Shown: positions 1 to 64,000 of the stretch, piece by piece
Position numbering within the stretch: the stretch's first letter is position 1
Layout of the letters: every line of letters begins with the position of its first letter
NCBI RefSeq assembly: GCF_003074135.1
Contig: NZ_PPDK01000003.1
Span: 62,001-126,000, forward strand
DNA length: 64,000 nucleotides
Origin: Euzebya tangerina
GTDB taxonomy: Bacteria > Actinomycetota > Nitriliruptoria > Euzebyales > Euzebyaceae
Direction of reading: 5' to 3'
Position numbers and translations under genes: made by a program
The notes under the pieces: model-generated
Databases searched by the model: none
Told to the model about the DNA's origin: nothing
Seen by the model: the letters and a program-made list of their open reading frames with translations, nothing else

Positions 1-220
1 CCTCCGCCAGCACGAACTCCTGCCCTGACGGCGGGTCCAGGACGACCAGGTGACCCGGAGCACGGTAGCCCCGGACGTAGTCGACGAACCGGTCTGCGCC
101 GGTGAGGTAGGCGATCGGCCCGACACCGGCGTCACCCTGTTCGGACTGCGCTCCAACAGGGCCCGGAGCAATGAGGGCGAGTACGAGAGCCGCGAGGGCA
201 AGAACGCGAGCGTGGGACAT
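1..220 (-). CDS. Secreted protein, N-terminal fragment cut by the left window edge
   Basis: Only the first 73 codons are visible; the gene continues to the left. The ATG at 220 has AGGAG ten bases upstream. Residues 1-24 form a clear Sec signal peptide: basic start (MSHAR), hydrophobic core (VLALAALVLALIA) and a small-residue cleavage region (GPVGA/QS). The mature part contains GADRF and GQEF stretches but too little is present to name a family. It is divergent from the PPOX gene at 273. A relation to the CWB2 proteins further right is possible but not shown by these residues. Confidence 0.7.
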   Translation of the reverse strand, partial: MSHARVLALAALVLALIAPGPVGAQSEQGDAGVGPIAYLTGADRFVDYVRGYRAPGHLVVLDPPSGQEFVLAE

Positions 221-258
221 GACACGAGAACTCCTGGCGAGACTGGCAGGTTCACTTC

Positions 259-264
259 TAGAGT
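259..264 (+). promoter_or_regulatory. -10 box (TAGAGT) of the PPOX gene
   Basis: TAGAGT lies eight bases before the ATG at 273, with no Shine-Dalgarno sequence between them. This spacing predicts a leaderless transcript and supports the 273 start over upstream in-frame codons. Confidence 0.5.
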
Positions 265-272
265 TGAGACCG

Positions 273-701
273 ATGGCCGCCGACCGTGATACAGACGCCA
301 TCGACGAGGCGGACTACATTTTGCTGGTCACCTTCCGCCAGGACGGCTCGCCCGTCCCCACACCGGTGTGGGTCCACGGCTCAGACGGTTCCTACGCCGT
401 GATGACGAAGGTCGACACGCACAAGGTCAGCCGGCTCCGCCAGGACAGCCGGGTTGAGGTCGCACCCTGTGACATCCGCGGCAACATCGCCCCAGGAGCA
501 CCACGGTTCACCGGGACTGCCCGGCTGGAAACCGACCCTGACGTCGTGGCACGGACCGTCCAGGCCATCACCGGTCAGTACGGCTTCCGGGGCACGGTCA
601 TGCGCCTGCTCCGCCGCGGCCGCGACCTGCTCCCCGGGGATCGCGAGGAGACGCACCTTATCGTCCAGATCACCCTCGACGACCGGCTGGACGACGGCTG
701 A
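273..701 (+). CDS. PPOX-class, probably F420-dependent, oxidoreductase
   Basis: A 142-residue single-domain protein of the pyridoxamine-phosphate-oxidase-like split-barrel fold. It resembles the Rv2061/TIGR03666 family: an early strand ILLVTFRQDGSPVPTPVWV, a middle TGTARLETDPDVVARTV and a C-terminal ETHLIVQI strand. Family members bind F420 or flavin and reduce small substrates; the substrate here is unknown. The start is set by a -10 box eight bases upstream. The gene converges on atpC, with six bases between the stop codons, so the two transcripts probably meet there. FMN cannot be excluded as the cofactor. Confidence 0.8.
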   Translation: MAADRDTDAIDEADYILLVTFRQDGSPVPTPVWVHGSDGSYAVMTKVDTHKVSRLRQDSRVEVAPCDIRGNIAPGAPRFTGTARLETDPDVVARTVQAITGQYGFRGTVMRLLRRGRDLLPGDREETHLIVQITLDDRLDDG

Positions 702-707
702 GCAGGC

Positions 708-1004
708 CTACGCCTGCGAAGCCTCCAGCTTGGCGAACGCCGCGTCCTTGTCGTCCACCCGCTCGGCCTTGTCGGCCAGCACGGTCAGTTGACCGTCGGC
801 GAACTCGAGGAAGCCGGAGCGCACGAGGTACGTCACGGCCGACCCGTCCGGAAGGTGGAGTTCGAGCGGCGCCGGGGCCAACAGCAGCAGCGCGGGCTGA
901 TGCCCCTCAAGGATCCCGATCTCACCCTCGGTCGAGCGGGCGGAGCAGGACACCACCTCACCCTCGAACAGGGCCTCGTCGGGACTGACGACCTTGGCGT
1001 CCAC
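708..1004 (-). CDS. atpC: ATP synthase F1 epsilon subunit, short form
   Basis: Epsilon links the gamma shaft to the c-ring. The 98 residues contain the N-terminal beta sandwich (VVSPDEALFEGEVVSCSA, GEIGILEGHQPALLLLAP, GFLEFADGQLTVLAD). After about residue 85 only a short tail remains, so the C-terminal two-helix domain of typical 120-140-residue epsilon subunits is missing. It is the last gene of the operon and starts two bases after the atpD stop, so translation is probably coupled. Loss of the helical hairpin implies that epsilon-type inhibition of ATP hydrolysis is reduced or absent. Confidence 0.95.
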   Translation of the reverse strand: MDAKVVSPDEALFEGEVVSCSARSTEGEIGILEGHQPALLLLAPAPLELHLPDGSAVTYLVRSGFLEFADGQLTVLADKAERVDDKDAAFAKLEASQA

Positions 1005-1006
1005 CT

Positions 1007-3378
<2,372 letters not shown>

Positions 3379-3425
3379 GTGGTGAGTGTGTCCTGACTAG
3401 GTCGGAACGGGTGGGTGGTGTGGGG

Positions 3426-5048
<1,623 letters not shown>

Positions 5049-5145
5049 CTGAAGAGTCTTTCGATGGTGCGTGTGGGGTTTGCGTTGGCTTCGGGTGAGG
5101 GTTGCGGACTGCCGGGGTATCGGGCGGTCGGGCGTCCAGGGTCGG

Positions 5146-5679
5146 CTACGCGCTGGCGAGCGTGGCGCGGATCTCGGTGAGCTGCTTGGCCACCGAGCCG
5201 TCGATGACGTTGTCACCGAGTTGGACGACGATGCCGCCGAGCAGGTCTGGGTCGACGACGACCTTCACCTCGACCGGCCGGCCCTCGCGCTGCTCCAGTG
5301 CCTTGCCGAGCGCCAGGCGCTGGCGCTCGCTGATCGGCTTGGCCGAGCGGACCGTGGCCACGCTGGCACCACGGGCCTCCGCGGCCTCGCTGATCACGAC
5401 CTTCGCTATTGATCCGACGTTGCGGATCTGACTGGCGCTCAGCAGCAGCTGGACGGCCGAGGCGGTGGTCGTGTGCGCCTTGGACAGCAGATCGCTGACG
5501 GCTGTGCTGCGGGCCTCCAGCGGAACCGACGGGTCGGTCAGCTTGTCGCGGAGCTCGTTGGTGGTGTCGACCGCCTCGGCGAACTGGAACAGCTCGTCGG
5601 CGACGCGGTCGGCAACACCCTCGGCACGGGCGATCGTCGTGATCGCCTTGCCGTAGGCGGTAGCGAGGTCATCGGCCAC
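5146..5679 (-). CDS. atpH: ATP synthase F1 delta subunit
   Basis: Peripheral-stalk subunit that joins F1 to the b dimer, 177 residues. It begins [17 protein letters not shown] and has the six-helix N-terminal domain, then the C-terminal [19 protein letters not shown] and [21 protein letters not shown] signatures. Delta is a separate protein here, unlike the fused b-delta protein of Mycobacterium. It is 24 bases downstream of atpF. Confidence 0.96.
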
Positions 5680-5703
5680 GGTGGTGGGCTCCTCTTGGGT
5701 GGG

Positions 5704-6246
5704 TCAGTTGTTGGTGGAGAGCTGGCTGATGAACTGGTCGACCAGCTGATCGTGCTGGGACTGGTCCACTTCCTTGGCCACGATCTTGGACGCGATGTCG
5801 GTCGAGAGGGTCGCGACCTGACCGCGCAACTCCTGGAGGGCACGACTCCGCTCGGCCTCGGCCTCCGCGGCGGCACGGGCGCGGATCGCGTCGGCCTCCT
5901 CCTCAGCTTTGGCGACGATGTCGGCCTTCAGGCGCTCGGCGTCGGCCTTGGCGTCCTCGACGATCTGGTTCGCCTCGTTGCGGGACTCCTGCAGGGAGGC
6001 TTCGTAGTCGCGACGCGACTTCTCCGCCTCGGCCAGCTGGGTCTCGGCCTCTTCGATGCGGCCGTGGATGGCGCTGCGCCGCTCATCCAGGGTCTTGTTC
6101 ACCTGCGGGTAGACCCGGCCCCAGATCACCGCGAACAGGATGGCGAAGGAGATGAAGCCCCAGACGAGCTCGGGGAAGGGCGGCAGCAGCTGCAGCTCGG
6201 GGTCCACCCCGCTCTCTGCAGCAAGGATCAGTACGGAGTTCGGCAT
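5704..6246 (-). CDS. atpF: ATP synthase Fo b subunit
   Basis: Peripheral stalk, 180 residues. A short N-terminus is followed by one membrane segment (LVWGFISFAILFAVIWGRV, about residues 28-46), then a long charged amphipathic helix rich in Glu, Ala and Arg (DERRSAIHGRIEEAETQLAEA onward) that forms the right-handed coiled coil. The first residues (PNSVLILAAE) resemble an export start, as in other actinobacterial b subunits. It starts 12 bases after the atpE stop. Confidence 0.96.
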   Translation of the reverse strand: MPNSVLILAAESGVDPELQLLPPFPELVWGFISFAILFAVIWGRVYPQVNKTLDERRSAIHGRIEEAETQLAEAEKSRRDYEASLQESRNEANQIVEDAKADAERLKADIVAKAEEEADAIRARAAAEAEAERSRALQELRGQVATLSTDIASKIVAKEVDQSQHDQLVDQFISQLSTNN

Positions 6247-6258
6247 GGGAACCGACCC

Positions 6259-6480
6259 CTACGCGTTGATGATGAACGCGAGCACGAATCCCAGCAGCGC
6301 CAGGGCCTCGACCACGGCGATGCCGATGAACATCGTGGTTCTGACCATGCCGGCGGCCTCGGGCTGGCGGGCCATGGACTCGATCGCGCCGCGGATCAAC
6401 ATGCCGAGGCCGATGCCCGGCCCGAGTGTTCCGAGGCCGAAGACCAGGCCGACGCCGATGACTCCGATGTCACCTTCCAT
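6259..6480 (-). CDS. atpE: ATP synthase Fo c subunit
   Basis: Proton-carrying ring subunit, 73 residues, a two-helix hairpin. Helix 1 is glycine-rich (VGLVFGLGTLGPGIGLGML), the polar loop carries ARQPE, and helix 2 holds the essential carboxylate in the sequence VVEALALLGFVLAFII. A good Shine-Dalgarno sequence (AAAAGGA) precedes the ATG, and a strong hairpin lies about 30 bases upstream in the atpB-atpE gap. The ring needs many copies, so extra translation of this gene is expected. Confidence 0.97.
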   Translation of the reverse strand: MEGDIGVIGVGLVFGLGTLGPGIGLGMLIRGAIESMARQPEAAGMVRTTMFIGIAVVEALALLGFVLAFIINA

Positions 6481-6509
6481 GTCAATGTCCTTTTCTTTGT
6501 CAGGTGATG

Positions 6510-6526
6510 CCGTGCACTCTGCACGG
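6510..6526 (-). promoter_or_regulatory. Intercistronic hairpin between atpB and atpE
   Basis: Seven-base perfect arms CCGTGCA and TGCACGG flank a three-base loop. Flanking bases (GATG on one side, CATC on the other, with one bulge) can lengthen the stem. It lies in the 78-base gap upstream of the atpE ribosome-binding site. A role in mRNA stability or in raising AtpE yield is inference. Confidence 0.5.
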
Positions 6527-6558
6527 TCATCTGATTTACGTACGGGGGTTGGGGAGTG

Positions 6559-7374
6559 CTAGTGCTCCGGCTCGACCGCGCCGGCCAGGTACACCGCAGC
6601 GAGGATCGCGAAGATGTAGGCCTGCAGGAAACTCACGAAGCCCTCGAAGGCGACGGTGATCGGTCCCAGGGCCAGCGTCAGGATGCCGACCGGAAGGCCG
6701 GCCAGGTTGGAGCCCTCGGGGATGATCCCGGGGAGTCTGAAGAAGGCGTGCGTCGCCAGGAAGACGATGGTCAGCAGGATGTGTCCGGCGACCATGTTGG
6801 CGAAGAGCCGTACCGTGAGGGTCAGCGGGCGGAGGATGAAGGTCGACACCAGCTCGATCGGGGTCAGCAGGATATAGACCGGCTTCGGGACGCCTGGCGG
6901 AAAGGCGACTTCCTTGAAGTAGGACAGGCCCTGGTACTTGATCCCGGTGCCGACGAAGACGACCAGTGTGATCAGCGCCAGGATCAGCGGGATCGCGATG
7001 CGTGAGGTCGAGGGGAAGTTCACGAACGGGATGATCTTGAACATGTTGTTGAACAACACGAACAGGAAGATGGTGGTGAGGAAGGGCGCGAACTTCTTGC
7101 CCTCGGGCCCGATGATGTCGACGGCGATACCGTCACGGACGAACTCGACGATCGACTCGCCGATGCTCTGCAGCTTGCCGGGGATCACCTTCGGGTTGTT
7201 GAACGCCAGCAGCATCAGGATGGAAGCGAACAGGACGCTGAAGAAGATGATCAGGTAGACACGGGTCACCCCGACACCCGCGATCTCGAACAGCGGCGGG
7301 AGGTTGAAGATCTCCCCTGCTGGCGGGACTTTGAAGTCTGCGCCGTAGGGTTCGGCTGCAAGTACCAGGTTCAC
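6559..7374 (-). CDS. atpB: ATP synthase Fo a subunit
   Basis: Membrane subunit that forms the proton half-channels, 271 residues with five to six hydrophobic segments. The essential arginine is in LTVRLFANMVAGHILL, and the C-terminal helix carries FVSFLQAYIFAILAAVYL. The GTG start overlaps the stop of the upstream membrane gene by four bases (GTGA). It is followed by a 78-base gap containing a hairpin, then atpE. Confidence 0.97.
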   Translation of the reverse strand: MNLVLAAEPYGADFKVPPAGEIFNLPPLFEIAGVGVTRVYLIIFFSVLFASILMLLAFNNPKVIPGKLQSIGESIVEFVRDGIAVDIIGPEGKKFAPFLTTIFLFVLFNNMFKIIPFVNFPSTSRIAIPLILALITLVVFVGTGIKYQGLSYFKEVAFPPGVPKPVYILLTPIELVSTFILRPLTLTVRLFANMVAGHILLTIVFLATHAFFRLPGIIPEGSNLAGLPVGILTLALGPITVAFEGFVSFLQAYIFAILAAVYLAGAVEPEH

Positions 7375-7841
7375 GCGTGCTGCCTTTCTGAACCGCTGGG
7401 TTGAGGGCTGGTGACCGACGCCTTCGTGGCGTCGATCCAGAAGAATCGGGGGTCTCGGGCCGCGGTGACCATCTCACCGGCGAGGGACGCGACCAGTCCG
7501 ATGGCAAGGCCACCGGCGTAGGCGGTCATCGGCAGGTCGGTGAACCGCCAGACGGCCGCGAAGATGGTAACACCCAGCATCAACCGCTGGGCCAGCGCCG
7601 CCATCGCCATTGCGATCACCGCGTCGTTGCCCGCTCGTGCACCCAGGCGGTAGAGCGGGAGGGCCGAGAGGGACAGCAGCGCCACCGTGGCCGCACCCAG
7701 TGCTGCCGCTGGGGCTTGGGTCGAGTCGAGACCGATCAGCACAGCCCCCACCCACACGAGCGCGGCTGTCACCACGGACGCCGCCGCACCACGGAGGGCC
7801 AGACGGGCCTCGGGTGCAGCGATCGCTGACGGGGATGGCAT
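7371..7841 (-). CDS. ATP synthase subunit I-type membrane protein
   Basis: A 156-residue protein with four hydrophobic segments (around VVTAALVWVGAVLIGL, LGAATVALLSLSALPLY, RLMLGVTIFAAVW and GGLAIGLVASLAG). Its position between atpZ and atpB matches the AtpI family, which helps c-ring or Fo assembly. The ATG at 7841 gives a natural start (MPSPSAIAAPEARLAL). A GTG at 7907 would overlap the atpZ stop (GTGA) and add 22 residues, so the upstream start stays possible. It overlaps atpB by four bases. Confidence 0.75.
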   Translation of the reverse strand: MPSPSAIAAPEARLALRGAAASVVTAALVWVGAVLIGLDSTQAPAAALGAATVALLSLSALPLYRLGARAGNDAVIAMAMAALAQRLMLGVTIFAAVWRFTDLPMTAYAGGLAIGLVASLAGEMVTAARDPRFFWIDATKASVTSPQPSGSERQHA

Positions 7842-7903
7842 GAGGGGCAGCCTTGCGAGTTGAAGGAGTGGTCGGGCTCGGTTGAGGCAGTACGTGTCTG
7901 GTG

Positions 7904-8191
7904 TCACCGGTCCGGCGACGGGTCGGCGTGCTCCTGCACCTCTGGTTGTCCCTGTGACGGGGCAGCATCAGCAGGAGGATCGTCGTCCTGGGACCGGATG
8001 TATAGCAGGTAGATCCCGGTCATGTTGCCGACAACAAAGCCGATCAGCATGAACACCGGGCCGGTCTCGAGCCACCGGTCGACCAGCCACCCGACTCCAC
8101 CCCAGGTGAAGATCGCGGCAAGCAGGTCGGCCGTGAACTCGGATGACCTGTCGGTCTTGGTGGTGCCCCCGAGAACTCGTGACGGTTTCAC
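7904..8191 (-). CDS. AtpZ/AtpI-family small membrane protein, first gene of the ATP synthase operon
   Basis: A 95-residue protein with two membrane helices (LLAAIFTWGGVGWLVDRWL and FMLIGFVVGNMTGIYLLYI), the AtpZ (PF09527) pattern, followed by an acidic Pro/Asp-rich tail. The GTG at 8191 is chosen because AGGAGGAA lies five bases upstream. An in-frame GTG at 8221 has no Shine-Dalgarno sequence. A well-formed promoter lies 48-76 bases upstream, so this gene leads the operon. Confidence 0.8.
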   Translation of the reverse strand: MKPSRVLGGTTKTDRSSEFTADLLAAIFTWGGVGWLVDRWLETGPVFMLIGFVVGNMTGIYLLYIRSQDDDPPADAAPSQGQPEVQEHADPSPDR

Positions 8192-8238
8192 CCGCGTTTC
8201 CTCCTCGTTGGCCAGTACCACGCTCGACCGCTTGTGAA

Positions 8239-8267
8239 AACGTACACAAAGTCCCTGGGGGTGACAA
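8239..8267 (-). promoter_or_regulatory. Promoter of the ATP synthase operon
   Basis: On the minus strand TTGTCA (8262-8267) and TACGTT (8239-8244) are separated by exactly 17 bases. They lie just upstream of atpZ and no other match this good is visible in the gap. Confidence 0.6.
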
Positions 8268-8321
8268 CTACGTGAGAGGTAGGTGCCGTTTCAATGTGGC
8301 GGTACCCGGCATTTGTGCAGG

Positions 8322-9539
8322 TCACGAGGGGTGGCCTGGGGAATCTCCCGGCCGGTGGAAGCCCGGGTGGCGCCGGATGTTGGACCCGTCCTCCACGGCG
8401 CGACGCTCCTGCTCGGCGCGAGCGTCGGTCAGCCGTCGTCGCAACGCCAGACCCAGCGTCCAGAGGACCAGGACGACGGCGCCGACCCCGGCCACGGTGA
8501 ACGGCCAGGTCGTGTCCGTCATCGCCGGACCGACGACGACCACGGCGAGCAGGGCTGACCAGATGTAGAGCAGGATGACGGCTTGTCGCTGGGAGTTGCC
8601 GATCTCCACCATGCGGTGGTGCAGGTGCTTGCGATCAGGGGTGGCGATGCCCTGGCCGCTGACCAACCGGCGGATGATCGCCAGGGCGATGTCGAGGAAG
8701 GGGAGCGCCAGGACGAGGGCGGGGATCAGGACGGGGATGGAGACGACGAAGAAGTCGCTGCGCGTCGGTTCGGCGGTGTTGCCGATGGCGCTGACCCCGG
8801 CGGCAGCGAGCAGCAGGCCGAGCAGCATCGAGCCGGTGTCGCCCATGAAGATGGAGGCCGGGTGGGTGTTGAACACCAGGAATCCGAAGCACGCCCCGAT
8901 GATGGCGGCCAGGACCAGGCTGGCGGAGGCGATGGTCGGGGTGACCACCACCTGGCCCTGCGGGACGAACTGGGTGTAGACGAAAAGCGCGGCGGCGGCG
9001 ATGGCGACGATCCCGGCGGCCAGGCCGTCCAGGCCGTCGATCAGGTTCACGGCGTTGATCATCGCCACCACCGCCACGATGGTCAGGAGGGCGGCGGCGT
9101 CGGGCGCGAGGGAGAAGATCCCGCCGTCGCCGAAGGGGATGTAGACGAAGTTGATCGTCAGGCCGAACAGGACCAGGACCCCGGCGGCGAGGACCTGGCC
9201 GGCGAGCTTGCCACCCGGGCCGAGCGAGCGGGTGTCGTCGATCAGCCCGACCAGAGTGATGACGGCGGCGGCGAGGACCACGCTCTCGGGCTCGGAGGTG
9301 GTGCGGAAGAGCTCGTCGAAGGCATCCAGGCGGGTCGCGGCCAGCAGGGCGATGACGACACCGAAGAGGATGGCCAGCCCACCGATCTCAGGGGTGGCGC
9401 GATCGTGGATGTCTCGCTCGCCGGGGCGCTTCACGGCACCGATGGCGAAGGCCAGGCGCTTCACGGCGGGGGTCGCCAGCACGACCGCGACGAAGCTCGC
9501 GCCCGCCACGATCAGGTGATCCATGAGTTGGGGGTCCAT
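8322..9539 (-). CDS. wecA: WecA/MraY-family polyprenyl-phosphate sugar-1-phosphate transferase
   Basis: Transfers a sugar-1-phosphate, probably GlcNAc-1-P, from UDP-sugar to undecaprenyl or decaprenyl phosphate at the start of cell-wall linker or polysaccharide synthesis. It has 405 residues and about ten membrane segments. Family motifs are DDTRSLGPGGKLAGQ, NAVNLIDGLDGLAAG, MGDTGSMLLG and DRKHLHHRM. The ATG at 9539 matches the family N-terminus (MDPQLMDHLIVAGA). Mycobacterium has the same gene (Rv1302) directly before its atp operon. The C-terminal 25 residues are hydrophilic. Confidence 0.93.
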   Translation of the reverse strand: MDPQLMDHLIVAGASFVAVVLATPAVKRLAFAIGAVKRPGERDIHDRATPEIGGLAILFGVVIALLAATRLDAFDELFRTTSEPESVVLAAAVITLVGLIDDTRSLGPGGKLAGQVLAAGVLVLFGLTINFVYIPFGDGGIFSLAPDAAALLTIVAVVAMINAVNLIDGLDGLAAGIVAIAAAALFVYTQFVPQGQVVVTPTIASASLVLAAIIGACFGFLVFNTHPASIFMGDTGSMLLGLLLAAAGVSAIGNTAEPTRSDFFVVSIPVLIPALVLALPFLDIALAIIRRLVSGQGIATPDRKHLHHRMVEIGNSQRQAVILLYIWSALLAVVVVGPAMTDTTWPFTVAGVGAVVLVLWTLGLALRRRLTDARAEQERRAVEDGSNIRRHPGFHRPGDSPGHPS

Positions 9540-9907
9540 CGGGCACCGCTCACGGTACTGCCCCGTCGGCTCGGGTGGCAGGTTGCGAGGGGGTCGCGGC
9601 TCGACCGGCGGCGCCGAGCAGGCCGCTCGTGGGTTGTTCTGCCTCCACCACTCGGTTGAAGTCGCCGAGTTGGAGGCAGTCTGACCGGTCGTGGCCGAGA
9701 GATCGGGGCGATCGCCGCTTCGGGGGAAGCAATTCGCCCGCGGGTGGAGGCAAACTGCCCGTTGGTTGCGCGAGGACCACCCTCCCCGACTCGAATGGAG
9801 CGGTGTCCCGCGAGCACCGGTACGGCGTGACCCAGGCCCCGCGTGTTTGTCCACAGCCAGCCCGACTTTCCTCTCGGAGAATCCGCTGGATCGCGCAGGC
9901 TTGTCGG
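9540..9907. other. Intergenic region between wecA and the AbiEi-type gene
   Basis: No gene is supported here. Both flanking genes read away from it, so it should hold two promoters. A TACCGT box lies 12 bases before the wecA start. The region contains three copies of the GGAGGCA repeat (9631-9646 inverted, 9672-9687, 9746-9761) and a weaker partial copy near 9727. Confidence 0.6.
9631..9761. repeat. Dispersed GGAGGCA repeat, left cluster (three copies)
   Basis: Copies at 9672-9687 and 9746-9761 read plus; the copy at 9631-9646 reads minus. The shared form is GGAGGCA followed by R-W-M-Y-G-CCCG-like bases. The same word occurs four more times on the other side of the AbiEi-type gene. Confidence 0.7.
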
Positions 9908-10948
9908 ATGTCTGTCCTGCCTCCTCATGTTCTGACAGCTCTTCGAGGGTCACCCGGTCGGGTCGCACACCGCGCCGACCTCGTGGGACCCGGTGCCGGC
10001 CGGACGACGATTGATCGGCTGGTCATGGCGGGGGCGCTGCAGGCACTGGCGCCGGGATGGGTCCGGGCCCACGGCGACGGCGCCCCGTGGCAGATCGCAC
10101 ACCTGGCGACAGGCCGAGCGAGGCGCCGCGGGATCCCAGCACTCGTATCCGGCGTGGAGGCGCTTCGGCTTGCGGGCTGCGAGTTGGAGGCGCCCGAGCG
10201 ACCGCTCATCCTCCTGCCCCATGGCTGCCGGCCGCGCCACCGTCACGCCGTCGTGGTCGACCGGAACGGCGTGGCGCTGCCCAGCCCGCTCTACCGCACC
10301 AGGCAGCGCCGGGACCTTGGTGACCTCCAGGCGCTTCGGCACCACGGTTTGTGGACGACAGGCACCGCGGTGGCACTGGCAGACGTCGCCGTTCCCGGAG
10401 ACGGCACCGCCGTATCAGACGACGAGTTGCGCAGAACGCTGTACGCGGTTCGGAACCAACTGAGGGTGATGCCAGCAGAACTCGTCCATGCGTGGCAGTT
10501 GCTCACGCACGCGGGGGCCACGCGGCTGCTGCGCATGGCCGAGGCGGGCGACCTCGAACACGAGAGCGTCGCGGAGCGAACCGTCTATCGAGAGGTGTTC
10601 CAGGCCTTCCCACCGGCACCGGACTGCCAGGTGTGGTTGGCACCGGACATCCGGGTCGACTACGCCTACCTGGCTGCCGGCATGGTCTTGGAGTACCTCG
10701 GCGAGGCAGCGCACGCGCACAGCGTCGACCGGGACGGCACTCGCACCTACGCCCTACGTCGGCTCGGCTTCGACATGTTCGGCATCACGAAGTCCATGCT
10801 GAAGGACAAGCCCGGACTGGCAGCGACGGTGCACTCGACGCGGCGCGAGCGGGAGCAACTCATCCTCGACGGCCGTCTGCCTCGTCCAGCAGTGCCAGCC
10901 CAGCCGGATCGCCTGACGCCTCTGCGGACGCTGCACGCGCTGGGCTGA
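9908..10948 (+). CDS. AbiEi-type antitoxin-domain protein, orphan
   Basis: A 346-residue protein. The N-terminal 60 residues form a winged-helix-like domain (VLTALRGSPGRVAHRADL, TTIDRLVMAGALQALAPGWV) like AbiEi antitoxin-domain proteins of actinobacteria. The C-terminal half has a DUF559-like, PD-(D/E)XK-type region (IRVDYAYLAAGMVLEYLGE and LRRLGFD) with incomplete catalytic residues. No AbiEii nucleotidyltransferase toxin lies on either side. The start ATG at 9908 has only a weak upstream signal. Short repeats flank it on both sides, which may mark a transferred or self-regulated unit. Confidence 0.7.
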   Translation: MSVLPPHVLTALRGSPGRVAHRADLVGPGAGRTTIDRLVMAGALQALAPGWVRAHGDGAPWQIAHLATGRARRRGIPALVSGVEALRLAGCELEAPERPLILLPHGCRPRHRHAVVVDRNGVALPSPLYRTRQRRDLGDLQALRHHGLWTTGTAVALADVAVPGDGTAVSDDELRRTLYAVRNQLRVMPAELVHAWQLLTHAGATRLLRMAEAGDLEHESVAERTVYREVFQAFPPAPDCQVWLAPDIRVDYAYLAAGMVLEYLGEAAHAHSVDRDGTRTYALRRLGFDMFGITKSMLKDKPGLAATVHSTRREREQLILDGRLPRPAVPAQPDRLTPLRTLHALG

Positions 10949-10963
10949 TCGCGCTCGGCTTCT

Positions 10964-11019
10964 ACGGGCCCTGGGTACAGGGCTCGCGAGGCCCGTCGTC
11001 CGGAGCCTCCAACGCTCCG
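10964..11019 (+). terminator. Paired hairpins after the AbiEi-type gene
   Basis: ACGGGCC (10964-10970) pairs with GGCCCGT (10990-10996), and CGGAGC (11001-11006) pairs with GCTCCG (11014-11019). They follow the stop codon of the plus-strand gene and face glyA. There is no T-run, so intrinsic termination is tentative. Confidence 0.35.
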
Positions 11020-11022
11020 CCG

Positions 11023-11153
11023 CGGGCGTTCTGCCTCCAGACTCCCCCGTGCCTGTTCCCACTGGAGGCACGCTGACCTATCCGGGTCAAGAGACGCGGG
11101 GTTTCAACGCCGCAGCGGAGGCAGAATGCCCGCTGCCGGAGGCAAAACGCCCG
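11023..11153. repeat. Dispersed GGAGGCA repeat, right cluster (four copies)
   Basis: Copies at 11023-11038 (inverted), 11064-11079, 11117-11132 and 11138-11153. The last two are 21 bases apart and differ only at single positions. The cluster fills the convergent gap between the AbiEi-type gene and glyA. Confidence 0.75.
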
Positions 11154-11178
11154 CGCAGACCCACCCAGCGGGCCTGGG

Positions 11179-12441
11179 TCAGGTCGTCGGGTCGGGGTAG
11201 GCCGGGAAGGCGGCGGAGAGCTCCGCCACCTCCTTCTTCACCGTGTCGACCTCGGATGCATCGCGGAGGACCCGGACGATGAGGCTCGCGATCTGGGCCA
11301 TCTCCTCGGTGCCCATGCCGACGGTGGTTGCTGCCGCGGTGCCCACCCGGATGCCGCTGGCCACCATCGGAGGGCGTGGGTCGTACGGGATCGCGTTCTT
11401 GTTCAGGGTGATCCCGGCTGCGTCACAGCGCTCTTCGGCTTCGGTCCCGGTGATGTCCAGGGACTGCAGGTCGGCCAGCAGGTAGTGGATGTCGGTTCCG
11501 CCCGAGACGATCCGGACGCCCTGCTGCGACAGGCCCTCCGCCAAGGCCCGAGCATTGGCCACGACACTCGCGGCGTAGTCGGCGAACGTGGGCGCCATCG
11601 CCTCCTTGAAGGCCACGGCCTTGCCGGCCACCACGTGCTCCAGCGGCCCACCCTGCATCATCGGGAAGACGGCCTTGTCGATGGCCTTGGCGTGCTCCTC
11701 GGTCGACAGGATCGTGCCACCCCGCGGGCCACGGAGGGTCTTGTGCGTCGTGAAGGTCGTCGCATCCGCGAAGGGGATCGGCGAGCGGTGGGCTCCACCG
11801 GCGACCAGACCGATGAAGTGGGCTGCGTCAACCATCAGCTTGGCGCCGACCTCATCGGCGATGGCCCGGAAGCCCTCGAAGTCCCAGTCCCGCGGATAGG
11901 CAGTGGCACCCGCGATGATCAGCTTCGGCCGCTGCTCGAGCGCGAGCGAACGGACCTCGTCCAGGTCGATCAGTTCGGTGTCCTCACGCACCCCGTAGGC
12001 CGCGATGTCGAACCACTTGCCACTGAAGTTGACCTTCGAGCCGTGCGTCAGGTGCCCACCGTGCGGCAGTGACATCGCGAGGACCGTGTCGCCGTGCTCG
12101 ACACCCAGCGCGAACATGGCGGCCATGTTGGCCGAGGCGCCCGAGTGCGGCTGGACGTTGGCGTGGTCGGCCCCGAAGAGCTGCTTGGCGCGCTCGATGG
12201 CTAGCGTCTCGGTCACGTCGACGAACTCGCAGCCGCCGTAGTAGCGCCGACCGGGGTATCCCTCGGCGTACTTGTTGGTGAGGACGCTGCCCTGCGCGGC
12301 GAGCACCGCCGGCGACGTCAGGTTCTCCGACGCGATCAGCTGCAGGTGCGTGCGTTGGCGGGTCAGCTCACTGGTGAGCGCCTCCGCAACCTCGGGGTCC
12401 TGCGCGGCAAGTTGGTCCCAGCTCGGGCCGTAGTAGGTCAT
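11179..12441 (-). CDS. glyA: Serine hydroxymethyltransferase
   Basis: PLP enzyme that converts serine and tetrahydrofolate to glycine and 5,10-methylene-THF, 420 residues. The PLP lysine is in [15 protein letters not shown]. Other signatures are [30 protein letters not shown] and [14 protein letters not shown]. The ATG at 12441 gives the normal start ([18 protein letters not shown]); a -10 box seven bases upstream supports it. It lies next to rpiB, 74 bases away, each with its own promoter. Confidence 0.98.
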
Positions 12442-12448
12442 GCGCCCG

Positions 12449-12454
12449 AGAGTA
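12449..12454 (-). promoter_or_regulatory. -10 box (TACTCT) of glyA
   Basis: TACTCT ends seven bases before the ATG and there is no Shine-Dalgarno sequence, so glyA mRNA is probably leaderless. Confidence 0.5.
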
Positions 12455-12515
12455 GACGTTGGACCCGCGCCGTGGAAGGCGCTGATGGCTGCCGGGATGG
12501 GCTGTCCGAGCCTGG

Positions 12516-12974
12516 CTACTGCTGCGCCTCGATCGCGTGGATGCCGGCGATGCGGGCCACGTGGCGGCCCCCCTCGAAGGGCTCGGCCAGCCACAGCTCG
12601 AGGATCTCGTCCGCCAGCGCCGGCGCGACGATCCTGGCCCCGATCGCGAGGACGTTCGCGTCGTTGTGGGCTCGGCTCATGCGGGCGGTGTACAGGTCGT
12701 TGCACAGTGCCGCCCGGACGCCGTTGACCTTGTTCGCTGCGATCTGCTCGCCCTGCCCCGAGCCGCCGAGGACGATCCCCCGGTCCGCTGTCTGCGCGTC
12801 GCCGTCACCGGCGACGACCGCCCGCCCGACAGCGGCCATGATCAGCGGGTAGTCCACCCGCTCCGTGGAGTCCGTCCCGAGATCCAGGACTTCGTGACCC
12901 AGGCGGTGGATCGTGGCCTTCAGGTGCTCCTTGAGCTCGAACCCGGCGTGGTCGGCTCCGATGGCGATGCGCAT
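12516..12974 (-). CDS. rpiB: Ribose-5-phosphate isomerase B
   Basis: Interconverts ribulose 5-phosphate and ribose 5-phosphate in the pentose phosphate pathway, 152 residues. The start [18 protein letters not shown] is typical. The active-site segment [18 protein letters not shown] has Ser in place of the Cys of the E. coli enzyme (GSGQG), as in the mycobacterial form, and [13 protein letters not shown] is conserved. ATG at 12974 is preferred over the GTG at 12983 because a -10 box lies exactly seven bases upstream of it. Confidence 0.96.
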
Positions 12975-12981
12975 GTCGAGC

Positions 12982-12987
12982 ACCGTA
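12982..12987 (-). promoter_or_regulatory. -10 box (TACGGT) of rpiB
   Basis: TACGGT lies seven bases before the ATG at 12974. The box would overlap the start region of the alternative GTG, which argues for the ATG. Confidence 0.45.
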
Positions 12988-13059
12988 GCCGCTGGAGTGC
13001 TCCGCTACGCTGCCCACCAGCGACAAGCGCACCAGCCGGATGATGAGGAGGAGCGGCCC

Positions 13060-13899
13060 GTGGAGGACCCGACGGCGACCCCCGGTCAGGATCCGTCCAG
13101 CACGCTTGCGCAGGAGGCAGGCTCGCCCCTCGTGGGCCGGCGGGTCCTCGTGACCGGTGCCTCCTCCGGCATCGGACGGGCCACCGCGGTGGCGTGCCTC
13201 CAGGCCGGGGCAGCGGTCGCGATCCTCGCTCGCCGGGCCGATCGCCTGCAGGAGCTCGCCGACGACTTCGGCGCCCACCCGGTGGTCGGGGACGTCGCCG
13301 ACCGGTCCTCGGCCGGGGACCTGATCGCGCAGTCCGTGGAGGCACTCGGCGGACTCGATGTGCTGGTCAACTGCGCAGGGATCGCTCGGCCGGGGCTCAT
13401 CGAGCACGCCGATCCGGCCGACTGGGCGGCGATGTTCGACGTCAACGTCCTCGGCCTGCTGGCCATCACCCAGGCCGCGATCCCGCACCTCCAGGCGTCC
13501 GACGGCGGCGCGACGATCGTCAACATCTCCTCGATGTCAGGCCGTCGGGTCCCCAGTGCCACCGGGGGGACGTATGCGGCGACCAAGTTCGCGGTCCACG
13601 CGATCTCGGAGTCACTCCGCCAGGAGTTGCAGCCCATCGGCATCCGGGTCACCACCGTCTCCCCCGGGTTCGTCGCGACCGAGATCTTCGAGCGCGAACC
13701 TGACGACCCGACGGCCGACAGCGCCACCGTGGAGCGGTACCAGCGGCTGATGGCCGCGGTCGGGATGTCACCAGCCGACGTCGCCTCGGCCATCGTCCAC
13801 GCCATCAGCGCCCCGGACTCGGTCACGACGGTGGAGATCGCCCTGGTCCCGACCGACCAGAACGATGGTTCCTATGCCGCTGAGGTCTCCTCCGAGTGA
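13060..13899 (+). CDS. Short-chain dehydrogenase/reductase
   Basis: NAD(P)-dependent oxidoreductase of the classical SDR family, 279 residues with a 20-residue Pro/Thr-rich start. Motifs: TGASSGIG for the dinucleotide, NCAG, the catalytic Ser in NISSMSG and YAATK for Tyr and Lys, then SPGFVATEIF. The GTG at 13060 is preceded by AGGAGGAGC, a strong ribosome-binding site. The downstream gene is a small membrane protein on the same strand. The substrate cannot be told. Confidence 0.88.
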   Translation: MEDPTATPGQDPSSTLAQEAGSPLVGRRVLVTGASSGIGRATAVACLQAGAAVAILARRADRLQELADDFGAHPVVGDVADRSSAGDLIAQSVEALGGLDVLVNCAGIARPGLIEHADPADWAAMFDVNVLGLLAITQAAIPHLQASDGGATIVNISSMSGRRVPSATGGTYAATKFAVHAISESLRQELQPIGIRVTTVSPGFVATEIFEREPDDPTADSATVERYQRLMAAVGMSPADVASAIVHAISAPDSVTTVEIALVPTDQNDGSYAAEVSSE

Positions 13900-13990
13900 C
13901 CCGCGGCCCACTGGTGCAGGCCCTCGGCGCGTTTGCGTGCGACCGCGGCGGGCACCATCTACAGATACGCGATCTGCCTAGGAGTTCCTC

Positions 13991-14200
13991 ATGTTCGCCG
14001 TCGCACTGTCCGTCCTGTTCATCGCCGCGATCATCGCCATCGGGATCTGGATGCGACGCAGCGAGGCGAGCGGGTCCTACGACGCCGGTCCGTCTTCCGT
14101 GTCACAGCCAGGTGTTCGCAAGCTGTTCGACTTCGGGCCGAAGGGCTGGTCAGAGGATGGCGTGAACCAACGGCACGACCGCCAACCCGCCGACCGGTAG
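13991..14200 (+). CDS. Small single-pass membrane protein
   Basis: A 69-residue protein whose first 20 residues are a membrane helix (MFAVALSVLFIAAIIAIGIW) followed by a charged MRRSEASG turn and a polar tail. GGAG lies six bases before the ATG. It is 91 bases after the SDR gene and ends three bases from the tsaC stop on the other strand. I do not recognise a family. Confidence 0.65.
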   Translation: MFAVALSVLFIAAIIAIGIWMRRSEASGSYDAGPSSVSQPGVRKLFDFGPKGWSEDGVNQRHDRQPADR

Positions 14201-14203
14201 CAC

Positions 14204-14995
14204 TCAGACCGAGTCCGTCGGCGCGTCTCCTACGTGGTCTGACGCGTCCCCTGCGGGAGAGCGTGCGTCCGCGCCGTCGGCCGGGCCCTCTTCCGAGGCC
14301 GAGTCCGAGTCCGTGGCCGAGTCCTCGGAGTCGATGACCGATGGGGGCGGCGCTGGCCGCTCACCCCACGGCAACTCGCCGGCTGCGACCAGGTGGATGT
14401 CGTGCCCGGCGATCACGCCCTCGCGATGGACGACGAGCGAGGGCCCCGTCGCGTCCACGATCGTTGAAACTCGCCCGTCGCTCTCTCCGCCGTCCAGGTA
14501 GACCGGCACCAGCACACCCAACTGCTGGCGGGCGTCCTGCGCCGTGGTCGGTCGTCGTTGGTCCGGGCGATTCGCAGAGGTGCAGGCCAGCGGCCCGATC
14601 TCGCCGATCAGACGGAGCACGAAGTCGTCGACCGGTCGACGCAGTTGCACCGTCCCCTTCCCATTGCCGAGGTCCCAACTCATGCCGTCGATGGCGTTCA
14701 GGATCAGGGTGAGGTCGCCCGGCCAGTACGCGGCCATCAGTCGATCGGCGCTCTCAGGGACGTCACTGACCAGCCCGGACACCTGTCGCTCTGAGCGGAT
14801 CAGGACCGGGATGGGCGTGGTCCGGGAGCGACGTCGCGCCGCGAAGATCCGCTGTGTTGCGGCCGGCCGGAAGGCGTCGGCGACCACGGCGTAGACACCG
14901 TCGACCGGGAGCACGACCACCGACCCCTTGCGGAGGACCGCCACCGCCTCGTCGAAGGCTGCGTCGGGGTCGTCGAGGGAGATGGTCTCGGACAC
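14204..14995 (-). CDS. tsaC: L-threonylcarbamoyladenylate synthase (Sua5/YciO/YrdC family)
   Basis: Makes the threonylcarbamoyl-AMP used for the t6A37 modification of ANN-decoding tRNAs. The first 200 residues hold the YrdC fold: GSVVVLPVDGVYAVVADA (usual P-T-D-T-Y-G region, here PVDGVYAV), YWPGDLTLIL, VQLRRPVDDFVL, PLACTSANR and STIVDATGPSLVVHREG. The last 50 residues are an acidic Ser/Asp/Ala-rich tail. The GTG at 14995 has a TACCGT box six bases upstream. It follows prmC by 34 bases, the conserved actinobacterial order. The altered T-to-V in the PTDTVYG motif means a YciO-like role cannot be excluded. Confidence 0.88.
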   Translation of the reverse strand: MSETISLDDPDAAFDEAVAVLRKGSVVVLPVDGVYAVVADAFRPAATQRIFAARRRSRTTPIPVLIRSERQVSGLVSDVPESADRLMAAYWPGDLTLILNAIDGMSWDLGNGKGTVQLRRPVDDFVLRLIGEIGPLACTSANRPDQRRPTTAQDARQQLGVLVPVYLDGGESDGRVSTIVDATGPSLVVHREGVIAGHDIHLVAAGELPWGERPAPPPSVIDSEDSATDSDSASEEGPADGADARSPAGDASDHVGDAPTDSV

Positions 14996-15001
14996 ACCCC
15001 G

Positions 15002-15007
15002 ACGGTA
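15002..15007 (-). promoter_or_regulatory. -10 box (TACCGT) of tsaC
   Basis: TACCGT lies six bases before the GTG at 14995, inside the 34-base gap after prmC. tsaC may therefore have its own leaderless transcript as well as readthrough from prmC. Confidence 0.4.
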
Positions 15008-15029
15008 GCGCTCGCGGTCACATGAGCGC

Positions 15030-15821
15030 TCAGCGTCGGCGTGCGACGGCGAAGCGGGGCCGGCCGGTCAGATCCGCTTCGATGGAGGCCGGGCCCACGT
15101 GATGCTCGAGGGCCTGGACGGTCTGGGTCACGCGTGACGGATCGTCCTCGATCAGGACCCAGCCACCGGGCCGCAGCCAGTAGGGCGCGGCTGCCACCAG
15201 ATCGGCGATCACCTCCCAGCCGGACTCGCCGCCGACCAGCGCATTCCACGGATCGTGGTTCCGCACCTCCGGCTCGGCGACGGCCACCTGCGACGGATCC
15301 AGGTAGGGCGGGTTGCACACCACCACGTCCACGGCACCCAGCAGCGCGGTGTCGAGCCCGGCGAAGAGGTTGGCGTGATGGACCTCCACCGTGGGCCAGC
15401 TTCGCGCGTTGTGTCGGGCCAGTTCGACGGCGGCTGGATCGGCGTCGGTTGCGAGGACTCGTGACGGCTCGCCCTCCGACGCCAACGAGCAGGCGATCGC
15501 GCCGGTCCCGGTACACGGCTCGATCGCCGTCGCTCCCGCTGAGAGGCGGTCCAGTGCGAGTCCGGCCAGGACCTCGGTCTCCGGGCGAGGGACGAAGACG
15601 CCGGGGCGCACCTCGATCTCGAGGTACCGGAAGGCAGCAGTCCCCAGGATGAGCTGGAGGGGTTCGCGGGCCTCCCGCCGAGCCACCGCCGCCTCCAGCG
15701 CCTGCGGGTCGTCCCCGAAGGCCTCGACGAGCCACCGGGCGTCGACATCGGGGGTTGGAACGCCCACAGCGCCGAGTCGGGCAGAGACTCGGCGCTGTGG
15801 GGCGTGGTGCGGGCCCGTCAC
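15030..15821 (-). CDS. prmC: Peptide chain release factor glutamine methyltransferase
   Basis: Methylates the GGQ glutamine of release factors such as PrfA, using SAM; 263 residues. An N-terminal helical domain (RRVSARLGAVGVPTPDVDAR, EPLQLILG, FVPRPETE) precedes the Rossmann domain with EPCTGTGAIACSLA and the catalytic VVCNPPYLDPSQ. The GTG at 15821 has a TACCGT box six bases upstream; codons further upstream give a poor Arg/Ser/Pro-rich sequence. prfA lies 0.7 kb upstream with wrbA inserted between. Confidence 0.95.
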   Translation of the reverse strand: MTGPHHAPQRRVSARLGAVGVPTPDVDARWLVEAFGDDPQALEAAVARREAREPLQLILGTAAFRYLEIEVRPGVFVPRPETEVLAGLALDRLSAGATAIEPCTGTGAIACSLASEGEPSRVLATDADPAAVELARHNARSWPTVEVHHANLFAGLDTALLGAVDVVVCNPPYLDPSQVAVAEPEVRNHDPWNALVGGESGWEVIADLVAAAPYWLRPGGWVLIEDDPSRVTQTVQALEHHVGPASIEADLTGRPRFAVARRR

Positions 15822-15827
15822 AGGCCC

Positions 15828-15833
15828 ACGGTA
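15828..15833 (-). promoter_or_regulatory. -10 box (TACCGT) of prmC
   Basis: The hexamer ends six bases before the GTG. The gap to wrbA is only 40 bases, so this box supports a separate leaderless start for prmC. Confidence 0.4.
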
Positions 15834-15861
15834 GGTGTCGGTGCGACGATAACGTGGCCGA

Positions 15862-16467
15862 TCAGGCGGCCAACTTGGCGGCGATCTCGGCGAAGCGGGA
15901 GCCGTAGACCGTGGCGATCGTGATCTCGTGCTCGTCCAGGCCGTCCTTGCCCTCCTGGGGCGACCAGTGGCTGGGCCCGTACGGTCCACCGCCGGTGCGC
16001 GTGACCTGGGTCGCGGGGTCGGAGTACCCCATCGGCACGATGACCATCCCCTGGTGGAAGGCGTAGGTCGACATGGTCATGATCGTCGACTCGAAGCCGC
16101 CGTGGATGGTCGAGGCCCCGGTGAAGAACCCGGCTGGCTTGCCGACCAGCTTGCCCTCAGCCCACAGGCTTCCGGTCTGATCGAGGAAGGACGAGAGCTG
16201 GGAGGTCCGGTTCCCGAAGCGGGTCGGGGACCCGAAGATGATGCCGTCGAACTCGGGCAGCTCGTCCACGGTCGCCTCGGTGATGGAGGCCATGGACTGC
16301 TGCGCCTGAAGCGCACCGGCTGCCTCGAGCTGCTCGTCACTCATGAGCCGTGGGACCCGACGGAGCTCAGCCGTGCCCCCGGCCTCACCGATCCCGTCCG
16401 CGATCTTCTGGGCAAGGTCATACGTGCTGCCGTACATGGAGTGGAAGATGATGCCGATGCGTGCCAT
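15862..16467 (-). CDS. wrbA: NAD(P)H:quinone oxidoreductase, WrbA type
   Basis: Flavodoxin-like FMN protein that makes two-electron reductions of quinones, limiting redox cycling. It has 201 residues, the usual length. Motifs: phosphate-binding loop SMYGSTYDLAQKIADGI, FGSPTRFGN, TGASTIHGGFEST and GYSDP. It sits between prfA and prmC, where Mycobacterium has no gene, with a palindrome in its promoter. The upstream region is AT-rich relative to its surroundings, consistent with a regulated stress gene. Confidence 0.93.
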   Translation of the reverse strand: MARIGIIFHSMYGSTYDLAQKIADGIGEAGGTAELRRVPRLMSDEQLEAAGALQAQQSMASITEATVDELPEFDGIIFGSPTRFGNRTSQLSSFLDQTGSLWAEGKLVGKPAGFFTGASTIHGGFESTIMTMSTYAFHQGMVIVPMGYSDPATQVTRTGGGPYGPSHWSPQEGKDGLDEHEITIATVYGSRFAEIAAKLAA

Positions 16468-16499
16468 GAGGGTCTCCCCGGGGTTGGTTGGATTGAACT

Positions 16500-16518
16500 A
16501 GTTGTTTGAATCACAACT
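16500..16518 (-). promoter_or_regulatory. Palindromic operator upstream of wrbA
   Basis: AGTTGT and ACAACT form six-base inverted arms with a seven-base spacer. On the minus strand a TTGGCG-like -35 lies just upstream, so a bound repressor would cover the promoter. HxlR- or MarR-type regulators often control such genes; the regulator here is unknown. Confidence 0.5.
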
Positions 16519-16554
16519 ATCGCCAACCTTGCCGCTCTTCGGCCCGCTCAAACC

Positions 16555-17640
16555 TCAGTCCTGGGTCAAGGCCTGCAGCTTCTGGCGTTGCTCCTGACCG
16601 ATGAGCGCCTCCAGCAGCTCCGACAGGTCCCCGCCCATCACGCCGTCGAGGTCGTGGGTGGTGAAGTTGATCCGGTGGTCGGTCACCCGGGACTGCGGGA
16701 AGTTGTAGGTCCGGATCTTCTCCGAGCGGTCTCCGGTCCCGATCTGTGACGCTCGGGCGTCCGCGCGCTCGGCGGCGACGCGGTCCCGCTCGGCCTGCAA
16801 GAGCCGGGACTTCAGCACCCGCAGCGCCTTCTCCTTGTTCTGCAGCTGGGACTTCTCGTCCTGCATCGATACGACCAGCCCGGTGGGGGCGTGGGTGATC
16901 CGGACTGCCGAGTCGGTGGTGTTCACCGACTGCCCACCCGGACCGGACGAGCGGTACACGTCGATCTTCAAGTCGTTGGGATCGACCTGGACGTCGACGT
17001 CCTCGGCCTCCGGCATCACCGCGACCGAGGCGGTCGAGGTGTGGATTCGGCCGCCCGACTCCGTCGCCGGGATGCGCTGTACGCGGTGGACGCCGGACTC
17101 GTGCTTGAGCACCGAGTAGGCACCGGAGCCGTTGACCTCGAACGTGACCTCCTTGATCCCGCCGATGCCGGTGTCGGAGACGCTCAGCCGGTTGACCGAC
17201 CAGCGCCGGCCCTCCGCGTAGCGCACGTACATCCGTTCCAGCTCGGCGGCGAACAGCCCGGCTTCGTCCCCTCCGGCCCCCGCGCGGATCTCGAGGATCA
17301 CGTTCTTGTCGTCCAGTGGATCCTTGGGGAGGAGCAGGACCTGCAGTCGGTCCTCCATCCGCTCCGCCTTCTCGCGTCCCTCGCGGGCCTCATCCCGGAA
17401 CATCGCCTCGTCGTCGGGGCCGGCCATCTCGGCCAACTCCTCCGCAGCTGCCGCGTTCTCGAGCAGCGTCGAGTACTCATCGAAGGCCACGACGACCTCG
17501 GCCAGTTCGGCGTGGCGCTTCGCCGTGGCGGTGTAGCGCTCCTGATCGGCCAGGACCTCGGGGTTGGCCATGTCCAGCTCGAGCTCGGCGTGGGTGGCAA
17601 CCAGGTCCTCGAGCCGGTTGCGCATGGCGTCATCGATCAT
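16555..17640 (-). CDS. prfA: Peptide chain release factor 1
   Basis: Recognises UAA and UAG stop codons and triggers peptide release. It has 361 residues. The catalytic GGQ is in SSGPGGQSVNTTDSAVRITH, domain 2 carries the codon-recognition region around HRVQRIPATESGGRIHTST, and the C-terminus has RVTDHRINF. The ATG at 17640 overlaps the stop of the DUF1385 gene by four bases (ATGA). The PrmC target glutamine is present. Confidence 0.97.
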   Translation of the reverse strand: MIDDAMRNRLEDLVATHAELELDMANPEVLADQERYTATAKRHAELAEVVVAFDEYSTLLENAAAAEELAEMAGPDDEAMFRDEAREGREKAERMEDRLQVLLLPKDPLDDKNVILEIRAGAGGDEAGLFAAELERMYVRYAEGRRWSVNRLSVSDTGIGGIKEVTFEVNGSGAYSVLKHESGVHRVQRIPATESGGRIHTSTASVAVMPEAEDVDVQVDPNDLKIDVYRSSGPGGQSVNTTDSAVRITHAPTGLVVSMQDEKSQLQNKEKALRVLKSRLLQAERDRVAAERADARASQIGTGDRSEKIRTYNFPQSRVTDHRINFTTHDLDGVMGGDLSELLEALIGQEQRQKLQALTQD

Positions 17641-18686
17641 GTGATCGCTGATCCCGGATCCGCCTCCGACTCCGGTGCGGCAACGGGCTTGGGAAGGCCG
17701 ACCGCCTCCGCGGCGGTGTCCGCCCCCCACTCGATGGGCGAGGGAAGATCCGTCGTCCGACCGTCCAGATCACCGCTCGGGACGACGGCCTCGAAGGCCC
17801 GAATGGCCACCTCCACCATCTCGTCGTCAGGCTCCTTGGTGGTGATCTTCTGGAGCCACAGTCCCGGGACCGCGAGCCACTTGAGGAACGGATTGGACTG
17901 GTCGGCACCCAGCCGGAGGACCTCGTAGGCCAGCCCAGCGACGACCGGCAGGAGCACGACGCGCAGGCCGACCTGATAGCCGAGGAAGGCCAGGAAGTTC
18001 TCGCCATCCGGTGAGGGCACGATGATCCCCGCCGTGGTGTAGATCACGATCGCCAGGAACATCACGATGAGGAGGAAGTTCGTCCCGCACCGTGGGTGCT
18101 TGGTGGAGTAGGGCTGGATGTCGGGTGCGCGGAGGTCTTCGCCGTGCTCCCAGGCCATGATCGTCTTGTGCTCGCCGCCGTGGTACCGAAACACCCGCTT
18201 GATGTCGGCCAGCATCGAGATGGCCAGCAGATAGGCCATGAAGATGACCAGCCGGACCAGCCCCTCGACCAGGTGGAAGCGCACGGTGTCCCCGCCGCCC
18301 AGGGAGTCCTCGATGGCCGCCAGGCCCAGGTTCGGCAGGACGATGAAGATGCCGATGAAGGCCACCAGGGCCACCAACAAGCTGCCGCCCATCTCACCCT
18401 TGGAGAGCTGCTCCTCGTCCTCGACGGCAGCGTTGGCCGAGATCGTCAGCGCACGGGTGCCGATGGTCAGCGCGTCGACCAGTCCCCACATGCCTCGCAG
18501 CATGGGCTTGGTCCAGATCGGATTCCGCTTGGGGAAGTCGCTGACCTGGTGACGCTCCAGGTAGATCACGCCGTCAGGCCGCCGGACCGCCACCGCCCAG
18601 GTGTTGCGGCCCCGCATCATCACACCCTCCAGGACGGCCTGCCCGCCGTAGAAGTGTGGTGCGTGGTCCTCGGTGTCGGCGCTCAC
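17637..18686 (-). CDS. DUF1385 membrane protein (YqhQ-like)
   Basis: A 349-residue protein of PF07136. The N-terminus has YGGQAVLEGVMMRGRNTWAV, the centre has four to five membrane segments (SLLVALVAFIGIFIVL, LVIFMAYLLAISML, FLLIVMFLAIVIYTTAGIIV, VVLLPVVAGLAYEVLRL), and FRYHGGEHKTI and HPRCGTNF are the family signatures. The C-terminal 60 residues are soluble and acidic. It overlaps both neighbours by four bases, so rho-like, DUF1385 and prfA are one translation-coupled unit. It occupies the position of rpmE in Mycobacterium. Function unknown. Confidence 0.9.
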   Translation of the reverse strand: MSADTEDHAPHFYGGQAVLEGVMMRGRNTWAVAVRRPDGVIYLERHQVSDFPKRNPIWTKPMLRGMWGLVDALTIGTRALTISANAAVEDEEQLSKGEMGGSLLVALVAFIGIFIVLPNLGLAAIEDSLGGGDTVRFHLVEGLVRLVIFMAYLLAISMLADIKRVFRYHGGEHKTIMAWEHGEDLRAPDIQPYSTKHPRCGTNFLLIVMFLAIVIYTTAGIIVPSPDGENFLAFLGYQVGLRVVLLPVVAGLAYEVLRLGADQSNPFLKWLAVPGLWLQKITTKEPDDEMVEVAIRAFEAVVPSGDLDGRTTDLPSPIEWGADTAAEAVGLPKPVAAPESEADPGSAIT

Positions 18687-20380
18687 GCACCATCACCGCC
18701 GGGCAGCGCGAGCGGCGTTGCCTGCACGTCGGACAGGAAGGCCTCGGTCGAGTTGGTTCCCTGCAGTCGGTCCACGACCACCATGGTGGCCTCTGTCGAG
18801 CCGGCCCGCGAGATGGATTCCCGGATCGCGCTCACGGCGTCGGTCCGCTCCATCGGCTTCGCGGTCGCGGCAGCGTAGGTGGAGGAGTCGACCACCGAGA
18901 CGATCCCCGCGGCCCCGTTCGCGGCCAGCTGGCGGTCGAGGGTCACAACCGAGTTGGCGACCCGGATGAACTCGCGCTGCACGACCTCGTCGTAGACCGA
19001 GCCGGTGTCGGTCAACAGCGTCCCGATGAGGGTGAGGGAGCCATCGTCATCCGTCGCGCGTGCGGCGGCCACGAGCTGCTTGGAGGGATAGAGCGCCGCG
19101 GCCTCGATGTCCGGAGCAACCGAGCGACCACCTGTCCCACTCGCAACGCCGTAGGCGCGGGAGAGCCGTGAGATCGAGTCCAGCAGCACGATCACGTCGT
19201 GGCCGAGCTCGACCAGTCGCTTCGCTCGCTCGATGGCCAGCTCGGCGATCTGGGTGTGGTCCTCGGCCGACTGGTCGAAGGTGGAGGCGATGACCTCGCC
19301 GTCCACCAGTTCGGCAGCGGCACGAACGGCCTCGGGGCGGCAGTCGATGCTGACCAGCATCAGGTGGCTGTCTGGTCGAGCCTGGCTGAGCGCCCCGGCC
19401 AGCTCGATGAGGAAGGCGGCCCCGTCGGCCTCCGGTGGGACGGTGACGACGGTGCGCTGGCCGTCTGCCTGCGGGGCGACCAGGTCGATCAGCCGGGCAT
19501 TGATCGAGTTGGCGTCTCCCAGGTCGATGTCGGCGGTCAGCGGCGCGAGTGGGATCTGGTCGAAGTCGGGGCGATCGGCGACTCGATTGTCCTCGAGTTC
19601 CTCGAGATTGACCTTCTCGACGTGGTGCAGGGCCGGAACCTTCTCGTTGCTCCGCTGCTGTCGGATGGGACCCTGGACGACATCGCCGCGGCGGAGGCGC
19701 TGCTTGCGGATCTGGCCCTGGCTGACGTAGACGTCACGCTCCCCAGGGAGGTATCCCGTGGTCCGGAGGAACCCATACCCCTCCGGCAGGATGTCGAGGA
19801 CGCCTGCGCGAACCTCCCCGGCATCGTCGTCCTTCCTGCCGCGGCCGCTGGTGTTGCCACTCTTGCCACCACGGCCTCGGTTGCGGCCATCGTCGCCGGA
19901 GTTGTCGCCTCCGCTCGAATCACGACCGCCTGAGTCACGTCCGCCCGAGTCACGACCGCCTGAGTCACGACCCTGGTTGCGGCCCGTGTTGCCGCCGCCG
20001 GAGCCGTCGCCACCGGTGTCGCTCGACCCTTTGGCGTCGGCGTCCTGCCCACCGCCCGACCGCTCACGGCTGCGGGTGCGACGCCGGCGGGTTCGGCTGT
20101 CGCCGTCGTCCCGCTCGTCCTCGTCGTCGGCCTCGCTGTCGTCGGCCTTGCTCTCGTTTGCCTGGTTGTCGTCGGCCTGGCTGTCGTCGGCCTTGCTGTC
20201 GTCGGCCTTGCTGTCATCGGACTCGTGGTCATCAGATTGCTCGCCGGACTGCTCGGCGTTGCTGATGATCGCGTCGACGAGTTCGGCCTTGCGCAGCTTG
20301 CCGACTCCGGTCAGCTGCAGGGCTGAGGCGATGTCGCGCAGTTCGGCGACGGACTTGCGTTCCAAGACGCTGCGGTCCAT
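18683..20380 (-). CDS. rho: Rho-family protein with a degenerate ATPase site
   Basis: It has 565 residues. Residues 1-42 match the Rho N-terminal SAP-like helix bundle (KSVAELRDIASALQL). Residues 44-186 are a low-complexity acidic, then Gly/Arg/Asp-rich insert. Residues 190-260 are a well-kept RNA-binding OB fold (GVLDILPEGYGFLRT, RDVYVSQGQIRKQRLRRGD). The ATPase fold follows, with GEVIASTFD, ERAKRLVE and the Walker B VIVLLDSISRLSRAY intact. Walker A, however, reads PPEADGAA (315-322) instead of PPKAGKTT, the catalytic Glu of DERPEE is Cys347 (DCRPEA), and the arginine-finger region AERR is AANG (around 486-489). The Q loop is also changed. It lies at the orthologous place (thrB-rho-prfA). 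Hydrolysis-driven termination is unlikely; the true role is unknown. Confidence 0.9.
   Translation of the reverse strand: MDRSVLERKSVAELRDIASALQLTGVGKLRKAELVDAIISNAEQSGEQSDDHESDDSKADDSKADDSQADDNQANESKADDSEADDEDERDDGDSRTRRRRTRSRERSGGGQDADAKGSSDTGGDGSGGGNTGRNQGRDSGGRDSGGRDSGGRDSSGGDNSGDDGRNRGRGGKSGNTSGRGRKDDDAGEVRAGVLDILPEGYGFLRTTGYLPGERDVYVSQGQIRKQRLRRGDVVQGPIRQQRSNEKVPALHHVEKVNLEELEDNRVADRPDFDQIPLAPLTADIDLGDANSINARLIDLVAPQADGQRTVVTVPPEADGAAFLIELAGALSQARPDSHLMLVSIDCRPEAVRAAAELVDGEVIASTFDQSAEDHTQIAELAIERAKRLVELGHDVIVLLDSISRLSRAYGVASGTGGRSVAPDIEAAALYPSKQLVAAARATDDDGSLTLIGTLLTDTGSVYDEVVQREFIRVANSVVTLDRQLAANGAAGIVSVVDSSTYAAATAKPMERTDAVSAIRESISRAGSTEATMVVVDRLQGTNSTEAFLSDVQATPLALPGGDGA
19920..19985. 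repeat. In-frame tandem repeats encoding (S/G)GRD units in the Rho-like gene
   Basis: A 15-base unit is repeated about four times (reverse complement of a GAGTCACG-type word), giving the DSGGR repeats at about residues 139-155. A second codon-level repeat at about 20140-20230 gives SKADD/SQADD units. Such runs are prone to length change by slippage. Confidence 0.65.
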
Positions 20381-20518
20381 GCGGTGGTACTCCTGGTCCG
20401 GCGGCAAGACAGGAACTCGCCGCACTCGCGTGAATGTCGGCCTGCGACGCCAGCTGATGAGAGGCGCTGGGCCGGGGCAGATCTGCCGCACGGCACGACG
20501 CGTCGCAAGGGACCGCCA

Positions 20519-20524
20519 AGCATA
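20519..20524 (-). promoter_or_regulatory. Possible -10 box (TATGCT) upstream of the Rho-like gene
   Basis: A TATGCT on the minus strand 139 bases before the ATG, in the 241-base gap after thrB. There is no convincing -35. If real it gives a leader of about 130 bases, as is common for autoregulated rho genes. Confidence 0.25.
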
Positions 20525-20621
20525 GCGGCGGTGCAGGTGACCGCGCTGCGTGAGGGTTCACGGCCCACCGGGAGGACTGGTGTCCCAGCGGAGAGGCCCT
20601 TTCGGACTCGCGGGCCTGGGC

Positions 20622-21548
20622 TCAGGCGGGTGGGCAGCGCTCAGCGCCGGCCAGGTCCCAGGACGTGGGCACGACTCGCGACGCCGAGTCGGAGGTGACG
20701 TCCCCCACGACATCCCTGACCCGCCCGGTGGCCTCCTCCCCCGCCTGGACCACGGCAAGAACGGCCGGTCCGGCGCCCGACAGCACCGCCGGAACACCCG
20801 CTGCCCGCAAGCCCTCGATCAGCGCCCGACTGGTTGGCATCACGTCGAGCCGGGTCGGCTCGTGGAGCCGGTCGACCATGCTGGAAGCCCGGAGGGGCCC
20901 CTGACCGGCAAGGCCGAGCACCGTACTGGTGATGCTGGCGGCGTTGGCGGCGGCGAGGTCCAGGGGAACCTGGGTGGGCAGGATGGCGCGAGCTTCGGAC
21001 GTCGGTACGCGGTCGCTCGGGATGATGATGATGGGCCGAAGGGCCGGGCTGGGCGTGACCCGTGCGACCTCGCCGTCGTCAGTGCAGACCACGAGCCCGC
21101 CGAGCACCGCCGCAGCGGCGTTGTCCCGGTGGCCCTCCATCCCGCTGACCAGGTCGATGATCTGCCGTCGGGTCACTGCCGTGGACGTGACTGCCGCAGC
21201 GAGCATCACCCCCGCCACGGCTGCCGCGGCCGACGAGCCCATGCCCCGTTGGAGTGGGATCTGCGACCTGACGGTGATCGAGACCTCAGGGGGCTCATGC
21301 CCGACCTGGTCGCACCAGGCACCGAACGCCTGCCACACCAGGTTGTCATCGCCCGACGGCAGGTCGTCCGCCCCCTCCCCTTCGGCGATGATCCGGCGTT
21401 CCTGCTGGGCGGTCACGACGGCGATCAAGGGGATGTCGAGGGCGACGGCGACGCTGTCGAACCCGGCGCCCAGGTTGGCAGAGGTGGCGGGAACAGCGAC
21501 GCCGACCTCGTCCCCCTCGAGCTCGACTGCTGGTCCCCGGTCCGTCAC
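20622..21548 (-). CDS. thrB: Homoserine kinase
   Basis: GHMP kinase that phosphorylates homoserine for threonine synthesis, 308 residues from the GTG at 21548. The signature VGVAVPATSANLGAGFDSVA begins at residue 15, the ATP loop is IPLQRGMGSSAAAAVAG, and the C-terminal GVPAVLSGAGPAVLAV closes the fold. Open reading continues to 21764 and would add 72 residues not found in the family; a TACACT box seven bases before 21548 supports the short form. thrC is not adjacent. Confidence 0.93.
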   Translation of the reverse strand: MTDRGPAVELEGDEVGVAVPATSANLGAGFDSVAVALDIPLIAVVTAQQERRIIAEGEGADDLPSGDDNLVWQAFGAWCDQVGHEPPEVSITVRSQIPLQRGMGSSAAAAVAGVMLAAAVTSTAVTRRQIIDLVSGMEGHRDNAAAAVLGGLVVCTDDGEVARVTPSPALRPIIIIPSDRVPTSEARAILPTQVPLDLAAANAASITSTVLGLAGQGPLRASSMVDRLHEPTRLDVMPTSRALIEGLRAAGVPAVLSGAGPAVLAVVQAGEEATGRVRDVVGDVTSDSASRVVPTSWDLAGAERCPPA

Positions 21549-21555
21549 CAGCGGG

Positions 21556-21561
21556 AGTGTA
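21556..21561 (-). promoter_or_regulatory. -10 box (TACACT) of thrB
   Basis: It lies seven bases before the GTG at 21548. This places the promoter downstream of the 20-bp repeat array and argues against the longer thrB reading frame. Confidence 0.45.
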
Positions 21562-21780
21562 GAGGTCCACCGCCTCGCTGGGTCCTGGCTGGCGCGAGAC
21601 GGTGCCGGACTGGGGTCATCGACGAATAGACCGGAGTCGACCGACGACACGATCGAGATGCCCCGCTTCTCGTCAGTCGGAATGGGGCCGAGTTGGGGAC
21701 GCTCACGCTCAGGATCACGGCGCGTGATGCGACGGGGCTGCCCCGACCCTTCTAGATGCGCCATCCCTCACGAGGACGGT

Positions 21781-21900
21781 GGAGTCCCCACCCAGAGGTC
21801 AGGTTCCCCACCCAGAGGTCAGATTCCCCACCCAGAGGTCAGGTTCCCCACCGAGAGGTCATGTTCCCCGAAGAAAGGTCAGGTTCCCCACCGAGCGGTC
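21781..21900. repeat. Six-copy 20-bp tandem repeat array
   Basis: The unit runs in exact 20-base register. Typical halves are CCCAGAGGTC and AGGTTCCCCA; copies differ by one to several bases, the fifth (around 21861-21880) being most divergent. There are no spacers. The array ends at the stop codon of the FAD oxidoreductase and lies about 230 bases upstream of the thrB start. Confidence 0.9.
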
Positions 21901-23119
21901 AGGCCACGCGCCGAAGGACCGCCTCCGCACAGCGCCGACCCGAGAACAGGGCACCCTGGATCGACGCGGTGTCCCGGTGGTCGCCACAGACGAACCGGCC
22001 GTCCTCCAACTCCACTGACTGCTTCGGGTTGAACGGCGAGGTCTGCCGGGGTTGCCCGTGTGCGATGCGGTACGTCCGCAGGTGCGACCAGCCCTGGACC
22101 GCCGGGCCGAACCAGCCCTCCAACTGCTGCCGCGCCACCCGGGCCAGGTCCCCCTCCACATGCCCTGGCATCGCCGCCGCGATCAGGTTGCGCCCCGCCG
22201 GCGCGTAGGACGACGACACGTTGCTCATCACGGCCACGTTCAGCACCGGCCCACGCCCGGTCCCATCCAGCACGATCAGCTTGCTGTCCGTCGGCGCCCC
22301 GTCGGCCGCGAAGTACACGCACCCCACGCCCTTGGAGGCAACCGGCGCCAGATCGAGCAGCGACGCCGCCGCCGGACCCTCCGTCGCCACCACGACGGCC
22401 TCGTGACGAGTGCTCGACCCACCCTCGACCACGACGGACCCCTCGGAGACGGACGCCACACGCGCACCCAGCTGCACCGTCCCCTCGGGAAGCCGCGCGG
22501 CCAACTGAGCCGGGATGGCCCCCATGCCATCTGCCGGCACCGCGGAGTCACCCTCGGCCAGCATCCGGAAGATGATGTCGAAGATGCGCCGGCTGTCCTG
22601 GAGCTCCGGGTCCAGCTGGATCCCCCCGACCAGCGGGGTGAAGAACCGTTGGATGATCGTCTCCGAGAAGCCGGCATCGCGCAGGGCGTCGGTCGTGCGA
22701 AGGTCCTCGCCCCGCAGCAGATCAGCGGCCTCTCCTTGCTGCACCCGCCGGCGCAGCAACGCGATCCGGGCCTTGTCCAGCAGCGACCCCACCGGGGCCT
22801 GCACCGTGTCGAGCAGCGAGGCCGGCATCCGGAATGGATCGGCCACCACCGACCCCGAGCCCTCCCGCCACACCATCGCCCCCGGGTCGAACGCCTGGAA
22901 GTCCAGGGCGGCCATGTCCAACTGCCGGTGCATCTCCGGGTACGCCAGCAGCGCCACCTGGAACCCTCGGTCGAGGGTGAAGCCATCAATGACATCGGAG
23001 CGGACCCGACCGCCGACGCCATCGCTCGCCTCGAACACCGCCACCTCGACGCCGGCATCCGCCAGCGTGGTCGCACAGGCCAATCCGGCCAGGCCGGCCC
23101 CGACGATGGCCACACTCAC
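21899..23119 (-). CDS. FAD-dependent amine-oxidase/desaturase-family oxidoreductase
   Basis: It has 406 residues. The N-terminal FAD fold is clear: VAIVGAGLAGLACATTLADAG, EASDGVGGRVRSD and DRGFQVAL. The C-terminal FAD motif is GRFVCGDHRDTASIQGALFSGRRCAEAVL. It belongs to the NAD(P)/FAD-dependent group with protoporphyrinogen oxidase and phytoene desaturase; the substrate is unknown. The GTG at 23119 has GAGGAGG seven bases upstream. It occupies the place of thrC between hom and thrB in Mycobacterium. Confidence 0.85.
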   Translation of the reverse strand: MSVAIVGAGLAGLACATTLADAGVEVAVFEASDGVGGRVRSDVIDGFTLDRGFQVALLAYPEMHRQLDMAALDFQAFDPGAMVWREGSGSVVADPFRMPASLLDTVQAPVGSLLDKARIALLRRRVQQGEAADLLRGEDLRTTDALRDAGFSETIIQRFFTPLVGGIQLDPELQDSRRIFDIIFRMLAEGDSAVPADGMGAIPAQLAARLPEGTVQLGARVASVSEGSVVVEGGSSTRHEAVVVATEGPAAASLLDLAPVASKGVGCVYFAADGAPTDSKLIVLDGTGRGPVLNVAVMSNVSSSYAPAGRNLIAAAMPGHVEGDLARVARQQLEGWFGPAVQGWSHLRTYRIAHGQPRQTSPFNPKQSVELEDGRFVCGDHRDTASIQGALFSGRRCAEAVLRRVA

Positions 23120-23178
23120 GCTGTCCTCCTCACGTCGACGACGGCGGCGGTCACCTGGTGGTGGTCACCGCACGGTGG

Positions 23179-24483
23179 TCACACTTCCCGTCCCTCGACG
23201 CGCATAAGCGAGGCGACTCGTCTGACCTCCGACAGCCCCTCCAGGGCCGCGACGCAGGCCTGGACGTTGCCCTCACGTGCGGCGTGGGTGACGAGGAGCA
23301 GCTGCGCGTGGTCGTCCGACCCTTCCTGCCACACGCTCTTGATCGACACGTCGTTGTCGCCGAACGTCGCCGCGACGGTCGCGAGCACGCCGGCCCGGTC
23401 GACGACGTCGAGCAGGACGTAGTACTGGACGATGGACTCGTCCATCGGCCGTATGGGCTTCCGACTGATCGCGACACGCGGGAGCTCCTCGCCCGCCAGG
23501 TGCGCCCGAGCCGCCGTGACCACGTCCCCGACGACCGCCGACGCCGTCGGCAGCGAGCCGGCCCCGCGGCCGTAGAACATCAGCTCCCCGGCCCCCTCCG
23601 CCTCGACGAAGATGGCGTTGAAGGCCTCTCGCACGCTGGCCAGCGGATGCTCGGCCGGCACCCACGCGGGGTGGACCCGCACGCCGATCTGCCGCTCACC
23701 CGAGGGGCCTTCAGTCTCCTCCGCGATGCCCAGCAGCTTGATGACGTAGCCCATCCGCTCGGCATTGGCGATGTCGGTGGCCGTGACGCCGCGGATGCCC
23801 TCGGTGAACACCTGGTCCCGGGTCACCTCCGCATCGAACGCCAGAGATGCAAGAATTGCGGCCTTGGCCGCAGCATCGTGCCCGTCGACATCGGCGGAGG
23901 GGTCGGGCTTCTCGGCGTACCCGAGGTCCTGCGCCTCGGCGAGCACGGGATCGAGGTCGGCACCCTCTTCCGTCATGCGGGTCAGGATGTAGTTGGTCGT
24001 GCCGTTGAGGATGCCGAGGACCTTGCGGACCCGGTCCCCCGCCAACGACTCCCGCATCGGCTTGATGATCGGGATGGCGCCAGCCACGGCCGCCTCGTAC
24101 TCCAGGCGGACCGACCGCTCCTGGGCCGCAGCCAGCAGCTCCGCGCCGTGGGTTGCGATCAGCTCCTTGTTGGCCGTCACGACGCTCTGACCGGCGGCCA
24201 GTGCGTCGGCCAGCAGACCGCGGGCCGGATCGATCCCGCCCATGACCTCGACCACGATGTCCACACCCTCGGCGCCAACGACGGCGGACAGGTCGGTGGT
24301 GAGCTCGGCGGCCACCTCACGCGGCTTGTCCGGATCGCGTACGACGACGGGCCCGACGACCAGCCGGGCACCGACCCGGCCGGCGATCTCCTCAGCATGA
24401 TCGCGGAGCAGTTGCACCACGCCAGAGCCGACGACGCCCAGGCCGAGCAGGCCTACCGTCAGGGTGCGCTGCGAGTCAGTCAT
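23179..24483 (-). CDS. hom: Homoserine dehydrogenase
   Basis: Reduces aspartate semialdehyde to homoserine, 434 residues. The Rossmann loop is GLLGLGVVGSGVVQLL, the catalytic domain has ANKELIATHG, ILNGTTNYILTRM and DVDGHDAAAKAAILASLAF. A C-terminal ACT domain (YYVLLDVVDRAGVLATVAATF) indicates threonine feedback. The ATG at 24483 has a -10 box eight bases upstream. Confidence 0.97.
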   Translation of the reverse strand: MTDSQRTLTVGLLGLGVVGSGVVQLLRDHAEEIAGRVGARLVVGPVVVRDPDKPREVAAELTTDLSAVVGAEGVDIVVEVMGGIDPARGLLADALAAGQSVVTANKELIATHGAELLAAAQERSVRLEYEAAVAGAIPIIKPMRESLAGDRVRKVLGILNGTTNYILTRMTEEGADLDPVLAEAQDLGYAEKPDPSADVDGHDAAAKAAILASLAFDAEVTRDQVFTEGIRGVTATDIANAERMGYVIKLLGIAEETEGPSGERQIGVRVHPAWVPAEHPLASVREAFNAIFVEAEGAGELMFYGRGAGSLPTASAVVGDVVTAARAHLAGEELPRVAISRKPIRPMDESIVQYYVLLDVVDRAGVLATVAATFGDNDVSIKSVWQEGSDDHAQLLLVTHAAREGNVQACVAALEGLSEVRRVASLMRVEGREV

Positions 24484-24491
24484 GGCTCGCG

Positions 24492-24497
24492 ATCCTA
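24492..24497 (-). promoter_or_regulatory. -10 box (TAGGAT) of hom
   Basis: TAGGAT lies eight bases before the ATG and no Shine-Dalgarno sequence is present. The same hexamer serves the DUF1905 gene at 53899. Confidence 0.5.
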
Positions 24498-24634
24498 CGT
24501 CGGCCCGCCCTGCCGGTTGACGGCCAACTTGTGTGGACGAGGCGTGACGGCCATCCTGAGCTGCTACACCATGCCGCTCATGCTGGACGTCGCCGACCGG
24601 GTCGCTGGCGTGGGCGCGAGCGAGGCCGGCTGAG

Positions 24635-25315
24635 GTGAGGGCAGCCGAAGAGGTCACCCTGCAGTCGCTGGTGGCGGACCTCCAGGCCCTCCGCAACCAG
24701 CGACCGCGCACCCTGGTCGGAATCACCGGGCCGCCTGGCGCGGGCAAGTCGACGCTGGCTCGGGCCGTGATCGATCGGCTGGACGAGAGGGCTGTCATCG
24801 TCCCGATGGACGGCTTCCACCTGGGTCAGGCCGTCTTGGAGCGGCTGGGGCGCGCCGACCGGAAGGGTGCACCCGACACCTTCGACGCAGCCGGCTTCGT
24901 CGCGCTCCTGCGCCGACTGCGGTCCACGGATGAGACGGTGTTCGTGCCAGCCTTCCGGCGCGATCTGGAGGAGCCGATCAACGCCGCGATCATGGTCCCG
25001 CCGCAGGTCGACCTGATCCTCGTGGAAGGGAGCTACCTGCTGTTGGATGAGCCCCCGTGGGACGGCGTTCGCCCACTGCTGCAGACGTGCTGGTACCTCG
25101 CCCCGGACGACACGCGGCGCCGGGAACGACTGATCGAGCGACACGTCCGTCACGGCCGCTCCAGACGCGACGCAGAGGCGTGGGTTGACCGGTCCGACGA
25201 AGCCAACGCCAGACGCGTGGCCCGCTCCGCCACCCGAGCCGACAGAGTGCTGGGTCAGCCCCACGACGTGGGTCCGCCGGCCGGCAACGCGCCACCCGAA
25301 CGCTCCGGACACTGA
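24635..25315 (+). CDS. P-loop nucleoside/sugar kinase (uridine-kinase-like)
   Basis: It has 226 residues. The Walker A GITGPPGAGKSTLARAVI, the PMDGFHLGQ segment and IVEGSYLLL-like ILVEGSYLLLDEPPW are typical of the uridine kinase/pantothenate kinase-like group often annotated as nucleoside/nucleotide kinase family. The substrate may be a nucleoside or fructose. The GTG at 24635 follows an in-frame stop closely, so no longer form exists. The last 30 residues are polar. It is divergent from hom. Confidence 0.82.
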   Translation: MRAAEEVTLQSLVADLQALRNQRPRTLVGITGPPGAGKSTLARAVIDRLDERAVIVPMDGFHLGQAVLERLGRADRKGAPDTFDAAGFVALLRRLRSTDETVFVPAFRRDLEEPINAAIMVPPQVDLILVEGSYLLLDEPPWDGVRPLLQTCWYLAPDDTRRRERLIERHVRHGRSRRDAEAWVDRSDEANARRVARSATRADRVLGQPHDVGPPAGNAPPERSGH

Positions 25316-25387
25316 TCGAGGGAGCACTGATCGACGGCACACGCAGGCGGGTGTCAAGCGGAGGGCGGAGTTGCCGATGAAGCGTGT

Positions 25388-27730
25388 ATGCCTCCCCTGC
25401 TACCCGGTCGTCGTCGCCGATCCGGTGCAGACTCCCCGACGCCGGAGCCCGGACGGCTGGACCCCCTGACCGGGCTGCTGCACCGGACCTCGTTCATCGA
25501 GGTCGTCCAGTCGACCCTGGATGCGGGGGCGCGCGCCGCGGTGGTCATCGGCGACATCGACGGCTTCTCGCTCATCAATGACGCGCTGGGCCATCACATC
25601 GGTGACGGGCTCCTGCGCCAGATCAGCGGCCATCTGGTCAACCGGGTCCCCCGACACTGCGCGATCGGTCGACTGGGCGACGACCAGTTCGCCGTTCTCC
25701 TCCCCGAGTGGACTGACGAGACCGACCTGGTGGCGCAGTTCGCAGTCATCCGTGAGGCCGTCGATGCGCCGGCTCGGGTGCAGGGTCGCCACCTCGAGGT
25801 TCCCAAGGCGGTCAGCTTGGGCGCCGCCGTCACCTGGACCGGTGCGACAGGCGACGATCTCGTCCGCCGCGCCCTCGCGACCCTCGTTCGCGCGCGCCGC
25901 GACGGCACAGCTGGCGCCATCCCAGAGATCCACCTGCACACCCCGGAGCGCAACGACCTGCTCGGTGACCTCTACGACGCCGTCCACCGCAACCAGTTCC
26001 GAGCCGTCTTCCAGCCGATGGTGGACCTGAGGACAGGACGGTGTCGCGGCGCCGAAGCGCTGCTCCGCTGGGAGCATCCGTCAGCGGGCAGCGTCCCCCC
26101 TGACGTCTTCATCCCGTTGGCGGAGTCCAGCGGGCTCATCACGAGCATCGGTCAGTGGGTGTTGACCGAAGCCGTCGACGCGGCACTGCGGCTGCGCGAG
26201 CAGACGGGGCGCGATGACTTCCACGTGAGTGTGAACGTCTCACCACTCCAACTGCGGTGCGCGCACTTCGTGAAGGACGTGATGGCCGTGCTCGCCTCCA
26301 CCGGCCTCCCGCCGTCGTGTCTCTGGCTGGAGATCACCGAGGGGGTCTACCTCGCTGAGGACCATGGGATCGACAGCACCCTCAGGGAACTGGACAGCCT
26401 GGGTGTGCGGATCGGCCTTGATGACTTCGGCACGGGCTTCAGCTCGTTGGGCTACCTCCGTCGGCTTCCGCTGTCCTTCGTGAAGCTGGACCGGCAATTC
26501 ACGAGCCTGGTGCGCGACGGTGACCAGTTGGGCGTGTCGCTGCTCGAGTTCCTGGCGGCCTTGCCGTATCCGGTCGTCGCCGAGGGCATCGAAGAGGCAG
26601 CCACCGGTGCGGCACTCGCCGACCTGCGATGTGAGCTCGGTCAGGGGTGGGCATTCGGGCGCCCCGTGCCCGAACGCGATCTGGCACCACTCATCACACA
26701 GGTGATCGAGGATCTGGCGGCCCCGGCTCCACGTCAGGGCCCCGCGCCGATCGTCGACCACGAGGACACTCCCCGACCAGGTGCAGCCACCTTCGTCGAC
26801 GACGTGGTCCACCACATCGACTCGGGCATCGAGCACCTATCCGTCCCGGCGGTGGTGATCGATGCCACGACGGATTGCTCCGACGTCGGGCGGCACTTCC
26901 AGGCCCACCCCGCACTGTCCACCGTCGTGGTGGTGTCCTCCACCGGCACACCGCACCTGCTGACCCGCGCTGAGTTCGATGAGCACATGACCGGCCCGCT
27001 CGGCTTCGGCCGGGCCGTCTTCTGGCGGCGACCCGTCGCCGACCTCGAGCTCTCACCGGCCACGTGTGTGCGGCAGGGCGCGACGCTGCTGGACACGGTC
27101 AAGACGGTGCTGGCCAGGTCGGGGAACCGCCGCTACGAAGATCTCGTCGTCCTTGCCGACTCCGGGCCGTTGCGGACGCTGTCCGTCGCCGAACTCCTCG
27201 CCACCTCCTCGCGGTCGCTGTCGAAGATGGCGCTGACCGACAGCCTCACGGGACTGGCCAACCGGACGGCGTTCATGGCCGAGCTGACCAGTCGGTCCCT
27301 GGTCGGTGAGCCCTACGCCGTGATGTTCCTCGACTTGAACGGGTTCAAGCAGATCAACGACCAGTTCGGGCACGCCGCAGGGGACGTCGTCCTGACGGCG
27401 ATGGGCGCGCGCATCCAAGCGACGATCCAACGGTCTGACCCATCGCACGGAACGCTGGCAGCACGCCTGTCCGGTGATGAGTTCGCGGTCATGGCGCCGC
27501 ACCTCACCGCGCCCGGAGCGCGCGAGCTGGCGGCCGCGCTCGTGGCCGCCATGGCAAGCGCGATCTTGGTCGATGATCAGGAGCACAGCGTGGGCGTCAG
27601 CATCGGCGTGACGGTGTCGGAGCCGGGTGACAACCCGACTGACGTCCTGCGTCGGGCCGACGACTCGATGTACGTCGCAAAGCGGGACGCCGGACGCAGC
27701 GTCGTCGTGGCTGAGCCCGCGCCCGTCTGA
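25388..27730 (+). CDS. GGDEF-EAL-(CBS-like)-GGDEF c-di-GMP protein
   Basis: It has 780 residues and no membrane segment. Residues 25-165 are a GGDEF domain with a degenerate motif (LGDDQF, 96-101). Residues 195-440 are an EAL domain with EALLRW (EAL at 223-225), NVSPLQL, EITE, DDFGTG, KLD and AEGIEE all kept, so phosphodiesterase activity is likely. About 460-610 looks like a CBS-pair region. From about 620 a second GGDEF domain has LSGDEFAVM and MFLDLNGFKQINDQFGH, likely an active cyclase. The ATG at 25388 lacks a close ribosome-binding site (GGAG about 20 bases upstream), so the start is uncertain. Confidence 0.9.
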   Translation: MPPLLPGRRRRSGADSPTPEPGRLDPLTGLLHRTSFIEVVQSTLDAGARAAVVIGDIDGFSLINDALGHHIGDGLLRQISGHLVNRVPRHCAIGRLGDDQFAVLLPEWTDETDLVAQFAVIREAVDAPARVQGRHLEVPKAVSLGAAVTWTGATGDDLVRRALATLVRARRDGTAGAIPEIHLHTPERNDLLGDLYDAVHRNQFRAVFQPMVDLRTGRCRGAEALLRWEHPSAGSVPPDVFIPLAESSGLITSIGQWVLTEAVDAALRLREQTGRDDFHVSVNVSPLQLRCAHFVKDVMAVLASTGLPPSCLWLEITEGVYLAEDHGIDSTLRELDSLGVRIGLDDFGTGFSSLGYLRRLPLSFVKLDRQFTSLVRDGDQLGVSLLEFLAALPYPVVAEGIEEAATGAALADLRCELGQGWAFGRPVPERDLAPLITQVIEDLAAPAPRQGPAPIVDHEDTPRPGAATFVDDVVHHIDSGIEHLSVPAVVIDATTDCSDVGRHFQAHPALSTVVVVSSTGTPHLLTRAEFDEHMTGPLGFGRAVFWRRPVADLELSPATCVRQGATLLDTVKTVLARSGNRRYEDLVVLADSGPLRTLSVAELLATSSRSLSKMALTDSLTGLANRTAFMAELTSRSLVGEPYAVMFLDLNGFKQINDQFGHAAGDVVLTAMGARIQATIQRSDPSHGTLAARLSGDEFAVMAPHLTAPGARELAAALVAAMASAILVDDQEHSVGVSIGVTVSEPGDNPTDVLRRADDSMYVAKRDAGRSVVVAEPAPV

Positions 27731-27750
27731 GCCGCGGGTCCTCGAACCAC

Positions 27751-29025
27751 TCAGCCGACGTCTGCGGCCAGCAGGTCGTCCAAGGTCTCGCGGCGCACCA
27801 CCAGCCGGGCATCCCCCTCGGCGCAGAAGACAACCGGTGGTCGCGCGATCTTGTTGTAGTTGGACCCCATCGAGTGGCCGTAGGCACCGGTGACCGCGGT
27901 GGCCAGCAGATCACCGACCGCCAAATCCCCCGGGACGGCGGCCTCACGGACGAGGATGTCCCCGGACTCGCAGTGCTTGCCGACGATCCGGACCATCTGC
28001 GGGCGCGCGGCTTGCACGGCGCGCGGCAGGAACGCCTCGTACCCCGAGCCGTAGAGCACCGGTCGGGGGTTGTCGCTCATCCCGCCGTCGACCGCGACGT
28101 AGGTGCGGATGTCGGGGAGGCGCTTGATGGTCCCGACGCGGTACACCGTGACGGCCGCCCGTGCGGCGATGGCACGACCCGGCTCCACGCCGAGCTTCGC
28201 CGTGATCCCGAGGTCGAGGGCGGTCTGCTCCAGCGCCTCCGCCCACTCGGTGATCGTCGGGGCCGTCTCGCCAGTCACGTACGGCACGCCGAGGCCACCG
28301 CCGAGCACCAGCTCGGGCAGGTCCCAGGGTTCGATCACCTCAGCCATGACCGCCAGCGCCTTGGCGAAGGAGTCCGCGTCGAAGACCTGGGACCCGATGT
28401 GCACGTGCAGGCCGACCAGGTCCATGGCCGCGCTGGCGTCAGCTCGCTCGACCGCGGTGGCGGCTGCCCCGGTCGACACGGTGAAGCCGAACTTCGAGTC
28501 GTCATGGCCGGTGGCGACGAACTCGTGGGTCTCCGCCTTCACACCCGGTGTCAGGCGTAGCAGGACCCTCGGGGCCCGATGGCGCTGAGCTACCAGCCGC
28601 TCGATGCGGTCGATCTCTTCGAGGGAGTCCACGATGATGCGCCCCACTCCCGCGTCCATCGCCGCGGCCAGCTCGCGCGACGACTTGTTGTTGCCGTGGA
28701 GGTGGATGCGCTCCGGAGGTGCGCCGGCCGCCAGGGCGATCCCCAGCTCACCGCCCGAGGCGACGTCGATCGACATCCCCTCCTCCATCACCAGACGGAC
28801 CATGGCGCGGCACAGGAACGCCTTCGCGGCGTAGGTTGCGCGCTCGCCGAAGACCGCGGTGGCCTCCCGGCAGCGGTTGCGCAGCCCCTGCTCGTCGTAG
28901 ATGAACAGGGGCGTGCCGTACGCCTCCGCCAGCTCCGCGACGTCACAGCCGCCGATCCGCAGCTCGCCCGACTCGCCGACGGTCGCATGTTCGGGCAGGA
29001 GCCCGACGGGGATCGGCCCGCTCAC
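27751..29025 (-). CDS. lysA: Diaminopimelate decarboxylase
   Basis: PLP enzyme for the last step of lysine synthesis, 424 residues. The PLP lysine is in ATYAAKAFLCRAM, the HIHLHGNNKS-like segment reads RIHLHGNNKSSRE, and GLHVHIGSQV, LGGGLGVPY, GVEPGRAIAARA and GKHCESGDIL are conserved. The GTG at 29025 overlaps the argS stop by four bases, as in the argS-lysA pair of Mycobacterium. It converges on the c-di-GMP gene, 20 bases apart. Confidence 0.97.
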   Translation of the reverse strand: MSGPIPVGLLPEHATVGESGELRIGGCDVAELAEAYGTPLFIYDEQGLRNRCREATAVFGERATYAAKAFLCRAMVRLVMEEGMSIDVASGGELGIALAAGAPPERIHLHGNNKSSRELAAAMDAGVGRIIVDSLEEIDRIERLVAQRHRAPRVLLRLTPGVKAETHEFVATGHDDSKFGFTVSTGAAATAVERADASAAMDLVGLHVHIGSQVFDADSFAKALAVMAEVIEPWDLPELVLGGGLGVPYVTGETAPTITEWAEALEQTALDLGITAKLGVEPGRAIAARAAVTVYRVGTIKRLPDIRTYVAVDGGMSDNPRPVLYGSGYEAFLPRAVQAARPQMVRIVGKHCESGDILVREAAVPGDLAVGDLLATAVTGAYGHSMGSNYNKIARPPVVFCAEGDARLVVRRETLDDLLAADVG

Positions 29026-30683
29026 ATCCGTTCCCGTGGTGTCACGCCGAGCAGCCCCAGTGCGGCCGCAACCGATACCCGGGTGGCTTCGCACAGCCAG
29101 TAGCGGGCGCGGGACAGATCGACGTCGTCGGAGATGACCTGCCGCTCGACGTAGAAGCGGTGGAACGCATCGGCCAGGTCCTCGGCGTAGCGGGCCACAC
29201 GGTGCGGGGCACGCTGTTCTGCCGCCTGGGCCACGGTCTCTCCGAAGGCGTCGATGCGCCGGATGAGCTCGTGCTCCTCCTCGGTCGCCAGCAGCGAGAG
29301 GTCGGCGTCTGCCACGGTTCCCGGGTCGAAGTCGACCGCCGCAGCCTTGCGGGAGATGCCGCTGATGCGGGCGTAGGAGTAGTTGATGTAGTGGACCGGG
29401 TTGGACTTGTCCTCCGACACCACGCGGGTGATGTCGAAGTCGATGGCGGTGTCGATCGAGGAGCGGAGGAAGGTGTACCGGGCAGCATCGGGTCCCACCT
29501 CCTCCACCAACTCGTCGAGCGTGACGAAGTTGCCTGAGCGCTTGCCCATCCGGATGGGTTCACCGTCGCGGAGGAGGTTCACGAACTGGCCGATGATGAT
29601 CTCGATCAGCCCCTCGGGGATGCCCTCGGCCCGTGCGATGGCATGCAGCCGACCGACGTAGCCGTGGTGGTCCGCTCCCAGCAGGTAGATGGCGAGGTCG
29701 AACCCACGACCGACCTTGTCGGCCATGTAGGCCGTGTCGGCCGAGAAGTACGTCTTGACCCCGTCGGCCTTGACCAGGACCCGGTCCTTGTCGTCACCGA
29801 AGTCCGTGGTGCGCAGCCACGTCGCGCCGTCCGCGGTGTAGGTGTGGCCGTCCTCCCCCAGCTTGGCGATGGTCTCGTCCACGCGGCCGGAGTTGTGCAG
29901 CGTCTTCTCGGAGAACCACACGTCGATGTCGATCCCGATGGACTCCATGGTCCGGCGGATCTGCTGGACCATGGCCAGATACGCGGCCTCGGTCACCGCG
30001 GACAGATCGTTCGAGCTGACGCCGGCTGCATCGAGTTCCGCGGCGATCTCGGCCACGTATGCCCCCTTGTAGCCGTCCTCAGGAGCCGTGTGGATCTCGC
30101 CGCGATAGCCCTCGGGCTCGCCTCCTGTGACCTCCGATGGACCGGCCATCTCGGCCTGGACGGAACGACCGAACAGCCCGATCTGATTGCCCGCATCGTT
30201 GAGGTAGTACTCGCGGGTGACCTCCCAGCCGGTTGCCTCGAGCAGACCTGCGATCGCGTCCCCGGTGGCGACCCACCGACCGTGACCGACGTGCAGCGGG
30301 CCGGTCGGATTGGCCGAGACGAACTCCACGTTGGCCGTCCGGCCGGCACCGGCGTTGCTGCGCCCGTAGGTCTCCTCGCCGGCCTCGACGGCTGCACGGA
30401 CGATGGCACCGAAGCTGTCCTGGGCCAGCCGGAAGTTGATGAACCCGGGTCCAGCGATCTCCACGGCCTCGATGCCCTCCACGGCACCGATCGCCTCCAC
30501 GAGAGTCTGGGCGATCTGGCGGGGAGGCTGCCCCACCGGCTTCGCCAGCGTCAGCGCGACGTTGCAGGACCAGTCACCGTGCTCGGGGTTCTTGGGCCGT
30601 TCGAAGACCGGCTCTCGGTCAGGCAAGCCGGAGGTGGACAGTGCCTTGCGAACGTGGACGGCGAGCTGGTCGGGGCCGATCAT
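29022..30683 (-). CDS. argS: Arginyl-tRNA synthetase
   Basis: Class I synthetase, 553 residues. It has the ArgRS N-terminal domain, the HIGH motif as FVSANPTGPLHVGHGRW and a KMSKS-like IRMGKRSGNFVTLDEL. The anticodon-binding domain ends in a methionine, ERM. The ATG at 30683 has a TAGTGT box six bases upstream. It is translation-coupled to lysA. Confidence 0.98.
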   Translation of the reverse strand: MIGPDQLAVHVRKALSTSGLPDREPVFERPKNPEHGDWSCNVALTLAKPVGQPPRQIAQTLVEAIGAVEGIEAVEIAGPGFINFRLAQDSFGAIVRAAVEAGEETYGRSNAGAGRTANVEFVSANPTGPLHVGHGRWVATGDAIAGLLEATGWEVTREYYLNDAGNQIGLFGRSVQAEMAGPSEVTGGEPEGYRGEIHTAPEDGYKGAYVAEIAAELDAAGVSSNDLSAVTEAAYLAMVQQIRRTMESIGIDIDVWFSEKTLHNSGRVDETIAKLGEDGHTYTADGATWLRTTDFGDDKDRVLVKADGVKTYFSADTAYMADKVGRGFDLAIYLLGADHHGYVGRLHAIARAEGIPEGLIEIIIGQFVNLLRDGEPIRMGKRSGNFVTLDELVEEVGPDAARYTFLRSSIDTAIDFDITRVVSEDKSNPVHYINYSYARISGISRKAAAVDFDPGTVADADLSLLATEEEHELIRRIDAFGETVAQAAEQRAPHRVARYAEDLADAFHRFYVERQVISDDVDLSRARYWLCEATRVSVAAALGLLGVTPRERM

Positions 30684-30689
30684 CCGGCC

Positions 30690-30695
30690 ACACTA
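30690..30695 (-). promoter_or_regulatory. -10 box (TAGTGT) of argS
   Basis: It lies six bases before the ATG at 30683, downstream of the response-regulator stop at 30724, so argS-lysA can be transcribed alone and without a leader. Confidence 0.45.
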
Positions 30696-30723
30696 CCCAG
30701 CCGCCCGCAGCCGGATGGGAGAC

Positions 30724-31095
30724 TCAGGTGTGCTCGGCGATCAGCCGGTTCACCATCTCCATCAGGTCGATCGGATCGAAGGGCTTGGTGACGTAGGCCT
30801 GGACACCCAACTCGTTGCCCTTGCGAACATCGGCCTCCATGGCCCGGGCCGAGAGGAACACGATCGGGATGTCCCGGTAGTTCTCGTCGCTCTTCAGTGC
30901 CTCGGCGACCTGCCAGCCGTTGACGTTCGGCATCATCACGTCGAGGAGGATGAGGTCGGGACGGGCCTCGGCGACCTTGCGGAGTGCGTCGGCTCCGTCG
31001 ACGGCGGTCAGGACCTCATGACCCTCCATCTCGAGGTTGACTTCGAGCAGCCCGCGGATGACGTGATCGTCATCAACTGCCATCACTCGTGCCAA
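30724..31095 (-). CDS. Single-domain response regulator (CheY-like)
   Basis: A 123-residue receiver domain with no output domain. The acidic pocket is VDDD, the phospho-acceptor Asp is in LILLDVMMPNVNGW, the switch Thr/Ser is in VFLSARA and the Lys in YVTKPFDP. The unusual TTG start at 31095 is chosen because GGAGG lies seven bases upstream; an ATG four codons in has no such site. No histidine kinase is in the window. Confidence 0.9.
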   Translation of the reverse strand: MARVMAVDDDHVIRGLLEVNLEMEGHEVLTAVDGADALRKVAEARPDLILLDVMMPNVNGWQVAEALKSDENYRDIPIVFLSARAMEADVRKGNELGVQAYVTKPFDPIDLMEMVNRLIAEHT

Positions 31096-31316
31096 CGCGG
31101 TGCCTCCGGCCTCTCACCAGACGAACTTCTCGGGACGAACAGACTGTACTCGCCGTGTCGGCCGCCGCGCTCGCGGTTACGAGGATCAGGCCTCACGTGG
31201 CCGTGGCGAGCGCGGCCGACCCATCCGCTCACCGGTTCGAAAGGACCGGGGCTGGATGCGAGTTGCACCTTCCGGTGGCGGCCGATGAGGCCGTCGAGGT
31301 GGTAGACCTACAGGTC

Positions 31317-31754
31317 ATGCCCGAACTCCCGATGCACGGCATTCAGCCGACCTTCGTCCCACCCTGGCCCGAGGCGGTGGAGGCGGCGTACGCCACCGCG
31401 CTCGCAGCCGACGACACCAACGCCGCACTCCGAGAGGTGGCCAGCGCCAACCCGGAATTCCTGGCGGTCTGGGCCGAGCTGGCCGAGCGGGCGCTCGACG
31501 GCGGGGATCCCGTCGCCGGATATGCGTTCGCCAGGGTCGGCTATCACCGGGGTCTTGACACGATCCGGCAGGCCGGGTGGCGGGGCCAGGGTCCCGTGCC
31601 GTGGTCGCACCAACCGAATCGGGGCTTCCTGCGATCCCTGAACGCGCTGCGGCGGGCGGCGCTTGCTATCGGCGAGGCGGGGGAGCCGGAGCGGTGCCGG
31701 GACTTCCTGCGCCAACTCGACCCCGACGACCACTTCGAGGTGACCGGATCGTGA
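31317..31754 (+). CDS. DUF3151 family protein
   Basis: A 145-residue actinobacterial protein. The signature is AYAFARVGYHRGLDTIRQ followed by GPVPWSHQPNRGFLRSLNAL and RCRDFLRQLDPDD. The function is unknown. The ATG at 31317 starts the conserved part; a TAGACC hexamer eight bases upstream is a weak -10. The stop overlaps the next gene (GTGA), so the two are coupled. Confidence 0.85.
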   Translation: MPELPMHGIQPTFVPPWPEAVEAAYATALAADDTNAALREVASANPEFLAVWAELAERALDGGDPVAGYAFARVGYHRGLDTIRQAGWRGQGPVPWSHQPNRGFLRSLNALRRAALAIGEAGEPERCRDFLRQLDPDDHFEVTGS

Positions 31755-32167
31755 GCGCTGGCTACTCGGGAACACCGCTGTACAAGAAGCTCGGCCTCGA
31801 GGAGGACATGAGGCTAGGGCTGGACAATCCGCCCCCGGAGTTCGTCGGTCTCACCCTGCTGCCGGTCCCAGCGGGTGTGCAGTTCGCCACCCGGATCGCC
31901 GGGAACATGGACATGGTCATCGGCTTCTACGACCGCAAGCGCGACTTGGAGAAGCGGCTGCCGGTGATGATCCGCCGCATCCCGCAGGACGGGGTGATCT
32001 GGATCTGTTGGCCGAAGAAGGCCTCGCGGGTCCCGACCGACATCACCGAGGACACCGTCCGTGAGGTGGCCGTCCCGCACGACCTCGTGGACGTCAAGGT
32101 GTGCGCGATCGACCAGGTCTGGTCGGGCCTGAAGCTGGTCATTCGCAAGGAGGCGCGAGTCGAGTGA
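31751..32167 (+). CDS. DUF3052 family protein
   Basis: A 138-residue actinobacterial protein: YSGTPLYKKLGLEEDMRLGL, a middle strand GVIWICWPKKASRVPTDITE and a C-terminal VCAIDQVWSGLKLVIRK. The function is unknown. The GTG start overlaps the DUF3151 stop by four bases. The stop lies inside the first copy of a 20-bp tandem repeat. Confidence 0.85.
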   Translation: MSAGYSGTPLYKKLGLEEDMRLGLDNPPPEFVGLTLLPVPAGVQFATRIAGNMDMVIGFYDRKRDLEKRLPVMIRRIPQDGVIWICWPKKASRVPTDITEDTVREVAVPHDLVDVKVCAIDQVWSGLKLVIRKEARVE

Positions 32168-32200
32168 GAATCCCACCAGTCGACTGAGAATCCCACCAGT
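32161..32200. repeat. Two-copy 20-bp tandem repeat at the convergent DUF3052/ThrRS junction
   Basis: Copies 32161-32180 and 32181-32200 differ at one base. Each contains TGAGAATCCCACCAGT; the first copy supplies the TGA stop of the DUF3052 gene. There are 12 bases left before the ThrRS-like stop. Confidence 0.85.
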
Positions 32201-32212
32201 CGGGCAGCGGCC

Positions 32213-33460
32213 TCACAGGACTGGCATCTGCAGTCGGTCTCGGCCGGCCCCCTCGAGCGCCCCCTGCAGGGCGGGGAGGGTCACCGACACCGCGTCCCGA
32301 GAACCGCGCAGGCGCACCGAGACCTGACCGGCCTCCACCTCCCGGTCCCCCAGGACTGCGGTCACGGGAACCATCCGGTCTGCCGCCCTGCGGACCCGCG
32401 AACCCAGGCTGCGCGAGGCGGGGACCACCTCGCTCCGGACACCCGCACAGCGCAGGCTGGCCGCGACCTCCCGAGCAGCCTGGGCGTGGGTGTCCGACAC
32501 CGGCAGCAGGTGGACCTGCTCGGGTGCCAGCCAGTACGGGAACCTGCCCTGGGTTCGCTCCAGCAGGAAGGCCATCAGTCGCTCCGCGGTGGAGAGGATG
32601 CTGCGGTGGACCATGACGGGCCGTTGGCGAGCCCCCTCCTCGTCGACGTACCGCAGGTCGAATCGGTCGGGCATCCACAGGTCGACCTGGACGGTTGAGA
32701 GCGTGAAGGCGCGCCCGTGCACGTCGGCCACGTCGATGTCGACCTTGGGGCCGTAGAAGGCGGCATCGCCCGGAGTCTCGGTCCACGCGCCGTCGCGCGC
32801 TCCGAGCACGGCGCGAAGCGCGGCCTCCGATGACCTCCACTGCTCGGAATCGCCGGCCCACTTGTCGGATGCCTCGTCACGAGTGCTCAGCCTGACCTCG
32901 GACACGACCAAGCCGAGCCGGTCGTAGCTGGCGTCGACCAGGTCGAGGATGGCCGCCACCTCCTCCCCCACCTGCGCCGGGCGGCAGAACACGTGCCCAT
33001 CGTTCAGGGTCATCGCGCGGACCCGACTGAGGCCGGAGACCACGCCCGAGCGCTCCATGCGGTACATGTCGCCGAGCTCGGCCAGTCGGAGGGGCAGGTC
33101 GCGGTAGCTCCGGTCGGCGTGGCGGTAGACCAGGATGTGGTGGGGACAGTTGACCGGGCGCAGGACCAGCCGCTCACCTGCTTCACCGGTCTCCATGGGC
33201 GGGAACATGTCCTGGGCGTAGTACTCCCAGTGCCCGGACCGCGCGTACAACTCCTGCTTCGCGACCGCCGGTGTCACGACGTGCTCGTAGCCAGCCCGGC
33301 GTTCCAACTCCAGGATGAACTGCTCGAGCTCGTATCTGACGGCCGCACCGGCGGGTAGCCACAGTGGCAGGCCGGCCCCGACCAGCGGGTCGGTGGTGAA
33401 GATGTCCAACTGGCGGCCCAGCTGGATGTGATCCTGACGGACGGGGGGTGGGGGTGACAT
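32213..33460 (-). CDS. Short threonyl-tRNA synthetase paralog without TGS and editing domains
   Basis: It has 415 residues against about 640 for a normal bacterial ThrRS. It contains only the class II catalytic core and the anticodon-binding domain (residues about 310-405). The zinc ligands are present: Cys105 in VNCPHHILVY, His156 in NDGHVFC and His285 in VMVHRSILSTAERL. Motif 2 is RLAELGDMYRMERSG. The N-terminal TGS and second additional (editing) domains are absent. AGGAG precedes the ATG. A main ThrRS is probably elsewhere; this copy may act in stress, resistance or non-ribosomal aminoacylation. Confidence 0.9.
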   Translation of the reverse strand: MSPPPPVRQDHIQLGRQLDIFTTDPLVGAGLPLWLPAGAAVRYELEQFILELERRAGYEHVVTPAVAKQELYARSGHWEYYAQDMFPPMETGEAGERLVLRPVNCPHHILVYRHADRSYRDLPLRLAELGDMYRMERSGVVSGLSRVRAMTLNDGHVFCRPAQVGEEVAAILDLVDASYDRLGLVVSEVRLSTRDEASDKWAGDSEQWRSSEAALRAVLGARDGAWTETPGDAAFYGPKVDIDVADVHGRAFTLSTVQVDLWMPDRFDLRYVDEEGARQRPVMVHRSILSTAERLMAFLLERTQGRFPYWLAPEQVHLLPVSDTHAQAAREVAASLRCAGVRSEVVPASRSLGSRVRRAADRMVPVTAVLGDREVEAGQVSVRLRGSRDAVSVTLPALQGALEGAGRDRLQMPVL

Positions 33461-33480
33461 GCGGGTCTCCTGGTTCTCAG

Positions 33481-33540
33481 ACCCGGGTCACCCTCCTCCA
33501 GCGACCAGCAGAACGACCGACGCCCCGGAGATGACCCGGG
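33481..33540 (-). promoter_or_regulatory. Inverted repeat in the leader of the ThrRS-like gene
   Basis: ACCCGGGTCA (33481-33490) and TGACCCGGG (33532-33540) are inverted, with more pairing possible inside (CTCCGGGG/GGAGGAGG-like). The stem ends 21 bases before the start codon. It could be an attenuator or translation control; no T-box sequence is recognisable. Confidence 0.35.
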
Positions 33541-33752
33541 GCGGTGGTGGCGAGTGTGATGGCTCAGCGTCTGACGGCCGACGGGTGGGAACCCGTCGTC
33601 GTCTGTGGGCTGAGGCGCTTGATCACTGCCTTCACGGTAGTCCGGTCACCAGCCCAGATCAAGAGAGAAGTGTCCAGGACTTCCGGCGATCCGCAGCGGC
33701 GACGATGTCCATGCCCCTGGTCCTGGTGCTCGCCAGCGAGTTCACTGATGAC

Positions 33753-34682
33753 ATGGCCGACGATCGCAGCTTGACCCCTGATCTCCCCCGAGGGCTCACA
33801 ACCCGCCCACTCCAACCCTCTGACCAGCGGGCGGTGTACGAGCTCATGGCCGCGTCCGAGCGGGCGATGGTCGGCGAGGCGATGATCGAGGAGGCCGACA
33901 TCGTGGCCGACTGGCAGCGGCCCGGCTTCGATCTGGCGACCAGCTCGATCGGCGTCGTGGAGGGCGACCGGCTCGTGGGGTACGCCGAGCACTCCGGCGG
34001 TGACCGCGTCGACGCCGCCGTGCACCCCGACGAGCTTGAGCGTGGGATCGGGACCTGGTTGGCCCGCTGGCTGCAGGCGACGGCCCTCCAGGCCGGTCAG
34101 GCGGAGATCGGGATGCCGGTTCCGGCCGGCAGCGTGGCCGACCGACTTCTCGCAGACCTCGGGTACCACGTGCGGTACACCAGTTGGGGGTTGGAACTCC
34201 CGAGCGGGACGAGTGTCCCCGCTCGACCGCTACCGGACGGCTTCACGGTCCGTGCGGCGGAGGCAGATGAGTACCCGCTCGTCAGCGACGTCATCGAGAA
34301 CGCCTTCGGCGAGTGGTCGAACCGTCCCCGGTCGACGTTCGAGGAGTTCGACGCGGCGATCCTGCGGCGGCCCGGGTTCGAGCCGTGGAACCTTCGGGTG
34401 GTGGTCGACCCGGACGGCGACGTCGTCGGCGCCGGGCTGATCATGTTGGCCGGCGACGGGCAGGAGGGTTGGATCGACAAGCTGGCCGTTCGCCGCGACC
34501 AGAGGGGCCGGGGACTGGCGCAGGCGTTGCTGGTCGACGCCTTCTGGCAAGCCCGGGAGCACGGGGCGACGCGGTCGACCCTGGCCACGGACTCCCGCAC
34601 GGGTGCGCTGGGCCTGTACGAGCGGGTTGGGATGGAGGTCACCTCGACCTGGCTGAACCGCGGCATCCGGCTGGCCGGCTGA
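33753..34682 (+). CDS. Two-domain GNAT acetyltransferase
   Basis: It has 309 residues and two GNAT folds. The first is degenerate; the second has the acetyl-CoA loop KLAVRRDQRGRGLAQALLVDA and ends LYERVGMEVTSTWL. The arrangement resembles mycothiol synthase-like proteins, but MshD-specific identity cannot be claimed. The start is uncertain: ATGs at 33705, 33711 and 33753 are in frame and none has a clear ribosome-binding site; 33753 begins just before the conserved region. Confidence 0.75.
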   Translation: MADDRSLTPDLPRGLTTRPLQPSDQRAVYELMAASERAMVGEAMIEEADIVADWQRPGFDLATSSIGVVEGDRLVGYAEHSGGDRVDAAVHPDELERGIGTWLARWLQATALQAGQAEIGMPVPAGSVADRLLADLGYHVRYTSWGLELPSGTSVPARPLPDGFTVRAAEADEYPLVSDVIENAFGEWSNRPRSTFEEFDAAILRRPGFEPWNLRVVVDPDGDVVGAGLIMLAGDGQEGWIDKLAVRRDQRGRGLAQALLVDAFWQAREHGATRSTLATDSRTGALGLYERVGMEVTSTWLNRGIRLAG

Positions 34683-34747
34683 AGGGGAGGCGCGTGGAGC
34701 AGCGCCAGACCCGAATCACAGGTGCGTTGCGGGACGCCCAACGCAGG

Positions 34748-35134
34748 TCACGAGGACCCGAGGATCGCTTCGACCTCGATCTCGATCTTCCAGCGCGGGT
34801 CGAGGAGTCCCGCCACAACAACCATCGTGGCCGCGGGGCGGATGGCTCCGAAGATCTCGCCGTGGGCACGCCCGACGGGCTCCCAGTCCTCCGCGTCGGT
34901 CAGGTACATCCGGGTTCGGACGACATCTGCTGCGGCCCCGCCCGCCTCAGCCAGCGCCGACAGCGCGATCTCGAGGCACCGGGACGCCTGGACCTGCGGA
35001 TCCTCGGGACATGAGCCGTCCGGCCAGATCGGTCCGGTCCCCGCGACGTGGACGGTGTTGCCCAGACGGACGGCGCGACTGAAGCCGATTGGTGCTTCGT
35101 ACGGCGATCCGGACGGCACGTTCTGTCGAGTCAT
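34748..35134 (-). CDS. RidA-family (YjgF/YER057c) protein
   Basis: A 128-residue protein. RidA proteins hydrolyse reactive enamine/imine intermediates from PLP enzymes. It has VRLGNTVHVAGTGPIW and the ligand arginine region VVRTRMYLTDAEDWE, then EIEVEAIL. It starts at the ATG at 35134. The window has several PLP enzymes, but it is not near them. A subfamily cannot be assigned. Confidence 0.88.
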   Translation of the reverse strand: MTRQNVPSGSPYEAPIGFSRAVRLGNTVHVAGTGPIWPDGSCPEDPQVQASRCLEIALSALAEAGGAAADVVRTRMYLTDAEDWEPVGRAHGEIFGAIRPAATMVVVAGLLDPRWKIEIEVEAILGSS

Positions 35135-35167
35135 GCCATCAGTTTCCCACGGCCTAACCGCTGCGGG

Positions 35168-35200
35168 TTGACGTGCAGCCATCTCGTGTAATGATGTAAT
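35168..35200 (+). promoter_or_regulatory. Promoter with repeated TGTAAT boxes before the RHH-like gene
   Basis: TTGACG (35168-35173) is followed by two TGTAAT words in the same orientation (35187-35192 and 35195-35200), eight bases apart. The second ends two bases before the ATG. The spacing suits a ribbon-helix-helix dimer array and a leaderless start. Confidence 0.45.
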
Positions 35201-35202
35201 AC

Positions 35203-35715
35203 ATGAATCAAGAGAAGCTCACGACCTGGTTCGCGGGGCGGATCCCCGACGACTGGTTCATCGAACCCATCCACGTCAACGCCGATCGGGACGAGATCAT
35301 CGTCACCGGCACGCTCGCACCACCCCAGTTGGACGACGACACCACCGACGAGGCACGCGCCGTGGCGCACGCCTCCCGCATAGACGGGTTCCGCGAGGAC
35401 ACGCGGAAGCAACGGATCGCCATCGCCAAGGTGGCGGAGCACCACTTCGATCGGAAGGTCTCCTGGGCCGCCCGCTGTGGTGACACCACGACCACGTTCA
35501 CCCAGGCCGCTGTCCCCGCCATGACCCGCCTGCGCATGCCCGAGCGAGCAGTCCTCGACACGCTGATCGAGGCGGGTGTGGCGCGGTCACGGTCAGAGGC
35601 CCTGGCCTGGTGCGTCAAGCTGGTCGGCCGCAATCAGGCTGAGTGGATCGACGAACTCCGTGACGCGCTCACCGCCGTGGAGCGGGTGCGCGCCGAAGGT
35701 CCCGACGCCGCCTGA
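35203..35715 (+). CDS. Conserved protein with a ribbon-helix-helix-like C-terminal segment
   Basis: A 170-residue protein. The N-terminus (WFAGRIPDDWF, DRDEIIVTGTL) is followed by DTRKQRIAIAKVAEHHFDRK and a C-terminal piece LRMPERAVLDTLIEAGVARS, then RSEALAWCVKLV, which has the pattern of a strand-helix-helix repressor. I do not recognise a named family. The upstream direct repeats suggest self-regulation. It converges on a methyltransferase gene. Confidence 0.65.
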   Translation: MNQEKLTTWFAGRIPDDWFIEPIHVNADRDEIIVTGTLAPPQLDDDTTDEARAVAHASRIDGFREDTRKQRIAIAKVAEHHFDRKVSWAARCGDTTTTFTQAAVPAMTRLRMPERAVLDTLIEAGVARSRSEALAWCVKLVGRNQAEWIDELRDALTAVERVRAEGPDAA

Positions 35716-35739
35716 ATCGAGGCGGCAGGCGACCCGCGC

Positions 35740-36456
35740 TCACCGACGCAGCAACAGCCATCCGAAGCCGAGAGTCCCGCGGTACCGCCGCGACAGCGCC
35801 TCCCGGCGATCCGCAAAGTCCGCGGCGGCCGCTGTCCCGACCGATCGAACGCCGGCAACCCATGCCGCCTCGAACGTGTCCCACTCCTCTTCGGAGGAGG
35901 TTCCAGCGTCCACCACGGTCCAGCCGGCCGCCGTCGCCCGCATCCCGAGGCCGACGGTGTCCCGCGGGAGGCGGCCGAACATCGACCGCAGGTCATCGGG
36001 CGGATGTCGCTCCCAGATGCTCGCGCCGACAACGGCCTCAGTCGCCTGACCGGCTGCCATCGCCCGGTACTGGGCGCGGAGCGAGCCGAACGCATGGGTC
36101 ACTCCGATGCCCATCACCGCATCTGCCTCCGCGGAGCTGACCAGGTCGCCGGTTGACAGATCGGTGAGCTCGAACCTGGCCCGTTCCCCCAGCCTGGCAT
36201 CTTCGGCCGCCGCCCGGGCCAGCTCGATCATCGCCGGGTCGTTGTCGAGGCCGAACCCGCGGGTCGCCGGGGAGCGCACCAGGCACGCCAGGAGCAGTGC
36301 AGCCCGCCCACAACCGAGATCGAGGATCGACGTCGCACCGTTCAGGAACGCAGCGATCCACTCCACTCGCTCGGCGTCCATCGGTACGTTGAACTGCACC
36401 GCTCGCGAGCCCGCACGACGCAACTGGCCCAGCGATGGCTCTCCGCCGTCGGCCAT
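35740..36456 (-). CDS. Class I SAM-dependent methyltransferase
   Basis: It has 238 residues. Motif I is ILDLGCGRAALLLACL, motif II has GFGLDNDPAMIELA, and the post-motif ADAVMGIGVTHAFG region is typical of SAM methyltransferases. The substrate is unknown. It starts three bases after the stop of the upstream START-like gene, so the two are cotranscribed. Confidence 0.8.
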   Translation of the reverse strand: MADGGEPSLGQLRRAGSRAVQFNVPMDAERVEWIAAFLNGATSILDLGCGRAALLLACLVRSPATRGFGLDNDPAMIELARAAAEDARLGERARFELTDLSTGDLVSSAEADAVMGIGVTHAFGSLRAQYRAMAAGQATEAVVGASIWERHPPDDLRSMFGRLPRDTVGLGMRATAAGWTVVDAGTSSEEEWDTFEAAWVAGVRSVGTAAAADFADRREALSRRYRGTLGFGWLLLRR

Positions 36457-36459
36457 CCG

Positions 36460-36933
36460 TCAGGGGCGCACGGCCGTCGACTCCGCGACGCGCTTCAGTG
36501 CCCGCAGGCTCCGCCGGAAGATGAAGGACACGTAGGGCCCGGCGGCGTAGGTCGCGACGGCCTCGCCCAGCGCGCCCAGCGGAGCATCGATCTCCTCCCA
36601 CCAGGTGAACAGCGTCCCCTCCTCGCCGGCGGGGCGCACGGTCGGCTGGATCTCGAACGCACCGGACCCCTTGATGAACCGCCCGGTGTGCGTCACGGCG
36701 ATCTTGTGCTCCTCCACCCACTCGGTCACCCGCATCTCGTCCATCACGGTCAGACCGAGCGCGATGTTGGTGGGGACCGCGATCGTCACACCGACGCCGG
36801 TGCGGTGATCACTGGTCACGGTGACCGACTTGGCGTCCTGCATCCAGGCTGGCTGGGACTCCCAGTCGGTCAGGATCTTCCAGACGTGACCCGTAGGTCG
36901 GTGGATGTGGATACGTTCCTCTACTCTGGCCAT
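36460..36933 (-). CDS. SRPBCC (START-like) family protein
   Basis: It has 157 residues and the polyketide-cyclase/SRPBCC pattern: RIHIHRPTGHVWKILTDWE at the start, VTEWVEEHKIAVTHTGRF and FTWWEEIDAP in the middle and a long C-terminal helix. It binds a hydrophobic ligand by family knowledge. The ATG at 36933 has a TACGGT box nine bases upstream. Confidence 0.8.
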   Translation of the reverse strand: MARVEERIHIHRPTGHVWKILTDWESQPAWMQDAKSVTVTSDHRTGVGVTIAVPTNIALGLTVMDEMRVTEWVEEHKIAVTHTGRFIKGSGAFEIQPTVRPAGEEGTLFTWWEEIDAPLGALGEAVATYAAGPYVSFIFRRSLRALKRVAESTAVRP

Positions 36934-36942
36934 CGCTGGCTC

Positions 36943-36948
36943 ACCGTA
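36943..36948 (-). promoter_or_regulatory. -10 box (TACGGT) of the SRPBCC gene
   Basis: It lies nine bases before the ATG. It is the longest spacing among the leaderless-type starts in the window. The box probably drives the methyltransferase gene too. Confidence 0.4.
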
Positions 36949-37002
36949 CCCACCTCTCGAGCCCCCACCCCTCCAACTCCGCCCCAAAGGTCCTCCTACC
37001 AG

Positions 37003-37776
37003 ATGTTCATAGAGCTGAACGGCGTCCGCCACCACTACGTCTCGAAGGGTGAGGGTCCGCCGGTGGTCCTCGTGCACGGGCTCGGGGGCAGCCTCCATGC
37101 CTGGCACGGGGTGAGCGAAACCCTGGCCGTCAACCACCACGTCATCGCGCTCGATCTGCGGGGGCACGGCCGCTCCGATGCGGGCAGTGGCGGCTACTCG
37201 ATCCAGCAGTTCTCCCAAGACGTCTCTGCGCTGATCAATGCGCTGGAGCTTCCTCCGGTGAGCCTGGTGGGCCACTCGCTCGGATCGCTGGTGGCTCAAC
37301 ACGTCGCGGTGGAGAAGTCGGAGTCCGTCGATCAGCTGGTCCTGCTCGGTGGGATCTCGTGGTTCGAGCCGGACACGAAGAAGGCCTACGAGGAGCGTGC
37401 CGCCCTGGTCGAGAAGGACGGGCTCGACGCCATCATCGACACCTGGTTGCCCGGCGCCATGGCTCCGCGCACCCAGGGCAAGCTGCCGCAACTGGTGGGA
37501 CTCCTACGGGATCTCATCCTCCGCAACGACCCGAAGGCGTACGCCAACTCCTGCCGCGCGCTGGCCAAGATGCCCCGCATCAATCGCCAGGACATCGGGC
37601 AGCCGACCCTCCTCCTGGTCGGCGACCACGACCGGTCGACGCCGCTCGCGATGACCGAGGAGCTGCACGCCGAGATCCCCGTGTCACGGGTTCAGGTGAT
37701 CCCGACCGCCGGGCACTGGGCCATGTTGGAGCAGCCGGACGCCATCGCCGCTGCGCTGTTGCAGCACCTGACCTGA
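37003..37776 (+). CDS. Alpha/beta hydrolase
   Basis: It has 257 residues. The oxyanion motif is VLVHGLGGSLHAW, the nucleophile Ser is in SLVGHSLGSLVAQ, the acid Asp is in LLVGDHDRSTP and the His in TAGHWAMLEQP. It is similar to enol-lactonase-type hydrolases; the substrate is unknown. It is divergent from the SRPBCC gene with a 69-base gap. Confidence 0.88.
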   Translation: MFIELNGVRHHYVSKGEGPPVVLVHGLGGSLHAWHGVSETLAVNHHVIALDLRGHGRSDAGSGGYSIQQFSQDVSALINALELPPVSLVGHSLGSLVAQHVAVEKSESVDQLVLLGGISWFEPDTKKAYEERAALVEKDGLDAIIDTWLPGAMAPRTQGKLPQLVGLLRDLILRNDPKAYANSCRALAKMPRINRQDIGQPTLLLVGDHDRSTPLAMTEELHAEIPVSRVQVIPTAGHWAMLEQPDAIAAALLQHLT

Positions 37777-37911
37777 CGCGCGCCGCGATCGAGCAGCTGA
37801 CACGTGCGAGGCCACGATGCTGTTGCGTGGACGGCGCGACGGAATAACTAGTCCAGACTACTCACGCTGAATGGTCTACGTGACTGACCGTCATTCGACG
37901 ACACCCAGCGC

Positions 37912-38220
37912 ATGGCATCCGACGATCTGCTCAGCCGCTTCGCCCGGCGGGACCCCGTCCTCGTCGCTGCGCTGTTCACTGGCGACACCGCGGCCGTTCG
38001 CGCCATCACGCGCCTCCTGCGTCACACGCCCCTCGCCGTGCTCCTGCAGCACCAGGCTGCACTCGTGATCGCCCTGGTCGCGGTGCCCGAGACCCATCGT
38101 CAACTCGCTGTGACCTGGCGGCAGCAGGACGCCGGCGCGACGCGTCAGCTGTTCAACTGGGTCGAGCAGGCCCGACGTCGGGTCTGCCGCGACAGCCTGA
38201 GCGCTACAGCGGCGCTGTGA
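37912..38220 (+). CDS. Small hypothetical protein
   Basis: It has 102 residues, mostly helical, Arg- and Leu-rich, with no membrane segment strong enough to call. Third codon positions are strongly G/C, as in neighbouring genes, which supports coding. The stop overlaps the RDD gene tail by 17 bases on the other strand. No ribosome-binding site is clear and no family is recognised. Confidence 0.5.
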   Translation: MASDDLLSRFARRDPVLVAALFTGDTAAVRAITRLLRHTPLAVLLQHQAALVIALVAVPETHRQLAVTWRQQDAGATRQLFNWVEQARRRVCRDSLSATAAL

Positions 38221-39172
38221 ACCCTCCGTCGGACTCGGGACCGCGACCGGGACCCGTCTCCGGCACCTGACCACGACCTGGCACACGGTCGCTCCGCGCA
38301 TGAGGGGGCGGAGCGACCGGACCAGGACCCGGGGTCGGCGCCGACGGGGGCGACCACGGCGGTGCCGCCTGTACGGCGCCCTGCTGCTGCATCAACGCGG
38401 CCACACACAGCAGCAGGGCCTCGGGGTGGGTCCCGGCAGGTGGGCGGTGAGCCATCCGGTTGGCCAGCACGTTGGCCAGATCGGTGGCCACCCGGGTGCG
38501 GTGCTCGGGCTCCAACGACCCGGCGCGCAGCAGGAAGCGACGCACACCGGCGTAGTCCGCGGCAGTGAGTCCCCGCACGTCCAGCGTCCCGGCGTAGGCC
38601 AGGAGTGCCGGAGGGATCACGAACTGGACGGCCTGGGCGGCCGTGCCCCCGGACTCGCGGTCGCGGATGGTGACCGTTCCCGCGACCAGATCGCCCAGGC
38701 GCTGTCCCTTCTTGGTGACCAGGGCCGTGATCAGAGCCGGGATTCCGGCGAAGGCGTAGAAGTCGAAGATGGTCATCAGCCCGCGCAACGCGGCGTGGCG
38801 GAACCGGACCGGGCCACCGTCCACCGTGACCACACGGAGGCCGAGCGCCGCCTTGCCGGGGGTCCGACCCCGCAGGCGGGTCTCGAGGACCACGGGGTAG
38901 CCCCAGAGGATCGCGAAGGTGAAGGCCACGATCAGGACGGTCAGGATCCAGCCCGGCCCACCGGCCACGGCGTCGGCGGCCCCCACGATCCCTCCGGCGA
39001 GGATCACCGCCAGCAGCAGCAGGTAGTACAGCACCCCCATCAGGAACAGGTCCAGGAGGATGGCCAGACTCCGACTGCCGAGATCGGCCAGCGGCAGGTC
39101 GACACGGACCGCCTCGGGGGTGTACAGGTCGGCGCGTCTCCCCGCCGTCCCGCCAGCCTGATCGGTTGTCAC
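38204..39172 (-). CDS. RDD-family membrane protein
   Basis: It has 322 residues. An RDD domain spans about 20-170, with ADLGSRSLAILLDLFLMG, three membrane segments, ETRLRGRTPGKAALGLRVV and KKGQRLGDLVAGTVTI. It is followed by a soluble helical region and a long Pro/Gly-rich C-terminus. GGGAGG lies six bases before the GTG at 39172. It is divergent from the SpoIIM-like gene, the usual cluster arrangement. Confidence 0.88.
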   Translation of the reverse strand: MTTDQAGGTAGRRADLYTPEAVRVDLPLADLGSRSLAILLDLFLMGVLYYLLLLAVILAGGIVGAADAVAGGPGWILTVLIVAFTFAILWGYPVVLETRLRGRTPGKAALGLRVVTVDGGPVRFRHAALRGLMTIFDFYAFAGIPALITALVTKKGQRLGDLVAGTVTIRDRESGGTAAQAVQFVIPPALLAYAGTLDVRGLTAADYAGVRRFLLRAGSLEPEHRTRVATDLANVLANRMAHRPPAGTHPEALLLCVAALMQQQGAVQAAPPWSPPSAPTPGPGPVAPPPHARSDRVPGRGQVPETGPGRGPESDGGFTAPL

Positions 39173-39218
39173 GTCACCTCCCGGTGGCCCTGCCGCCTCT
39201 GTCGTCCCAAGAGCACAG

Positions 39219-39224
39219 TAGCCT
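39219..39224 (+). promoter_or_regulatory. -10 box (TAGCCT) of the SpoIIM-like gene
   Basis: It lies eight bases before the GTG at 39233. The preceding GCACAGTAGC word also occurs upstream of the folP-like gene (46006-46015). Confidence 0.45.
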
Positions 39225-39232
39225 GGCGCCAC

Positions 39233-40240
39233 GTGAACCTGGACCGATTCGTGGCGACGCACCAGCAGACCTGGCACCGCCTGGACCAGCTCGCCAGACG
39301 CAAACCAGGCTCGCTGTCGGCCGACGACATCGCGACGTTCGTGGCGGATTACCAGCGCACGTCGACGCATCTGTCGATGGCGCGAACGACCTACGCGGAT
39401 CCGGACCTGACAGCCCGGCTCTCCCAACTGGTCGCCCAGTCCGGGGCGACGCTGTACGGCAGCCGGCCGCGCACGCTGGCGGGGATCAAGCGCTTCTTCG
39501 TCGAGACGTTCCCGGCCGCCCTGTGGCACCTGCGCTGGTACATCCTGGTGTCGACGGTCGTCTTCATGAGTGTGGCCGTGGGGCTCGGTGCCTGGGTGGC
39601 GAACTCGCCCCGTGCGCTCGATGCGGCCATCCCACCCGCCATCCAGGAGGCGCTCGTCGCCGGTGACTTCGTGGAGTACTACTCCGAGAAGCCGTCCGGC
39701 CAGTTCTTCGCCGAGGTCGGGTTCAACAACATCCAGGTCGGGTTCCTGGCTTTCGCCGTGGGGATCGCCGCGGGACTGCCGACCGTCTACGTGTTGATCA
39801 TCAACGCCGCCAACGTGGGCCTGGCCGGCGGGCTGTTCCACGAGCGAGGGCTGGCCGAGGTGTTCTGGGGCTTCATCACGCCACACGGTCTGATCGAGCT
39901 GACCGCGGTCTTCGTGGCTGCCGGGATGGGCCTGGCGCTCGGCTGGTCGTGGATGGTCCCCGGAGACCGCACCCGTGGTGTGGCCCTGCGCGTCCAGGCC
40001 AGTCGCGCGCTGGTCGTCGTGGTGGGTCTCATCGCGGTGTTCGGCATCGCCGCGCTGATCGAGGGGTTCATCACCGGCGCGCCGCTGCCGACCTGGTTCC
40101 GGGTCGGCGTGGGGGTGATCGTGGAGGTGGCCTTCCTGGCGTACTGGTTCGTGCTGGGACGGCGGGCCGCGCGTCGCGGGCTGACCGGGTCGCTCTCACA
40201 GGCCGACCGGGTGGTCTGGGACCGCGTTCCCTCCGCCTGA
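39233..40240 (+). CDS. SpoIIM-family (DUF95) membrane protein
   Basis: It has 335 residues. The soluble first 100 residues are followed by at least six hydrophobic segments. FNNIQVGFLAFAVGIAAGLP and FITPHGLIELTAVFVAAGMGL are the stage II sporulation protein M family signatures. In non-sporulating actinomycetes such genes cluster with RDD, DUF58 and MoxR genes; the function is unknown. The GTG at 39233 fits a leaderless start. Confidence 0.88.
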   Translation: MNLDRFVATHQQTWHRLDQLARRKPGSLSADDIATFVADYQRTSTHLSMARTTYADPDLTARLSQLVAQSGATLYGSRPRTLAGIKRFFVETFPAALWHLRWYILVSTVVFMSVAVGLGAWVANSPRALDAAIPPAIQEALVAGDFVEYYSEKPSGQFFAEVGFNNIQVGFLAFAVGIAAGLPTVYVLIINAANVGLAGGLFHERGLAEVFWGFITPHGLIELTAVFVAAGMGLALGWSWMVPGDRTRGVALRVQASRALVVVVGLIAVFGIAALIEGFITGAPLPTWFRVGVGVIVEVAFLAYWFVLGRRAARRGLTGSLSQADRVVWDRVPSA

Positions 40241-40257
40241 GTCACGCCATCAGGCGA

Positions 40258-40305
40258 CACGATCGTGCAGAAAGGCGCCTGTGCGTGGGTTAGGCCCCGA
40301 TCGTG
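40258..40305. repeat. 48-bp palindromic element, copy 1
   Basis: CACGATCG and CGATCGTG form perfect eight-base outer arms. An inner three-pair stem is possible. It matches copy 2 (47709-47756) at 43 of 48 positions. It lies between the convergent SpoIIM-like and DUF58 genes and could act as a bidirectional terminator. Confidence 0.85.
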
Positions 40306-40326
40306 GCCACGTTGGGCCCTACCGGG

Positions 40327-41712
40327 TCAGAGCCGGCCCGCCGACTTCAGGTCCAGGTAGGTGTCGATCAGCCTGACCGGGAGGAGGTCCGGGGTGGCGT
40401 CGACCACCTGGGCGCCGACCTTGCCCAGCAGACGGGCACTGCGACGCCGGTCGGCCTCGGACCGCAGCGCCGCCGCCATCCGATAGGCCCCGGCAGGGTC
40501 CGTCGGCGCGGCTCCGGCCCACTGCCGCACCGTCGGGTCCGCCGGAGACGCCACCAGCACCAGGTGGCGCTGTGACAGCAGCGGGACGGCCGGCGCGAGG
40601 GACTCGGCCACGGGCGCCGCAGCGAGATCGGTGAGGACCACCACCAACGCCCGTCGCTGGTTGCGCACCAGTGCCTCCACGAACGCCGCGCGGTAGTCCG
40701 GCTCGACCAGGTCGACCTGCACATCGGCCAGGGTCTGCACGATCCGGGTCATCTGGGCTGTCCCGGTGCGCGCCGGCACGCTCGCGCCCACACCACCCGA
40801 GAAGGTGACCAACCCGACCCGGTCGCCCATCCCCGTCGCCACCCGGGTGAGGGCCATCGCGGCGTCCATCGCGTGCTCCAGCCGCGGCGCGACACCCTCC
40901 CGGACCTCATCGACATCGGCCACCTCCTCGCGTCCCATCCGCCCCGCCATCGTCCGGCCCGAATCGAGGAGGATCAGGATGCGTTGGTTCCGCTCCGCCC
41001 GATAGGTCCGCACGATCGGCTTCAGCGCCCGAGCGGTCGCCGCCCAGTCGATCCGACGGCTCTCGTCATCCGGGGTGTACTCCCGCAGCGACTCGAAGTC
41101 CGTTCCCTGCCCACGGAGCCGGATCGTCCGCAGCCCCTCGGCCTCTCGCAACGCGTTGCGCAGGGCGAGTTCGGCGTCGTCGCGACTGGGAAAGGCGGGG
41201 TGGACCCGAACCGTGTCGCGGACGTCGACGTCGGCCTGCCGCATCATCAGCCTCAGCGGCCCGTGGACCCGCAGCGTGATCGCCCCGAGGGCGATCGTCC
41301 CCCGGCGCGCCGGGGTCACCGTGCGATCGGCGAACCGTCGGCCCCGCGCCGGGAGATCCAGGCGCGCTCGGCGGTCACCGATGCGGAGGGAGTCCGGCAC
41401 GGCATCGGCCAGGTCGACCCGCAGCCGACGCCCGATCGGGTTCTGCAGCGTCCAGCGGTAGGCCGCCCCCTCCTCCATCCGCAGGACCGCGTCGACCTCG
41501 CGCGCAACGCCGACACGCCCGGGCGAGGGCGCCAGGACCCAGTCGACGACGGCGGCGACGACGATCAGCAGGTTGAGGACCACGAACACCGTGGTGCTGC
41601 CGGTGTTGAACGGGAGCAGCACGACGGCGACCGCCAGCAGCAGGGCTGCCACCCGCCAGGTCGGGACCGGCCATGACCGGCTCGTGGGCCGGAGGGGGAC
41701 GCCGTCGGACAT
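40327..41712 (-). CDS. DUF58 membrane protein
   Basis: It has 461 residues. Two membrane helices near the N-terminus (VAALLLAVAVVLLPF, VFVVLNLLIVVAAVVDWVL) precede an Ig-like region, the DUF58 signature LRGQGTDFESLREYTPDDESRRIDW and a VWA-like fold (ILILLDSGRTM). Partner of the MoxR ATPase encoded just upstream, by family knowledge. It starts 17 bases after moxR. The metal-site motif is DSGRT rather than DxSxS. Confidence 0.9.
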   Translation of the reverse strand: MSDGVPLRPTSRSWPVPTWRVAALLLAVAVVLLPFNTGSTTVFVVLNLLIVVAAVVDWVLAPSPGRVGVAREVDAVLRMEEGAAYRWTLQNPIGRRLRVDLADAVPDSLRIGDRRARLDLPARGRRFADRTVTPARRGTIALGAITLRVHGPLRLMMRQADVDVRDTVRVHPAFPSRDDAELALRNALREAEGLRTIRLRGQGTDFESLREYTPDDESRRIDWAATARALKPIVRTYRAERNQRILILLDSGRTMAGRMGREEVADVDEVREGVAPRLEHAMDAAMALTRVATGMGDRVGLVTFSGGVGASVPARTGTAQMTRIVQTLADVQVDLVEPDYRAAFVEALVRNQRRALVVVLTDLAAAPVAESLAPAVPLLSQRHLVLVASPADPTVRQWAGAAPTDPAGAYRMAAALRSEADRRRSARLLGKVGAQVVDATPDLLPVRLIDTYLDLKSAGRL

Positions 41713-41729
41713 CGAGGTCGGCAGAGCGG

Positions 41730-42767
41730 CTACCGAGGCACCGGCACCGCGGTCAGGATGCCCTGCAGCACCGTGTCGGCGGTTCCACCCTCGAGCTCGA
41801 CGTCGGGCCTGACCTGCACGCGGTGTCGCAGGCTGGGCAGCGCCATCGCCTTGACGTCGTCCGGGGTCACGTAGCCACGCCCCGACAGCCATGCCCACGC
41901 CTTGGCGGCCTTCAGCAGCATCGTCGACCCACGTGGGCTGACCCCCAACGTCAGCGACGGCGACTGTCGGCTGGCGGCGGCCAACGCGACCACGTAGCCG
42001 AGGACCGCCGGGTCGGTCCGAAGGCCGCTGATCTGCGCCCGAGCGGCCTGGAGTTCCGCGGCTCCTGCGACGGCGCGCACGCCACTCCCGGTGACGTCGT
42101 GGGGGTTCATGCCGCTGTCGTGACGGGCCAGCACCGTCTGCTCCTCCTGCGCGGAGGGGTAGCCGACGATCAGCTTGAGGAGGAACCGGTCCAGCTGAGC
42201 CTCAGGGAGCGGGTAGGTGCCCTCGTACTCGACCGGGTTCTGGGTGGCGACCACGAGGAAGGGCTCCGGGAGCGGTCGTGGTGTCCCCTCGACCGTGACC
42301 CGCCGCTCCTCCATGGCCTCCAGCAGCGCAGCCTGGGTCCGCGGTGGCGTCCGGTTGATCTCGTCCGCCAACAGCAGGTTGGTGAACACCGGTCCCTGGC
42401 GAAATCGGAAGGCGCCCTGGAGGGTGCTCGCCTCCGCGTCGTAGACGCTCTGCCCCAGGACGTCCGACGGCATCAGGTCAGGCGTGAACTGCACCCGCGC
42501 GGTGTCGAGGTCCAGGGCAGCGGCCATGGCGGACACCATCAGGGTCTTGGCCGTGCCAGGAACACCCTCCAGCAGGACGTGACCGCCGACGAGCAGCGCG
42601 GTGATCAGGCCGGTCAGCGCTCCCTCCTGCCCGACGACGACCTTCGCGACCTCGTCGCGCACGGCGATGATCGCCGCTCGGGGGTCGGTCTCGCCGTCCG
42701 GCGACGAGCCCGGGGCGGGCGGCGTCGCGGCGGGGGCGGGCGGCTGATCGGCTGGCAGGTTGCTCAC
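41730..42767 (-). CDS. MoxR-family AAA ATPase
   Basis: It has 345 residues with a Pro/Ala-rich first 25 residues. Walker A is LLEGVPGTAKTLMV, Walker B is NLLLADEINRTPP, and ATQNPVEYEGTYPLPEAQLDRF is the sensor 1 region. MoxR proteins act as chaperones for VWA/DUF58 partners. The GTG start overlaps the DUF4350 stop (GTGA). Confidence 0.94.
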   Translation of the reverse strand: MSNLPADQPPAPAATPPAPGSSPDGETDPRAAIIAVRDEVAKVVVGQEGALTGLITALLVGGHVLLEGVPGTAKTLMVSAMAAALDLDTARVQFTPDLMPSDVLGQSVYDAEASTLQGAFRFRQGPVFTNLLLADEINRTPPRTQAALLEAMEERRVTVEGTPRPLPEPFLVVATQNPVEYEGTYPLPEAQLDRFLLKLIVGYPSAQEEQTVLARHDSGMNPHDVTGSGVRAVAGAAELQAARAQISGLRTDPAVLGYVVALAAASRQSPSLTLGVSPRGSTMLLKAAKAWAWLSGRGYVTPDDVKAMALPSLRHRVQVRPDVELEGGTADTVLQGILTAVPVPR

Positions 42768-44068
42768 GTCGGTCTCGCTTGGTCGAGGGGATCGTCGGGA
42801 TCGGATGGCGGGGTACCAGCGGGCGGTGGGCCCAGCGGTGTGACGCGCTGGGTGATGCGCGCCACCGTGTGCCCCGCCAGGTTGGCGTACCGGACGAGGC
42901 CGGCATCGTCGTAGGGCAGGGGGTCCACCAGCAGGGCCCGCAGCACCTGCGGTGAGATGTCCGTGCGGTCGGCCACCACGGCCACGAAGGTCTCAGCGTC
43001 TGCCTGGCCGCTGATGCCGAGCCGTCGGGTCATGTCGCGGTGGACGCGGGCTCGGATGATGGCGGCGGCCTCGGGGGCCAGCTCCGCGGTGGACAGGAGG
43101 TTGCCGACCGCAACGGTGGTCTCGGACGCCTCGATGCGGACCGGCTGCTCCTCGGCGACCGGACGGCCGAACCGGCGGGCGCGCCACCACACCAGCGCCA
43201 CCCAGGCGATGGGGATCTGCCACAGCGCCAGCCCGACCTGATCGGGCAGCAGGTCGCCCAGCGACTCCCCCGGAAGGCCCTCGCCGTCTGGTTCGATGAC
43301 GTGGAGCCCCGCAGCGCTGTCCGGTGTCAGCAGGTTCACGAGGAGGACCGCGGTGTCCTCGGTGCCCAGCAGGCTGTTGGTCAGCGTTGCCTGACCCCCG
43401 AGCACGATCCGCTCTCCCTCGCCAGCCGGCACCCGGATCATGAAGAAGCCGTCGTTGCGCGGGAAGCACCCGGTTGCGCCATCGGGCAGGTCGAAGACGA
43501 GTGCTCCCGAGACAGCAACGCGCTCGACACCGGTCACGAAGGGGTCGTCGCAGGCCGGCTCGATCGTCGGCTCGGTGAAGGCGATGCTGGTCTGTCCCAC
43601 GACGTCGGGGCCGAGCTCGCTGAGCGGGTCGGCCAGGATCAGTCGGCCACCACGCTGCACCCACTCCTCCACCTCACTCCGCTGCTGCTCGCCCAGATCG
43701 TCACGGATGAGCAACGCCACGCCGTCGCTCTCCCGGGGTGCACCACCAGCGATCCGTGCGTCAACGCCCAACTCCTCGAGGACGTCGATGATCCCGCGGA
43801 CCCCACCGGGCTCCGTCGATCTCGGATCAAGCGGCATTCCGGTCTGGCTGCGCGGACCGATCAAGATGATCACGACCAGCAGGACGACCGCGCCGATGAG
43901 GTAGCGGCGCCAGGTCCGGTAGCGGGCTGCTCGCTGGCCTCCGATGTCGTCCCGACGGTATCGAGCCGGTCGTGAGGCTGGTGCGTCTGCTGCTGCCGGG
44001 GTCGAACCAGCGGGGGCCGAGGTCGTGCCGGCGGTTTCCGACGCAGACGAGACGCCCGTCGCGCTCAC
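42764..44068 (-). CDS. DUF4350 membrane protein
   Basis: It has 434 residues. One helix (YLIGAVVLLVVIILIG) precedes a glutamine-amidotransferase-like extracellular domain (DPRSTEPGGVRGIIDVLEEL, ALLIRDDLGEQQRSEVEEWV, GGRLILADPLSELG). A second helix (GLALWQIPIAWVALVWW) is followed by a cytoplasmic tail. The first 40 residues are Ser/Ala/Thr-rich. It overlaps both neighbours by four bases. Confidence 0.88.
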   Translation of the reverse strand: MSATGVSSASETAGTTSAPAGSTPAAADAPASRPARYRRDDIGGQRAARYRTWRRYLIGAVVLLVVIILIGPRSQTGMPLDPRSTEPGGVRGIIDVLEELGVDARIAGGAPRESDGVALLIRDDLGEQQRSEVEEWVQRGGRLILADPLSELGPDVVGQTSIAFTEPTIEPACDDPFVTGVERVAVSGALVFDLPDGATGCFPRNDGFFMIRVPAGEGERIVLGGQATLTNSLLGTEDTAVLLVNLLTPDSAAGLHVIEPDGEGLPGESLGDLLPDQVGLALWQIPIAWVALVWWRARRFGRPVAEEQPVRIEASETTVAVGNLLSTAELAPEAAAIIRARVHRDMTRRLGISGQADAETFVAVVADRTDISPQVLRALLVDPLPYDDAGLVRYANLAGHTVARITQRVTPLGPPPAGTPPSDPDDPLDQARPT

Positions 44069-44739
44069 GCCCCCACCCCACTGGTCGTTCGTGATCCCCG
44101 ACGGCTGGGGATGTGCCCGGCGACGTCAGCCTGATGCTGCTTGGCCTGCTCCAGGCCTGCCCGATCGACGCGGCCGCCGCCGTACCACACATCCTCGAAC
44201 TGGTCGGTGAAGGCATCGAAGGCCGGCGCCGCCGCGGGCAGGGCGGATCGTGTTGCGGCCCGGTACTCCCCGGTCGTGCGGCCGGGCACCTCGTCGACCA
44301 GGTCGGCGGCGGCCAGTCGTGCCAGGGTCTCCCGATATCGACAGCGCATGGCCTGGCGGAGATCACCCTCGTTCTCGTAGCGGACCGCTTCGTCGGCCCA
44401 GGAGGCTGCGGGCCGGCCGACGGGCCCCTCCACCACGGTCTGGATTGTCTCGGACCGGCGGAAGCGCCGCAGGAAGAGGATCAGGAGCACGACCAGTGCG
44501 ATCACCAGCAGGGTCAGGCCGACGGCGGCGACGACGGAGTTGAACCCGCCGGTCCCGTCGACCCGCAGCAGCAGTCGACCGAGCTGCTCGAAGAACGACT
44601 CCAGGACCCGCCCGAGGAAGGTGCTGTCGTCCGCCGCCCGGTAGTCGGCCCGAGCCAGCACCTCTTCTGTGACCTGCCTGATCTCCTCCGGCGTGGCCAG
44701 ACGGTCCGACGGTCCGGACTGAGCAAGGGTGATGCGCAT
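44065..44739 (-). CDS. DUF4129 membrane protein
   Basis: It has 224 residues. One membrane helix (VGLTLLVIALVVLLILFL, about 77-94) lies before a cytoplasmic region with the DUF4129 pattern (RRYRETLARLAA-type: AMRCRYRETLARLAAADLVDE, RTTGEYRAAT, FEDVWYGGGRVD). It starts with the TGATG junction to the gene upstream and ends in GTGA to the gene downstream. Confidence 0.88.
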   Translation of the reverse strand: MRITLAQSGPSDRLATPEEIRQVTEEVLARADYRAADDSTFLGRVLESFFEQLGRLLLRVDGTGGFNSVVAAVGLTLLVIALVVLLILFLRRFRRSETIQTVVEGPVGRPAASWADEAVRYENEGDLRQAMRCRYRETLARLAAADLVDEVPGRTTGEYRAATRSALPAAAPAFDAFTDQFEDVWYGGGRVDRAGLEQAKQHQADVAGHIPSRRGSRTTSGVGA

Positions 44740-45656
44740 CAGACTCGCGCGGCCAGACGCCCGATGAGCACGTCGAAGTCCAGTCCCTCCTGCCGGACCC
44801 GCAGGTCCTGGTGGAGCAGGACCATCGCCGCCGCGGTCAACGGTCCCTGGATCAGCAGGCTGAGCACGTTGGACAGGCCCACCAGGACCCACGCGAACCC
44901 GAGACCCGAGGCGACGGCGAAGAGGCTGGCCACACCGGCCAGCAGTCCCGCGATCAGGTTGAAGACGAAGCCCCCCAGGAGGATCAGGCCCACCACCCGC
45001 CAGTAGCCCCGACGAGCCAGTCGGACCGCGTGGCTGATGGCCTCGGTGGCCGGGCGGTCCTCCAGCATCAGTGCCGGTGTGACCGTGGCGATGAAGGGCG
45101 TCAGAACCACCGCCCAGACGAACCCGACCACCACCAGCAGGGCCACGAGCGCGAAGCTGCCGGTGGCCGCGGCCAGTCCGGCCAGCAGGAGCGGCCCGAA
45201 GCGGATCAGCCCCAGTCCGATGTAGGCACCGATGAGGACGCCGCTGCGGCGAGCGGTTGCCCGGACGAGTTGCTGTCCGCTGAGCGGGGCCCCGGCCGCC
45301 CCGCGACCGGCGATCAGCGTCAGCGCGCCGAAGAGCACCGGCGTGACCAGCACCTGAGTGGCCAGCGACGTCAGCAGGGAGGCCACCTCGCCCTCGCCGG
45401 TGAACAACCCGGTCGCGACGCCCGGCGCCTGCAGGGCCGCTCCGAGCTGTTGGATGGCGTCCCGTTGGAAGAAGGCCGCGAGCAGCTGCAGCGGGACCAT
45501 GATCAGCAGCACGGTCGCCGCGATCAGTCGCTTGTTGGCGCGGCAGACGGAGAAGGCGCCGTCGATCATGTCGATGACGCTCAGCGGCCGCAGCTCGACC
45601 GTGCCCCGGTGCAGGTCGTACGCCGTCAGCGACGGCGGCGGGGAGATCGCACTCAT
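44739..45656 (-). CDS. Multi-pass membrane protein of the DUF58/MoxR cluster
   Basis: It has 305 residues and about six hydrophobic segments, including LIAATVLLIMVPLQLLAAFF, VLVTPVLFGALTLIAG, FALVALLVVVGFVWAVVL and VVGLILLGGFVFNLIAGLL. The start LRPLSVIDMIDGAFSVCRAN resembles the glycerophosphoryl diester phosphodiesterase membrane-domain group common in these clusters. It overlaps the DUF4129 gene by one base. Confidence 0.78.
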   Translation of the reverse strand: MSAISPPPSLTAYDLHRGTVELRPLSVIDMIDGAFSVCRANKRLIAATVLLIMVPLQLLAAFFQRDAIQQLGAALQAPGVATGLFTGEGEVASLLTSLATQVLVTPVLFGALTLIAGRGAAGAPLSGQQLVRATARRSGVLIGAYIGLGLIRFGPLLLAGLAAATGSFALVALLVVVGFVWAVVLTPFIATVTPALMLEDRPATEAISHAVRLARRGYWRVVGLILLGGFVFNLIAGLLAGVASLFAVASGLGFAWVLVGLSNVLSLLIQGPLTAAAMVLLHQDLRVRQEGLDFDVLIGRLAARV

Positions 45657-45665
45657 CGCGCGCCC

Positions 45666-45992
45666 TCAGTCATCGAGCACCGACCGAGGGGCATCGTCGT
45701 GGAGAGCCGCCGCTGCTCTGGCCGCCGCCAGGTCGGCCGCCGAGGCTGCCGTGACCGGCTGCTGGCCGTTCATGGTGACCAGGCTCGCGATCTGTCGCAG
45801 GTGGTGGTCGATCCAGCGCGGGTCGTAGCCGGCGACGACCAGCGGAGCGTCGTGGCGTTGGATGTCCGCAGCGGAGAGTGGTGAGACCAGTCGGCGAGGC
45901 CGGGACACCGGCTCGAGCGGTGTCGGGTCGGCGTACAGGGCCCAGAGGACCACCGCCCCCAGCGCAACGGATACCAAGACGATGGGAATCAT
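45666..45992 (-). CDS. Small N-terminally anchored hypothetical protein
   Basis: It has 108 residues; the first 20 (MIPIVLVSVALGAVVLWALY) form one membrane anchor and the rest is polar. It lies nine bases upstream of the 44739 gene, so it is probably the first gene of the DUF4350-DUF58 operon. A TACTGT box is 14 bases before the ATG. No family recognised. Confidence 0.6.
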   Translation of the reverse strand: MIPIVLVSVALGAVVLWALYADPTPLEPVSRPRRLVSPLSAADIQRHDAPLVVAGYDPRWIDHHLRQIASLVTMNGQQPVTAASAADLAAARAAAALHDDAPRSVLDD

Positions 45993-46026
45993 AAGTCTCG
46001 ACAGGCACAGTAGCGCTGTGCGACCC

Positions 46027-46887
46027 ATGAGCCTGCGCAACCGGACCTTCGACTTCGACCGTGAGGTCGCCGTGATGGCCATCGTCAACCGCACGCCCGA
46101 CTCCTTCTACGATCAGGGCGCCACGTTCGCGCTGGAGAGCGCAGTCGCCCATGCCCTGGACCATGTCGCCGACGGTGCGGACATCCTCGATGTCGGAGGG
46201 GTCAAGGCCGGACCCGGCGAGGAGGTGACCGCGCAAGAGGAGTTGGACCGCATCATCCCCTTCGTGGAGCGGTTCCGGGACCGCTCCGACGCGGTCCTGT
46301 CGATCGACACCTTCCGGCCGTCGGTGGCCGACGCCGCGCTGAGGGCCGGTGCCGACATCATCAACGACACCTCCGGCCTGGCCGATCCGGATCTCGCCCC
46401 CACGGTCGCGCGGTTTCGCGATGCGGGCCTGGTGCTGATGCACTCCGGTGGCCAGATCCGGACGCGCCCCTACCGCAACCACTACGTCCCAGACGCCACG
46501 ACGGCGATCGTGGCTGACCTGTCGGGGCTGGTTGAGCAGGCCGTGGCCGCCGGTGTCGACGCCTCCAAGCTGATCGTCGACCCGGGCCACGACTTCCGGA
46601 AGAACACCCTGCACTCGCTGGAGATCACCCGTCGCCTGGGTGAGCTGTCCGCGTTGGGTCACCCGGTGCTGGTGGCCCTGTCGAACAAGGACTTCATCGG
46701 CGAGTCGCTGGACCTCGACCTGCCCGATCGGGTCGACGCGTCGATCGGTGCGGCCGTGACCTCGGTCATGCTGGGGGCCCGTCTGGTCCGGGTGCACGAG
46801 ACCCTGGCGACCAAGCGGGCGGTGATGATGGCCGAGGTGATCATGGGCTGGCGGGAGCCAGCGAGGGCCTGGCGCGGGATGGCCTGA
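46027..46887 (+). CDS. Dihydropteroate-synthase-like protein (FolP2 type)
   Basis: It has 286 residues and a TIM barrel. VMAIVNRTPDSFYDQGATF, ADILDVGGVKAGPGEEVT, SIDTFRP, GADIINDTSG and DPGHDFRKNT fit the folate-enzyme family. The VGGVKAGPG form and the short C-terminus resemble mycobacterial FolP2, which is reported to lack dihydropteroate synthase activity. Other folate genes are not adjacent, which agrees. A GTG at 46018 could also start it. Confidence 0.85.
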   Translation: MSLRNRTFDFDREVAVMAIVNRTPDSFYDQGATFALESAVAHALDHVADGADILDVGGVKAGPGEEVTAQEELDRIIPFVERFRDRSDAVLSIDTFRPSVADAALRAGADIINDTSGLADPDLAPTVARFRDAGLVLMHSGGQIRTRPYRNHYVPDATTAIVADLSGLVEQAVAAGVDASKLIVDPGHDFRKNTLHSLEITRRLGELSALGHPVLVALSNKDFIGESLDLDLPDRVDASIGAAVTSVMLGARLVRVHETLATKRAVMMAEVIMGWREPARAWRGMA

Positions 46888-46894
46888 GCGCCGT

Positions 46895-47665
46895 TCAGAC
46901 GCCCTTGATGTCCCCGCCGTCGATGGGGAACACCACGCCGTTGACGAACGAGGCCTTCTCGCTGGCCAGGAACGTGGCGGCGGCGGCGAACTCCTCCGGC
47001 AACCCGACCCTCCCGAGTGGGATGTCGGCAGCCATCTCGGCCAGACCGGCTTCCACGTCGTCACCTGCCATCGACTCGAGCCGTCCGGTGCGAGTCGAGC
47101 CGGGGGCCAGCACGTTCACCGTGATCTGACCGGTCGTCCCGGCGGTGCGCCACTGGCTGTCGAGGTCCGCGATGAGGGACTTGGCGTACCCGACGACACC
47201 GAGGCGGGCGACGTTGGACAGCGCCAGGCCGGGCAGGGGCTGCTTGACGGTCTTGGAGGTCACGAACAGCACCCGTCCCCAGCCGGCAGCCTGCAGGTGA
47301 GGCAGGGCCGCCTGGGTCAGGTTGATCTGGCTGAGCAGCGAGAGCTCGACGGCGTCACGGTAGCCCTGCAGGTCGAACGCGGTGGCCATGCCGGGCGGCG
47401 GTCCGCCGGCGTTGGCGACGAGGACGTGGAGGGCACCGTGCCGCTCGGCGACGCCGTCGATCCAGGCCTGGGCCGCCGCCTCATCGGTGACGTCACAGAC
47501 CTGGGCGTCGAATTCCTCGCTTGCTGCGGCGTCCACCCGCTGCTCGTCGCGGCCGCACACGGCCACGGTGGCACCCTCCGCCTTCATGGCGCGTGCGGTC
47601 GCCTGCCCCAGGCCGGAGGTCCCCCCGGCGATTGCCACCACCTTGTCGCGCAGTCCCAGATCCAT
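46895..47665 (-). CDS. SDR-family protein with an altered catalytic Tyr-Lys pair
   Basis: It has 256 residues. The cofactor loop is AGGTSGLGQATA and the NAG motif is ANAGGPPPG. The catalytic Ser is in VTSKTVKQPLP, but the YxxxK positions read LSNVAR. This matches an SDR subfamily with LSN-x-x-R at that place, so the protein may not be a standard dehydrogenase. It converges on the FolP2-like gene with seven bases between. Confidence 0.85.
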   Translation of the reverse strand: MDLGLRDKVVAIAGGTSGLGQATARAMKAEGATVAVCGRDEQRVDAAASEEFDAQVCDVTDEAAAQAWIDGVAERHGALHVLVANAGGPPPGMATAFDLQGYRDAVELSLLSQINLTQAALPHLQAAGWGRVLFVTSKTVKQPLPGLALSNVARLGVVGYAKSLIADLDSQWRTAGTTGQITVNVLAPGSTRTGRLESMAGDDVEAGLAEMAADIPLGRVGLPEEFAAAATFLASEKASFVNGVVFPIDGGDIKGV

Positions 47666-47673
47666 GGCAGCGG

Positions 47674-47679
47674 ACCCTA
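47674..47679 (-). promoter_or_regulatory. -10 box (TAGGGT) of the SDR gene
   Basis: It lies eight bases before the ATG at 47665. Copy 2 of the 48-bp palindrome lies about 30 bases further upstream, close to where the -35 region would be. Confidence 0.45.
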
Positions 47680-47708
47680 CCGCCCGAGCCGGGACGACCA
47701 CCACTCTG

Positions 47709-47756
47709 CACGATCGTGCAGAAACCCGCCTCTGCGCGGGTCAGGCCCCGATCGTG
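47709..47756. repeat. 48-bp palindromic element, copy 2
   Basis: It has the same perfect outer arms as copy 1 (40258-40305). Its inner arms CCCGC and GCGGG give a full five-pair stem, better than copy 1. It lies between two minus-strand genes, upstream of the SDR promoter. Confidence 0.85.
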
Positions 47757-47795
47757 TCGAATTCCAGGAGGGGTCGCCGGTTGGTCCGCGCCGAG

Positions 47796-48482
47796 TCACT
47801 CCCCAGCCGAGCCCGCCGGTGGGGGCACCTCCAGATCCGGATCGCGGTCGAACGGGATCTCCTGACACGGTGGGCCCGAGCGCGCTGTGGTGTCCCCCCC
47901 GACCTGCCAGTCGGCCAGCCCGGCGGTCAGGGCCGCAAAGTCGATGACCAGGTTCCCGTCGGCATCGACCGAGGTGTTGAACCGATCGAGGGAGCGAGGC
48001 GCCGGGCCCTCGACGATCCGGCCGTCCTGATCCCAGCGCGAGCCGGTCGAGTTCGCGCCGAACCAGCCGCTGGTCGAACACCACGAGACGCCCTGCCGGC
48101 CGTACTCCTCCGCCAGCGGGCCATTGGTGTTGAAGGCCACCAACTCCCCCCGAGCGATCGTGAGCCACGCACAGGGGTTCGCGTCGTTGAAGCACACCCG
48201 ACGGGGACGGTCCTCCACCGCAGCCCGGACGTCGTCCACCTGACCCACAACCACGTCGGAGGAGCCGGGGCTGAGCCCGGTGAAGAAGATCAGCGCCGTC
48301 ACCGCCGCAGCCCCGAGCGCCAGGAGCGGAACGGCGACCCGCAGGATCCGCACCTTGGGGTCCTCCTGGCTGATGCCCGGCCCGGTGCTCTCGACCAAGG
48401 TGCGACTCTCGTCGGGGACCGCTGCCCGCTCCGTTGCCCCGAACCGTGGGTCGTGGGCATCCAGCGGACGGTCGTCTGGCAT
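47796..48482 (-). CDS. Membrane-anchored Rieske-like protein lacking cluster ligands
   Basis: It has 228 residues. One membrane anchor lies at about 46-68 (ILRVAVPLLALGAAAVTALIF). The C-terminal domain has the layout of a Rieske fold: RGELVAFNTNGPLAEE, then GSRWDQDGRIVEGPAPRSL, the typical end of the second cluster loop. Where CxCHGS is expected the sequence is ANSTGS (143-148), and the first CxH loop is replaced by EYGRQGVSWC. No [2Fe-2S] ligand set remains. A TAGCAT box seven bases before the ATG sets the start. It is divergent from a ferredoxin gene 46 bases away. Confidence 0.7.
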   Translation of the reverse strand: MPDDRPLDAHDPRFGATERAAVPDESRTLVESTGPGISQEDPKVRILRVAVPLLALGAAAVTALIFFTGLSPGSSDVVVGQVDDVRAAVEDRPRRVCFNDANPCAWLTIARGELVAFNTNGPLAEEYGRQGVSWCSTSGWFGANSTGSRWDQDGRIVEGPAPRSLDRFNTSVDADGNLVIDFAALTAGLADWQVGGDTTARSGPPCQEIPFDRDPDLEVPPPAGSAGE

Positions 48483-48489
48483 GCCCTCG

Positions 48490-48495
48490 ATGCTA
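48490..48495 (-). promoter_or_regulatory. -10 box (TAGCAT) of the Rieske-like gene
   Basis: It lies seven bases before the ATG at 48482. It overlaps the expected -35 area of the divergent ferredoxin promoter. Confidence 0.5.
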
Positions 48496-48515
48496 CGCCG
48501 CCGCTCCGACGTGGA

Positions 48516-48521
48516 TAGCAT
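48516..48521 (+). promoter_or_regulatory. -10 box (TAGCAT) of the ferredoxin-like gene
   Basis: The hexamer is identical to the divergent box and also lies seven bases from its start codon (48529), giving a symmetrical back-to-back arrangement. Confidence 0.5.
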
Positions 48522-48528
48522 CGCTGCC

Positions 48529-48858
48529 ATGGCCAAGCCATCGAAGTTCGTGTTCGTCTGCATCAACGAGCGGGACCCTGAGCACCCCCGCCCGTCGTGC
48601 TTCCCGCTGGGCGGGGCCGACATCTTCAACGCCCTCCGGGAGGAGCAGGGCCGGCGCCGCAACGACGACGTCAAGGTGGTGGCGGCCCTGTGCCTCGAGG
48701 CCTGTCGCGTCGGCCCGGTCGTGGGCGTCTACCCCGACGATGTCTACTACGGCGGGGTCACCGAGGACGACGTCCCCGCCATCATGGACCACCTGGAGGG
48801 GGACGAGCCCGTCCGGTTCCTCAAGATCGGCGACGCCGACTTCCGCTACAAGGGCTAG
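48529..48858 (+). CDS. Thioredoxin-like [2Fe-2S] ferredoxin
   Basis: It has 109 residues. Four cysteines in the 2Fe-2S thioredoxin-like pattern: Cys11 and Cys24 (FVCINERD, PSCFPLGG), then Cys55 and Cys59 (LCLEACR). GVYPDDVYYGGV matches the family strand and turn. Such proteins relate to the NuoE C-terminal domain and shuttle electrons. It is divergent from the Rieske-like gene and overlaps the CWB2 gene stop by four bases on the other strand. Confidence 0.9.
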   Translation: MAKPSKFVFVCINERDPEHPRPSCFPLGGADIFNALREEQGRRRNDDVKVVAALCLEACRVGPVVGVYPDDVYYGGVTEDDVPAIMDHLEGDEPVRFLKIGDADFRYKG

Positions 48859-50435
48859 TCGACGAGGTACGCGGCGAGCTGCCCGGCGACCACGTCCGAC
48901 AGGGCCGCGGTGCCGCCGAACAGCGTGACCTGCTGCAGCGGCTCCTCCCCGGCCAGGACGGTCGTGATGGACGCCTCGAGCACGTCTCGCGGGGATAGCA
49001 GCAGCGGCACTCCCCGCCGCGCGGCGTAGGCCCCACCGGTCAGGCCGTCGGGGAAGTCATCGGCACTGGCCACGGTCACCTCGACCGGTAGCTCACCGCC
49101 TGCACCCTGACGTCGCAGCAGGAGCGCCGACGTCGCCGAGGGCGTCAGATCGCTCACCCGGTCCGCACCCGTAGGCGCCCACCGAGCGGCCACCGGCCCG
49201 ACTGCGACCACCTCGGCGGCGGGATGGGCGTCGAGGTAGGCCTGGACCACTCCGGGGATGCCGGCTCCGTCCACCAGGACTGCGACGCCATCGGTGGGTG
49301 GTGCGGCGGCGCCCGCCAGCAGCGCGTCGGGGTAGTTGCCACCGAAGGCCAGCCAGATCGTGCTCGGCTCCGAGGTGGACGCCTCGGCCACCGCGACGGA
49401 GGTGGAGAAGCGGCTGTCCCCAGCCACGCGGGTCACCGCATGCCCGTCCTCTCGGAGGATCTCCACGACCGTGTCCGAGAGCGCCGCGGTTCCGCCGAGC
49501 AGCGTGACCGATCCCGGGCCTCCCAGGGCCCGCAGCGCCTCGGCACGGGTGCCGGCGGGGACGTCGTCGGCGAAGCTCAGCAGGATGGGCGCGTTGCGCG
49601 CGACAGCCAACGGCGCGGCCACCAGCGCATCGGGATAGTTGTCCGCCAGGGCGATGAGGACCCCATCGGCCTGCCCGTCGGCGAAGGAGGCCTGGGAGGT
49701 TGCGACGGCCGTCTCGATACGGGTCGGCCCGGCCAGCCTGGTCACCCGGTCGGCACCCTCCGGTGCGACCAGTGGGATGTCCACGAACCCCCCATCGCCG
49801 GGGACATCGTCGATCACGAGCCCGTCCGGGCCGGCCGCTATGCCATAGGCCATCCGCCCGAGGGCCCGCAGCACCTCCGGGGCGTTCAGGCAGGCCGTCG
49901 GCACCTGCGCCGCGTACACCCCGTCGTCGAACGACGCCGACCCCTCACAGATCAACGTCGGATCAGCCCGACCCTCGAGCACAAGGTAGCGGAGTTCGTC
50001 CGTCGACCCTTGCGTGCTCAGCTGGATCTCGCGCGGCTGGCCGGCCACGCTGTCGTAGAGGACCCCGATGCTGGCTCCGAAGTCGTCCCAGGTCGGGTCG
50101 AGGGCGGGATCGGTGCCAGCCGGGACGGTGACTGCGACGGCCAGTCCATCGGGCCCGTAGTCGAGGCAGAACTCGGTCACGTCGGCCTCGGGAACGACCT
50201 CGCGGCGGCCGTCGCCCCGCACCGTGTCGGCTGGTGGGTCGGCGATGCAGGCAGCCACGGCGTAGGACGGCGGAGCCGCGGCGGGTGGGATGACCGGCGT
50301 CTGCAGACCGGGGGTGAGCTCGAGGCCAGCACTCGCTGCTTGAGCCGAACCGACGCCGATCGCCATGAGCGTCAGGAGCACCGCGAGGACGCCGCGAACC
50401 ACCCGTCTCGCGGCTGGGCGGCGTCGGTCCATCAC
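48855..50435 (-). CDS. Secreted protein with cell-wall-binding repeats (CWB2), copy 1
   Basis: It has 526 residues. A signal peptide (about 34 residues, VLAVLLTLMAIGVGSAQA) and a beta-rich N-terminal half of about 220 residues precede three CWB2 repeats from about 230: RLAGPTRIETAVATSQASF, GGTAALSDTVVEIL and VTRVAGDSRFSTSVAVAEA. The last repeat ends TLFGGTAALSDVVAGQL. CWB2 domains hold proteins on the cell wall. The start is GTG at 50435 or ATG at 50432. It lies 19 bases after its paralog. Confidence 0.92.
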   Translation of the reverse strand: MMDRRRPAARRVVRGVLAVLLTLMAIGVGSAQAASAGLELTPGLQTPVIPPAAAPPSYAVAACIADPPADTVRGDGRREVVPEADVTEFCLDYGPDGLAVAVTVPAGTDPALDPTWDDFGASIGVLYDSVAGQPREIQLSTQGSTDELRYLVLEGRADPTLICEGSASFDDGVYAAQVPTACLNAPEVLRALGRMAYGIAAGPDGLVIDDVPGDGGFVDIPLVAPEGADRVTRLAGPTRIETAVATSQASFADGQADGVLIALADNYPDALVAAPLAVARNAPILLSFADDVPAGTRAEALRALGGPGSVTLLGGTAALSDTVVEILREDGHAVTRVAGDSRFSTSVAVAEASTSEPSTIWLAFGGNYPDALLAGAAAPPTDGVAVLVDGAGIPGVVQAYLDAHPAAEVVAVGPVAARWAPTGADRVSDLTPSATSALLLRRQGAGGELPVEVTVASADDFPDGLTGGAYAARRGVPLLLSPRDVLEASITTVLAGEEPLQQVTLFGGTAALSDVVAGQLAAYLVD

Positions 50436-50454
50436 GGTGTTGGACTATGGCACG

Positions 50455-51987
50455 TCACTGCAGGAACGAGCTGGCCTGTCCGGCGACGGTGTCGGAGAGC
50501 GCGGCGTTGCCGCCGAACATGGTGATCGACGGTACCGGCCCGAACTCCGACAGCTCCTGCAGGACCAGGGTCTCCATGGCCGACTCGGGGCTGAGGATCA
50601 GCGGGAGGCCGTTGCGTGCCGCGTAGGCGCCGCCGGCCAAACCATCTGGGAACTCCTCCGAACTCGCCATCGTGATCGCCGAGCCTTCGGGATACAACTG
50701 CAGGAGCAGCGAGGAGAGGGTCGAGGGCGTCGGGCTGAAGGCGGAGGTGTCAGCATCCGGCACGACTTCGTCGGCCACGGTGCCCAGCGCGAAGGTGCGA
50801 GCGTCCGGATTGGCATCCAGGTAGTCCTGCACGACGCTCGGCACCCCGCCCCGGTCGACCAGCACGGCAACACCGCCCAGACCGGGGGCGATCGCACCAG
50901 CCAGCAGCGCCTCCGGGAAGTCCCCGCCGAACACCAGCACGATCGTCTCCGGCGCGGGGTTGGCCTGCCGCGCCACCTCGACGGAGGTGGAGAAGCGACT
51001 GTCCCCGGCTGCTCGGGTCACCGTGTGGCCGTCGGACTCGAGCGTCGTCGCCACCACCTCCTGGAGGGCGGCCGTCCCACCCAGCAGCACCACGTCCCCC
51101 GGCCCGCCCATGGCACGCAGGGCCTCGTCGCGGACGGACTGCGACACGCTGTCGTTCTCGGCGAGCAGCAGCGGCGCGTTGTTCGCCACGGCCAGTGGCG
51201 CACCGACCACCGCATCGGGGAAGTTCCGGGCCAGTGCGATCAGCACGCCATCGGCCTCCCCGTCAGCGAACGTCGCCTGCGAGATGGCATTGGCTGTCTC
51301 GATGCGAGTTGGTCCTTCGAATCGCATGATCCGGTCGCCACCCGCGGGTGTGTCAAGCGGCACGGTCAGCAACACGCCACGGGCGGGGACGAAGTCGTAC
51401 ACCGAGTCCCCGGCCGCCGTCTGGTAGAGCATCTGGGTCAGGATCTCGAGCTCGGCGCCCCCGCCCAGGCAACCGGCCGGGATGTTGGTCACGTACGCGC
51501 TGCTCGCGAAGGTGGCGGGAGCCTCACAGACCAGCTCGGTGGTCCCGTTCCGGTCCGCGAGCACGATCGTGCGGAAGGTGTCGCTGTTCTGCTCGCTCAG
51601 CTGGACCTCGCGCTCCTCGCCGTTGGCCGCCAGGTATCCGAGGGAGATGCTGGTGCGCGTGCTGCGGTCCCACTGCGGATCGACGTTCGGATCGGTGCCG
51701 TCGGGAACGGTGACGGCCAGGTCCAATCCGCCCGCGTTGTAGTCGATGCAGAAGACGGAGATGTCGGCCTGCGGGACAGCCTCGACCGGTCCGCTGAGCC
51801 CACGGGTCGTGTCGCCCTCGGCGTCGGTGAAGCAGCCCTGCACGGCGAAGGAGTCGCTGGCCTGTGACGTGGCCTCCGACACCTGGCCCGCGAGCCGCAA
51901 CTCGAAGCTGTCGGCTCCTGCCGGAGCGGCCAGCAGCGCGGTGATCAGTGCCGTCGCGATCAGCAACGTGAGCGAGCGTGTTCGCAT
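50455..51987 (-). CDS. Secreted protein with cell-wall-binding repeats (CWB2), copy 2
   Basis: It has 510 residues and the same layout as copy 1: signal peptide (LTLLIATALITALLAAPAGA), N-terminal beta-rich half with matching cysteines (VQGCFTDAEGDT, FCIDYNAGG), then three CWB2 repeats (RFEGPTRIETANAISQATF, TRAAGDSRFSTSVEVA, MFGGNAALSDTV). GGGGAA-like GGGGAAC is the Shine-Dalgarno. The two genes form a tandem duplication transcribed together. Confidence 0.92.
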   Translation of the reverse strand: MRTRSLTLLIATALITALLAAPAGADSFELRLAGQVSEATSQASDSFAVQGCFTDAEGDTTRGLSGPVEAVPQADISVFCIDYNAGGLDLAVTVPDGTDPNVDPQWDRSTRTSISLGYLAANGEEREVQLSEQNSDTFRTIVLADRNGTTELVCEAPATFASSAYVTNIPAGCLGGGAELEILTQMLYQTAAGDSVYDFVPARGVLLTVPLDTPAGGDRIMRFEGPTRIETANAISQATFADGEADGVLIALARNFPDAVVGAPLAVANNAPLLLAENDSVSQSVRDEALRAMGGPGDVVLLGGTAALQEVVATTLESDGHTVTRAAGDSRFSTSVEVARQANPAPETIVLVFGGDFPEALLAGAIAPGLGGVAVLVDRGGVPSVVQDYLDANPDARTFALGTVADEVVPDADTSAFSPTPSTLSSLLLQLYPEGSAITMASSEEFPDGLAGGAYAARNGLPLILSPESAMETLVLQELSEFGPVPSITMFGGNAALSDTVAGQASSFLQ

Positions 51988-52093
51988 GAGGGTTCCCCGT
52001 TGGTTCTGGTGCATGGCCTCGGTCGGACCACGGGCCGTACCTTGCCGGACAGATTCCGGCGCGGCAACTTCGGGCGGCATCCGCCCCGGATGA

Positions 52094-53824
52094 TCAGACC
52101 TTGGCGCCTCCCTGGGCCCGAGCCATGAAGGCGTCCAGGACGGCACCGACCTTGCCGGCGGCGGCGTGGCGAGCTGCGGTCGGATCGTTCGACTTGGTGT
52201 GGTGCACCGCCTCGCCGTAGAACTTCAGCTTCGGCTCCGTGCCGCTGGGACGGACCATCACGCGGGTTCCATCCTCCGCGACGTAGCGCAGCAGCGGCGT
52301 GGGAGGCAAGTCGATCGGCTCGACCGTCCCGTCGGCGCTGGTCACCACTCCGGCGTCGTGGTCCCACACCTGGATGACCGGTGACTCCCCGAGCGACGTG
52401 GGCGGGTTGGACCGCAGGCGATCGAGCGCCGCTTGGACCAGCACCTCGCCGTCGTCGCCTTCGAGCATCACCGACCGGCCCTGGGTGACGTGGGCGCCGT
52501 GCCGGATCGTCAGGTCGTCCAGCAGGTCGCCGAGGGTCCTCCCGTCCGCAGCCAGCCGGTCGGCCAGGTCGGCCATCGCCACGATCCCGCTGATGCCATC
52601 CTTGTCGCGGACGAGGTCCCCGACGCACACGCCGAGCGCCTGCTCGTAGGACAGGACCATGATCGCGTCGCGGTCCTCGGCGTCGATCGCGGCGACGGCC
52701 AGCCACTTGAAGCCGGTCAGGGTCTCGGCGTACTCGGCGTCGTGGTGGGCCGCAACCTTGCTGAGGAGGGAGGAGGAGACAACAGTCGTGGCCACGGCCG
52801 GCGTCCGGCCTTGCGTCATGGCCCCGCGCGCGAGGATGTCCTCGGCGAGGAGCACGCCGATCTCGTCGCCGGTCAACATCCGGTACCCACCGGCAGTGCG
52901 GAAGCCCACGGCGATGCGGTCGCCATCGGGGTCGTTGGCGACAATGAGATCGGCCTCCACCTCCTGGGCGAGGGCGATGGAGGCGTCCATCGCACCGGGC
53001 TCCTCGGGGTTGGGGAAGGACACCGTCGGGAAGTCCGGGTCGGGCTCGAACTGCTCGGCCACAGCGTGCACGTCGATGAACCCCGCCTCGTCGAGGGCCC
53101 GCAGGCACATGGCGCCAGCGACGCCGTGCATGGCGCTGTAGACGATCGTGATCCGCCGCTCGGCCGGGCCCCCGACGAGTGCCACGACCTGGCTCAGGTA
53201 CTGCTCCGGGACGTCGGCCGGCACCGTCCAGATGAGGTCGTCATCGGGCTGGGCCAGGGGGACGTCGTTCAGCGACTCGACCGCGTCGATCGCGGCGGAG
53301 ATCTCCTCGTCCAGCGGAGAGACGATCTGCCTACCCCCCGGGCCGAAGACCTTGTACCCGTTGTCGGCTGGAGGGTTGTGGCTGGCGGTGACCATCACAC
53401 CGGCGGCGGCTTCGAGCGTGCGGACCGCGTAGGCAACGAGCGGGGTCGGCACGATGTCGGAGAACTTCCACACGCCAAGCCCCGCGCCGGCCAGGACCAC
53501 CGCGGCGTCGGCGGCGAACGCATCGCTCTTGTGGCGGGCGTCCCGGCCGACGACGACCCCTCTGGCGCCGGCGGCACCGGCGGCCTGGTTCAGTCGGTCC
53601 GCCAGTCCGGCGGTCACCCGCCGGACCAACGCCCGGTTCATCCGGTTGGGGCCGGCGCCCAGCGCGCCTCGGATGCCGGCGGTGCCGAACTCGAGCCGCT
53701 CACCGAAGCGGTCCTCGAGGCCAGCCTCGTCGTCGATGTCCAGGAGGGCCTGCAGTTCCTCGCGGGTCTCGGGGTCCGGGTCCTCGTCCATCCAGGCCAG
53801 AACCTGGGCACGGTCAATCGACAT
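52094..53824 (-). CDS. Phosphoglucomutase/phosphomannomutase (PGM2-like phospho-sugar mutase)
   Basis: It has 576 residues and the four-domain alpha-D-phosphohexomutase fold. The phosphoserine loop is GVMVTASHNPPADNGYKV, the metal loop is ANDPDGDRIAV, the sugar loop is LSYEQALGVCVGD-like (GFKWLAV precedes it) and the phosphate loop is VMVRPSGTEPKLKFY. It interconverts hexose 1- and 6-phosphates. GAGGAG lies ten bases before the ATG. Confidence 0.95.
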   Translation of the reverse strand: MSIDRAQVLAWMDEDPDPETREELQALLDIDDEAGLEDRFGERLEFGTAGIRGALGAGPNRMNRALVRRVTAGLADRLNQAAGAAGARGVVVGRDARHKSDAFAADAAVVLAGAGLGVWKFSDIVPTPLVAYAVRTLEAAAGVMVTASHNPPADNGYKVFGPGGRQIVSPLDEEISAAIDAVESLNDVPLAQPDDDLIWTVPADVPEQYLSQVVALVGGPAERRITIVYSAMHGVAGAMCLRALDEAGFIDVHAVAEQFEPDPDFPTVSFPNPEEPGAMDASIALAQEVEADLIVANDPDGDRIAVGFRTAGGYRMLTGDEIGVLLAEDILARGAMTQGRTPAVATTVVSSSLLSKVAAHHDAEYAETLTGFKWLAVAAIDAEDRDAIMVLSYEQALGVCVGDLVRDKDGISGIVAMADLADRLAADGRTLGDLLDDLTIRHGAHVTQGRSVMLEGDDGEVLVQAALDRLRSNPPTSLGESPVIQVWDHDAGVVTSADGTVEPIDLPPTPLLRYVAEDGTRVMVRPSGTEPKLKFYGEAVHHTKSNDPTAARHAAAGKVGAVLDAFMARAQGGAKV

Positions 53825-53886
53825 GTGCAGGGCGCTCCTCGTCGGGGCGATCAGGGGTCCGTCGGAGGCTACTCCAGCCGAGCTTC

Positions 53887-53892
53887 TAGGAT
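53887..53892 (+). promoter_or_regulatory. -10 box (TAGGAT) of the DUF1905 gene
   Basis: It lies six bases before the GTG at 53899, which fixes the start of this short gene. Confidence 0.5.
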
Positions 53893-53898
53893 CGAGCC

Positions 53899-54201
53899 GT
53901 GGCCACCTTCTCCTTCACCGCGCCGCTGTGGCGCTGGTCGGCACGATCGACGTCGTGGTTCTTCGTCAGCCTGCCGGAGGACGACGCCGATGCGATCGAC
54001 GCGGCGTTCGGCGGGGCTGCTGCCGGGTTCGGGTCGATCAAGGTGGCGGTGACGATCGGTTCCTCGACGTGGCAGACGTCGATCTTTCCCTCGAAGGAGG
54101 AGGCGACCTACGTCCTGCCGATCAAGAAGGCCGTCCGGACGGCTGAGGGGTTGGACGACGGTTCGACGGCCGACGTCACCCTGACGGTGCTGGTGATCTG
54201 A
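53899..54201 (+). CDS. DUF1905 family protein
   Basis: It has 100 residues, a small all-beta protein. FSFTAPLWRWSARSTSWFFVSLP and the GFGSIKVAVTIGSSTWQTSIFP segment are the family pattern, ending DGSTADVTLTVL. The function is unknown. A perfect 15-base inverted repeat follows its stop by six bases. Confidence 0.85.
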   Translation: MATFSFTAPLWRWSARSTSWFFVSLPEDDADAIDAAFGGAAAGFGSIKVAVTIGSSTWQTSIFPSKEEATYVLPIKKAVRTAEGLDDGSTADVTLTVLVI

Positions 54202-54206
54202 CCACC

Positions 54207-54242
54207 GCGGGGAACCTGGCCTCACAAGGCCAGGTTCCCCGC
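54207..54242. terminator. Perfect 15-bp stem, bidirectional terminator candidate
   Basis: Arms of 15 bases (containing GGGGAACCTGGCC and its complement) flank a six-base loop, TCACAA. It sits in the convergent gap between the DUF1905 and VWA genes. A further AAGGTTCCCCACC word follows at 54251-54263, related to the 20-bp array at 21781. Confidence 0.6.
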
Positions 54243-54291
54243 AGCACAGCAAGGTTCCCCACCAGGTAGGTGCCCGACCCGGCTCGATGCC

Positions 54292-55095
54292 CTACGTCAG
54301 GAGGTGACGCAGCGCGCTCGGCGCCTCGGCCGCACCGGCCAGCGGGACCCAACGAGCGCCCGCCGACCGGGCCAACGCCTCCGCCTGCTCGTGGTCCTCC
54401 GCCGGGGCCAGGATGACCAACTCCTCCAGCGCACCCGCGACCGCAGTCGGGTCCTGGTCGTCCGTCGACCGACAGTCGCTCAGCAGTACGGCGACCCGCC
54501 GCTGCGCTCGGGTCCGCGCCAGCTGCGCACCTGCCGCCTCCAGAGCCGCCCTCACCGACGTCACGCCGTGCCCTCGCAGGGACAGGATCCGGTCGACCAC
54601 GGACTCCGGTGTGGACGTGCTGTCCATCGGTCGGAGCACCTCTGCGTGCCGGGAGAACGTCACCACCGCGTGGTCGCCGGGCGCGCGCAGCGCGCAGGCC
54701 GCCGCCGTCAGGGCCGCCGTGGCCAGACGCGACCCCTCCATCGAGCCCGACGTGTCGATCAGCAGACACAGCGCGAGTGCGGGCCGCGACCAATCGGCAC
54801 TGATCAGATCCTGCGGTGGCCGTCCGGCCGCCCGACCCTCCACCAGTGCCTCCATCGAGGCGTCGATGTCCAGATCGCCACCGCGCTCCGCGGGCTGGCG
54901 CCGGAGTCTCCCGACGCCCGTCTGCCGTGGCTGGCCTCGTCGAGCGAGATCCAGGACCACGGAGCTCGCCAGGGCCCTCGCCTTGGCCCGCAGTTCCTCA
55001 TCGGTGGCCTGCGCCATCATCATCAGCAGCGTGGCCGCGTCGTCGGCGTCTTCCTCCAGCGCCCGATCGAACGCCTCGGTGTCCAGCACCCCCAC
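54292..55095 (-). CDS. VWA-domain protein paired with a MoxR ATPase
   Basis: It has 267 residues from the GTG at 55095. An N-terminal helical part (LDTEAFDRALEEDADDAATL) is followed by a VWA domain with the MIDAS motif LCLLIDTSGSMEGSR. Conserved-looking codons (RNPRFSEISPEV) continue upstream in frame, back to a CTG at 55224 that overlaps the MoxR stop as CTGA; the true start may be there, adding 43 mostly basic residues. No ATG, GTG or TTG occurs in that stretch before 55095. Confidence 0.88.
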   Translation of the reverse strand: MGVLDTEAFDRALEEDADDAATLLMMMAQATDEELRAKARALASSVVLDLARRGQPRQTGVGRLRRQPAERGGDLDIDASMEALVEGRAAGRPPQDLISADWSRPALALCLLIDTSGSMEGSRLATAALTAAACALRAPGDHAVVTFSRHAEVLRPMDSTSTPESVVDRILSLRGHGVTSVRAALEAAGAQLARTRAQRRVAVLLSDCRSTDDQDPTAVAGALEELVILAPAEDHEQAEALARSAGARWVPLAGAAEAPSALRHLLT

Positions 55096-55220
55096 CTCCG
55101 GCGAGATCTCGCTGAAGCGAGGGTTGCGCGCCAGCTGGGCCCGCGGCTGCTGCCGCTGCTTCGGGCCCTGCTTCCGTCGGTGCCTGTGGTCCCCGTCCTG
55201 TCCGCCCGCCGGTGGCGGGC

Positions 55221-56162
55221 TCAGGCTTCCCCCGACGAATCACCAGCCTCGGATCCATCATCGTCATCCGGCGAGGCATCGAAGACGCGGTCGAAGAGTT
55301 CGGTCACAATCTCTTCCGGTGTCCGTGGTGAGGACTCGTTCAGCCGGATCCGCCCGGACAGCGAGACGAGGGCGGCGTCCAGCGCCGTGGTCCGCGGGTC
55401 ACCGGTGGACCCACGCATCGCCATCAGCGATGCGGTGATGCCCACCATGTCGATCGCGCCCCGGACCGAGGACCCGATCCGCACATCGGGGTGGGTTCGG
55501 GTCTCGCGGACCAGGGTGACGGCCTGCTCGCGGAAGTCGGGGTCGGTGTCGGCGCCATGGGCTGCCGTGATCGCAACCTCCTCGGCCTGGTCCTGATAGT
55601 CCACCGCGATCCGGCACACCCGGTCGTAGATGGCCGAGGAGATGCGGGCCGTGCCCACGGCGTCGAACGGGTTCATGGCCGCCACGAAGCGGAAGCCCGG
55701 CGCCGCCGCGATCCGACCGACCCGCGGGACGTGCAGTTCCCGTTCGCTCATCACGGTGAGGAGCACGTTGATGGTCTCCTCGGGAACCCGGTTGATCTCC
55801 TCGACGTACAGCAAGCCGCCATCCCGCAGAGCCCGGACCAGGGGGCCGTCGACGAACGCCTCGTCGACGTAGCCACGCTCGATCACGATGGCAGGGTCGA
55901 AGTGCCCGACCAGGCGCGACGGTGTCAGCTCGGCGTTGCCCTCGACGAAGGCGAAGGGCACGTGGCTCGCCTCGGCGACGGCGCGCAGCATCGTCGACTT
56001 GCCCGTGCCGGGCGGCCCCTCCAGCAGCACGTGGGCGCCGCTGTCGAGGGCCGCGACTAGCAGTTCGATCTCCCGCTGGCGGCCGACGCAGACCGCCGTG
56101 ACCGCCTGCAGCAACGCCTCCGCGGGCACAGGGTTGCCCGGGGAGGCGATGGTGTCATGCAC
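55221..56162 (-). CDS. MoxR/CoxD-type AAA ATPase
   Basis: It has 313 residues. Walker A is LLEGPPGTGKSTMLRA, Walker B is GLLYVEEINRVPEETIN, and VAAMNPFDAVGTARIS is sensor 1. It is distinct from the MoxR at 41730. The last 25 residues are acidic. With the VWA gene it forms a chaperone pair like CoxD/CoxE. The start GTG at 56162 has a modest purine-rich upstream stretch. Confidence 0.92.
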   Translation of the reverse strand: MHDTIASPGNPVPAEALLQAVTAVCVGRQREIELLVAALDSGAHVLLEGPPGTGKSTMLRAVAEASHVPFAFVEGNAELTPSRLVGHFDPAIVIERGYVDEAFVDGPLVRALRDGGLLYVEEINRVPEETINVLLTVMSERELHVPRVGRIAAAPGFRFVAAMNPFDAVGTARISSAIYDRVCRIAVDYQDQAEEVAITAAHGADTDPDFREQAVTLVRETRTHPDVRIGSSVRGAIDMVGITASLMAMRGSTGDPRTTALDAALVSLSGRIRLNESSPRTPEEIVTELFDRVFDASPDDDDGSEAGDSSGEA

Positions 56163-56192
56163 CTTTTCTGAGACGCAGGGTCTGGATGAGGG

Positions 56193-57311
56193 TCAGTGCT
56201 CGTGGATGAGGACGCCGCGGACGTTCTTGCCGTCGAGCAGGTCCTCATATCCCTGATTGACTTCCTCCAGGGTGTAGGTGTTGGTGATGATCTCGTCCAG
56301 CTTGAGGTCACCGGCCTGGTACAGGCCGAGGATCTTCGGGATGTCGGTCGTCGGGTTGCAGTCGCCGAACAGCGACCCCTTCACGGTCTTCTTGAACAGC
56401 GTCATGATCGAGCCGGGGAGCTGCACGTTGACCGCGTCCAGCTTGTTCAGGCCGGTGAGGACGATGGTGCCGCCCTTGCCGGTGGCCTCGAAGGCCTCGC
56501 CGACGATCTGCTCCGTCACCAGGCCAGGCGTGAGGATCGACTTGTCGGCGCCGTTGCCGTTCGTCATGGACTGGGCCAGCTCGATGGCCTCGGCACCGGT
56601 GGCAACCGCGTGCGTCGCGCCCAACTCCATCGCCTTCTCGCGCTTGTTCTCCAGCGGGTCGACCGCGATCAGGTTCTTCGCGCCGGCGTAGCGTGCGCCT
56701 TGGACGGCGTTGATGCCGATGCCGCCAACTCCCATGACGATGACCGTCTCGCCGGGCTGGACGTCCGCCGCGTTGACCGCCGAGCCGAAGCCCGTCGGGA
56801 CCCCACAGCCGACCAGGACCGCCTTGTCCAGCGGCATGTCTTCGTCGACCGTCACGGCGGAGTTCTGGTGAATCGTGGCGTACTGGGAGAACGTGCCGAG
56901 CATGCACATGGCGCCGTAGTTCTTCTCGGGGCCAGGCCCGGTGAAGGGGAACCGCTCACCCGGCAGGTACCCCTCCAGGATGGTGGCGCCCATGTCGCAG
57001 ATGGCCTGCTGACCGGTGGCACACCAGCGACACGTGCCGCAGTTGGGGATGAACGAGCAAACGACCTTGTCGCCTTCCTTCACGCGGGTGACACCGGGAC
57101 CGACCTCCTCGACGATGCCGGCTCCTTCATGACCGAGCACCATCGGGAGCCGTGCGGCGAAGTCGCCGTGCGCGACGTGGATGTCGGAGTGGCACAGTCC
57201 GGCATGCGTGTACCGGATCAGTATCTCGCCCTCCTTCGGACCGTCCAGATCAAGCTCGACGATCTCGATCGGCTTGCCGGGCTCGTAGACAACTCCAGCT
57301 TTGGTCTTCAT
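56193..57311 (-). CDS. Zinc alcohol dehydrogenase, NDMA-dependent type
   Basis: It has 372 residues, a medium-chain dehydrogenase. The catalytic zinc site starts at [16 protein letters not shown] and [12 protein letters not shown]; the structural zinc cysteines are in [15 protein letters not shown]. The cofactor loop is [19 protein letters not shown]. The sequence fits the actinobacterial NDMA-dependent family, in which NAD is tightly bound. AAGGAG lies eight bases before the ATG. Confidence 0.92.
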
Positions 57312-57410
57312 GCAGAGGGCTCCTTGGACGTGCGTGGCTGACGGGCATGACTGGCATCCGTCAGCCTTCCAAGCCGGGCGGTTCGCCATCACCCCCAGCC
57401 GGAGGGTGGA

Positions 57411-58811
57411 TCAGCGCGGTGGCGCGGGCAGATCGAGCGCAGGAAGATCGCGATGCGGCGGCTGGGGCAGCGCAGCGACCGAGGTGTCGGGCGGCCGCGA
57501 CGTCCCCTGTGCGGCGGTCACCGACCTGGCGGCCACCGACCTGGCGGCGATGGGCCGTGTCGTCCGGCGATCACCTCGGACGGCGGCCGTGATGGCCTCG
57601 GGGTCGTCGATCGAGTCGGCGTCGACCACGGGGAGGGCTCCGAGCGACGGCGGCGGGTACTTGAAGCCCACGCCGCAGTCGAAGACCACCACCCGCTCGT
57701 CGGGCGCGATCCAGCCCTCGTCGGCCAGGACGGCGGTCGCGGCGAACGCGGTGGCACTCTCGGGCGAGACGTACCCGGCGCCGCGATGGGCGACGAGCTG
57801 CTGCATCCGGTCGATGTCGGACTCGGGGACGGCAACACCGGTCCCCCCGGACTGCGCAACCGCCGAGAGGATCAGCCGATCACCGACGGCACTGGGCACC
57901 CGCAGGCCGCTGGCGCGGGTGGCGGGGTCCTTCCAGGGACGAGCGGCGGCGGTTCCCTCCTCGATCGCACGGACCATGGGGGCACAGCCGGCAGCCTGGG
58001 CGACCACCATCCGGGGGCGGTGCGAGCCGATCAGGCCCAGCGCCTGCAACTCCTCGAACGCCTTCCACATGCCGATCAGGCCGGTCCCGCCGCCGGTGGG
58101 GTAGACCACGACGTCCGGGAGGGTCCAGTTCAGCTCCTCAGCGAGCTCGAGCCCCATCGTCTTCTTGCCCTCGACGCGGTACGGCTCCTTCAGCGTGGAC
58201 AGGTCGAACGCCCCGGTCCGCTCCCGCACATGACGGGCGACGGTGCCGCAGTCGCTGATGACCCCCTCGACCAGGATGACCTCGGCGCCGGCCATCTGGA
58301 CCTCGGTGATGTTGACCGTGGGGGTGTCGACCGGGAGCACGATCGTGACGGGCACACCGGCGGCAGCCCCGTAGGTGGCCAGCGCACCACCGGCATTGCC
58401 GGCCGAGGGGACGATCAGCCGCGTCGCACCGAGCTCCACGGCGCGCGACACGGCCGCGGCCATGCCACGGGCCTTGAACGCCCCGGTCGGGTTCTGACCC
58501 TCCGCCTTGATCATGAGCCGATCCAGACCGAGGGCGTCCCCCAGTCGTGGAGCGGGCAGGAGCGGGGTGCTCCCCTCGCCGAGGTGGATCATGGTGGCCG
58601 GGTCGCGGACGGGCAGGAGCTCGCGCCAGCGCCACATGCCGTTCCCGCGCCGGGCCGCGATGTTCTGCCGGGTCAGCGTCCGGGCGGCCCGTGCCAGGTC
58701 GTAGCGGGCCAGCAACGGCAGGCCGTCGACCGGGTCGAGGGTCTGCAGGACGTCGGCGTCGTAGGTCGCGCCGGTGCGCGACCCCTCGAGGTGCGTGAGA
58801 CAGGACTCCAC
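57411..58811 (-). CDS. thrC: Threonine synthase
   Basis: PLP enzyme that converts phosphohomoserine to threonine, 466 residues. The PLP lysine is Lys113 in QNPTGAFKARGMAAAVS; HLGEGSTPLLPAPRLG, VPSAGNAGGALATYGA and YPTGGGTGLIGMW are conserved. The N-terminal ribbon, usually Cys-rich, reads HLEGSRTGATYDAD and TLDPVDGLPL here, so its zinc ligands are gone. The GTG at 58811 has a TATCGT box seven bases upstream; an ATG at 58877 is possible. The last 50 residues are low-complexity Ala/Pro/Arg. It is far from hom and thrB. Confidence 0.93.
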   Translation of the reverse strand: MESCLTHLEGSRTGATYDADVLQTLDPVDGLPLLARYDLARAARTLTRQNIAARRGNGMWRWRELLPVRDPATMIHLGEGSTPLLPAPRLGDALGLDRLMIKAEGQNPTGAFKARGMAAAVSRAVELGATRLIVPSAGNAGGALATYGAAAGVPVTIVLPVDTPTVNITEVQMAGAEVILVEGVISDCGTVARHVRERTGAFDLSTLKEPYRVEGKKTMGLELAEELNWTLPDVVVYPTGGGTGLIGMWKAFEELQALGLIGSHRPRMVVAQAAGCAPMVRAIEEGTAAARPWKDPATRASGLRVPSAVGDRLILSAVAQSGGTGVAVPESDIDRMQQLVAHRGAGYVSPESATAFAATAVLADEGWIAPDERVVVFDCGVGFKYPPPSLGALPVVDADSIDDPEAITAAVRGDRRTTRPIAARSVAARSVTAAQGTSRPPDTSVAALPQPPHRDLPALDLPAPPR

Positions 58812-58818
58812 CCCGGGC

Positions 58819-58824
58819 ACGATA
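58819..58824 (-). promoter_or_regulatory. -10 box (TATCGT) of thrC
   Basis: It lies seven bases before the GTG at 58811. That start agrees with the family N-terminus better than the ATG 66 bases upstream. Confidence 0.4.
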
Positions 58825-58901
58825 CGGGACCAGTCGAGTGCTGCAGACGTCCAGGGTCGCTTGGCGCGATGAGACATCCCAGATCGGGGCAGGCTGAGCT
58901 C

Positions 58902-59609
58902 ATGGCACATGATGCTGGAGGGAGTCGTACCGCGGACCAGGCCCCGTCGTTGGATCAACGCCGCGACTACGGGCGGGACGATCTGCGTCGTACCGACCTG
59001 CGCAACGACCCCATCGCACAACTCGAGGCATGGATCGAGCACGCCTCGACCACCGATCAGCTGGTCGAGCCGACGGCGATGACGCTGGCCACCGTCGACG
59101 CCGACGGCCGCCCGGCGGCACGGACCGTGCTGCTGCGCCGGATCACGAACGGCCGGCTGCTGTTCTTCACCAACTACGGGTCGCGGAAGGGCGATCACAT
59201 CGAGGGTGCGCTGGCCGAGGCCGGCGAAGCCCACGGGTCGGTGCTGTTCCGGTGGGCCCGGCCAGCCCGACAGGTGGAGGTCCGGGGCACGGTCCGACGG
59301 GCCACGGCCGAGGAGTCCGACGAGTACTTCGCCACGCGGCCACGCGAGTCCCAGATCGGGGCGCACGCCAGTCCGCAGTCACGGCCCATCGACGACCGCG
59401 ATGAGTTGGAGGCCCGCCTCGTGGCCGTCGCAGCCCGCTTCGACGGTGTCGAGGACATTCCCCGACCAGACGACTGGGGCGGGTACGCCCTGACCCCACA
59501 CACCGTCGAGTTCTGGCAGGGCCGCTCCAGCCGCCTGCACGATCGCTTCCGCTACGAGCGGGACGGCCAGGACGAGGACGGCTGGCGGATCACGCGCTTA
59601 GCTCCCTGA
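58902..59609 (+). CDS. pdxH: Pyridoxamine/pyridoxine 5'-phosphate oxidase
   Basis: FMN enzyme that makes pyridoxal 5'-phosphate, 235 residues. Motifs: MTLATVDADGRPAARTVLLR, LLFFTNYGSRKGDHIEG, FRWARPARQVEVRGTV, ATRPRESQIGAHASPQS and the C-terminal VEFWQGRSSRLHDRFRYER. It is divergent from thrC, which uses PLP; a shared control region of about 90 bases lies between the two starts. Confidence 0.96.
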   Translation: MAHDAGGSRTADQAPSLDQRRDYGRDDLRRTDLRNDPIAQLEAWIEHASTTDQLVEPTAMTLATVDADGRPAARTVLLRRITNGRLLFFTNYGSRKGDHIEGALAEAGEAHGSVLFRWARPARQVEVRGTVRRATAEESDEYFATRPRESQIGAHASPQSRPIDDRDELEARLVAVAARFDGVEDIPRPDDWGGYALTPHTVEFWQGRSSRLHDRFRYERDGQDEDGWRITRLAP

Positions 59610-59676
59610 CCGGCCCACCGGCCCCGGGTCAGGCTGGCGCTTGACAGGCCCGCTCATCTCAGGCACGGTGACACCG

Positions 59677-59694
59677 ACCGACCAGTTGGTCGGT
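59677..59694 (+). promoter_or_regulatory. TetR-type operator of the crotonase/TetR pair
   Basis: ACCGACCA and TGGTCGGT are perfect eight-base arms with a two-base centre. A TATCCT box (59694-59699) directly follows, so a bound repressor would block the promoter of the downstream crotonase gene. The adjacent TetR gene (60625) is the likely ligand. Confidence 0.65.
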
Positions 59695-59720
59695 ATCCTG
59701 ATGATCCGAGGAGCCAGGCT

Positions 59721-60611
59721 GTGTACGAGACCATCAAGACCAGCGTCGAGGACGGGATCTTCTTCCTCACGCTCAACCGACCCGAGGCCCTGAACACCAT
59801 CGTCCCGCCGATGCCCGACGAGTTCCGGCACGCCATCGAGGCCGCAACCCGCGACGATGACGTGAAGGTGATCGTCGTGCGCGGCAACGGCCGGTCGTTC
59901 TGTGCGGGCTACAACTTCGACGGCGGCTTCCACCACTGGGACGACTGGATCGCCACGGACGGGACGTGGGACCCGGGGAAGGAGTTCACCTGGTCCACCA
60001 ACGAGCTGACGGCACCCACCCAGCAGTTCTTCTCCATGTGGCGTTCGTCCAAGCCGGTCATCGCCCAGATCCACGGCTGGTGCGTCGGCGGCGGGTCGGA
60101 CAACGCCCTGTCCGCCGACATCGTCATCGCCTCAGATGACGCGATCATCGGGACGCCGTACTCACGGATGTGGGGGGCCTACCTCTCGGCCATGTGGATC
60201 TACCGCTTGGGCCTGGCGGAGGCGAAGTGGCGGGCGCTGACCGGGGAGCCCTTCACCGGGGCCGAGGCCGCTGAGGCCGGGCTGATCAACGAGTCGGTGC
60301 CATTCGACCGCCTCGAGGACCGGGTCATGGAGGTCGCCACCATGCTGAAGAGCATCCCCGTGTCCCAGTTGCAGGCCATGAAACTGGTCGTCAACCACGC
60401 CTACGAGCAGCAGGGCCTGAACGCGGTGCAGACCCTCGGACCTATCCTCGACGGCATGATGCGCAACACGCCGGACGCGCTCGCCTGGGTCGAGAAGGTC
60501 CAGGAGGAGGGTGTCCGCGAGGGCATCATCCAGCGCGACGGGCCCTTCGGCGACTACAGCCAAGCCCCCACGGACCGCAAGCCCGACCCGGCCCACGCCT
60601 TCAGCTACTAG
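59721..60611 (+). CDS. Crotonase/enoyl-CoA hydratase-family protein
   Basis: It has 296 residues. The oxyanion regions are RSFCAGYNFDGG and GWCVGGGSDNALSADIVIA; the Glu normally found in the second segment is Asp. The C-terminus is an extended helical region (WVEKVQEEGVREGIIQRDGPFG). GAGGAG precedes the GTG. By family knowledge it acts on an acyl-CoA; the substrate is unknown. A TetR operator covers the promoter and the TetR gene is 13 bases downstream. Confidence 0.9.
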   Translation: MYETIKTSVEDGIFFLTLNRPEALNTIVPPMPDEFRHAIEAATRDDDVKVIVVRGNGRSFCAGYNFDGGFHHWDDWIATDGTWDPGKEFTWSTNELTAPTQQFFSMWRSSKPVIAQIHGWCVGGGSDNALSADIVIASDDAIIGTPYSRMWGAYLSAMWIYRLGLAEAKWRALTGEPFTGAEAAEAGLINESVPFDRLEDRVMEVATMLKSIPVSQLQAMKLVVNHAYEQQGLNAVQTLGPILDGMMRNTPDALAWVEKVQEEGVREGIIQRDGPFGDYSQAPTDRKPDPAHAFSY

Positions 60612-60624
60612 ACCTCCCACCAAC

Positions 60625-61209
60625 GTGTCCGAGGCCCCGTCAGTCGCGCGCATCCTCGGCGAAGCCGAGCAGCGCTTCGCCGCGGCAGGCTACGGCGGCA
60701 CCAGCCTGTCCTCGGTGGCCAAGGCGGCGGGGCTGGGAAACGCGGGGCTGCTCCACCACTTCCCGTCCAAAGCCGCCCTGTACCGCGCCGTACTCGAGGC
60801 CGTCGGCGCCGACATCGACGACCGGATGGTGGCGGCCATGGTCGATGGCACCGACCCGGTCGACCGACTGCGCGCCCTGACGGGTGTGCTGGTCGAACTC
60901 GGCGAGGACCGGCCGACGGCCCTCCGGCTGGTGATGCACGAGTTCCTGGACGACAGCGGTCGGCTGGAGCGCGCCTCCGTCCTCCCGCTGGCCGGGGCTG
61001 TCCGGACGACCGTCGGTGTGATCCGCGACGGCCAAGCAGCCGGAGAGGTGGTGGACGGTGACCCGCTGGCGCTTCTCGCAAGGCTCCACGGCACCATCTT
61101 CTACGGGCTGCTGGGCCAGACCGTCCTGGGCCGCATCCACACCGACCCCGCTCCCGGCTGGGAGGCGCGTCTGGTCGATGTCGCACTGGAGGGGCTGATC
61201 ATCACCTGA
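60625..61209 (+). CDS. TetR-family regulator of the crotonase module
   Basis: It has 194 residues. The helix-turn-helix is GGTSLSSVAKAAGLGNAGLL, followed by HHFPSKAALYRAVL. The C-terminal ligand domain is helical. It starts with GTG 13 bases after the crotonase stop, so the repressor is in the operon it probably controls. It ends six bases from the convergent crotonase at 61216. Confidence 0.9.
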   Translation: MSEAPSVARILGEAEQRFAAAGYGGTSLSSVAKAAGLGNAGLLHHFPSKAALYRAVLEAVGADIDDRMVAAMVDGTDPVDRLRALTGVLVELGEDRPTALRLVMHEFLDDSGRLERASVLPLAGAVRTTVGVIRDGQAAGEVVDGDPLALLARLHGTIFYGLLGQTVLGRIHTDPAPGWEARLVDVALEGLIIT

Positions 61210-61215
61210 GGCGGG

Positions 61216-62025
61216 TCAGATGTTGACGAAGTCGCCGCTGCGACCAGCGCCGTCCCGGAACCGTGCCGCTCCCGCAACCCCCTCCTCGCGGATGGCGTCC
61301 ATGCCGTGGGCCCACTCGAAGCGCAGCGCATCGCGCACGGGCATGCCGCGGGTCTCGATGATCGCCTGGCGGTCCGCCCGGACCGCCATCTGGGGGAACC
61401 GCGCGATCTCATGGGCCATTGCCTCGGCGGCCTGGCGGGTCTGGCCCGTCGGCACGATCTTCTCTGCCAGACCGATCCGCCCGCACTCCTCGGCGGGGAC
61501 CTGCCGCCCGGTCATCGCGATCTCGAGCGCACGGCCCTGGCCCACGAGCCGGGGCAGCCGGACCGTACCGCCGTCCATCAGCGTGATGCCCCAGCGGCGG
61601 CAGTACACACCCATGTAGGCGTCGGCGGCCATGACCCGGACATCGCACCACATCGCGAGCTCCATGCCACCCGCGACCGCCGCCCCCTCGACCGCACCGA
61701 TCACCGGCTTGTTCAGCTCCAGCCGGGTCGGTCCCAGCGCACCACGCGGAGGCGTGTTCGCCCCGGTCGGGAAGGCCAGGTCGCGAACCATCTCGCGGTG
61801 CAGCTTCTCGTCGGTCAGCGTCGAGGCGTACTTGAGGTCCCAGCCCGCGCAGAAGTTGCCACCAGCGCCCCAGAGCACGGCGACGTAGGCCTCGTCGTCG
61901 GCGTCGAAGGCGAGGAACGCCTCGTACAGGGCCTGAGCGGACTCGGGGTCCATGCCATTGCGCGCCTCTGGCCGGTCGTGGATGACCGTCCAGACGTGGT
62001 CGTCCTTCTCGATGCTGACGGTCAT
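61216..62025 (-). CDS. Crotonase/enoyl-CoA hydratase-family protein, second module
   Basis: It has 269 residues. GNFCAGWDLKYAS and VEGAAVAGGMELAMWCDVRV carry the oxyanion hole and one catalytic Glu (GGMEL). The second acid position reads RWGITLMDGGT, an altered form. AAGGAG precedes the ATG, which overlaps the TetR stop by four bases (ATGA). It is only loosely similar to the crotonase at 59721, so the two modules were not a recent duplication. Confidence 0.9.
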   Translation of the reverse strand: MTVSIEKDDHVWTVIHDRPEARNGMDPESAQALYEAFLAFDADDEAYVAVLWGAGGNFCAGWDLKYASTLTDEKLHREMVRDLAFPTGANTPPRGALGPTRLELNKPVIGAVEGAAVAGGMELAMWCDVRVMAADAYMGVYCRRWGITLMDGGTVRLPRLVGQGRALEIAMTGRQVPAEECGRIGLAEKIVPTGQTRQAAEAMAHEIARFPQMAVRADRQAIIETRGMPVRDALRFEWAHGMDAIREEGVAGAARFRDGAGRSGDFVNI

Positions 62026-62582
62026 GGTGTTGCTCCTTGAGGGGTATCAGTTCCGCTTGTCCTGGTGGGTGTCATGTCGTCGGGGTGGCGGCTTCGAGCC
62101 GCCGCCGCCCGCAGGCCGCGCTCGAGCGGTGCCGCGATCACCGCGTAGGTCACCAGTCCCAGCTGCGAGACGACGACCTCGGCCGCTTCGTCGGCGGTGC
62201 CCTCGAGGACGCGCATCAGCGCCTCGACAGCGCTATCCAGCACCCACGGGCCAGGGCGCTCTTGCAGCCGCAGCAACCCGTAGGTCATCAGCCGGACGTC
62301 GTCGGGGTGATCGTCCGCCCAGCGCTGCATCCCCGCGCGAACGGCGGTCGCGGGGTCGGCACCACCTGCGACCTCCTGCGCCGCCTCCTCCGCCGTGCCA
62401 CGCAGTCGGTCACCCACCTGCTCCAGGCACGCCCGGTACAGCGCGTCCTTGGAGCGGAAGTGGTGCATCACGTTGGCCTTCGACGTATCCGCGGCCGCGG
62501 CGATCTGGGCGATGGAGGCCCCGTCGACGCCGCGGCGCGCGAAGAGCTCGAGCGCGGTGCTGAGCAGAACATCACGAGACAC
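62022..62582 (-). CDS. TetR-family regulator of the second module
   Basis: It has 186 residues. The helix-turn-helix is GASIAQIAAAADTSKANVMH, then HFRSKDALYRACLEQ. The GTG at 62582 is chosen because TACGCT lies seven bases upstream; a TTG at 62588 is possible. The promoter spacer is a perfect palindrome, so autoregulation is likely. Confidence 0.9.
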   Translation of the reverse strand: MSRDVLLSTALELFARRGVDGASIAQIAAAADTSKANVMHHFRSKDALYRACLEQVGDRLRGTAEEAAQEVAGGADPATAVRAGMQRWADDHPDDVRLMTYGLLRLQERPGPWVLDSAVEALMRVLEGTADEAAEVVVSQLGLVTYAVIAAPLERGLRAAAARSRHPDDMTPTRTSGTDTPQGATP

Positions 62583-62589
62583 GACCAAG

Positions 62590-62619
62590 AGCGTACTGAC
62601 CGAACGTTCGGTCTGTCAA
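62590..62619 (-). promoter_or_regulatory. Promoter of the second TetR gene with an operator in its spacer
   Basis: On the minus strand TTGACA (62614-62619) and TACGCT (62590-62595) are 18 bases apart. The spacer contains the perfect 16-base palindrome GACCGAACGTTCGGTC (62598-62613). This is the best-formed promoter/operator in the window. Confidence 0.75.
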
Positions 62620-62624
62620 GCGGC

Positions 62625-64000
62625 TCAGCGAATCAGCACGCCCGGGTTGAGGATTCCCGAGGGGTCGAGTCTGCGCTTGACGGCGTCGAGCGAGTGGGCG
62701 AACAGGTCGGGGCGCTGCTGGTCGTACCAGGGCCGGTGATCTCGGCCGACCGCGTGGTGGTGGGTGATGGTCCCACCGGCCGCCATGATGACCTCCGACG
62801 CGGCCGCCTTGATCTCCTGCCACTGCCGAACCCTCGCACCTCGGCGGCCGGGCGCGATGACCGTGAAGTACGGCGCCGCACCGTCCGGGTAGGCGTGGGT
62901 GACCCGACAGGTCACCATGCCCTCGCCGCAGATCTCGGTGACGGCCCTGGCAGTGGCGGCCATGACCTGCTCGACCAGATCGATCAAGCCGTCGGTTGCG
63001 ACGGCGGTCTCAAACGTCTCCACCACCATTCCCGCATCGACCATCACATCGCGCGTGTACGGCGCCCGCAGGAACGACTGCTTCCAGGCGTCGGCGGCGC
63101 TGTCGCCCTCGCCGCCCGGTGCAGACGGTGGCTCGAGGGCGCGGCCGCCGTGGTCGGCCAGCAGTCGGAGCGACGCTTGCATGTCGGCGGTGACGTCGAT
63201 CACCGGGGACTCAAACCCGACGAGCATCACCGCGTGGCTGCCGTCGCCGGCGCCGTTGATCAGCGCCTCGAGCGGGTCCAGGACCCGGCAGTTGCTGGGA
63301 TCCAGACCCGACTGCACCAGCGGCCCGAGCGCCAGCAGCGCTGCGGTCAGATCGGCGAAGGCCACGACGCGGGTCGCCTTGTGGGTCGGGAGATCCTGGA
63401 GCCGCACCCACGCCTGGGTGATGACACCGAGGATGCCCTCGCTGCCCAGCATCACCCGGTCCGGACTGGGACCGGCACCGGATGCCGGCAGACGTCGTGA
63501 CGCCCACACTCCGGCCGGGGTGACCGCCTCGATCTGCTGCACCAGATCGTCGATGTGCGTGAGCCGCGTCGCGTAGTGCCCGCCGGCTCTCGTGGCGATC
63601 CAGCCACCCAGCGTGGCCATCTCGAAGGACTGCGGGAAGAAGCGCATCGTCACCCCGTGTGGGCGGAGTTGCCCCTCGAGCACCGGACCGGTCGCGCCGG
63701 CCTGGATCAGGGCCGACCGGCTGCTCCGCTCGATCTCGACCACCCGGTCCATGCGGCGCATCTGCATCGTCACGACCGGCCGCTCACGGCCTGCTGCCTC
63801 GGCGCTGACCCCACCGACGACCGAAGTCCCACCCCCGAACGGGATGCAGGCCGCACCGACGTCGGCGCACCACTCGAGGATGCGAGGGACGTCGGTGGCA
63901 TCAGCGGGACGTGCGACCGCATCGGGCGCGGCGGGGAATGGCCCCTCCCGTAGCCGAACCAGGTCCATGAACGATCGCCCGGTGGCGTGCGCCGCCCGGT
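62625..64000 (-). CDS. FAD-linked oxidase (alkyl-DHAP-synthase-like), 5' end outside the window
   Basis: At least 457 codons are visible and the frame stays open to the right edge. The first readable residues (TGRSFMDLVRLREG) belong to the family, so the ATG at 63968 is internal. The FAD loop is CIPFGGGTSVVGGV, and TLGGWIATRAGGHYATR, GSEGILGVIT and the C-terminal HHHAVGRDHRPWYDQQRP, LDPSGILNPGVL match FAD-binding oxidase/AGPS-like proteins. It may share a transcript with the TetR and crotonase genes, although the TetR gene has its own promoter. Confidence 0.9.
   Translation of the reverse strand, partial: RAAHATGRSFMDLVRLREGPFPAAPDAVARPADATDVPRILEWCADVGAACIPFGGGTSVVGGVSAEAAGRERPVVTMQMRRMDRVVEIERSSRSALIQAGATGPVLEGQLRPHGVTMRFFPQSFEMATLGGWIATRAGGHYATRLTHIDDLVQQIEAVTPAGVWASRRLPASGAGPSPDRVMLGSEGILGVITQAWVRLQDLPTHKATRVVAFADLTAALLALGPLVQSGLDPSNCRVLDPLEALINGAGDGSHAVMLVGFESPVIDVTADMQASLRLLADHGGRALEPPSAPGGEGDSAADAWKQSFLRAPYTRDVMVDAGMVVETFETAVATDGLIDLVEQVMAATARAVTEICGEGMVTCRVTHAYPDGAAPYFTVIAPGRRGARVRQWQEIKAAASEVIMAAGGTITHHHAVGRDHRPWYDQQRPDLFAHSLDAVKRRLDPSGILNPGVLIR

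Follow-up and report, generated by a model that had tools for sequence, protein, structure and literature searches.

The 64,000-nucleotide stretch of Euzebya tangerina DNA analyzed here (the window) encodes a 228-residue membrane protein, P1 (positions 47796–48482, minus strand, ATG start), which is Rieske-like in fold by its alignments and structure model, and which lacks all four ligands of the Rieske cluster. Our confidence in what P1 is, is high; our confidence in what it does is about even at best. The reading that we favor, and that we regard as an even bet, is that P1, a cofactor-free Rieske paralogue, acts outside the cytoplasm as a docking or structural module through its former cluster tip. 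With the cluster lost and the fold under selection, this protein provides a natural experiment that separates the role of the Rieske scaffold from that of the cluster.

Fold, topology and lost ligands

The open reading frame of P1 contains GANSTGSRWDQDGRIVEGPAPRSLDRF. AlphaFold2 was given P1 and nine orthologues from named metagenome-assembled genomes, with no true Rieske protein in the input, and returned a model of moderate confidence (mean pLDDT 73, pTM 0.58). In that model a helix at residues 42–69 is followed by a beta domain of good confidence; the N-terminal tail has low confidence and the C-terminal tail is weak. The top rows of a Foldseek search of the PDB were all Rieske proteins, namely arsenite oxidase small subunits and the Rieske subunits of bc and b6f complexes. 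The best structural matches, found by VIA, were the soluble domains of two Kuenenia proteins, kuste4569 (9rk4; Z 11.3, 2.7 Å over 102 residues, spanning model residues 74–189) and kustd1480 (9rk3; Z 10.8, likewise over 102 residues). Both are deposited as iron-sulfur proteins and are about 20% identical to P1, and kustd1480 has the CPCHGS loop that P1 lacks. An earlier note on this locus had described P1 as a Rieske-like membrane protein, and the single helix and the Rieske matches of the model bear this out; an unrelated fold was not seen.

Sequence profiles point the same way. A profile search of PDB sequences with P1 matched Rieske proteins with E down to 4.8e-8, and hhalign matched P1 to the genome's own QcrA at 98% over 122 columns. 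Pfam yielded no match at E up to 1, the Rieske_2 model included, and a search with 10 aligned members gave nothing useful. Matches in NCBIfam were weak, to PetC/Rieske models over residues 132–180, the best scoring 22.9 bits where the cut-off is 250.

The loss of ligands is complete. At residues 143–148 (48039–48056, minus strand), P1 has ANSTGS where CPCHGS is expected, while the Pro loop of Rieske proteins is kept as GPAPRSL (residues 159–165; 47988–48008, minus strand), both as the earlier note had stated. The note had concluded from the CxCHGS half that no normal cluster could be held, and this conclusion is strengthened by alignment with canonical QcrA: the first ligand loop is lost too, so that CxH and CxxH are both absent. 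The sequence CVHLGC of the genome's own QcrA is replaced in P1 by NTNGPLAEEYGRQGV, and in the alignment a GPLxxEYGRQGV-type sequence takes the place of CxHLGC. The segment spanning this position, residues 116–135 (AFNTNGPLAEEYGRQGVSWC; 48078–48137, minus strand), was placed by alignment with canonical QcrA, with an uncertain register within the loop. The second loop reads ANSTGS, ANATGS, SNATGS or similar in the ligand-less proteins. The non-ligand cysteines of both loops are replaced as well, which removes the inter-loop disulfide. Every readable copy of P1 is without ligands, the orthologue alignment shows no conserved histidine in the domain, and P1 of the window has a single histidine, H10, which belongs to the N-terminal tail. 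Because the ligand motifs are gone and the sole histidine precedes the membrane helix, the composition of P1 makes a Rieske cluster impossible, and electron transfer through such a cluster cannot occur.

P1 has one membrane helix (residues 42–69; 48276–48359, minus strand), which its charge bias predicts to run from inside to outside. Ahead of it lies a predicted cytosolic tail (residues 1–41; 48360–48482, minus strand) with conserved DxxDPRF and RxL...GPG motifs and 9 invariant residues; behind it lies the domain with the Rieske fold (residues 70–189; 47916–48275, minus strand). For most orthologues the charge bias predicts a cytoplasmic tail and an extracytoplasmic domain, and two are balanced, so the domain probably lies outside the membrane. 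Actinobacterial Rieske proteins require Tat for export of the cluster domain (PMC5449189, PMC4383559), and R[RK]xF is present in 74/86 canonical QcrA sequences. By comparison, none of 13 P1 orthologues has a Tat-like RRx[FLVI] motif ahead of the helix, and the twin-arginine RRxF is missing from the tail. The absence of the motif makes Sec insertion, with the domain outside, probable. This parallel absence is consistent with a requirement for Tat that is limited to the folded form with its cofactor loaded.

Within the domain, conservation peaks at the former cluster tip (residues 118–167), which ranks first of 120 circular shifts. Its conservation could have a purely structural cause. We consider docking or structural support at the outer face, exerted through this conserved tip, the most likely and most economical reading. 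The earlier note had suggested that P1 is only a docking partner, and the best surviving form of that idea is docking or structural support with no redox chemistry; the ferredoxin that it named as the mate is set aside below.

P1 and the Rieske protein of the bc complex

It is useful to contrast P1 with QcrA, the Rieske protein of the actinobacterial cytochrome bcc/bc1 complex. The two share the fold, an anchor before the domain, the Pro loop (GPAPRGLDRF in QcrA), and the WC and GPxC cysteine motifs. P1 differs in lacking the cluster ligands, the ligand-loop disulfide, the twin-arginine motif and neighboring cytochrome b and c genes, and it alone has an extra cysteine pair and a conserved C-terminal GPxCxxIPFDR tail. 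Descent from QcrA and not from another Rieske family is suggested by sequence similarity; the tree has long branches. We propose that P1 is a diverged paralogue of the bc-complex Rieske protein, whose QcrA-like ancestor would have lost the four ligands and both cysteines of the ligand-loop disulfide while the fold, anchor and Pro loop were kept. Inserted by Sec with its domain outside the cell membrane, the protein would be stabilized there by two disulfides in place of the cluster, and the former tip would offer a docking or structural surface to a partner that is extracytoplasmic or lies in the membrane; one candidate, a guess that we make from ancestry, is a bc-type complex.

P1 does not stand in for QcrA. 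Elsewhere than P1, the genome of the window encodes a canonical QcrA together with cytochromes c and b. Two P1-bearing genomes (G018 and G027) seemed to lack QcrA at first search, and replacement was considered; searches with PF00355 and for cytochrome b turned up adjacent Rieske and cytochrome b genes in both, and replacement was rejected. Indeed, such a gene pair is present in 6/6 P1-bearing genomes tested (that of the window among them), and P1 is therefore extra to the canonical Rieske protein, not a replacement for it. The presence of these bc-type genes in every P1-bearing genome tested, together with the QcrA-like fold, anchor and Pro loop, speaks for P1 as an assembly factor or decoy that occupies the place of the genuine Rieske subunit. 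Against this, P1 is unlinked to the qcr genes, and most relatives with canonical QcrA do without it, and we consider such a role unlikely.

Ligand-less Rieske-type proteins as a kind are not new, since cluster-free structures exist of NirD, the small subunit of assimilatory nitrite reductase (Rieske_2). Like P1, NirD is a Rieske-type protein that can lack ligands, and in that of B. bataviensis one cysteine and one histidine ligand are reported to be substituted (PMC3475470). NirD is soluble and works with NirB, whereas P1 has a membrane helix and no Rieske_2 match; no nirB-like gene is among its identified neighbors. In the open-access papers searched, a set outside which most subscription journals fall, we found no account of a membrane-anchored, QcrA-like family without ligands. 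We tentatively suggest that P1 represents an undescribed, cluster-free, membrane-tethered Rieske-fold family confined to this order and a few degenerate relatives in the class, with the once electron-carrying tip converted to a protein-binding site; such a protein might, for example, be a dead subunit with a part in regulating or assembling a bc-type complex; we would put the chances of this proposal clearly below even.

The cysteines of P1 allow another interpretation. All four are invariant in 13/13 orthologues. Cys135 (WC; 48078–48080, minus strand) and Cys206 (GPxC; 47865–47867, minus strand) are present in QcrA too, with counterparts in 85/85 canonical sequences scored, and would form an ancestral disulfide. 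Cys97 and Cys104 (VC...PCAW; 48171–48194, minus strand) are absent from the canonical QcrA rows shown, are found in three divergent homologues of P1, and would form a new one. The invariance of all four, which extends to divergent homologues, and the 9 invariant residues of the cytosolic tail could together describe an extracytoplasmic thiol-redox sensor, in which the cysteine pairs are the working center and the signal passes through the tail. We think this improbable. One of the pairs is already present in ordinary QcrA and hence is probably structural, there is no CxxC motif, and the 41-residue tail has no recognizable signaling domain.

The ferredoxin and the surrounding locus

The gene that faces P1 (48529–48858, plus strand) encodes a 109-residue ferredoxin, separated from it by 46 bp (48483–48528) and divergently oriented. 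Its cysteines 11, 24, 55 and 59 form a C-x12-C plus C-x3-C pattern. The distance, divergent orientation and four cysteines given in the earlier note all agree with the sequence. A match to 1f37 (E 4e-19) identifies it as a thioredoxin-like [2Fe-2S] ferredoxin; in length and cysteine spacing it resembles the Aquifex aeolicus ferredoxin and Shethna protein I, a type described in PMC8561814, and for the two closest named families in NCBIfam its scores fall short of the cut-offs. No membrane helix is predicted in it. A scan for a shared divergent promoter gave no sigma-70-type site, a result that is uninformative for DNA this GC-rich.

The earlier note had proposed that P1 and this ferredoxin form an electron-transfer or sensing unit, and had suggested their co-occurrence as a check. 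Proximity gives that idea some appeal: the ferredoxin lies near P1 on the opposite strand in 12/15 P1 loci, and the one P1 genome of 15 that lacks it is 59% complete. Within the order, 14 genomes have both genes, 1 has P1 only, 8 have the ferredoxin only and 7 have neither, a nominal association (Fisher p 0.035, relatedness ignored). The association is not significant across all 41 genomes (p 0.22, relatedness likewise ignored), where 33 have the ferredoxin, 14 with P1 and 19 without it, 1 has P1 only and 7 have neither. In G001 about 10 kb separates P1 from the ferredoxin, compared with 46 to about 650 bp elsewhere, and where a genome carries a divergent ligand-less homologue (family f2), its ferredoxin is on a different contig. 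Finally, the P1 domain and the ferredoxin are predicted on opposite sides of the membrane.

Gene order can account for their proximity. P1 is surrounded by folP, SDR, ferredoxin, CWB2 and phosphomutase genes. Downstream of it, on the same strand, lies an SDR-family oxidoreductase gene (46895–47704, minus strand), which adjoins P1 in the genus Euzebya and in one other P1-bearing relative (L039), followed by a second dihydropteroate synthase-like gene, a folP paralogue (45862–46887, plus strand). In most of the order's P1-lacking genomes examined, the ferredoxin stands next to folP, often following it on the same strand within 37–200 bp. Thus the interval between folP and the ferredoxin either contains P1, sometimes together with the SDR gene, or lacks it, and this difference explains the divergent layout without shared function. 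Synteny extends over the whole block from DUF58 up to the phosphomutase, which continues on both sides in P1-bearing genomes, and the adjacency of P1 and the ferredoxin can therefore be inherited. Presence and absence in the 41 genomes, taken with this synteny, led us to reject pairing as the main reading, and we now hold a functional electron-transfer or sensing pair to be very unlikely. The ferredoxin looks like a more widespread, separately inherited neighbor and is probably not a partner of P1. Its link with P1, which looks like inherited gene order, is a caution against assigning function from neighbors.

None of the conserved neighbors of P1 is respiratory, and cytochrome b and c genes are not found beside it. 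The genome has another dihydropteroate synthase gene (G000:C1:1782342-1783112); two are present in most genomes of the order, and one of the two is often near the ferredoxin. Two tandem cell-wall-binding repeat 2 (CWB2) proteins, encoded at 48855–50435 and 50455–52146 on the minus strand, adjoin the ferredoxin, and a DUF58-MoxR-DUF4350-DUF4129-membrane protein block (40327–45656, minus strand) accompanies the P1/ferredoxin locus throughout the order.

Distribution, selection and relatives

Full-length orthologues of P1 occur in 15/66 genomes of the class, comprising 4/4 of the genus and eleven from another family of the order; the named records are metagenome-assembled genomes of Euzebyaceae, Egibacteraceae, Euzebyales and Nitriliruptorales. 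The relatives are 45–67% identical to P1 over the full length and have the ligand-less sequence in common, and after the last orthologue the score drops sharply, from 175 to 73 bits. No P1 was found in about 270–370 genomes sampled from the rest of the phylum, either when the whole alignment served as query or when its ligand-less half was used alone. This patchy presence means that P1 is dispensable within the order.

Patchiness and ligand loss, together with a copy in G028 that is broken by stops in a draft assembly and was excluded from the alignment, might be taken as signs of a decaying, functionless duplicate, a reading with next to no chance given that full length and 50 invariant columns are kept in 13 orthologues and that it is largely refuted by dN/dS values of 0.055 and 0.157 between close relatives. 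More distant pairs give less reliable values. The close pairs point to purifying selection on a gene that, by these ratios, is not decaying.

In a tree, the ligand-less rows lie to one side of a branch with support 98/99. We do not claim a single origin for these proteins, because long branches meet there and the bootstrap is unsettled. A search with the ligand-less half returned three divergent homologues and two weak ones (G028, in a 613-aa frame, and G055, 297 aa).

The three divergent homologues, proteins of 414–452 aa from another family of the order (L177, L178 and L181), have an N-terminal membrane helix and a C-terminal Rieske-like domain that is ligand-less and has the same four cysteines as P1. 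Two further Rieske-like frames have lost their ligands differently, L182 with EDPLDRS and L202 with EEPAHGS, in which the histidine is retained. The QcrA-like sequence L139 (JAGXST010000102.1) has altered ligand motifs, PHCGC ... GQCHGS, and is either a degenerate Rieske protein or a sequencing error.
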